Origin: Bacteroidota bacterium
GTDB taxonomy: Bacteria; Bacteroidota; Bacteroidia; J057; RFSG01
Direction: 5' to 3'
NCBI GenBank assembly: GCA_947459115.1
Contig: CANHCC010000003.1
Location: 1 to 38,084 of the forward strand
Length of the DNA: 38,084 bases
Shown here in pieces: positions 1 through 38,084 of the stretch. Position numbers and translations under genes: made by a program. The notes under the pieces are model-generated. The model was given only the letters and a program-made list of their open reading frames with translations. It had not been told where the DNA came from and ran no database searches. Within the stretch, counting starts at the first letter, position 1. Each line of letters starts with the position of its first letter.

Positions 1-21
1 ACAAACATAGGGAATCGCTCG

Positions 22-153
22 GCTTGGTGCAAGTATCCGCTTGGTGCAAGCCCCTGCTTGGTGCAAGCCCCTGCTTGGTGCAAGCCCCTGCTTGGTGCAA
101 GCCCCTGCTTGGTGCAAGCCCCTGCTTGGTGCAAGCATCCGCTTGGTGCAAGC
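22..153. repeat. Tandem palindromic array A1: 8 copies of GCTTGGTGCAAG(C)nnnn, exact 17-bp period
   Basis: Units start at 22, 39, 56, 73, 90, 107, 124, 141. The core GCTTG-GTG-CAAGC is an interrupted palindrome (5-bp stem, 3-nt loop). Spacers are mostly CCCT, or ATCC. Confidence 0.97.
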
Positions 154-223
154 GATGCATTTGTCCTTGCGTTCCCCATACCCCATGTCGTATGTTTGCC
201 AGAAACACTAAAACTAAATACTT

Positions 224-937
224 ATGAAAAAAACAGTTGAATTCAAACCCGGGCTTTTTTACCACGAAGTTTTAAAAGCCAATTCTGATGGAATCCTATT
301 CAGGGATGCAGAAGACCGAAATTTCTTTCTCAACAAAATCCGAGCCTTCATCCTGCCCTGCTGTGAGGTCTGGGCTTATGTGATCTTGGGAAATCATGTC
401 CATTTGTTACTTAGGCCGCATCCCAAAGAAATCTTGGCCCGGCTTCCGTTGCAATTACACTTGCTGGATTTAGATTTGAGCATCGCAAATCTAAAAGAAT
501 ACCTGCAAAAGGATTTTAACTTAAGGCCACCTTACGCACTGAAGCCTTTTCAAGGCTCGATTCACTTCCAGATTCGGTATTGCATCAGAAGTATTAAACA
601 TTCCTACGACCAGTATTCCAAAAGAAAATACGAAACCAAAGGAGTGTTATGGTCCAGAGATAAGTTCACCAAAGAACTACCAACCGTTGAAGACATTGCT
701 CGAACGGTTCTGTATATTCATAAAAATCCGGTGTTTCATGGAATGGTGGATCAGCCAGAGGATTGGCAGCATTCCTCTTACCATGAAATCTTGGGAGGAG
801 AAAATCGAATGGTCATGCGGGAAGATGTTTTGAGTTTATTTAGAAATGAAGAGACCTTTCAAAGAGAACACTTTGCGACGGCTTCTGAGTTTGGGAGAAA
901 ACCCTCTCAGCAAAAAGTAGCCTTGCTAAATCGGTAA
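224..937 (+). CDS. Y1/HUH transposase-like protein, REP-associated tyrosine transposase (RAYT)-type (RAYT1)
   Basis: HUH motif in 'YVILGNHVHLLLRPHP', 'LYIHKNPVFHGMV...DWQHSSYHEI' typical of Y1_Tnp/RAYT proteins; flanked on both sides by the same palindromic repeat. Confidence 0.88.
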   Translation: MKKTVEFKPGLFYHEVLKANSDGILFRDAEDRNFFLNKIRAFILPCCEVWAYVILGNHVHLLLRPHPKEILARLPLQLHLLDLDLSIANLKEYLQKDFNLRPPYALKPFQGSIHFQIRYCIRSIKHSYDQYSKRKYETKGVLWSRDKFTKELPTVEDIARTVLYIHKNPVFHGMVDQPEDWQHSSYHEILGGENRMVMREDVLSLFRNEETFQREHFATASEFGRKPSQQKVALLNR

Positions 938-950
938 TTAGAAAGTTACC

Positions 951-980
951 GCTTGGTGCAAGCCTCCGCTTGGTGCAAGC
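951..980. repeat. Array A2: two copies of GCTTGGTGCAAGC, 17-bp period
   Basis: Copies at 951-963 and 968-980, directly downstream of RAYT1; same core as array A1. Confidence 0.95.
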
Positions 981-993
981 CAAAACTAACCTT

Positions 994-1030
994 CTGTCAC
1001 CCCACTGTCAGATTTATTGTCATCCTGTCA
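994..1030. promoter_or_regulatory. Cluster of four TGTCA direct repeats upstream of groES
   Basis: TGTCA at 995, 1006, 1018 and 1026; three are preceded by C (CTGTCA). Lies about 80-110 bp upstream of the groES start. Confidence 0.4.
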
Positions 1031-1106
1031 GGTTTTAGAAGTAAAATCCATTGTGGCACATTATTCGATAAGGGCAGGAAAACTAATTTTTTAGGAGGAA
1101 ATTAAC

Positions 1107-1382
1107 ATGTCAGTAAAAATCACACCATTAGCGGACAGAGTGCTGGTGGAACCCGCACCTGCCGAGGAAAAAACCGCTTCCGGAATCATTATCCCCGATA
1201 CGGCTAAAGAAAAGCCCCAAAAAGGCGTTGTTATCGCTGTGGGTCCAGGTAAAAAAGATGAACCTACCACTGTGAAAGTCGGAAATACTGTCCTTTATGG
1301 CAAATATTCCGGCACAGAAATCTCCGTTGAAGGGAAAGATTACCTCATCATGCGGGAGTCTGATATTTACGCAATAGTTTAA
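1107..1382 (+). CDS. groES: Co-chaperonin GroES
   Basis: '[44 protein letters not shown]' GroES signature; AGGAGG RBS just upstream. Confidence 0.98.
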
Positions 1383-3065
<1,683 letters not shown>

Positions 3066-3090
3066 TTCTGCCAGACAGATAGAAAAAAGA

Positions 3091-3118
3091 AAGGCGTCTC
3101 GAAAGGGGCGCCTTTTTT
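3091..3118 (+). terminator. Rho-independent terminator after groEL
   Basis: AAGGCGTCTC-GAAA-GGGGCGCCTT hairpin (includes G-U pairs) followed by a T tract. Confidence 0.88.
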
Positions 3119-3237
3119 GTTTTGAGGCAAAAATGCTAATTTGAGATTGCGATTAATATTGGGCAATCAGAAAGGAATTCTTATATTTGATAGATAGAAT
3201 TCAACTACTGGAGATGGGGCATATCTGAACTTATAGA

Positions 3238-4776
3238 ATGCGCAATAGACTAAACCATACCATCAGGCTCGGGATATTTGTAATTGTATCCCTTCAATCA
3301 CTTTATGGCCAGTATGAAGATAGAAACTGGGTTTTTAATGTAAACCAGGGATTGAAATTTTTGCCGGACGGGAATGTTTCATTTTTTAGTTCTCTATTGA
3401 ATGATTCTATTTGGGATGGTTTTTCTCAAGCTTGCATTAGTAACCAAACTGGTGATTTGATGTTTTATTCAGGCACCCATGACTCTATTCCTCAACCATC
3501 AACTTCATTTAATTTCTTATTTGACAGAAATCATCAATATGTAAAGAACTCATTTAATCTATCTTCCTGGAGTGGGCAAACTCTGATTTTACCAGCAGAT
3601 ACGATTGAGCGTTTTTATCACTATTTTCATCAAACTTTATATGGGGCTCCTGAAGGCAGACCATTGTTCTACTCAGAAATTGATGCTTGGGGTAATGGGG
3701 GGTTAGGAGAAATTACATCTAATAAAAATATCAGAATATTTATCAATCCTACAGTAACAAATTTTACTTCTGTAAAACATGCCAACGGAAGAGATTGGTG
3801 GGTAATTGCTCATGAATATGGTACTAATCAATTTTTGATACTAAACACGGTACCAGGTGGTAATCATATCAAAAAATATCAATCAATAGGAGAAGTTTTT
3901 GGAAAATATGATAATGGAGGCTGGGGGAGTGGAGGGGGTGGAATTGGACGATTTGTTTTCAGTAAAAATGGTGAAAAATTAATTACATTATGTTTAGATG
4001 GTACAATTGATTTTTTTAATTTCGATAGATGTAATGGTATATTTAGCAACTACCGGAACATTAGACAGGGTACTATTGTTGGAACTGGAAATATTATTAT
4101 TTACGATGCATGCTTATCTCCTAACGGTAGATTTTTGTACACTTTAGGAGTCAATCCAATTTCTTCTAATAGATGCTATATAGACCAATATGATTTAAAT
4201 GCAGATGATATTTTAGCTAGCAGGGTTATTTTATATACTTCACCACACTTAAATGTTGAATTATACGGTATCTCATTAGCACCTAACGATAAGATATATT
4301 TTACAAAGAAAAATTCTGCACCTACTCCCAATTCTTTTCCAGGTCAGGATTATTTAGGTGTCATTCATCAGCCAGATAATAAAGGTTCGTTGTGTAATCT
4401 TGACTTGTATGGATTATACCTAAATGGAGGTAAATCTTCTTTGTCACTCCCACATATTCCTAACTTTCATTTAGGCCCTGTTGATGGAAGTATTTGTGAT
4501 TCGTTGGGTATTGATGCTGTTTCCTCATCGCCTCAATATACAACTCGTGAGAATAATATTTTAATTTATCCCAATCCTAATGAATATCTAAATTCAAAAC
4601 TTACAATCAATTATCCATCTTCAATTTACCATGTTATTATTTACGATGTAACAGGAAAATCCATCTGGGAACATATTGATGAAAATACTATTATTAATTT
4701 ACCAGAAAACCTAAATTCTGGAATGTATCGCGTGGTAGTATCGGGTGTTGGGAGTATAAATTGGATTGTAAATTAA
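3238..4776 (+). CDS. Secreted protein with T9SS type A C-terminal sorting domain
   Basis: N-terminal signal-like segment; C-terminal 'ILIYPNPN...VIIYDVTGKSIWEH...LNSGMYRVVVSG' matches the Por secretion tail pattern. Confidence 0.85.
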   Translation: MRNRLNHTIRLGIFVIVSLQSLYGQYEDRNWVFNVNQGLKFLPDGNVSFFSSLLNDSIWDGFSQACISNQTGDLMFYSGTHDSIPQPSTSFNFLFDRNHQYVKNSFNLSSWSGQTLILPADTIERFYHYFHQTLYGAPEGRPLFYSEIDAWGNGGLGEITSNKNIRIFINPTVTNFTSVKHANGRDWWVIAHEYGTNQFLILNTVPGGNHIKKYQSIGEVFGKYDNGGWGSGGGGIGRFVFSKNGEKLITLCLDGTIDFFNFDRCNGIFSNYRNIRQGTIVGTGNIIIYDACLSPNGRFLYTLGVNPISSNRCYIDQYDLNADDILASRVILYTSPHLNVELYGISLAPNDKIYFTKKNSAPTPNSFPGQDYLGVIHQPDNKGSLCNLDLYGLYLNGGKSSLSLPHIPNFHLGPVDGSICDSLGIDAVSSSPQYTTRENNILIYPNPNEYLNSKLTINYPSSIYHVIIYDVTGKSIWEHIDENTIINLPENLNSGMYRVVVSGVGSINWIVN

Positions 4777-4885
4777 TATATGTAATAAAGAATATTGTTA
4801 TTAAATATACTAACGGCCCTCGCATAAGTCAGTAAATACAATATCTCCCATTCCAAATTCATAGATTAACTTTAACCCCACCACA

Positions 4886-4906
4886 TTAGATTGACTCTTA
4901 ATCTAA
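4886..4906. other. Small inverted repeat TTAGATT-n7-AATCTAA in intergenic region
   Basis: 7-bp perfect arms at 4886-4892 and 4900-4906; function unknown. Confidence 0.4.
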
Positions 4907-5114
4907 CTTCAGAAAATACCGCCAAATTCTATAGTAGGAAATCGAATTAATATTTACCGATTTCAAAATATAGATTAATTGATTATCAATAAAATAACCT
5001 CCCTCTTTTCGGACATCTTTCCTACCCCCTTGCCTTTCCCTCTACCATGGGTTTAAATTAGTATAAACAACACATTTGAATCTACTGATTTAACCAATCG
5101 CCTTTCTCAAAACC

Positions 5115-5783
5115 ATGGCAGAAAAATATCAAAATAAATATCGCATCCCATCTATTCGCCTTCAAAACTGGGATTACCGCAGGGCAGGGGGTTACTTCAT
5201 CACGATCTGCACCAAGGGAAGACAACATTATTTTGGCCAAATACGAAATAAAAAAATGCATCTATCCCAGGTGGGTGTTATTGCAGATCTACTCTGGCAT
5301 GAAATTAAAAACCATTCCAAAAATGTAATCCTTGGGGAATTTGTGGTGATGCCAGATCACATTCATGGGATATTGATATTGACGGGGGATGGCGGCGATG
5401 CCAGGGATGGCAGGGATGCCGGGGATGCCGGGGATGCCGGCCCTGCACAGACAGGGCATGCGGTACAGACAGGGCATGCCCTGTCTCTTCCGCATGCCCC
5501 ATCCCCATCGCAATCGCAATCCCCATCCCCATCCCAATCCCAATCCCCACCCCCTATCGGCCGACAACGCTACCAAAACATCGGGAAAAATTCCGTTTCC
5601 TCTATTATCGGCAGCTACAAATCTGCGGTAACGAAACACGCCAATCGGCTGGGTTTTGAATTCGGATGGCAACCCCTGTTTTACGAAAGCATAGCCCGAG
5701 ACCCGGAATCGCTTGAACGAATTTCTCGATACATTCGAAACAACCCCATAAAATGGAAAGAAGACAATTTTTATAAAAAATAA
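5115..5783 (+). CDS. Y1/HUH transposase-like protein (RAYT2) with low-complexity in-frame insertion
   Basis: 'YFITICTKGRQHYFG', HUH motif 'VMPDHIHGILIL', and C-terminal 'SSIIGSYKSAVTKHAN...FGWQPLFYESIARDPESLERISRYIRNNPIKW' typical of the Y1_Tnp family. Confidence 0.92.
   Translation: MAEKYQNKYRIPSIRLQNWDYRRAGGYFITICTKGRQHYFGQIRNKKMHLSQVGVIADLLWHEIKNHSKNVILGEFVVMPDHIHGILILTGDGGDARDGRDAGDAGDAGPAQTGHAVQTGHALSLPHAPSPSQSQSPSPSQSQSPPPIGRQRYQNIGKNSVSSIIGSYKSAVTKHANRLGFEFGWQPLFYESIARDPESLERISRYIRNNPIKWKEDNFYKK
5386..5556. repeat. Composite repeat block inside the RAYT2 CDS: (GGGATGCCG)n, GACAGGGCATGC copies, C-rich hexamers
   Basis: Six 9-bp units at 5386-5439; GACAGGGCATGC at 5450-5461; perfect palindrome at 5468-5485; CCCATC/CCCAAT hexamers to about 5556. 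Confidence 0.93.
5468..5485. repeat. Perfect 18-bp palindrome GACAGGGCATGCCCTGTC (copy 1, within CDS)
   Basis: Sequence equals its own reverse complement; part of a 26-nt string repeated at about 5996-6020. Confidence 0.97.
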
Positions 5784-5851
5784 TGAAAATATCAGGGGAT
5801 AATATTTAAAACATGGCCAATCCGGATGATGGCGCCATGATGCATTATGCG

Positions 5852-5995
5852 GGATCATCACGCATAAACGGATCATCCTGCATGCACGGATTATCATGCA
5901 TGCCTGGATAATCATGCATGCTTGCATAATCATGCATGCCTGGATAATCACGCATGCCTGGATAATCATGCATGCCTGGATAATCATGCATGCCC
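5852..5995. repeat. Tandem array B: about 8 units of GGATAATCATGCATGCCT, 18-bp period
   Basis: Units start at 5852, 5870, 5888, 5906, 5924, 5942, 5960, 5978, degenerating toward the 5' end. Core CATGCATG is palindromic. Confidence 0.95.
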
Positions 5996-6000
5996 GTACA

Positions 6001-6018
6001 GACAGGGCATGCCCTGTC
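6001..6018. repeat. Perfect 18-bp palindrome GACAGGGCATGCCCTGTC (copy 2, intergenic)
   Basis: Identical to 5468-5485, within shared string GTACAGACAGGGCATGCCCTGTCTCT. Confidence 0.97.
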
Positions 6019-6111
6019 TCTACCCGCATATCCCACATATCTGGCATATCCCCAATCCCCATACCCATACCCAACATTTTCCCATAAATTTGCATCACAT
6101 TCAAAATCCGC

Positions 6112-7275
6112 ATGAACCTATCCCACATCCTCTTCGAACTGGGCGAAGACCGCGAAAATTATAAAAATGCCGTAAGCCCTCCGGTTTTCCAATCTTCAAA
6201 TTTCTGCTTCAACTCCGTTGAAGAAATGCGATCCAAACTCGCAGAGGAGATGGACTACCCCTTCTACACGCGTGGGCATAATCCAACGGTAGCGATTCTT
6301 CGTAAGAAACTGGCAGCACTGGAAGGAACAGAAGATGCCCTCGTATTTGGTAGTGGTAGCGCTGCGGTTGCGGCTGCCGTTCTTTCTCAGGTGAAATCCG
6401 GGGATCATATTGTTTCCGTCAAAAATCCCTACTCCTGGACAAACAAACTGTTCAATCGTTACCTCAAAAGATTTGGCGTGGAAACGACTTTCGTGGATGG
6501 CACAGACGCTGAAAATTATCGAAAAGCCATACGCCCTGAAACCAAAATCTTATACCTGGAAAGTCCAAATTCTTTCTCCTTCGAACTACAGGATATTGAG
6601 GCAGTGGTAAAAATTGCCCAAACCCATAATTGCGTCACCATCCTGGATAACTCCTACTCTACCCCACTCCACCAAAACGCTTCTGACATGGGCGTAGATA
6701 TAATTGTTCACTCGGCTACTAAGTATTTAAATGGTCATAGCGATGTCGTAGCAGGCTTATTATGTTGTAATCGAAAAATCGCAGAACATATTTTCGAAAC
6801 GGAATATATGAATACGGGGGGCATCCTATCGCCGCATGATGCCTGGCTCATGATACGGGGCTTGCGCACCTTGCCTTTACGTTTAAAACAAAGTACAGCG
6901 TCCACACATTGGTTACTGGAACAATTAGAAAAGCATCCAAAAGTCGAACGAATTCATTATCCTTTACATCCGAGTCACCCCCAATTTAAATTAGCACAGA
7001 AACAAATGACAGGAGCCGGAGGATTATTTTCGTTGACCCTCAAGGTCCATACACCAGAAGAAATTGATAAATTTTGTAATGCACTCCAACATTTTCTGAT
7101 TGCCTGTTCCTGGGGAGGCCATGAATCATTAGTATTTCCCGTAGCAGGACTATGTGATTCGGCTAATTATAGCACCTCACCACACCCTTGGAATATGGTA
7201 AGATTTTATATTGGCCTCGAAGAAAAAGAATATCTACTGCACGATATTGAACAAGCGCTCACACAATTAAAATAA
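6112..7275 (+). CDS. PLP-dependent trans-sulfuration enzyme (cystathionine gamma-synthase/beta-lyase family)
   Basis: 'VHSATKYLNGHSDVVAG' PLP-lysine motif, 'YTRGHNPTVAILRKKLAALEGTEDALVFGSGSAA'. Confidence 0.93.
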   Translation: MNLSHILFELGEDRENYKNAVSPPVFQSSNFCFNSVEEMRSKLAEEMDYPFYTRGHNPTVAILRKKLAALEGTEDALVFGSGSAAVAAAVLSQVKSGDHIVSVKNPYSWTNKLFNRYLKRFGVETTFVDGTDAENYRKAIRPETKILYLESPNSFSFELQDIEAVVKIAQTHNCVTILDNSYSTPLHQNASDMGVDIIVHSATKYLNGHSDVVAGLLCCNRKIAEHIFETEYMNTGGILSPHDAWLMIRGLRTLPLRLKQSTASTHWLLEQLEKHPKVERIHYPLHPSHPQFKLAQKQMTGAGGLFSLTLKVHTPEEIDKFCNALQHFLIACSWGGHESLVFPVAGLCDSANYSTSPHPWNMVRFYIGLEEKEYLLHDIEQALTQLK

Positions 7276-7323
7276 TAAGGCATTTAAACTCAATTATTGA
7301 ACAATACTCATACAACTAAAAGA

Positions 7324-8424
7324 ATGGCTCTGATAAAACTCAAGTATAACACCTATCTAATTATCGGCGCCATCCTATTGGGGGTTTCCTGTAAGCCGAA
7401 ATACGAATCCACGGAGGTACAAATGGAAGATATTACAGAAGCTGTATATGCATCCGGCATCATTAAAAGTAATAACCAATATAAAGTATATTCTACTGTT
7501 AATGGCATCATTGAGGAAGTATTAGTATCTGAAGGGGATAGCGTAAAAAAAGGCGATGTCTTATTTATTCTGAAAAGCGAAGCAACAAAATTAAATACAG
7601 AAAATGCGGCCTTAAATAAAGAATTTACAAGTTCAAATATAAATGGTGAAAAATTAGAAGAATGCAGAAATCAAGTTGAAATCGCATATAATAAAATGAT
7701 TCTAGATTCCATAAATATAGGTAGACAAAAAAAGCTATGGCAGCAGGAAATTGGCTCGAAATCCGAATTAGAACAAAAAGAATTAGTATATAATAATTCC
7801 CGAACAACTTATCTCACTGCATTAAATCAATATGAAGATTTAAAAAAGCAATTAAAGTTACAGGCAGATCAGGCGAAAAACATTTGGAAACTAAATGTAT
7901 CTCAATTAAAGGAATATGAAATTCGTGCAGCAAAAAATGGAATAATTTATGGGCTCTACATAGAAGCCGGAGAATGGGCGGGTCTTCAAAGAGAGCTGGC
8001 GCTTATTGGAGATGCGCATCAATTCATTCTTTCACTTCAGGTGGACGAACGGGATATTACCAAAATTCAAAAAAATCAGAAACTCTTTGTTTCGATGGAC
8101 AGCTATAAAAATCAAATATTTGAGGCCCTTGTTACAAAAATAAACCCAGCAATGAATGAGAAAAGTCGGACTTTCGAATTAGAAGCAACATTTATAAAAA
8201 GGCCTCCGGTATTGTATCCGAATTTAACGGCGGAAGCCAATATTATTATTTCAGAAAAACAAAATGTTCTGACCATTCCCAGAAATTATCTGGTGGCAGA
8301 CTCATTTGTATTATCTGAACATGGAGAAAAAATAAAAATTCATACCGGCTTAAAGGACTATCAAAAGGTTGAAGTATTAGAGGGGCTTAAACCCGGAGAA
8401 ATTATCCGGAAACCTCAACCATGA
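7324..8424 (+). CDS. Periplasmic adaptor (HlyD/MFP family), probable lipoprotein
   Basis: Lipobox-like 'ILLGVSCKP'; biotinyl-lipoyl-like 'NGIIEEVLVSEGDSVKKGDVLFIL'. The track ORF begins at an ATT codon (7297); ATG at 7324 preferred. Confidence 0.85.
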   Translation: MALIKLKYNTYLIIGAILLGVSCKPKYESTEVQMEDITEAVYASGIIKSNNQYKVYSTVNGIIEEVLVSEGDSVKKGDVLFILKSEATKLNTENAALNKEFTSSNINGEKLEECRNQVEIAYNKMILDSINIGRQKKLWQQEIGSKSELEQKELVYNNSRTTYLTALNQYEDLKKQLKLQADQAKNIWKLNVSQLKEYEIRAAKNGIIYGLYIEAGEWAGLQRELALIGDAHQFILSLQVDERDITKIQKNQKLFVSMDSYKNQIFEALVTKINPAMNEKSRTFELEATFIKRPPVLYPNLTAEANIIISEKQNVLTIPRNYLVADSFVLSEHGEKIKIHTGLKDYQKVEVLEGLKPGEIIRKPQP

Positions 8425-9680
8425 AATATAAAATTCTGGGAGAAATAGCCATCGCTCTAATGAGGGCTAGATGGAAACAGACTTTTGTCGCGGCTATTGG
8501 TGTTTCGTTCAGCATTGCAATGTTTATTGCATTATTAGGATTCATGACGGGTCTTAATACTTTATTGGATGGAATTATGCTAAATCGCACCCCACATATT
8601 CGCATTTATAATGATATTAATCCTTCGGCTGTTCAACCTTTACAAAGGATAGCTGAATATAAAGATTCTTACCTGTTTTTACATTCTATACAGTCAAATG
8701 CCAATAGAGGTGAAATTTATAATGCTGGCCCTATTCTGGAAACCCTCCATAAAGATCCACGAGTTAAAGGAACCGCAAGTAAAATAATTGCAGCTGCCAT
8801 TTATCAATCCGGCAATATCAGCATGACAGGTCTAATTAATGGAATTGAAGCCTTAGAAGAATCTAAATATTTCTCCTTTGTCGATTATATTCGTACAGGT
8901 AATCCTGAAGATTTAGACATTGTCAGCAATAGCCTGTTTTTAGGTAGCGGCTTAGCCTCTCGCCTCGGTGTAGAAGTTGGTGAAAATATTCAGGTAACAA
9001 CAGCGAGTGGCGATCAGCTGCCGCTAAAAGTTATTGGAATCATACATACAGGGATTTCAGATTTGGATAAAACCCAAGGCTATGCTTCTCTGAAAACAGT
9101 TCAGAAGTTATTAGGCAAATCAAATTTATATATTACTGACATTCAAATTAAACTATGGAATATGAATTTAGCGCCGGAATTGGCAAAGGCATATGCGCAA
9201 TTGTTTGAAACCAATGCTGAAGACATTCAGACGGCAAATGCCCAATTTGAAACCGGGAGTTTTGTCCGAAGTTTAATTTCCTATGCTGTAGGAATCACGC
9301 TGCTGATTGTGGCAGGTTTTGGTATTTATAATATTTTAAATATGATGATTTATGAAAAAATGGATACGATAGCGATACTAAAGGCAACCGGATTTTCAGG
9401 TAAAGATGTGAAACAAATATTTATTGGCATTGCACTAACCATAGGAATTGTAGGCGGGATTTTGGGATTAATCAGCGGGTATTTAATTTCCTTATTAATT
9501 GATCAGATTCCATTTGAAACTGCTGCTTTACCTACTGTTAAAACATATCCTATTGATTACAATCCAATCTTTTATATTATCGGAATCAGTTTCGCGATAA
9601 TTACTACCTATCTGGCTGGATATTTTCCTTCCAGAAAGGCAAGTAAAATAGATCCTGTCATTATCATTCGAGGAAAATAA
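8421..9680 (+). CDS. ABC transporter permease (MacB/FtsX/LolCE-like)
   Basis: N-terminal TM, large periplasmic domain, C-terminal 'NILNMMIYEKMDTIAILKATGFSGKDVKQIF' FtsX-like pattern; overlaps the preceding gene by 4 bp. Confidence 0.9.
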   Translation: MKYKILGEIAIALMRARWKQTFVAAIGVSFSIAMFIALLGFMTGLNTLLDGIMLNRTPHIRIYNDINPSAVQPLQRIAEYKDSYLFLHSIQSNANRGEIYNAGPILETLHKDPRVKGTASKIIAAAIYQSGNISMTGLINGIEALEESKYFSFVDYIRTGNPEDLDIVSNSLFLGSGLASRLGVEVGENIQVTTASGDQLPLKVIGIIHTGISDLDKTQGYASLKTVQKLLGKSNLYITDIQIKLWNMNLAPELAKAYAQLFETNAEDIQTANAQFETGSFVRSLISYAVGITLLIVAGFGIYNILNMMIYEKMDTIAILKATGFSGKDVKQIFIGIALTIGIVGGILGLISGYLISLLIDQIPFETAALPTVKTYPIDYNPIFYIIGISFAIITTYLAGYFPSRKASKIDPVIIIRGK

Positions 9681-9681
9681 T

Positions 9682-10368
9682 ATGTCAAACATCGCATTAA
9701 AGGCCTCGCATATTGATAAATACTTTCACGATCCATATAAGGTACAAGCCTTGAGAGACATCGAAATCGAAGTACTAAAAGGTGAATTCGTATCTATTAC
9801 AGGGAAATCAGGATGTGGCAAATCTACCTTGCTATATATTGTTTCCACAATGGATACAGATTATACGGGAGAATTATGGATTGACAACAGTTGTATGACA
9901 GGTAAATCTGAACCGGAATTGGCCAAAGTCAGAAATGAAAAAATAGGGTTTGTATTTCAATTTCATTATTTACTTAATGAATTTAGCGTGCTAAAAAATG
10001 TAATGCTTCCGGGGATGAAATTACATCCGGAAAATAAATTGGAAATAGAGTCCAGAGCGGTAGAATTATTGAAATTATTAAAAATTGAACATTTGGCGCT
10101 TAAACGCGCTAACTTAATTTCTGGCGGGGAAAAGCAAAGGGTTGCGATTGCAAGAGCATTAATTAACAATCCAATTATAATAATGGGGGACGAGCCTACC
10201 GGTAATTTAGACAAAAAGAATTCAGATATTGTATTGGAAATATTCCATCAGTTATCAGAGGAATTAAATAAAACCCTTTTGATTGTTACCCATGACTTAA
10301 ATTTTGCCAGACAGACGCACCGAAACATCTATATGGAAGATGGAAGAATTATAGATAATCCATTTTAA
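9682..10368 (+). CDS. ABC transporter ATP-binding protein (LolD/MacB-like)
   Basis: Walker A 'GKSGCGKST', signature 'ISGGEKQRVAIARAL', Walker B 'IIIMGDEPTGNLD'. Confidence 0.96.
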   Translation: MSNIALKASHIDKYFHDPYKVQALRDIEIEVLKGEFVSITGKSGCGKSTLLYIVSTMDTDYTGELWIDNSCMTGKSEPELAKVRNEKIGFVFQFHYLLNEFSVLKNVMLPGMKLHPENKLEIESRAVELLKLLKIEHLALKRANLISGGEKQRVAIARALINNPIIIMGDEPTGNLDKKNSDIVLEIFHQLSEELNKTLLIVTHDLNFARQTHRNIYMEDGRIIDNPF

Positions 10369-10437
10369 CTTTTAACGACCCTCAACATAGACGCATATCG
10401 AGAAGAGCAAATGCGAAAATATGGACGGATACCCTAA

Positions 10438-10833
10438 TTAAACCAATGCCTCTGCAATTCGCTTTGCCATTTCACTTAACTCCTCCTCCGACCAACTACG
10501 CCTGGATTTACCAAAATCCATATCTGTAACACGGTCAATCGGAATCAAATGTATATGAGCATGCGGAACCTCCAGTCCTATCACACTGACCCCAATTTTA
10601 GTACAGGGCACAACCTTTTTTATGGCCTGTGCAACATACTTTGAAAAAAGATGAAGACCCATCAGACTTTCATCATCCATATCAAAGATATAATCCACTT
10701 CCTTCTTGGGAATGACCAATGTATGACCCGGTGCAAGAGGCTGAATATCCAGAAATGCGAGATAATCATTTGTTTCTGCCACTTTATGGCAGGGAATTTC
10801 TCCTGAAAGGATTTTTGAAAAAACAGAAGCCAT
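10438..10833 (-). CDS. HIT family protein
   Basis: HIT motif 'VPHAHIHLIPI'; N-terminal 'FSKILSGEIPCHKVAETNDYLAFLDIQPLAPGHTLVIPK'. Confidence 0.96.
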   Translation of the reverse strand: MASVFSKILSGEIPCHKVAETNDYLAFLDIQPLAPGHTLVIPKKEVDYIFDMDDESLMGLHLFSKYVAQAIKKVVPCTKIGVSVIGLEVPHAHIHLIPIDRVTDMDFGKSRRSWSEEELSEMAKRIAEALV

Positions 10834-10835
10834 GA

Positions 10836-11309
10836 TTATCTGCCGATATGTAAAATTTCAAATTTTAATACCCCGGCCGGCACTTTAATTTCAACCACCT
10901 CACCAACCGACTTGCCCAAAAGCCCCTTGCCTATTGGACTGTCCACAGATATCTTACCTTCCTTTAAGTTGGCCTCTTTCTCAGAAACCAGGGTATAAGT
11001 GACCTCTGATTTGTTATTAAGATTCTTCAATTTCACTTTTGCCAAAACAGTGATTTTACTCAAGTCCACATTAGACTCATCAATCAACCTGGCATTGGCT
11101 AGTAAATCTTCCAATTTGGAAATGCGTAATTCATGCATGCCCTGAGCCTCTCTTGCTGCATCATATTCAGCATTCTCAGATAAATCGCCTTTCTCTCGCG
11201 CTTCTGCGATAGCATGTGCAATGTCCGCCCTGCCTTTGGTCTTTAATTCCTGTAATTCGGCCTTTAACTTTTCTAGCCCTTCTTTTGTGAAATAAGATAT
11301 ATCTGCCAT
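10836..11309 (-). CDS. greA: Transcription elongation factor GreA
   Basis: 'ISYFTKEGLEKLKAELQELKTKGRADIAHAIAEAREKGDLSENAEYDAAREAQ'. The track start (11369) lies inside a hairpin; the start at 11309 (MADISYF) is preferred. Confidence 0.96.
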   Translation of the reverse strand: MADISYFTKEGLEKLKAELQELKTKGRADIAHAIAEAREKGDLSENAEYDAAREAQGMHELRISKLEDLLANARLIDESNVDLSKITVLAKVKLKNLNNKSEVTYTLVSEKEANLKEGKISVDSPIGKGLLGKSVGEVVEIKVPAGVLKFEILHIGR

Positions 11310-11331
11310 AATCTGTTTCCTGTCAAAATTG

Positions 11332-11374
11332 ATAAAACAAAAAGGTTGACAGCCACAGGTGACTGACAACCTTT
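11332..11374 (-). terminator. Rho-independent terminator between the PorV-like gene and greA
   Basis: On the - strand AAAGGTTGTCAG...CTGTCAACCTTT hairpin (one internal mismatch) followed by TTGTTTT. Confidence 0.8.
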
Positions 11375-11402
11375 AATATGTACAAAATTACTACTTTAAA
11401 AA

Positions 11403-12524
11403 TTACAAATCAATGCGCAATCCGATGTTGTGGGTACCGGAGAAGGGATTGCTGGTACGGTAGGCGTAATCCACTGCAAACTTGGAATTCTGGTCTTTTC
11501 CGGATTTAAAAGGAATCTCAAAAGAACAGCCCATTGAAAGACCGGTATGCACATTTATCCTTTCAGCATCTGCAATCCACATGGGCAACTTATCATTAAT
11601 CCACATGTCGGAGAAAATCCCTTTCTCAAACGAATATGCAGATCTCAACATGAAATATTCCCTAAACTTATATTCGAAACCTAACCCTAATTGATCACGA
11701 GAAAAGGTGTGGGAATAGAAAGTACCTAAGGCTGTAAGCGTGTGCTGCTCTGCCAGCTTGAAATCATAACTTACACCCATCGTCAACAAGGAGGGTAATT
11801 CATACTTGGAACCAACCCGACTAACAGCAGAGGAGAATGCATTGCCATTGAGATTAGCCCTCTGTTGCAAACCATCGCCTGAGAACCGCATGGCAGGACC
11901 AATATTTCTAAGGGAAACCCCGATTTTCAATCTGTAATTTTCTGCCTCAATTTCTTCCTTCTTAAATGAAGTACGATACTGAACCCCGGCATCAAAAGCC
12001 AGACCGGTTGCAGAAGCATCTGTAATCGCTTCATGAATCATACGTGTGGTAAAACCGACATTTATTTGATCCGTGAATTGTTTAGCATAAGAGGCCCCGA
12101 TATTCATGAAAGTAGGACTGAAAGTTCCTAAACCGCCGTCAGGATTGTTTTCAGTAGTTCTTTCAATTTCGCCAAAATCAAACGCCATGACAGACAAACC
12201 TATCACGCCACCTTTACGCGTAGCCTGTGACAATCCAAAAGAATTGATGTTGATGGCAGATCCTGACAACCAACGCGTATGACTAAAAACGAATTCCGTC
12301 TTTTTCGTGTAGGCAAGACCAGCAGGATTATTAATCGCACTTTCAATCCCATAGGCGTTGGCAACATTCATCCCGTTTACACCGGAACTTCTGGCCCAAG
12401 GATTAATCAGCAACTGGGTGGCACCTGCCTGACCCACACGGTCAGGATTACCTGCAAAACTCAGGCTGAATCCCAACATCAGCCAGCAAATGAGTATCGA
12501 TAGTTTTTTCATTTTCGTGTTCAT
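11403..12524 (-). CDS. PorV/PorQ family outer-membrane protein
   Basis: 'GQAGATQLLINPWARSSGVNGMNVANAYGIESAINNPAGLAYTKKTEFVFSHTRWL...' characteristic of PorV/PorQ-type beta-barrels. Confidence 0.85.
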   Translation of the reverse strand: MNTKMKKLSILICWLMLGFSLSFAGNPDRVGQAGATQLLINPWARSSGVNGMNVANAYGIESAINNPAGLAYTKKTEFVFSHTRWLSGSAININSFGLSQATRKGGVIGLSVMAFDFGEIERTTENNPDGGLGTFSPTFMNIGASYAKQFTDQINVGFTTRMIHEAITDASATGLAFDAGVQYRTSFKKEEIEAENYRLKIGVSLRNIGPAMRFSGDGLQQRANLNGNAFSSAVSRVGSKYELPSLLTMGVSYDFKLAEQHTLTALGTFYSHTFSRDQLGLGFEYKFREYFMLRSAYSFEKGIFSDMWINDKLPMWIADAERINVHTGLSMGCSFEIPFKSGKDQNSKFAVDYAYRTSNPFSGTHNIGLRIDL

Positions 12525-12540
12525 TCAGTGAATTTCCGGA

Positions 12541-15500
12541 TCAGAATGAGTTCAAGTCAATTTCAGGCATGACAGCAAAGAACTTCACTGTTTTATGCCC
12601 TAATTCAAATCCATCAACATGGATGATATACAAACCACTGGAGATAGGCACCCCTACACTATTTCTCATATCCCATGCCTGGAAGGTTTCAGCACTTTGT
12701 TTGTCATAGGTCCTAACCAAATTTCCGCCCAGGGTATAGATACTAATTTTACAACGCTGTGGAAGGTTGGTGATTTTAACAGTGGACTGCAACTGAGAAT
12801 TCTCATATTGAGAGAATGCATAATATGGATTAGGGACAACTCTAACCAAATCCTTCAAGGACTTTTCAGCAACAGCCTCCTGACCGGTCTCTGCTGCATA
12901 ATTTTGCATGTTAATGATGTAAGCAGGATTTGCATCCGGAGTTGCACCTTTAACAAACTGACGCTTTACTCTCAATGACACACGAGCTTCACATGGCATA
13001 TTAGCAGGATTCTTAAAGCTATACTGAGGCGAGCTTAATACTGGAATGGTTGTCCAGGAAAGGTTTCCATACACATTTGTGATAACCTTATTGCCGTTGA
13101 TAGATCCATTAGTGGCAAGATAACCTGTAAAAGGGGCAGGAATAACCAGGTTGGAGGCGATTTGTGCGCAAGCATCATAAGGAGTATTACTTACATAGAT
13201 ATAATGATGCCCACCTGCAAGGATTTCCAGGCGATTACCAGAAAGCGTAACCTGCTGACCAGTAGGGTTGAAGAGCATATCATTACCATTCTCAGATGCA
13301 TACCAGCTATTTTCACCAAAGAAGATATTTAGTCTTTCTCCTGTTTGAACATTGTAGGCATAACCGGGGAACCAACTCATACCGGTTGAACCAGATTCAT
13401 TTACCCCATTTTGATCTTTACTTGGCGCCCATCTTGCCAGGAAGCAAGGGGTACCGCTTGCTGCGAGGGCAGTGTTCGGCTGAGTTTCAACTACCACACA
13501 ACGAGACCATTTAGATTTATCCGGAGTTAGGACAATTTCGACATCTTGAAGCGTTGAAAGATTTGCCAAATCTGGAATGGTCACCTGAGAAGTGGTGGGA
13601 CGAAGACCCCACCTTCCATCAGAAGCATTGTAGTTACGGGTCATACCGAAAGGAGCCCAGGTTCCACCTAGTATGCCCTCAAAAAATTCATTAGGATCAT
13701 ACAAGCGATTAATTTGATAAGCACCCGAAGCGTTATCGGCCTGAGGATTCAAACCAGAACCAGTTCTATTCCCGGACAAAATCCAGTTAAAGGGAGAATC
13801 ATCTACATCCTGCAACCCTGTTAACCAAGGCTTAGAAGGATCAGAGAACGACAACCTTCCATCGATCAAACCATTGGTTTCATCAGCGGAATCTCCGGGA
13901 TTGGAAACCTGGCGTACCGCAATAGAAATACCATGACCGGTAATAATTCTTTCGGAACCCATTAACGGCATCGGACGAAACTCTTTAGTCAAGCTATTCC
14001 GGTAATATTCAGACATGAAAATTGGCGTCCAACCTGAACCCGAGTTTTCGTACAATACCCATTCGGCAAAAGTGGTATCGTAACGGGGTGGAACCTGAGA
14101 AATATCATATCGAACGGATAGGACAGAGTCAAATACCATACGAACCATATACTCACTGGCCTTAACATCTTTAGGATTTACCACTTTTACAGAAATCGGG
14201 CCCAAATTCTCACGGAACCTCAAAGCAGATACCGCAGAATTAGCTACAACCAAATTCTCGCTTTCCTGAGTTAATTGAGTAAAATTGCCACTATTGCCAT
14301 TTCCAGCAATGCGAGTAATCTCAGGTCCTAAACCAAACGCACTATTAATCTCCGTTCCAAAATTCTCGAAACTAATTTTGTGTGGAGTAGCGATTGTGTT
14401 AACGAAGTTTCCGTTACCTGGGAGGAATTTCAACCCATCGGAAGTAGTATCATTGTGGGCATAGGCAACAATCCCAAAATAATAATTCTTGTAGTTAATA
14501 AGGTTGTTGTCTGATCCTGAAGCGAATTGATCTTTGGTCACCCTTACAGCACTAAATATCCCTTTATTCTCGCCTTGAACCATGACCTCATCCGTTGTTA
14601 GGAAATCCCCACTTCCCGGAACAGGGGTCTGATATCTATTGATGATAGTGGATACATTATCAATAATATCACACTGTGCAATCAAGCGCGCCTTATCCGG
14701 ATCTCTCAATTGATCTGCTGTAACTGTTGGGTCTTTTAATTGATACAACATGTACCCTTGGAACTGAAAGATAGAATCAGGAACTAAGGCTGCACTCAGA
14801 GTAGGATCTACCTGAGCATAGGATTCATTAAAATTGTTAGATGGAAAATTCTTGTCATATTTCCATGAGATTAACAATTCCTGATCGTATTCATCGATTT
14901 TCAAGATTGGAGCATCCGGACCGGTCAACAATTGGAAATTAGCATCAAACAAAGCTTGAGCAATATCATCTGCCTTTAAGACCTCACAGACAGAACCAAA
15001 TTGATCATCATAATATCCTCTTGCCCAAACAACACCTGTAATAATCTCATTTTCTGCACCTGGCACCAAAGTGAAGGGGCCGGCGGATTGCAATAGACGA
15101 CGGTCAAATGGCGTGTTGTTGGCAGACTTTTCATTCCAACCAAATGTATTAGCGAAATTACAGGAGGCAGAATTTCCCGGATATCCATAATACATATAGT
15201 CAGTAGCCGGACCTGCAGCAGTTGCAGGGAAACCATTTCTGCCATTGTCCACCATTCTGGAGCCATCTTTCCATCGTCCGATCAGGTAATTGTAAAAATG
15301 AATCGCCTTTTCAGGATTTCCTCTCAAAGAAAAATCATTTTCGTAGTAAATAAATTTCTTCATTCCAAGACGATTTCCGTCATCCCCAACAGGACCTTGG
15401 AAGAAGTCAACCCCTAATGCCGGCGGATTAAGACCGTAACCGGTTGCGGTTTCATCATCTGAATCTCCGTTGTAAGCGTAACCCAAACCTCTTATCGTAT

Positions 15501-16404
15501 CACAGCCGACATAGTCATCTGCATAATTACCGACATCAATATCTGCCCAAGCTCCCATGTAGGTGTCAAACAAAGTATTGTTGGAACGATTGATAACTTT
15601 TTGGGAATAAAATGTCATATTATTGATGGCATTTGCAGTTGCAAAACCAAAGGCCATCATCTGAATTTCTATACCAATAGCCTCACCACCGGTTGCAGTA
15701 TGCACATTCCCTTTGTCGTTAATGACCCACCAGATAGCCTGATCCCCTTTGATTTTGGGATAATCCCCTGCATTGGGATTATAAGTATTGTCACCATCGG
15801 TATCTACGAAAGGCGCTAAATAGAAGGATGTACCGGCATCACCGTGCGCTGGCCAGGTTTGTACCACAGGATACTTGGAAAAATCTACAGTACCTCTGGC
15901 AAAATCTGAACGGAATAAATCAATTTCAGCACGGGTAATTTTATAGTGCTTATCCCATTTAACACAAGTTGCCTCATCAACAGAAGCTCCGTTCAGGGTA
16001 AGAGGTCCAGGCCAAAAGTCATTCCCATCCTGACGATAGGTTTGAGCTGCTATTCTTAACTGGTTACTTGCATCAATTCCTCCGATCCACAAAGAAGCTG
16101 CGAAAGAAGAATATCTTCTCAATGAAGGATTCCCATCAATCTTAGGCACTTCGTAGCGAGGATTAGCATTCAAATCCCACCACATATCTCCTCCGTTCAA
16201 GAGCAAAGCCCGAACATTGTTTACATCCAGGTTCACAGAAGAAGTGGAAGGGAAACAGGTACTGGCAGTTCTTAAAGCACTACCTGAGGCTTGTCCATTA
16301 TTCTGTTTCGGTACGAACCCCTGAATTTCCCTCGCAACTCCGGAGAGTGACAGGAAGGTAAGGGCAACGAGCAGTAATAACTTGTTATTCATATATCTTA
16401 ACAT
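12541..16404 (-). CDS. Large secreted protein with T9SS-type C-terminal sorting domain
   Basis: 1287 aa, signal peptide, C-terminal 'VRVVPNPYYAFSQYENSQ...KISIYTLGGNLVRTYDK...SGLYIIHVDG'. Confidence 0.87.
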   Translation of the reverse strand: MLRYMNNKLLLLVALTFLSLSGVAREIQGFVPKQNNGQASGSALRTASTCFPSTSSVNLDVNNVRALLLNGGDMWWDLNANPRYEVPKIDGNPSLRRYSSFAASLWIGGIDASNQLRIAAQTYRQDGNDFWPGPLTLNGASVDEATCVKWDKHYKITRAEIDLFRSDFARGTVDFSKYPVVQTWPAHGDAGTSFYLAPFVDTDGDNTYNPNAGDYPKIKGDQAIWWVINDKGNVHTATGGEAIGIEIQMMAFGFATANAINNMTFYSQKVINRSNNTLFDTYMGAWADIDVGNYADDYVGCDTIRGLGYAYNGDSDDETATGYGLNPPALGVDFFQGPVGDDGNRLGMKKFIYYENDFSLRGNPEKAIHFYNYLIGRWKDGSRMVDNGRNGFPATAAGPATDYMYYGYPGNSASCNFANTFGWNEKSANNTPFDRRLLQSAGPFTLVPGAENEIITGVVWARGYYDDQFGSVCEVLKADDIAQALFDANFQLLTGPDAPILKIDEYDQELLISWKYDKNFPSNNFNESYAQVDPTLSAALVPDSIFQFQGYMLYQLKDPTVTADQLRDPDKARLIAQCDIIDNVSTIINRYQTPVPGSGDFLTTDEVMVQGENKGIFSAVRVTKDQFASGSDNNLINYKNYYFGIVAYAHNDTTSDGLKFLPGNGNFVNTIATPHKISFENFGTEINSAFGLGPEITRIAGNGNSGNFTQLTQESENLVVANSAVSALRFRENLGPISVKVVNPKDVKASEYMVRMVFDSVLSVRYDISQVPPRYDTTFAEWVLYENSGSGWTPIFMSEYYRNSLTKEFRPMPLMGSERIITGHGISIAVRQVSNPGDSADETNGLIDGRLSFSDPSKPWLTGLQDVDDSPFNWILSGNRTGSGLNPQADNASGAYQINRLYDPNEFFEGILGGTWAPFGMTRNYNASDGRWGLRPTTSQVTIPDLANLSTLQDVEIVLTPDKSKWSRCVVVETQPNTALAASGTPCFLARWAPSKDQNGVNESGSTGMSWFPGYAYNVQTGERLNIFFGENSWYASENGNDMLFNPTGQQVTLSGNRLEILAGGHHYIYVSNTPYDACAQIASNLVIPAPFTGYLATNGSINGNKVITNVYGNLSWTTIPVLSSPQYSFKNPANMPCEARVSLRVKRQFVKGATPDANPAYIINMQNYAAETGQEAVAEKSLKDLVRVVPNPYYAFSQYENSQLQSTVKITNLPQRCKISIYTLGGNLVRTYDKQSAETFQAWDMRNSVGVPISSGLYIIHVDGFELGHKTVKFFAVMPEIDLNSF

Positions 16405-16421
16405 GACGAATCAGCTATGCA

Positions 16422-19400
16422 TTAAAAGTTAAAGGAACATCCCAAACGCAGACGACGCGGAATACTGAAGTTTCCAGGATTCTGAGCTTTGATTTGGTAC
16501 AATTGGGTAAAAGCAACCGGATCGATTTGAGCAGCGGTCTGCTGACGACCCTGATTGGTATTCAGATAACCATCATCATCCGGTAATCCGGAAGTACGAT
16601 AAACACTAAGGATATTTTGAGTATCAAAAATATTCAATACCAACAGGAAGATATTTAGAGAATATTCACGCTTGTTGTACATAACGCCATCCGGGCCTTT
16701 TGCAGACTTGCCTCCAAAGGTAAAGTCCTTATCTAAACGAAGGTCACAACGAATTTGGAAAGGCGTGCGACTTCCGTTCGGCGTACCAGCCAACTGAATA
16801 CTCTGGTTAATACCAAACTGAACATCCGCAGAGTTGGCCAGACTGTTTCGGGAATATGGCGTACCAGATCCTAACAAGAAGGTAAAGTTAGCACCGGCAT
16901 CTTTAAAGGGATATTTCCCGAAAATTTTTGGACCGAATTTATTGGCGGCTGAAATATAACGGTAATCCGCAATGGCACGGAACTGATGTCTTTGATCAAA
17001 ATCCAATGGTAACAAGACACGAATGGCACTGAAACCATCCACATTGTTACTGGCATTACGATTGGAGGTAAAGCTTGAACCTGTACCGCTGGCAAATGAC
17101 ATAGTGTAAGAACCTTTCAATTGCAGATTGTTCATACGACGGAAGTCAATGTCAAAAATGAAACCTTTAACTGTTCCAAAATCCAGGTTGGTAAAGGTTG
17201 TGTAACTAATAGGATAGGCATTAATCAATTGCTGAACCTGAATCATATCCCGCATCTCACGGTAGAAAGAAGAGGCTGTAATACTTGCATTGTTGCTGAT
17301 CTTTTGTTTAAACCCTGCCTCGTACTGAATGTTTTTGGTAGGACGAAGATTTGGATTGTTGATTGCAACGGTAGCACGATTTTGAAGGAATTCATAATCC
17401 GTCAACTGACTTAGAATACCACCTCTCGGACGAGCTGTTAACACATCATAATTTGCAAAGAACAAAGCTTCATCACTGATAGGGAAAGAGAAAGAAATAC
17501 GAGGCATGAAATTCACCTGAGCCTGATAATCTGTCATAGACTCAACACTAAATTGATTGTCTTTAATGACTGGCTGTACACGACCACTTGCAGTTTGCAA
17601 TAGGTTGGAAGAAACAGGTGATCCATTCGCATCGTACCAAATATCCCCGTCACGATATCCCACGATTCTTGCTTCTCCTCCGAAATCTGGAGAGCTTACA
17701 TAAGGAATCCATTCTTTGTCTATGTTGCCGGGTAATTCACCGCCCGGAAACATATTAGGATAAGCGGCCAAAGCCTCTTCCGCATTGTAGGCAGGATACA
17801 ATAAATAACGATCCTTCAATACCAACTGATTGGCATCAAAACGATCTACCCTCAAACCCACATTAAAATAGATATCCTTAAATTCAAATTTGTCTTGAAT
17901 GTAACCAGCTACATAAGTTGGAGCATAAGCATTCAATGGACGATTTTCTTTTTGCTCCTGATCGAAGAATCTTCTGGAGCTTGCATTTTTTACCAGGTTA
18001 CCTTTGTAGTCATAACCATAATAATCTACGTAAGAATTACCATTGTTCCATAATTCATCAGCGGTAAATAAGTTCAGAGAGAAAACGGATGGATTTAATC
18101 CGTCAATATTCAAAAACTCTGTACCGTTGGGGTCTTTACCTAAGGCCTCTCTGAGTTTGCGATCGAAAGAAGATTGATCGGCTTCTACAAAACGACGATT
18201 GAAACGAACTGTATCTTGAAATTCCCCTCCACTATACACAGGGATTGGGTTCGCCGTATCCAATTCGGTAATGTGACGATTTGCCAATTGACGCATATAG
18301 GGCCACAAGCCGGATGCACTCAAAGAATAAGCTCTGTCATAACGCTGGTCAAACTCAAAACCCAATTTAATGTTATGGTTTTTGATTTCAGCGGTTGTCT
18401 GACCGGTCAATCGAATCATTTGCTCATGAGCACGAGAAAAACCGGTAGTTCTGGTACCGGGTGCATTATACAAGGAGTAAATGTTGGCAGGATTATCGCC
18501 ATTTCTTAATCCCCCAATACTTGTTAATTCCACAGAGTTACGAACGGTTGTTCCCTGTTGAGCCAAGTAATTGTAAATAAAATTGTTGTAATTCGCTAAG
18601 ATTGGATTTTGTGTTCCTTCATCACTGTAAACAAATGAAGTATCCTGGAACCCGACAGTTTGCCAGTAAGGGGTATTACTAATTCTTGGATCAGGCGTAT
18701 CATTAAACTGAAATACCTCCGCTTGTTTTAAATCAAATTTACCAAGATAACCATAACTAAAGGTATTATCTCTCCAGTCCCTATCTCCGGAGAAGGCAGT
18801 TCTTAAAGAATAATCTCCCTGAATAGAGTAAAACAGATTTTTAACCAAAGAAGAAGAATCTCCCTGGAAACTTTGATTTAACCTTGCCCAACCACGATAG
18901 GTGTTATCTTCAGTTATGGTAATGGTTTTAGGAGAAAGAATATAACTGTTTTGGCTCCAGTTTTCAAGCGTCGTTCTGTTATAGGTAAACCCAACTTTCA
19001 CCCCTGTATTTTGTGCTGGTTGAAAATCTAATCGGGCATTGGCACGATAAGAATTTACTCGCGCATTGGAACGAGCCTGAACATTTTTAAAATCTCCAGA
19101 CCTCAGAAAGTTTGCATTATTAAGGAAAAAAGAACCATCAGGAGAAACTCTCAATGGATCCTGTTCCAGTTTTTCCAATAATCCATCATTTAATTGAAAG
19201 ATCCCAATCGCTGAAGGACTTGGATCGCCTTGTAATTCAGCCTCAGCGTTTAAGAAATATCCAAGTATGGTTTTCTTGACCCCATTTGACTGCTTTTTAG
19301 ACCAAATCGGACCTGCTAGATTTACCCCTAATAAGTCATAATTGTATTTGTCAAACAGACGACTGGTTTGGGCTTCAAAGCCACCTGATATTTCAGAGCT

Positions 19401-20087
19401 GGGCGCTGCGGTAGAGATGGAGATAACCCCACCTGTTACATCCCCGAATTCTGCAGGCGTACCGGAAGTAACGATATCCATTTGTGCAATTGCTCTCTGA
19501 GGCGGAAGATTTCTTGCACCACGGACACGAACCCCATCCACGAAATATTCTGTTTCCTCCGGACGAGAACCACGAACACTGATACCACGACCTTCGTCCG
19601 ATTGAAACACCCCGGGCGTACTATTCGCTGCGATAGAGATCACATTTCTGGAACCCATTTTTTGGATTTCATCGGCTGTAACCTGACGGCCACCGCGCGT
19701 TTGATCTTTTTCAATGAGCGGAACCTTATATTCTATAACCTCTGTCGTAGCCAATTGAGAGGTAGTAGAAATTTCAATATCAAGGGTTTGTGTACGACCC
19801 GCTGATATCAAAACATCATTAATTTCTACAGATTTACCTGTGTAAGAGGCAACCACCTTGTACTTTCCGGGGGAAAGAGGGGCTATACTGTAATTTCCTT
19901 CAAAGTCGGCTCGGGTTCCGCCTTTGATAATTCCATTTTGCTCAACACGGATGATTGCATCAATGAGCTCCTCTTTTGTGTCTTTGTCTCTGACTTTACC
20001 GCTCAATTTACCAGCATCTGACTGTGCCAACAGCAGTTGTCCGGATAGTGCGAACAAAATGAAAAACCAAAAAGTCCTTAGTAACAT
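16422..20087 (-). CDS. TonB-dependent receptor with N-terminal carboxypeptidase-regulatory-like domain
   Basis: 'GKLSGKVRDKDTKEELIDAIIRVEQNG', plug-like 'ISIAANSTPGVFQSDEGRGISVRGSRPEETEYFVDGVRVRG', large beta-barrel with aromatic C-terminus. Confidence 0.92.
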   Translation of the reverse strand: MLLRTFWFFILFALSGQLLLAQSDAGKLSGKVRDKDTKEELIDAIIRVEQNGIIKGGTRADFEGNYSIAPLSPGKYKVVASYTGKSVEINDVLISAGRTQTLDIEISTTSQLATTEVIEYKVPLIEKDQTRGGRQVTADEIQKMGSRNVISIAANSTPGVFQSDEGRGISVRGSRPEETEYFVDGVRVRGARNLPPQRAIAQMDIVTSGTPAEFGDVTGGVISISTAAPSSEISGGFEAQTSRLFDKYNYDLLGVNLAGPIWSKKQSNGVKKTILGYFLNAEAELQGDPSPSAIGIFQLNDGLLEKLEQDPLRVSPDGSFFLNNANFLRSGDFKNVQARSNARVNSYRANARLDFQPAQNTGVKVGFTYNRTTLENWSQNSYILSPKTITITEDNTYRGWARLNQSFQGDSSSLVKNLFYSIQGDYSLRTAFSGDRDWRDNTFSYGYLGKFDLKQAEVFQFNDTPDPRISNTPYWQTVGFQDTSFVYSDEGTQNPILANYNNFIYNYLAQQGTTVRNSVELTSIGGLRNGDNPANIYSLYNAPGTRTTGFSRAHEQMIRLTGQTTAEIKNHNIKLGFEFDQRYDRAYSLSASGLWPYMRQLANRHITELDTANPIPVYSGGEFQDTVRFNRRFVEADQSSFDRKLREALGKDPNGTEFLNIDGLNPSVFSLNLFTADELWNNGNSYVDYYGYDYKGNLVKNASSRRFFDQEQKENRPLNAYAPTYVAGYIQDKFEFKDIYFNVGLRVDRFDANQLVLKDRYLLYPAYNAEEALAAYPNMFPGGELPGNIDKEWIPYVSSPDFGGEARIVGYRDGDIWYDANGSPVSSNLLQTASGRVQPVIKDNQFSVESMTDYQAQVNFMPRISFSFPISDEALFFANYDVLTARPRGGILSQLTDYEFLQNRATVAINNPNLRPTKNIQYEAGFKQKISNNASITASSFYREMRDMIQVQQLINAYPISYTTFTNLDFGTVKGFIFDIDFRRMNNLQLKGSYTMSFASGTGSSFTSNRNASNNVDGFSAIRVLLPLDFDQRHQFRAIADYRYISAANKFGPKIFGKYPFKDAGANFTFLLGSGTPYSRNSLANSADVQFGINQSIQLAGTPNGSRTPFQIRCDLRLDKDFTFGGKSAKGPDGVMYNKREYSLNIFLLVLNIFDTQNILSVYRTSGLPDDDGYLNTNQGRQQTAAQIDPVAFTQLYQIKAQNPGNFSIPRRLRLGCSFNF

Positions 20088-20496
20088 AGGTTCAATATTC
20101 TTTGTGGTTGAATGTTTTCCTCTAATTGAAATTTTAACAATTGGTTAAAATAAGGAAACATGAGCTTAAAAAACAAATTTTCGCAATAAATAGACTTTTA
20201 CTGCGTTAAGTTTATTTTAATCCCACGTTTCGTGAGGGTGAAACTAAAAAAAAACCTTTTACGAAGCTTTTTCAATTTTCGCATTTGATTACACTCAATT
20301 TTTAACTTATTGAATATCTGAATAATAAGATGAAATTATCCGGAAACTTTTTTTTCCGAAAACATCGTCAGAAACAATTCCTGCCTCCTTTTAACCAAAA
20401 TTCTCTGAAATTTTCCCGGCGGACTCTTACCGAATTCTTTTTAAAGGAACCAATACCGCCAAAAGCCCGTAATTTTAACATCAACAAATCAAATTC

Positions 20497-21390
20497 ATGA
20501 AAATATTACTCGTCGGTGGATCAGGAACAATAGGCAAACACCTGATCGAAGATTGGCTTCTTGCCGGTCATCAAGTACAAAATCTAAGTCGCTCCTCAAT
20601 GGATGCCCTTGTGACTTCGGCGGGCTCACTTCTTCAGCAACAATGGGATGGCCAGACCATTCCAGATACTGAATTCAGACCAGACCTGGTTGTGAATCTG
20701 GCCGGGGCAGGTATCGCAGACCATGCTTGGACGCCTGACAGAAGAAAACTCATCCTCGATTCCAGAATCAAATCTACCCGTGCCTGTGTAGAATACATCC
20801 GTAAAAATACCGACAGCGTCAAATTGTTTATTAACTCCAGCGCGGTTGGGTTCTATGGAGCACATAGGGAAGAGATATGTACCGAAGAGTCAAAACCCGG
20901 CAATGATTTTCTGGCAGAAGTGTGTGAGGCCTGGGAAAATGAAGCCAAACGAGCCCCTGTCCGAACAGTCTTGTTAAGAACCAGTGTGGTCATAAGCAAA
21001 TATGGCGGGGCCTTACCCAAAATGTTACCCGTATTCAAAGCAGGGATTGGTGGATGGCTTGGCAATGGAAGACAACCTTTCCCATGGATTGATGGCAGAG
21101 AATTTTCGCATTTGATTCAATGGCTGATGGACCACCCCGAAGCATCCGGGCCCTATAACATTTGCTCCCCTCAATCTATCAATAACAAACAATTTTCTCA
21201 GGCGTTATCGGAGGCTGTTCATCGCCCTTGTCTCTTCGCTGTTCCTGCCTTTGTGCTAAAGATTATGTTGGGAAGCCGGGCAGACTTGGTGCTGAAAGGT
21301 CAGAATCAGGTTCCGGAAAGGCTAACCCGGGAAGGGTATGTTTTCAAATACGATAAGATTTCTGAGGCTCTGCATTTTCATACCCGCTAA
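20497..21390 (+). CDS. TIGR01777-type epimerase/NAD-dependent SDR
   Basis: 'MKILLVGGSGTIGKHLIEDWLLAGHQV', 'LFINSSAVGFYG', 'RTVLLRTSVV', C-terminal DUF1731-like 'PAFVLKIMLGSRADLVLKGQNQVPERL'. Confidence 0.9.
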   Translation: MKILLVGGSGTIGKHLIEDWLLAGHQVQNLSRSSMDALVTSAGSLLQQQWDGQTIPDTEFRPDLVVNLAGAGIADHAWTPDRRKLILDSRIKSTRACVEYIRKNTDSVKLFINSSAVGFYGAHREEICTEESKPGNDFLAEVCEAWENEAKRAPVRTVLLRTSVVISKYGGALPKMLPVFKAGIGGWLGNGRQPFPWIDGREFSHLIQWLMDHPEASGPYNICSPQSINNKQFSQALSEAVHRPCLFAVPAFVLKIMLGSRADLVLKGQNQVPERLTREGYVFKYDKISEALHFHTR

Positions 21391-22856
21391 AGTTTCCCTT
21401 TTCCCAAAGAATGTTGCTCAATCCATTCTTCCAATCGAATCAATTCAAAGGAGGCGGGATTAAAAGGCACTTTATGATGATAATCCTGTAAGCGAGCAAT
21501 TTCCTTTTTCAGATAGGACTCTGCTGCAAAAAAATCAAACTGATGTTTATGCCAAATGGAAATTATCTCTGTCAGTAATTGTCCACGGGTAGTATCTTCT
21601 TCCGGCTGCGTGCGACGGATAAATTGTTTTAGATTTTCTATCCGGCTGTCCAGTATATCACGCTTCCCAGCCTCGTATAAACTCATAATTTCCAAAAGCC
21701 TCAGGGCGATATTCCAACCCGATTTATCGGCCATGACCGGTGTGGCTTCAATCAACTGACGATTACATTCCCGGAAATTGCCTTCTTTGAAGCGGAGGGC
21801 AGCTTCAAAATACTTCCATCTTCCAATTCTAATCTTTGATATGGCGAGCATTGGGTGTTGCACGGCTTGCTTCAAAATATCGTTACAACGATTTAAGTCA
21901 TTCTTTAAAAACGCAATTCGAAAATCTGTTTCCAGAGCAATCAGAAAATTCACCTCGTCCGTCTTATACAAAGACAGGGTCGCTTTGATGAAGGTAGATG
22001 CCCTGTGAAATTCTCCCCCTCTGAGACACACTTCAGACAACTGTAATAATGCAGCCCCTTCCCTCTGCCTGGATTGAAGGGCAGGAGACTGTCTCACCAA
22101 TTCTAGCAATTCTTGAGAAAATCGGCGGGCAGAAACAGAATCATGGGTGATCAGATGATAATAAATAGCAATCTTCAAATAATAAAATCCAATCTGGGGA
22201 TGCGCTGTGGTCTCCCAAATGTGCTTTAAAACATTAAGGGTATTTAAGGCGTCTTCAAATTCCTGGGCATCTTTAAAGGTCGTTGAAGCCAATAAACCAG
22301 ACATTCGATAATACAGAATACTGGCCTCCTGATATTGCGCCACCTGCTGACTTAATATTCTCAATTCCTCCACTGCCCTCAATAACTCTGTGGCCGGCAT
22401 ACTGTTACAAGCATGGCGAAATAGCAACATTTGGGCATGAAAACACTCCTCCAAAAAAAAATACTTTTTAGAGGTAACGATTACCTGTTCCAATAAATTC
22501 TTACTAGCCGCATAAGCTCCCCGTCCCATCAGGATCTCGCCCTGAATCAATCGTTTTTTTGTGGTAAGGAGGGCAACAACATGTTCAGCGTCGTATTCCT
22601 TAAGACTTCTTTCCCCCAGAAGGGACTCCTCCATTAACTTTTTTAATCGTGCTTTGGTTACACGAAAACTATTCTCCGCATCCTTCTGGTATAATTTTCG
22701 AGCAAAAAAATTTTCCTCCTCTTTGGGATATTTTACAAGCAGTTCGAAAAGTTTACCAACTTTCTCAAATTCATGCGGATTATTGCGAATCTGTGATTTG
22801 ATTCGTTTGATTTCCTGTAAAGAGAGTTTTTGATAAATATCTTGTATGAGATCCAT
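21387..22856 (-). CDS. Hypothetical alpha-helical (TPR-like) protein
   Basis: Long helical repeats, no recognised catalytic motif; start at MDLIQDIYQK preferred over 22913. Confidence 0.6.
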   Translation of the reverse strand: MDLIQDIYQKLSLQEIKRIKSQIRNNPHEFEKVGKLFELLVKYPKEEENFFARKLYQKDAENSFRVTKARLKKLMEESLLGERSLKEYDAEHVVALLTTKKRLIQGEILMGRGAYAASKNLLEQVIVTSKKYFFLEECFHAQMLLFRHACNSMPATELLRAVEELRILSQQVAQYQEASILYYRMSGLLASTTFKDAQEFEDALNTLNVLKHIWETTAHPQIGFYYLKIAIYYHLITHDSVSARRFSQELLELVRQSPALQSRQREGAALLQLSEVCLRGGEFHRASTFIKATLSLYKTDEVNFLIALETDFRIAFLKNDLNRCNDILKQAVQHPMLAISKIRIGRWKYFEAALRFKEGNFRECNRQLIEATPVMADKSGWNIALRLLEIMSLYEAGKRDILDSRIENLKQFIRRTQPEEDTTRGQLLTEIISIWHKHQFDFFAAESYLKKEIARLQDYHHKVPFNPASFELIRLEEWIEQHSLGKGKL

Positions 22857-22981
22857 CCGATTGGTGATTATATGTGAAGATACGGATTTCCATACTGTAT
22901 CAGATGAATACACCCCTTGATTTCAGATAAAAAAAAGGCTCCGCTTACATGGAAAATTGTGCGCTTACCCCTACCCCACAT

Positions 22982-24244
22982 TCAAGGCAAAGATTGACTC
23001 AATTCTTTCAAAAAAGGAAAGCCGATCTTTGCATATTCATATACGCCGTCGTTCAAGATACCATCTTGATTAACATATATGGTGGCTGAAAGTACCCATG
23101 CTTTTTGATCTTTTTTATCTAATATGTAGGCACTTTCTGTTAGAAATCCATAGGCCTGCCCAACGATATTATACACTTCCAGAGAATCCGGTTCCCGAAG
23201 GGCCGGATTTTGCCCACAGAAAAAATAACAGGTAATAGCCTCATGATAAGGTTTTGAAAGATACTTCTGAATACCGGTTTGAGATGGCTTCATGCGAAGG
23301 GCTGCTTTCAAAAGACTATCCGATACAGGGGCCAATAGAAAGCGCTGATCCTTGGGCACGATAGTGGGATGAAACAAAACGGTCATCATGCGATGGAGCT
23401 CAAGTAATGGCAGAACATTAGATCCTCTGAATTCTCTGGCAGGGCCTGTTTCACCGGAAGCCCCCCTCCATGCAGTCCCTACTTTAGTATGTTGCATCTC
23501 TGGCCAACCCCAATTGACACTATCCTGTTGCCGGTTAAGGACATAAAATTCTTTACCATTCTTATCCTGAAAATGAACCTCCGAGGACCAAAGATTTTGC
23601 TCCTGTCCACAGGAAGGCTGAAACTTTTGCAGAATTCTGGAATGCGCATACCCCATTGCGTTCAGACGATGATTTAAAAATCCTCTGCCATTAAACTCAA
23701 ATAATGCATTGTAGGCTTCATCCTCACTCACCACCAAGGCGGCAAGTATAAGATTCCGAAGATTAAGAACTTCTTTGGAGCCAGGGAGTAATTCCCGGCG
23801 AGAAGGCCGGCAGGATGTTCCATTCCCTTCCATTAACATGGGCGTTTCTTCCGTTACGCCATTCGGTCGTAATTGATCCAGTTTTTCAAGTGCCAATGCG
23901 GCACTGGGTAATTTGACAGTACTCGCCGGATTAAAATATTCCTCCGGCCGGAGATGGAAGGAATAATGTTTCAAAGTGGGAGCAGCAGACAATGGGTTAT
24001 CAATCTGTGTAAGAATAATCTGAAGTTTAAATACATCAGGATTCGAAACCACCCGACGCATAACTTCAGACCCTTTGAGAAGTCGTGATTTTAAGGTCAT
24101 GGTATCTGTCTGAGCGTAATCGAGTATATTATCTTTGAGATCGTCAGAAGCTTGTTCCACCTTAGGAGAATTACTCTGCCCGCAGGCAGTAAAACTTGCG
24201 AGCCCAGATATAATAAACAAAAATATTATATACTTAATTATCAT
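22982..24244 (-). CDS. Serine hydrolase / class A beta-lactamase-like lipoprotein
   Basis: 'FNPASTVKLPSAALALEKL' SxxK motif; 'VSEDEAYNALFEF' second motif; lipobox 'GLASFTACGQ'. Confidence 0.8.
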   Translation of the reverse strand: MIIKYIIFLFIISGLASFTACGQSNSPKVEQASDDLKDNILDYAQTDTMTLKSRLLKGSEVMRRVVSNPDVFKLQIILTQIDNPLSAAPTLKHYSFHLRPEEYFNPASTVKLPSAALALEKLDQLRPNGVTEETPMLMEGNGTSCRPSRRELLPGSKEVLNLRNLILAALVVSEDEAYNALFEFNGRGFLNHRLNAMGYAHSRILQKFQPSCGQEQNLWSSEVHFQDKNGKEFYVLNRQQDSVNWGWPEMQHTKVGTAWRGASGETGPAREFRGSNVLPLLELHRMMTVLFHPTIVPKDQRFLLAPVSDSLLKAALRMKPSQTGIQKYLSKPYHEAITCYFFCGQNPALREPDSLEVYNIVGQAYGFLTESAYILDKKDQKAWVLSATIYVNQDGILNDGVYEYAKIGFPFLKELSQSLP

Positions 24245-24287
24245 TTATAAAATCTAAAAATGCATGTAATAATAAAAATCGAATGTA

Positions 24288-25670
24288 TTATTCATGTAAA
24301 TCTTCATTTACTTTTTTAGGAGTTGTATTTGAATCCCTGATAAAAAACCAAATAAAAACACCAATCGCAGAAATTCCGAGGCCGGAGATGGATTCCCATG
24401 GCTGATAGATTAATCCATATACCATTAACCACAGACTAAAGGCCAGAAAAATACCAGGTATCCAGGGGAATGCCGGTGCAAGATAGGCGATACCGGCTGT
24501 ACCGTGTTTATACCGGGCATACACCATACCTGCGACACTCAAAAAGGCAAATAAATTCAGAGTAAATCCAACATATAAAATGACTTCCTGAAAAGAAGCT
24601 GTGAATATATAAAAGGATATTATTACCCATTGTAAGAGGAGTGCCGGAATTGGTATTCCAAAAGTATTCAGGTGGCCTAAGCGCCTTAAGGCTTTATATT
24701 CAGAAGCCATTACCTGCATCACTCTGGATCCGGCAATAATCATAGAGCTCATGCCGGAAACCAAAAGAAGCGCAATGACCAGACCTAAAATATCACCAGC
24801 TTGTTGACCCCATATTTTTCGGGAGAAGATTAATCCAACATCGACTTGCCCGTTTAATTCTTCCATCGGTACTGCCCATAAAAAGGCCGCATTAATCAGC
24901 ACATAAATCCCCACCACCACAAGCGTTCCCATCATCAAACTTCTTGGTAAATTTTTAGAGGGATTCGATATTTCTCCTGCGATATAGGCAGATGCATTCC
25001 AGCCGGAGTAGGCGTAAGAAACAAAATATAAGGAGATAACAAATCCCGGACTGACAATTTCAGAGAAAGCGGTTGGATTTGGAATAAAAGAAACGGTTGA
25101 GGGCGCAGCAAAAAAACCGAATCCAATTAAGACGAGCATCACGCCGATTTTAAAAATCGTAAACAAATTTTGAAATCCTCCGCTCACGCGATGTGATAAA
25201 GCATGCACCAGAGTAATGATTGTAGCACCAATCCAGGCAAACAACACGGGCGTTGAGACAGGCATTCCGGAAAAATATTCCGGCCACCGCATGGCATGCG
25301 TGAGATAACTCCCCATAGCAAGCCCTGAGGCAGCTATAGGTGCGGCAAATCCCACAAGGGCAGAAGCCCATCCGGAAGCAAAGCCCAATGCAGGATGAAA
25401 CATTTTTGCGAGGTAACGATATTCCCCGCCTGAACCAGGAAACCGGGTACCTAATTCCGCATAGGCCATAGCCCCGCAAAAGCAGGCAATTCCTCCAAGA
25501 ATCCAAAGGAAAAGAATTGAAAATCCTTGTTGCAAAACTGCAACTTGAAAGCCTAGACTGGTCAGGACACCGGTCCCGACCATACTGGCAACGACAATGG
25601 CAAATGCTGTTAGCGGGCTATAATGACGGTGGGGCGTTTCACCTGACATGGGAGGGCATTCATCAGGCAA
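24288..25670 (-). CDS. APC superfamily amino acid permease
   Basis: 'ASMVGTGVLTSLGFQ', 'AYAELGTRFPGSGGEYRYL', multiple TM helices. Confidence 0.93.
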   Translation of the reverse strand: MPDECPPMSGETPHRHYSPLTAFAIVVASMVGTGVLTSLGFQVAVLQQGFSILFLWILGGIACFCGAMAYAELGTRFPGSGGEYRYLAKMFHPALGFASGWASALVGFAAPIAASGLAMGSYLTHAMRWPEYFSGMPVSTPVLFAWIGATIITLVHALSHRVSGGFQNLFTIFKIGVMLVLIGFGFFAAPSTVSFIPNPTAFSEIVSPGFVISLYFVSYAYSGWNASAYIAGEISNPSKNLPRSLMMGTLVVVGIYVLINAAFLWAVPMEELNGQVDVGLIFSRKIWGQQAGDILGLVIALLLVSGMSSMIIAGSRVMQVMASEYKALRRLGHLNTFGIPIPALLLQWVIISFYIFTASFQEVILYVGFTLNLFAFLSVAGMVYARYKHGTAGIAYLAPAFPWIPGIFLAFSLWLMVYGLIYQPWESISGLGISAIGVFIWFFIRDSNTTPKKVNEDLHE

Positions 25671-26568
25671 TCCTTATGGATCGACCAATTTTCAAAACGG
25701 TTTTAGGGGAAAGATTTTTGTTCATCCTACAAATTGCGGATACCGAGGTACGGTTGCGAGACGCAATTTTGCCTAGTGTATCCCCTTTTCGAATTCTGTA
25801 CCAAACTTCCTGAGGTTCTTCAGGTTCTTGAGGCGGCTCCGGAGTTCCTCCCGGGGATTGTTCCGTTCCTTCCGGAAGCAAGGTTGCTTCAGAATATCTG
25901 GGCGCAGTTTCGGAAGGAATCGCCATCTGACCTTCCGCCACCAATGGGGTCAATGTTTTATTTTGTAAGTCAATAACCTTCTGGATATCGATCGCCACAT
26001 CTTTGTGCCGTAATTCAAGATGAAGATGAGGAGAACGACTTCTACCTGTTGACCCGCCTAAACCTATCACTTGACCGGCAGAAACCTCCTGATCAGGTTT
26101 TACCTTGATTTTTGAAAGATGAGCATACCAGGTTTCCAATCCATTGGGATGACGAATAATAACAAGATTACCATAACCACCGCGGTTGTACATAGCGTAA
26201 CGCACCTTACCATCAAAAGCCGCTGCAATAGGATCTCCGGTGTTTAAGTCAATATCCACGCCTTTGTGGCCTTTCCCAAATCCTCTCCAGATTTTTCCGG
26301 AACAAGGAATGGCGAAATTCATGCCTCGGATTTTCTCAGCGAGTTCAGCATCAGAAATAACTTGTTTGGGTTCACCCAAATAGGCAAATATCTGGCGTTG
26401 ATCCCAGTTGGTTTCATATGCCTGTGTCTGAATGCGAGTCGTATCTGCACTTTTACGAACCGGGTCTTCCGGAAAGCCGGCATTTATATATGGATTTCCT
26501 GCCATGACCCCTTCCGCGGGAAAGAGAATGGTAAGAATTCCAAAAATGTAAAAAGACCAAAATTTCAT
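25663..26568 (-). CDS. M23 family peptidase with C-terminal LysM domain
   Basis: 'GKGHKGVDIDLNTGDPIAAAFDGKV', 'SPHLHLELR', LysM 'YRIRKGDTLGKIASRNRTSVSAICRMN'. Confidence 0.94.
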   Translation of the reverse strand: MKFWSFYIFGILTILFPAEGVMAGNPYINAGFPEDPVRKSADTTRIQTQAYETNWDQRQIFAYLGEPKQVISDAELAEKIRGMNFAIPCSGKIWRGFGKGHKGVDIDLNTGDPIAAAFDGKVRYAMYNRGGYGNLVIIRHPNGLETWYAHLSKIKVKPDQEVSAGQVIGLGGSTGRSRSPHLHLELRHKDVAIDIQKVIDLQNKTLTPLVAEGQMAIPSETAPRYSEATLLPEGTEQSPGGTPEPPQEPEEPQEVWYRIRKGDTLGKIASRNRTSVSAICRMNKNLSPKTVLKIGRSIRIA

Positions 26569-26575
26569 AAGTCGA

Positions 26576-27712
26576 TTACAAAGTTCGCATTTTTTTAGCA
26601 AAAATCAGATTGGTCTGACGAAATTGTTGATTGTATCCAATGATAAATCCAGTTTTTCTCACCTTGGCAGAGTCTGCAAACAGACTTTTCAATTCCGGCT
26701 GATAAAAAGAAGCAAACAGCGGAATGGTCTGAGTATATTCTCCAAATACTTGAATATCATCAAATTGATTTTTCAAAAATTTCAAAGGCACACCGGAATC
26801 GTCTTGAAGAAGAACTGAAGACTGCTCTAAAATGTGACCGCGGATTGTAGAAAAGGGAGCCTGATGCAATAAATAGGAGGCAGCTTTTAAAAACACCCCA
26901 AATTCCCCTTGATTTTTAAGAAATTGTGTGAAAGCCGGCGTCTGTTTTAACCCTGAATCCGATAGATCAATAGAAAAGTAATACAAAACTCTTTCTTTAG
27001 TTTCTCCTGCTTTTTGATAATAGATGATATTAGATTGTGTGCGTGATGTATCAGCAGAGACCGCGAGACTTCCATCCGATAAAAGCTTAGACGGCAGAAT
27101 TCGGTTAATCTGATATCCACTTCGGGCCAAATAGAACACAATGGGGTGTAGCGTTCCATTGAGTCTTATTTGCTTCAATTCCTTTTCCATGCTTAGCGTG
27201 CGAAAAAAGCCTAACTCATTAGAAAAAAACAAGGATTGACTAAGCTTTGACAAATAGCTTTGGCGCTCAGGATTTGGAAGAGAATCAGGGATAAAAAGAG
27301 AACCCGGAGGCTCAAGACCTACCATGATAAGGGTATCTATTTCCGGAAAAAACACATTGGCATACAAAAAGTCGCCTCCGGAGAAAGGATAAAAGAGCTT
27401 TCGAACTTTTTTAACCGGCGCAAGAAAGGAATCTCTAAAATTTAAAATAGGATTGATTTTTCCGGTAACAACCTTACGCCAAATATTATTAGAGGACTCT
27501 TGATATTTCAGATACCCGGAGGAAGTATCCTGAGTGGATAAGCCAGAAATCCAGAGCGCAAAAGCCTGATGCTGGGGATTCATGACAACAGGTGATGACA
27601 CCTCGGCATCTTCCTTTGAGGGATTGTTCTGATTGTTGTCTGCCTGAGAAGAACCGGAAGTTGTACAGGCAATGCAACCAAAACAGAAAATTAAGAATAA
27701 CAACTTTTTCAT
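26576..27712 (-). CDS. Hypothetical lipoprotein
   Basis: Lipobox 'FCFGCIACTTSG'; no recognised domain. Confidence 0.7.
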   Translation of the reverse strand: MKKLLFLIFCFGCIACTTSGSSQADNNQNNPSKEDAEVSSPVVMNPQHQAFALWISGLSTQDTSSGYLKYQESSNNIWRKVVTGKINPILNFRDSFLAPVKKVRKLFYPFSGGDFLYANVFFPEIDTLIMVGLEPPGSLFIPDSLPNPERQSYLSKLSQSLFFSNELGFFRTLSMEKELKQIRLNGTLHPIVFYLARSGYQINRILPSKLLSDGSLAVSADTSRTQSNIIYYQKAGETKERVLYYFSIDLSDSGLKQTPAFTQFLKNQGEFGVFLKAASYLLHQAPFSTIRGHILEQSSVLLQDDSGVPLKFLKNQFDDIQVFGEYTQTIPLFASFYQPELKSLFADSAKVRKTGFIIGYNQQFRQTNLIFAKKMRTL

Positions 27713-27758
27713 GCGAGTAAGAATGAAGGTGCAAAATTAATCTGAATACAACTCAGTT

Positions 27759-27929
27759 GGTAATTTACCGGAAGGGGGGGGGTAAGTAACTTACCGGAAG
27801 GGGGGGTAAGTAACTTACCGGAAGGGGGGTAAGTAACTTACCGAAGGGGGGTAAGTAACTTACCAAGGGGGGTAAGTAACTTACTAGGGGGGGTAAGTAA
27901 CTTACCAAGGGGGGGTAAGTAACTTACCC
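27759..27929. repeat. Tandem palindromic array C: 7 copies of GGTAAG-TAA-CTTACC with poly-G spacers, plus one variant GGTAATTTACC
   Basis: TAAGTAACTTA starts at 27783, 27807, 27830, 27852, 27873, 27894, 27916 (spacing 24, 23, 22, 21, 21, 22); G tracts of 6-9 nt. Confidence 0.97.
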
Positions 27930-27994
27930 GTCTGAATATTGAACCTGGCAGATGTGTAAAGCGTTTGAAGAAAGGATTACTATTTTTGTACCCT

Positions 27995-29080
27995 ATGACC
28001 ATAAACGAAAAACAGGTTCTTGATGCACTGAGAGAGGTGGAAGACCCGGATTTAAAAAAAGATCTGGTAACGCTGAATATGATTCGAAACCTTCATATCG
28101 AAGGAAAAAGAATCTCCTTTACTGTCATGCTTACAACTCCGGCATGCCCAATGAAGGAAATGATACACAATGCCTGTGTTCGCGCCATACACCTCCTGGT
28201 TTCACAAGAGGCTGAGGTTGAAATTGAAATGAGCGCAGAAGTAACAGGTCGCAAACCCAAAGACCAGGTTTTACCAGGTGTAAAAAATATTATCGCAGTC
28301 GCCTCAGGAAAAGGAGGCGTTGGAAAATCCACCGTATCCATGAATCTTGCGATTGCTCTTACCAGATCCGGTTCGAAAGTTGGATTGATGGACGCGGACA
28401 TCTATGGCCCCAGCCTACCAATTATGAGTGGCCTTCAGGGAGAACAACCCATGGCCCATAATCGGGATGGGAAACAATGGATTCAGCCATTGGAAAGATT
28501 TGGAATTAAATTAATGTCCATAGGTTTTCTGGTCCCTCAGGACCATGCGATTATCTGGAGAGGTCCAATGGCCTCTAAGGCACTTGGGCAATTTATTACA
28601 GATGTAGATTGGGGGGAACTGGATTATTTAATTGTGGATTTGCCTCCCGGCACAGGAGACATCCATTTAACTCTGGTACAACATCTGCCCCTGACAGGCG
28701 CTGTAATTGTAACCACCCCACAGGCCGTTGCGCTCGCAGATGCCAGAAAAGGACTAGCAATGTTCCAATCCGATGCAGTGAAAGTACCCGTTCTGGGAGT
28801 GATTGAAAACATGTCCTGGTTCTCTCCTCCCGATATGCCTGAGAAAAAATATCATCTGTTTGGAAAAGATGGCGGAAAAGATTTATCCATTGAAAAAGGG
28901 GTTCCTCTTTTAGGTCAGATTCCGATGGTTGAAAGCCTGAGAACAGGTGGAGACATTGGGGTACCTGCAGCATTAGAGGCTGAAGGATTGGTCGCTGAAG
29001 CATATTTAAATTTAGCAGGGGAAGTGGCTCGACAGGTATCTATGCAGAATTCCCGTACCTTTGATACAGTCATTTCATAA
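27995..29080 (+). CDS. Mrp/NBP35 (ApbC)-family Fe-S cluster carrier P-loop ATPase
   Basis: N-terminal DUF59/MIP18-like domain, 'VASGKGGVGKSTVSMNLAIAL', 'GLMDADIYGPSLP'. The track start at 27965 is a TTG; ATG at 27995 preferred. Confidence 0.96.
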   Translation: MTINEKQVLDALREVEDPDLKKDLVTLNMIRNLHIEGKRISFTVMLTTPACPMKEMIHNACVRAIHLLVSQEAEVEIEMSAEVTGRKPKDQVLPGVKNIIAVASGKGGVGKSTVSMNLAIALTRSGSKVGLMDADIYGPSLPIMSGLQGEQPMAHNRDGKQWIQPLERFGIKLMSIGFLVPQDHAIIWRGPMASKALGQFITDVDWGELDYLIVDLPPGTGDIHLTLVQHLPLTGAVIVTTPQAVALADARKGLAMFQSDAVKVPVLGVIENMSWFSPPDMPEKKYHLFGKDGGKDLSIEKGVPLLGQIPMVESLRTGGDIGVPAALEAEGLVAEAYLNLAGEVARQVSMQNSRTFDTVIS

Positions 29081-29086
29081 ATCATC

Positions 29087-29335
29087 ATGAGTGCAAGAAC
29101 TGCTGAATTAGAGCAAAAAATTGAAACTGCCCTGGATACCATTCGCCCTTATCTTCAATCGGATGGAGGAGGCGTGCGTTTGGTAGATATTACAGAGGAG
29201 GGAGTTGTACAGTTGGAATTGACCGGCGCCTGCGGGGATTGCAGCATGAGCAGCATGACTATGAAAGCAGGCATTGAACAGGCCATTCGAAAAGCAGCCC
29301 CTGAAGTAACCCGGGTGGAAGCCATCAATGGGTAA
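29087..29335 (+). CDS. NifU C-terminal domain (Nfu-type) Fe-S scaffold
   Basis: 'RPYLQSDGGGVRLVDITEEGVVQLELTGACGDCSMSSMTMKAGIEQAIRKAAPEV'. Confidence 0.95.
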   Translation: MSARTAELEQKIETALDTIRPYLQSDGGGVRLVDITEEGVVQLELTGACGDCSMSSMTMKAGIEQAIRKAAPEVTRVEAING

Positions 29336-29543
29336 AAATATTTTTATTTGCGCCATCCTGATTTTTCAGGGTTCACAAACCTGGGCTCAAATGACTTATG
29401 AAGGAAGGTTAACGCCTAACGAATCACGCGCCTGGCTTTATGGGAGCCTCACGGTTTTTGCATTATTACTTCTATTGGTTTACAACATGGAAAAAATATC
29501 CCCCTGGATTCGAGAACGGTTTCGTAAATTCACAGGCAAATAA
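29328..29543 (+). CDS. Small membrane protein of unknown function
   Basis: 71 aa, N-terminal signal-like segment and one TM 'WLYGSLTVFALLLLLVYNM'; overlaps nfu by 8 bp. Confidence 0.65.
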   Translation: MGKNIFICAILIFQGSQTWAQMTYEGRLTPNESRAWLYGSLTVFALLLLLVYNMEKISPWIRERFRKFTGK

Positions 29544-29643
29544 TTACGCCACCTGATTACAGTCTCCAATAATACCCCTCAGGCAGTATCTTCCTGTTAT
29601 TAAAAGATGACCTGTTTCTTGTGGCGCATAGCAGAATTAAAAC

Positions 29644-30480
29644 ATGATGCCAATCCAATTTAAATCAGCCAATCTTTGCTGTTCCATGGCCCCCGTTAAA
29701 TGGTTTCTTCCCCTAATTGCCGGCGCCACTCTTTTACTCCCCGGATGTTATTCAATCCGGAAAAACGAGAAAAATATACCTGTTTACAAACGAAAAGAAG
29801 CACTTCCTGCTTACACGGAGAAAACGCAGGCCGTTGAAATCGTCGATACAGAATCGCCCAAACCAGTAGAATCCTCCCCTACGCCCTCCACCACCTCCTC
29901 AACGGAAATGAATGCGACGGAAAGTACCGCCACTTCAGCAGAAACATCTGCACAACCTACCCAAGAACGCATTCACCGTATGGTACATGAATCCAAAATG
30001 GAAATCATCGCTTCGGGCATGAGTGCGGAATATGTAGAAGCCCATTTTAAAGTTGTTGAAATGATAGACGAAGAGACCGAGAAAAAAGTGATCTGGCGTT
30101 ATCAAATTGGGGAATATCAAATTGAAATTATTGACCTGGTGAATTGGAATATGGATGCGCAGGGCAACATCCAATATACCCACAACATTCGTCAGGAGTG
30201 GGGCACAACCAGAAACATTGAGACTGTCATTTCCTCAGCAGAGGCCGATCAAGCGATGCGCAATTGCATTGGAGATTACGAAGGAGCCGTTTTAAAATAC
30301 ACCGCACTTGAACTACCTGGCTCTGCCTCTCCCTGGCTAATAGCCAAAAGCACCAAGCCTGCACCGGGTGGTTCTCCCGAGGACAAAATTTTCCTGCAAG
30401 GATATATCAATTTAGAAACCGGTGCCTGTCACAAAGAAATCGCAGGAGTCATCCATACACCGTTAGATGACAGAAAGTAA
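29644..30480 (+). CDS. Hypothetical lipoprotein
   Basis: Lipobox 'ATLLLPGCYS'; Ser/Thr-rich linker; no recognised domain. Confidence 0.65.
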   Translation: MMPIQFKSANLCCSMAPVKWFLPLIAGATLLLPGCYSIRKNEKNIPVYKRKEALPAYTEKTQAVEIVDTESPKPVESSPTPSTTSSTEMNATESTATSAETSAQPTQERIHRMVHESKMEIIASGMSAEYVEAHFKVVEMIDEETEKKVIWRYQIGEYQIEIIDLVNWNMDAQGNIQYTHNIRQEWGTTRNIETVISSAEADQAMRNCIGDYEGAVLKYTALELPGSASPWLIAKSTKPAPGGSPEDKIFLQGYINLETGACHKEIAGVIHTPLDDRK

Positions 30481-30510
30481 AAATTGATTTTCCGATACCC
30501 AATGAAACCT

Positions 30511-30547
30511 AAAAAAAAGCCCTCAAAATGAGGGCTTTCTTTTTTTT
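30511..30547. terminator. Bidirectional Rho-independent terminator
   Basis: AAAGCCCTCA-AAA-TGAGGGCTTT with A tract before and T tract after, between convergent genes. Confidence 0.92.
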
Positions 30548-30566
30548 AAATTATGCTGCTGTGTTT

Positions 30567-31079
30567 TTAAAAATCATAGAGGATAACTTTCTTCATATCC
30601 ACATTTTCCGGAGGAAGATTGTTTAGTTTCAGCTGAACCTGCTCTACAGGGAAACAAAAACAACATTTATTTTGATCCATGGCCTGCCCGGAAGAAATTC
30701 GATTAACCTTTAGAATGGTAATCGTATCCTTCAGGTTAAATTCTGCATTAGTTATGACATAACGGGTCATAGGATTAGGGAGAAGCAAGGCTTTGCAAGA
30801 ATCCGCCAGACCATAAGAGTATAACCACTTACCGGTATCCGTCAAGCTGCTTATGGAGTAACCGGATATCTGAGTTCCCACATGAAAAGCGGAATCACAA
30901 TATTTTTTGGCAGTATCCACATACTCGATTACCACATGATTTTTGGGGCAATCCGGACACACTTTATCCTTACATACATCCTTGGTACAGGATGGAAGGA
31001 TAAAAAATCCGAGAACAAAAATTAAGAGCAGAGAGGGCTGAGTGAATTTTCCTGACCAGACAGAGAGGTTTGTTTTCAT
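30567..31079 (-). CDS. Hypothetical lipoprotein, Cys-rich
   Basis: Lipobox 'LGFFILPSCTKD'; 'CKDKVCPDCPKNH' cysteines. Confidence 0.65.
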   Translation of the reverse strand: MKTNLSVWSGKFTQPSLLLIFVLGFFILPSCTKDVCKDKVCPDCPKNHVVIEYVDTAKKYCDSAFHVGTQISGYSISSLTDTGKWLYSYGLADSCKALLLPNPMTRYVITNAEFNLKDTITILKVNRISSGQAMDQNKCCFCFPVEQVQLKLNNLPPENVDMKKVILYDF

Positions 31080-31098
31080 GTGTAAGGGGATTGATAAA

Positions 31099-31656
31099 TC
31101 AGGAACGAATATCTTTAAGTTTTGAAACCGGAAGATTCAGGAGTTCAAAATCTGGATAATCCTCCATTAAAATTCTAAATTTTTCCAAATAGGTGCCTGT
31201 AGAATTTTTATTCTTTGTAACAAAAGAGGTAATTTTTTGAAAGTACTCCCGAATGGAGGGATGCGCCTTATCTACAATCAGACCCTGAATTTTATCCATT
31301 TCAAATTCTTTCTCATTGGCGAAATAGGTAATCAAAAGGGGCTTCATCTTTTTCTTTTCTTCATCCTCAAAGGCGGAATTACAAAAAGCTTTGATAACAT
31401 CAAATAAAACCGTTCTGTGATTGGTGTTTTTGAAAAAAAGGCTCAGCTCCATCCAGAAGATGTAAGGGATATAAACGCCACCGGCAACATCCATAACCTG
31501 GTTTCGAAACATGCGATAGTCATCTTCGCCTTTATTTTTCATATCCAGGCACAAGGATTTTAAATCCGCCAATACCTGATCCCGATTTTCGTCTAGATCC
31601 GCACCGGCCTTTTCTTCTATCCGGGTAATCAATTGATTTATTTCTGCAACTGTCAT
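31099..31656 (-). CDS. Hypothetical protein
   Basis: 185 aa helical, no recognised domain. Confidence 0.5.
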   Translation of the reverse strand: MTVAEINQLITRIEEKAGADLDENRDQVLADLKSLCLDMKNKGEDDYRMFRNQVMDVAGGVYIPYIFWMELSLFFKNTNHRTVLFDVIKAFCNSAFEDEEKKKMKPLLITYFANEKEFEMDKIQGLIVDKAHPSIREYFQKITSFVTKNKNSTGTYLEKFRILMEDYPDFELLNLPVSKLKDIRS

Positions 31657-31808
31657 GAAATACTAATTCTATTATGATTCAAATGGCAAATTTAATACAA
31701 ATTCAGGACTCTTTCAGGCATAAAAGTAGCAGTTCATATGGATTTTGAAACAGAATATTAAGTATTTTTAAGCCCTGAAAGCTAAAATAGAGAGCCGAGA
31801 ACAGGATT

Positions 31809-33551
31809 ATGAGCGAAAACGTATCCAAAATCAGCATCGACGGGAAAGAATTTGAATTTGTTTCTTCCGGTCCGGACAAGGAAAAAAGAAAGTTGTTGCA
31901 GTTTGCACTGGACAACGGTGTAGATATTCCATATTTCTGCTACCACGAGGGTATGTCCATCCCCACTAATTGTCGTATGTGCCTGATAGAACTCGGGAAT
32001 CCCGTCATAGATCGGGGAACGGGTCAGGCAGTATTAGAAGAAGATGGCAGCCCTAAGATTGGCTGGATGCATAAACCTATGACTTCCTGCAATCTGGATT
32101 TAAGCCCGGGTATGGTGATTAAAACGCAGAAAACTTCCCCAAAAATCAAAAAAGCTCAGGAAGGCGTTTTGGAATTTATGCTCATCAATCACCCTCTGGA
32201 TTGTCCGATTTGCGATCAAGCCGGTGAGTGCCCACTTCAGATCAACACGTATAAGTTTGGTCCCGAGGGTTCGAGATATGAACTGAGCAAAGTTCATAAG
32301 CCCAAGCGTATTGAACTGGGCCCTCATGTTACGCTGGATGCGGAAAGATGTATTAACTGCACGCGTTGTACCCGATTCACAGAAGAAATCTCCAAAACGG
32401 ATCAATTAACCATTATCTCCCGAGGAGACAAAAACCATCCGGCAGTTGCGCCTGGAAAAACATTCGATGATGCCTACTCCATGAATGTGATAGATCTTTG
32501 TCCGGTAGGTGCATTAACCAGTACTGATTTCCGTTTTAAAGCGCGTGTATGGGAAATGAATTATACGCCTACCCTTTGTACTGGTTGCGCTAAAGGATGT
32601 AGTGTGAATGTTTGGGTTAAAGACAATCAGGTCCTTCGTCAAACCCCAAGAGAGAATCGTAAGATTAACGATTGGTGGATGTGCGATGAAGGCAGATTAG
32701 ACATTGACAAATTGAATCATAACCGTACTTCCGGGATAAAACTCAAAGGGGATGTTCCGGTTACATTTGAAGCGGGCATTCAAAAAGCAGCAGACTTACT
32801 TGCCCAGGCCAATAAATCCAAAGTGCTATTTGCAGGGTCTCCCTATGCCTCTCTCGAGTCGAATTATGCAATTGCTAAACTCGCAAGAGAATATAATAAC
32901 AGTACCGTTGTCTTCACCGGTCACACACAGACTGGGTGGGGAGATGATCTTTTGAAAAAGGATGATCGTACCCCCAATCGCAAAGCTTGTGAATTATTGG
33001 GTTTTACAGAAGTAAGTGCAGAAGAATTCAGCAATATGGCTGCTCAGGCCGATTTGGTTTACATGTTGGAAAATGACCGCTTGCTGGATTCAATAGAAAT
33101 TTCAGAAAACACACGCATCATTGCCCATGCCACCCGTCATGGCAAAAATTCTGACAAATGCACGATGATTCTTCCTGCAGCCACTCACCTGGAGGCAGCT
33201 GGTACATTCATCAACGAAGGCAATATCGCACAGCTAACCCGCCAGGCGAAAGAAATCCGTCAAATGAGCCCTGAAATGTGGATGAGTATGTCCAAAAGCA
33301 GATCTGATAAAGGAGCGGTTTTGATGGATAACTGGAAACATGCGGACCATATTTTAGATTGCCTTGCTTCCTATTCTATCATAAGTAGAATTTCCAAAAA
33401 AGCCGGCGTCCCTGCCTTACCAGAAAGTCATAAAGAGTTGTTTGCTCAACTTAAACAACAATACCCTGAATTATTATCAGACTTAAAATTATCCGCTTTT
33501 GTTCCGAAAGAGGCATTCAAAATGAATCAGTTTGATTTTGCCATAGGATAA
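31809..33551 (+). CDS. nuoG: NADH-quinone oxidoreductase subunit G-like
   Basis: N-terminal 2Fe-2S 'CYHEGMSIPTNCRMCLIE', 'HPLDCPICDQAGECPLQ', 'ERCINCTRCTRFTEE', 'CTGCAKGCSVNVWVKDN'. Confidence 0.9.
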   Translation: MSENVSKISIDGKEFEFVSSGPDKEKRKLLQFALDNGVDIPYFCYHEGMSIPTNCRMCLIELGNPVIDRGTGQAVLEEDGSPKIGWMHKPMTSCNLDLSPGMVIKTQKTSPKIKKAQEGVLEFMLINHPLDCPICDQAGECPLQINTYKFGPEGSRYELSKVHKPKRIELGPHVTLDAERCINCTRCTRFTEEISKTDQLTIISRGDKNHPAVAPGKTFDDAYSMNVIDLCPVGALTSTDFRFKARVWEMNYTPTLCTGCAKGCSVNVWVKDNQVLRQTPRENRKINDWWMCDEGRLDIDKLNHNRTSGIKLKGDVPVTFEAGIQKAADLLAQANKSKVLFAGSPYASLESNYAIAKLAREYNNSTVVFTGHTQTGWGDDLLKKDDRTPNRKACELLGFTEVSAEEFSNMAAQADLVYMLENDRLLDSIEISENTRIIAHATRHGKNSDKCTMILPAATHLEAAGTFINEGNIAQLTRQAKEIRQMSPEMWMSMSKSRSDKGAVLMDNWKHADHILDCLASYSIISRISKKAGVPALPESHKELFAQLKQQYPELLSDLKLSAFVPKEAFKMNQFDFAIG

Positions 33552-33573
33552 AATCCTGTCGTCATAAGTTCAA

Positions 33574-33607
33574 TAAAAAAAGCAACTCATCCGGGTTGCT
33601 TTTTTTA
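33574..33607. terminator. Rho-independent terminator after nuoG
   Basis: A7-GCAAC-tcatccgg-GTTGC-T7 hairpin. Confidence 0.88.
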
Positions 33608-33613
33608 TTTATG

Positions 33614-33711
33614 GCTTGGTGCAAGCCCCCGCTTGGTGCAAGCCTCTGCTTGGTGCAAGCCTCTGCTTGGTGCAAGCACCCGCTTGGTGCAAGCACCCGC
33701 TTGGTGCAAGC
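33614..33711. repeat. Array A3: 6 copies of GCTTGGTGCAAGCnnnn, exact 17-bp period
   Basis: Units start at 33614, 33631, 33648, 33665, 33682, 33699; same core as the arrays around RAYT1. Confidence 0.97.
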
Positions 33712-33747
33712 AAAAAGAAACGCCGATTGATATAATCAACCGGCGTT
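33711..33747 (-). terminator. Rho-independent terminator of the atp operon
   Basis: On the - strand AACGCCG-G-TTGAT-TAT-ATCAA-T-CGGCGTT followed by TCTTTTTG. Confidence 0.82.
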
Positions 33748-33768
33748 CGCTTGTGTGTGTATTAAATA

Positions 33769-34662
33769 TTAATTAGACTCCAGAGCATTGGCTCCACCCA
33801 CAATTTCCAAAAGTTCTTTGGTAATGGCAGCCTGACGCGCAGTGTTGTAGTATAATTTTAACTTACCCAATAATTCATTCGCATTCTCGGTTGCTTTATC
33901 CATCGCCGTCATTCTCGCCCCGTGCTCAGCTGCATTGGACTCAAGAACAGCTTTAAACAATTGAATCTTAATACTCTTAGGTAACAAATCCGACAAAATC
34001 TCTTCACGACCGGGCTCAAAGATATAATCCACGGATGAAGTTTTACCGCCTCCTGTTTGCTCCGGCATACTGATCGGCAATACCACTTCATTTACTCTTC
34101 TCTGAGTTGCGACATTCTTGAATTCATTGAATACCACTTCTACCCTATCCCACTCCTTCTGAACAAAACCGCTAATCACGCGGTCGGCAACTTCATTCAC
34201 CCGATCAAAACTCAATTGAGAAAACAAATCGGTGTTTTTGTTGTCGAGAATATTGAACTTCCTTTTGTTGAAGAATTCGAAACCGTATTTTCCAATACAC
34301 AGCAGGCTTACATTACCAGCTTTATACTGTTCAGAATATTTCTCTTGAATCAACTGAACCGTACCTTTATTGACATTCGCGTTAAAAGCACCACAAAGCC
34401 CTTTATTGGAGGTTACTACCACAATCAATACTTTATCCAGACTTCTGTTTTCTGTGAGAGGAGATAAAGCTTCCGCCTCAGAGGAATTTCCCTGAAGGTT
34501 GTCAATCAAATCCCTCAGCTTTCCTGCGTAAGGTCTCAGCATAATGATATTATCCTGAGCTCTTCTAAGCTTAGCCGCAGAAACCATTTTCATGGCCTTG
34601 GTAATCTGCTGCGTACTTTTAACGCTCTTGATACGATTGCGTATTTCTTTCAGGTTTGCCAT
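33769..34662 (-). CDS. atpG: ATP synthase F1 subunit gamma
   Basis: 'MANLKEIRNRIKSVKSTQQITKAMKMVSAAKLRRAQ'; C-terminal 'YNTARQAAITKELLEIVGGANAL'. Confidence 0.98.
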   Translation of the reverse strand: MANLKEIRNRIKSVKSTQQITKAMKMVSAAKLRRAQDNIIMLRPYAGKLRDLIDNLQGNSSEAEALSPLTENRSLDKVLIVVVTSNKGLCGAFNANVNKGTVQLIQEKYSEQYKAGNVSLLCIGKYGFEFFNKRKFNILDNKNTDLFSQLSFDRVNEVADRVISGFVQKEWDRVEVVFNEFKNVATQRRVNEVVLPISMPEQTGGGKTSSVDYIFEPGREEILSDLLPKSIKIQLFKAVLESNAAEHGARMTAMDKATENANELLGKLKLYYNTARQAAITKELLEIVGGANALESN

Positions 34663-34681
34663 TTCGTCAAGTATTTCCTAA

Positions 34682-36262
34682 TCAGGCTTTATAAAGAGAG
34701 GAAACTTCGGCAGCCACCTGGCGGAGATTTTTCTCCACCTCATCTGTAAGCTTTCCATCCTTAATATCAGCCAAAGTCTGAGCGTATTTATTTTTCAAAA
34801 GATCCAGATAATTTCTTTCGAACTCTTTTACCTTGTCAACCGGCACATCATCAATCAGACCTTTAGTAGAAGCATAAATCACAGCAACTTGTTCTTCTAC
34901 GGACATAGGCACATATTGGGCCTGCTTTAATACTTCCACATTGCGTTTACCTCTTTCAAGTTGGCGCTTGGTGGTTGCGTCCAAGTCTGATCCGAATTTA
35001 GCGAAAGCTTCCAGCTCGCGATACTGAGCCAAATCCAGCTTCAGGGTACCAGCTACCTTTTTCATGGATTTAATCTGAGCAGATCCACCCACACGAGATA
35101 CCGAAATACCCACATTGATAGCAGGTCTTACACCGGAGTTAAACAATGCGGACTCCAGGAATATCTGACCATCTGTGATAGAAATAACATTGGTCGGAAT
35201 GTAGGCAGAAACGTCCCCTGCCTGAGTTTCAATAATCGGAAGAGCTGTTAAAGAACCTCCGCCTTTAATAATGGGACGGAAAGACTCCGGAAGGTCGTTC
35301 ATATTGGCAGCGATGCTATCATTGCTGATAATTTTAGCTGCTCTTTCCAACAAACGAGAGTGAAGGTAGAATACATCCCCGGGATAAGCTTCCCTTCCTG
35401 GAGGACGACGCAACAAGAGAGAGACCTCACGGTAAGCAACTGCTTGCTTAGAAAGATCATCATATACGATAAGCGCATGACGACCTGTATCTCTAAAGAA
35501 TTCGCCGATAGCAGCACCGGCGAAGGGCGCATAAAACTGATTTGGTGCCGGATCTGAGGCAGGAGCGGAGACCACAATGGTATATTCCATTGCCCCATTT
35601 TGCTCCAGCGTTTTCACGATTTGTGCAACCGTAGAAGCCTTCTGACCGCAGGCAACATAAATACAATATACAGGCTTCCCATTTTTAAAGCCTTCTTTCT
35701 GATTGATGATTGTATCAATAGCAACGGCTGTTTTACCTGTCTGACGATCACCGATAATTAATTCTCTCTGACCACGACCAATTGGAATCATGGCATCCAC
35801 TGCCTTCAAACCCGTTTGAAGTGGTTCATTAACCGGCTGACGGAAAATTACCCCCGGCGCTTTTCTTTCGATTGGTGCCTCATATAACTGACCTTGAAGC
35901 GGACCTTTTCCATCAATGGGTTCACCAAGTGGATTAATAACACGACCAAGCATCCCCTCTCCCACTTTAATGGAAGCAATCTGCCGGGTTCTTTTTACAG
36001 ACTCCCCTTCTTTGATGCCTTCGGAAACCCCAAGGATTACCGCACCGACATTATCTTCTTCCAGGTTAAGGACAATCCCTTTGAGTCCGTTTCTGAACTC
36101 AATCAACTCCCCGGATTGTACGCCTGTCATGCCGTAAATACGGGCAATACCATCACCAACCTGAAGAACAGTACCTACCTCTTCCAAATCCGCACCTGAA
36201 CGGAAGCCGGAGAGCTGCTCCTTTAATATTGCTGAAACTTCATCTGGTCTGACCTGTGCCAT
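34682..36262 (-). CDS. atpA: ATP synthase F1 subunit alpha
   Basis: '[19 protein letters not shown]', '[17 protein letters not shown]'. Confidence 0.99.
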
Positions 36263-36267
36263 GTTCT

Positions 36268-36843
36268 TTAATTTTTAATATATGGATTACTGTTGAATTG
36301 CTGACTTAATCTTCTCAGAGACTCTGAGAAACTTTGATCGTATTGTAAATCTCCCGCTTTCAGAATAAATCCCCCTATTAAAGTAGGATCTATTTTTTCC
36401 ACCAAAGAGATGGTTGTATTGGATTTACCCGCCTGACGGGCGAGAAGTTCCTGGATTTTAGTTAACAAGGAAGACCGAGTTGCTTCTGAAACCGGCCCGG
36501 CTGTAATAACCTGTACTTCGGTAATATTGTGCAGACGACGATACAACTGAATGTACTCTTCACCTATAGTGGCTAAAACTGAAGAACGATTTTTATGGGT
36601 AATCAGAGCAAAGGCTTCCATTACCAATGGATTCATTTTGTCTTGGAAGAGGGATTGTAAAATTTGCTTCTTCTTATCACCTTGAATCAAAGGACTGCGC
36701 AGCATCAGAACGAATTCCCGATTTTCCATACATACCGAACGGAAAAGCTCCATGTCGTCCAACACCTGCTTATCAATGCCTTTCTGGATAGCCAAATCCA
36801 TGATGGCTTTAGCATACCTTTGGCCGATTCTTTCTGCTACCAT
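36268..36843 (-). CDS. atpH: ATP synthase F1 subunit delta
   Basis: '[13 protein letters not shown]'; C-terminal '[30 protein letters not shown]'. Confidence 0.95.
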
Positions 36844-36844
36844 A

Positions 36845-37339
36845 TCAGTTAAATTGAATATCTCCGATTAACCGCTTCACAGTGGCTTCCTGCTCGGCTG
36901 CATCCGCCATTTTTTGCTTGAGTATTTTCTCTGCAATTTCTATAGACATACGACCGACTTCATTTTTTAATTCTGTAATCGCTGCCATCTTCTCAGATTC
37001 AATTTGTTTTCTGGCATTTTCCAGTGCACGAGCGGTTTCTGACCCGGCAGATTCTCTGGCTTCAGCCAAAATTTTCTCTTTTAAATCCCTTGCCTCTTTC
37101 AAGATTAAATCTCTTTCTTTGCGGGCCTCATTCAGCAATTTCTGATTATCCGCCTGAAGTTTAGACATTTCATCTCTGGCTTTTTCAGCAGCCTGCAATG
37201 AAGCTTCTATAGAAGACTCTCTTTCTTGAATAGCTTTCAAAATAGCAGTCCATGCAAATTTTCTTAAAATCAGGAACAGGATCAGGAAAAGAACCAGTGC
37301 CCAAAAAAACAAACCGAAATTAGGTAATACAAACTCCAT
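36845..37339 (-). CDS. atpF: ATP synthase F0 subunit b
   Basis: N-terminal TM then long charged helix; operon position. Confidence 0.95.
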   Translation of the reverse strand: MEFVLPNFGLFFWALVLFLILFLILRKFAWTAILKAIQERESSIEASLQAAEKARDEMSKLQADNQKLLNEARKERDLILKEARDLKEKILAEARESAGSETARALENARKQIESEKMAAITELKNEVGRMSIEIAEKILKQKMADAAEQEATVKRLIGDIQFN

Positions 37340-37400
37340 AATTTATTAAGTGTCTTAACTTACTACTGTGTTGAATCTATGTGTCAGATAAACTCTGGTG

Positions 37401-37437
37401 TTCTCCGGTCCTGAGCCAATCGCCCGGAACCGGAGAA
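37401..37437. other. Intra-operon inverted repeat between atpE and atpF
   Basis: TTCTCCGGT (37401-37409) and ACCGGAGAA (37429-37437), 9-bp perfect arms, 19-nt loop; no adjacent T tract. Confidence 0.75.
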
Positions 37438-37448
37438 TTTCAGAGGAA

Positions 37449-37709
<261 letters not shown>

Positions 37710-38084
37710 TTAATGATGTGCGTGAGCCTCTGCCTCGTGATGGTCATGTGAATGATCTTCCATCGCCTGACCAATGAATACAGCGGTTAACAAAGTAAAT
37801 ACATATGCCTGAACTGCTGCTACGAGCACTTCAAGACAAAAGACGAAAATACCAAAGGCAACCGTTAAAGGTGCGATGCCCAGCCCTGCACCAATACTAC
37901 TGCCCCCTTTGCCAAGAATAAAGATTAACCCAATAAGCGCCAGGATCATCAAGTGACCTGCTGCAATATTGGCAAATAAACGCACGGTCAAGGCAAAAGG
38001 CTTGGTAAACATACCCACCAGCTCCACCGGTAACATGAGGAACTTTACAGGCAAGGGCACGCCAGGGAACCAAAAGATATGCCC
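37710..38084 (-). CDS. atpB: ATP synthase F0 subunit a (N-terminus beyond the window edge)
   Basis: 'LPVELVGMFTKPFALTVRLFANIAAGHL'; the reading frame remains open to 38084. Confidence 0.95.
   Translation of the reverse strand, partial: GHIFWFPGVPLPVKFLMLPVELVGMFTKPFALTVRLFANIAAGHLMILALIGLIFILGKGGSSIGAGLGIAPLTVAFGIFVFCLEVLVAAVQAYVFTLLTAVFIGQAMEDHSHDHHEAEAHAHH

Follow-up and report, generated by a model that had tools for sequence, protein, structure and literature searches.

A RAYT-like HUH protein between arrays of a short REP-like hairpin in a Bacteroidota genome

RAYT (TnpA-REP) proteins combine an HUH motif with a single tyrosine in the motif Y-I-x-x-N-P, and in the canonical systems (subclasses 2.2, 2.4, 2.5, 2.7 and 2.8) the cognate repeats carry GT[AG]G at their 5′ foot. 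The principle of a TnpA-REP with atypical repeats in Bacteroidetes is already published: the text of Quentin et al. (2018, PMC6006769) describes subclass 2.6, corresponding to Bertels group 5, and calls its repeats “atypical secondary structures”. The insertion of REPs into genes has been reported as well (in the text of PMC6006769, and in PMC3733652). Here, a locus is described which quite probably represents a REPtron of this general kind, that is, a domesticated HUH/Y1 transposase (RAYT1) situated between arrays of a REP-like hairpin for which it would be specific.

The window, meaning the whole stretch of 38,084 nt that was analysed, is the entire contig C3 of a Bacteroidota genome and begins 21 bp ahead of an array of eight head-to-tail units (positions 22–153, + strand; unit starts at 22, 39, 56, 73, 90, 107, 124 and 141, a step of 17 bp). 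Downstream of it lies the gene for RAYT1 (224–937, + strand), a 237-residue HUH protein of the RAYT/TnpA-REP type with HVH at residues 58–60 and a putative catalytic tyrosine, Tyr164, in the motif YIHKNP; 14 bp beyond its stop codon follow two exact hairpin units (951–980, + strand; starts at 951 and 968), spaced 17 bp and oriented like the upstream array. Each hairpin, GCTTG-GTG-CAAGC, is 13 nt long, with a 5-bp stem and a GTG loop, and is accompanied by a 4-nt pyrimidine-rich foot, or spacer. Nine of the ten units flanking RAYT1 contain GCTTGGTGCAAGC exactly, the exception being the first one (GCTTGGTGCAAGT, one mismatch, ending ...AAGT). The initial annotation had recorded eight plus two copies of a 17-bp palindrome, all in exact 17-bp register, around a Y1/HUH RAYT-like ORF. 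The ORF and both counts stand, as does the register inside each array; it does not run from one array to the other (810 bp apart), the first unit is mismatched, and the palindrome proper measures 13 bp, 17 bp being the period with the 4-nt spacer included.

Absent from that record is a third array (33614–33711, + strand), six exact units of the same repeat family between a nuoG-like gene and atpG, which are convergent; no RAYT lies near it within the window. At up to one mismatch, GCTTGGTGCAAGC is matched 16 times in the window, where 0.03 matches are expected by chance, and no Rfam family matches the window. A CRISPR array was rejected, as the spacers are only 4 nt long and restricted to pyrimidines, and groES and groEL are among the gene neighbours in the window. 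Short tandem repeats with periods of 9, 6, 18 and 24 bp occur at 5385–5559 and 5852–5994, where they overlap or lie close to the ORFs at 5115–5783 (+) and 5289–6128 (−).

The motifs of RAYT1, GNHVH and YIHKNP, are conserved in an alignment of 55 sequences, and so far as motifs go the protein has both the HUH and the single tyrosine expected of a RAYT. Against the NCBIfam model for REP-associated tyrosine transposases (NF047646) it scores 48.9 bits (E=6e-13) and does not reach the cutoff of 80; since two relatives of known type (loci L042 and L043) score about 62 bits and fall below it too, the cutoff misses the branch to which RAYT1 belongs. The match to Pfam Y1_Tnp is sub-threshold. An AlphaFold2 model built from the 55 sequences has a pLDDT of 91.4, and a Foldseek search with it returned as top match 4er8, the E. 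coli RAYT in complex with a REP hairpin (E=4.9e-8, TM-score 0.66 by target length); the best matches after it include the ISDra2, IS200 and IS608 transposases. The C-terminal half of RAYT1 aligns with 4er8 such that Tyr164 falls over Y115, which we take to be the catalytic residue of the latter. The four residues which, according to the text of PMC6006769, read the GTAG guide in the E. coli protein (Q95, E100, H101 and R104) correspond to S144, T149, K150 and P153 in RAYT1, with W94 kept; the difference appears in keeping with the missing GTAG. Judged by its HUH and tyrosine motifs, the predicted Y1/RAYT fold and the dispersed palindromes at its flanks, RAYT1 is a RAYT/TnpA-REP in the broad sense. 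An IS200/IS605 insertion sequence was rejected: the closest paralogues in the assembly are only 58%, 57% and 44% identical, and there is no near-identical second copy.

Genome-wide statements rest on searches of the assembly (2.86 Mb, 280 contigs) together with sampled stretches. The repeat occurs in 351 exact copies and in 381 with at most one mismatch, the reversed pattern in none; an order-5 Markov model predicts 0.046 exact copies, so that the genome-wide comparison proposed in the initial annotation comes out in its favour. In 59 other genomes the repeat was found at most once each. Contigs C3, C4, C27 and C59 end in or beside arrays of the repeat, for which reason the assembly probably underestimates both copy number and array length. 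At 36 sampled sites the copies form either arrays of a single orientation, almost always with 17-bp spacing, or inverted doublets (6 of the 36), all of the polarity “−+” and, but for one whose spacer has 3 nt, with the layout 13-4-13; no “+−” doublet was encountered among these sites. Besides the predominating tandem arrays there are thus inverted doublets which, like those of REPINs and BIMEs, keep one polarity, and the earlier contrast of tandem with inverted repeats needs some correction.

The hairpin is perfect in 97 of 99 units that follow another unit. The 4-nt spacers of the 99 in-array units come in 17 forms, nearly all of them NYCY, and inverted doublets mostly have YYCC-like feet that face outward; from this we infer that foot and hairpin together make up the repeat unit. 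A restriction-site or HIP1-like reading of the repeat (GCTTGNNNCAAGC) was ruled out, given a loop that hardly varies (GTG/CAC in 62 of 63).

In the same genome, four RAYTs have the family motifs: RAYT1 on C3 and one each on C59, C53 and C80; in a tree they group by themselves, at the end of a long branch. The gene on C59 (58% identity to RAYT1; truncated by the contig end ahead of the Tyr motif) follows an array of about eight 17-bp units that include GCTTA-CCC-TAAGC, a hairpin on the plan of that at RAYT1 (5-bp stem, 3-nt loop) with different letters, of which 48 copies with at most one mismatch are found genome-wide versus 4 for the control. Upstream of the C53 gene (57% identity) are three 17-bp units containing GAGGCGTCGCTC, a hairpin with few copies beyond its own array. 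GCTTGGTGCAAGC is absent from the RAYT loci of both C59 and C53. The C80 gene (44% identity) has no tandem hairpin array and is surrounded by 29-nt inverted repeats (L034:1382–1410 and 2193–2221, 90% complementary). Three of the four RAYTs thus have a 17-bp array of their own, each different. The arrays on C59 and C53 are both preceded by the same end of an rpsB gene (99% identity over 122 bp; gene order rplM-rpsI-rpsB on C59), the two RAYT genes (L033 and L032, respectively) are 77% identical where they overlap, and over the final ~87 bp of C59 the two contigs are identical. The likeliest explanation is that the assembly is metagenome-like and that the two contigs represent a single locus in two strains, with the array and most of the RAYT differing jointly; less likely alternatives are duplication of the locus and an effect of the assembly. 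That these rpsB-locus alleles carry different 17-bp arrays of their own supports the initial proposal of a repeat/transposase pair in a Bacteroidetes genome.

Eight further ORFs in the genome, of ~250 codons, are homologous to RAYT1 at 20% identity (on C7, C12, C16, C31, C42, C51, C69 and C103; loci L035–L040 and L208–L213). In the six of the eight that were aligned, both HUH histidines are lost (HVH being KLL, KIF or QMF) and so is the tyrosine (YIHKNP being EIQNTP or similar). None of the eight has an array beside it and none was found in 59 other genomes. Paralogues lacking the catalytic residues offer an example of a RAYT domesticated for a role unlike that of a nuclease. The genome also encodes a T9SS-like protein, in keeping with Bacteroidota, as are the distant RAYT relatives.

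Members of the RAYT1 clade were found neither in 22 genomes of the order nor in 395 of the class, nor in GTDB r220; a GTDB scan with N-terminal peptide patterns gave no match, and one with central motifs retrieved distant RAYTs only. Among the genomes covered, clade and repeat are restricted to this lineage. At 52 distant RAYT loci, a repeated flanking hairpin (by a uniform rule, the same hairpin on either side, or three or more occurrences of it) is present in 31, as compared with 24 of 340 control genes taken from the same loci (Fisher P=1.3e-17); for Bacteroidota the numbers are 16 of 27 versus 7 of 111 (P=5e-9). The detector was a second version, the first having been too strict, and was not tuned on the outcome; the P value is optimistic, as a second test was made and close relatives among the loci, for example Nostocales RAYTs, were counted separately. 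In six of the loci (L042, L092, L110, L114, L116 and L122), 18-bp tandem doublets lie on either side of the RAYT. RAYT homologues elsewhere thus have repeated hairpins of their own at their flanks much more frequently than controls do, and the reading of the locus given in the initial annotation is, on the whole, supported.

The repeat is also found inside genes. At least 19 single exact copies of the 13-mer lie within ORFs of at least 238 aa, taken as putative genes; this is a lower bound, as the filter drops some, and compares with 0.046 exact copies expected in the whole genome. They are located on C4, C8, C9, C10, C23, C34, C35, C45, C47, C77, C86, C89, C95, C118, C119, C161 and C170 (loci L131, L134, L135, L137, L146, L153, L160, L168, L177 and L188–L198), and one gene in C89 and one in C95 have two copies each. 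An in-frame insertion was rejected for FolP and MurA, whose alignments with PDB homologues show no gap at the site of the 13-mer; GDP-mannose dehydratase and PhoH, which also contain it, presumably have their native length, as judged by eye. Copies of this kind look like replacement by, or convergence to, the exact motif, not insertion; RAYT-mediated insertion and models of mobile REPs apparently do not explain them, and they might reflect a drive resembling that of uptake sequences, or short patches copied from a template.

On another view, the 13-mer would be mainly a host signal, for example DNA-uptake-like or serving chromosome organisation or repair, kept exact by selection or biased recombination, with RAYT1 as a mere neighbour or exploiter. 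Exact motifs within conserved genes such as FolP and MurA would fit it, and so would the scarcity of near matches: only ~30 copies have one mismatch, when chance would give ~39 for each of the 351 exact ones. Inverted pairs a few bases past convergent stop codons would fit it too, similar pairs being found in neisserial uptake sequences. Against it, uptake sequences are not known to lie in 17-bp tandem arrays, as the majority of the copies do here; moreover, the hairpin changes from one RAYT allele to another with the period unaltered, and RAYT loci in general have repeated hairpins nearby, which together make a pure coincidence of neighbours unlikely. A limited literature search also found no report of uptake sequences in Bacteroidetes. 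We consider a mainly host-owned signal improbable.

A separate proposal concerns how copies arrive in genes: 13-mers would enter them by length-neutral replacement, and at rpsB the array would have been swapped between strains together with the N-terminal part of the RAYT. The route might be short-patch templated repair by single strands that RAYT released, or uptake-biased recombination. This is put forward tentatively, as something we hold to be rather unlikely; if true, the REP would behave as a genome-wide, exactness-driven signal and have a second mode of spread. In any case, the exact copies raise the question of how a REP-like sequence can enter genes without insertion.

It is also conceivable, and in our estimation very unlikely, that RAYT1 merely happens to lie between two of many arrays which were spread by slippage or by another enzyme. 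Tandem arrays are indeed common (16 sites in the 373 kb sampled), from which ~0.27 doubly flanked genes would be expected if placement were independent, and the third array of the window has no RAYT beside it. In addition, the window has a second, unrelated palindromic array, GGTAAGT-A-ACTTACC (27777–27928; ~22-bp period, G-rich spacers); this palindrome (GGTAAGTAACTTACC) has about 250 sites in the genome, including variants (GGTAAGCNGCTTACC) that retain pairing, and a RAYT for it was looked for in the genome and not found, so that a palindrome evidently need not have a RAYT beside it to be abundant. Yet among 272 sampled ORFs the only one with the RAYT1 repeat within 150 bp on both sides is RAYT1 itself, two more RAYT alleles have 17-bp arrays, and the association extends to RAYT loci elsewhere (P about 1e-17). 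The least probable reading is that the repeats serve regulation, as transcription terminators or as hairpins stabilising mRNA, and multiplied by ordinary tandem duplication. Although 14 of the 36 sampled sites lie between convergent genes and the RNA fold predicted for an inverted doublet is strong (−33 kcal/mol), a single unit is weak (−3.1 kcal/mol), duplication would have copied the spacer and neighbouring spacers differ where the hairpins do not, and the association with RAYTs is left unaccounted for.

For the REPtron, then, the following course can be envisaged. GCTTG-GTG-CAAGC would be extruded where the DNA is single-stranded, the replication fork being the probable place, and bound by RAYT1 as a folded single strand; the protein would read the foot NYCY immediately 5′ of the hairpin, where canonical REPs have their GTAG guide, cleave beside the unit by means of Tyr164 and re-join units elsewhere. 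In this way, units would be seeded for the most part between genes, be it singly, in head-to-tail arrays or as inverted doublets. Repeat and enzyme would diversify jointly, as the rpsB-locus alleles with other hairpins and an unchanged 17-bp period suggest. Several points speak against a REPtron: the hairpin is short, its single unit having about −3 kcal/mol in a 5-bp stem; the C80 paralogue is without an array; the C53 hairpin is scarce outside its own array; the GGTAAGTAACTTACC palindrome is abundant with no RAYT found for it; and there are the exact copies within ORFs. The sister hairpins differ in defined bases of stem and loop with the 17-nt unit kept, so that the residues reading the hairpin and those reading the foot can be tested directly, in a compact system lacking GTAG; the RAYT biochemistry found in the literature used GTAG-type repeats of proteobacteria.

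Compared with known systems, the RAYT1 repeat has no GT[AG]G at its foot, and in view of NYCY in nearly all of the 99 in-array units it is not filed as a canonical GTAG-type REP system. With E. coli TnpA-REP and its REPs and BIMEs (4er8), RAYT1 shares the fold, the positions of HUH and tyrosine, flanking by the repeat, its dispersal and the inverted doublets; it differs in the guide-reading region, and where the E. coli REP has a GTAG guide and a long bulged stem, the repeat here has no GTAG, a perfect 5-bp stem and a mainly tandem arrangement. A perfect 5-bp stem with a small loop and a tetranucleotide nearby is also found in the Marinomonas REPtron Mb of group 3 (Corneloup et al. 2021, PMC8266576), which differs by a GTAG two bases from the stem, a 4-nt loop and a group 3 protein. 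REPINs (Bertels and Rainey 2011, PMC3116915) are likewise inverted REP doublets with a constant polarity, able to fold as a single long hairpin, whereas doublets are a minority here, with a spacer of 3–4 nt; the tandem REPs of P. fluorescens are 72–112 bp apart (PMC3116915), as opposed to a period of 17 bp. The RAYT on C80, with inverted repeats and no hairpin array, resembles the TIRtrons (TIRYT, PMC3733652), in contrast to RAYT1 and the rpsB-locus alleles, which carry hairpin arrays instead of terminal inverted repeats. As to signals not tied to a transposase, the DNA uptake sequences of neisseriae and Pasteurellaceae are short exact motifs with copies in genes and inverted pairs after convergent genes, and the enrichment of an exact motif inside genes is shared by the RAYT1 13-mer; unlike them, the latter is mostly in tandem arrays, self-palindromic and linked to a RAYT. 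The nearest described group, as far as sequence comparison with its published description goes, is TnpA-REP subclass 2.6: on the text of PMC6006769, its members too are HUH-Y proteins of Bacteroidota with NHVH, flanking hairpins without GTAG that have copies elsewhere in the genome, and a non-conserved guide-reading region. That text gives for subclass 2.6 a median length of 179 aa and the motifs NH[LIV]H, WQ and YIH[QN]NP; RAYT1 agrees in NHVH and in its atypical hairpins, and departs in WS, YIHKNP and its 237 aa. Set against the same text, without its repeat table, RAYT1 further differs by its private deep clade and its dense 17-bp tandem arrays, and it is these two, together with the inactive-looking paralogues, the exact copies in genes and a possible swap of array and RAYT, that are new here.
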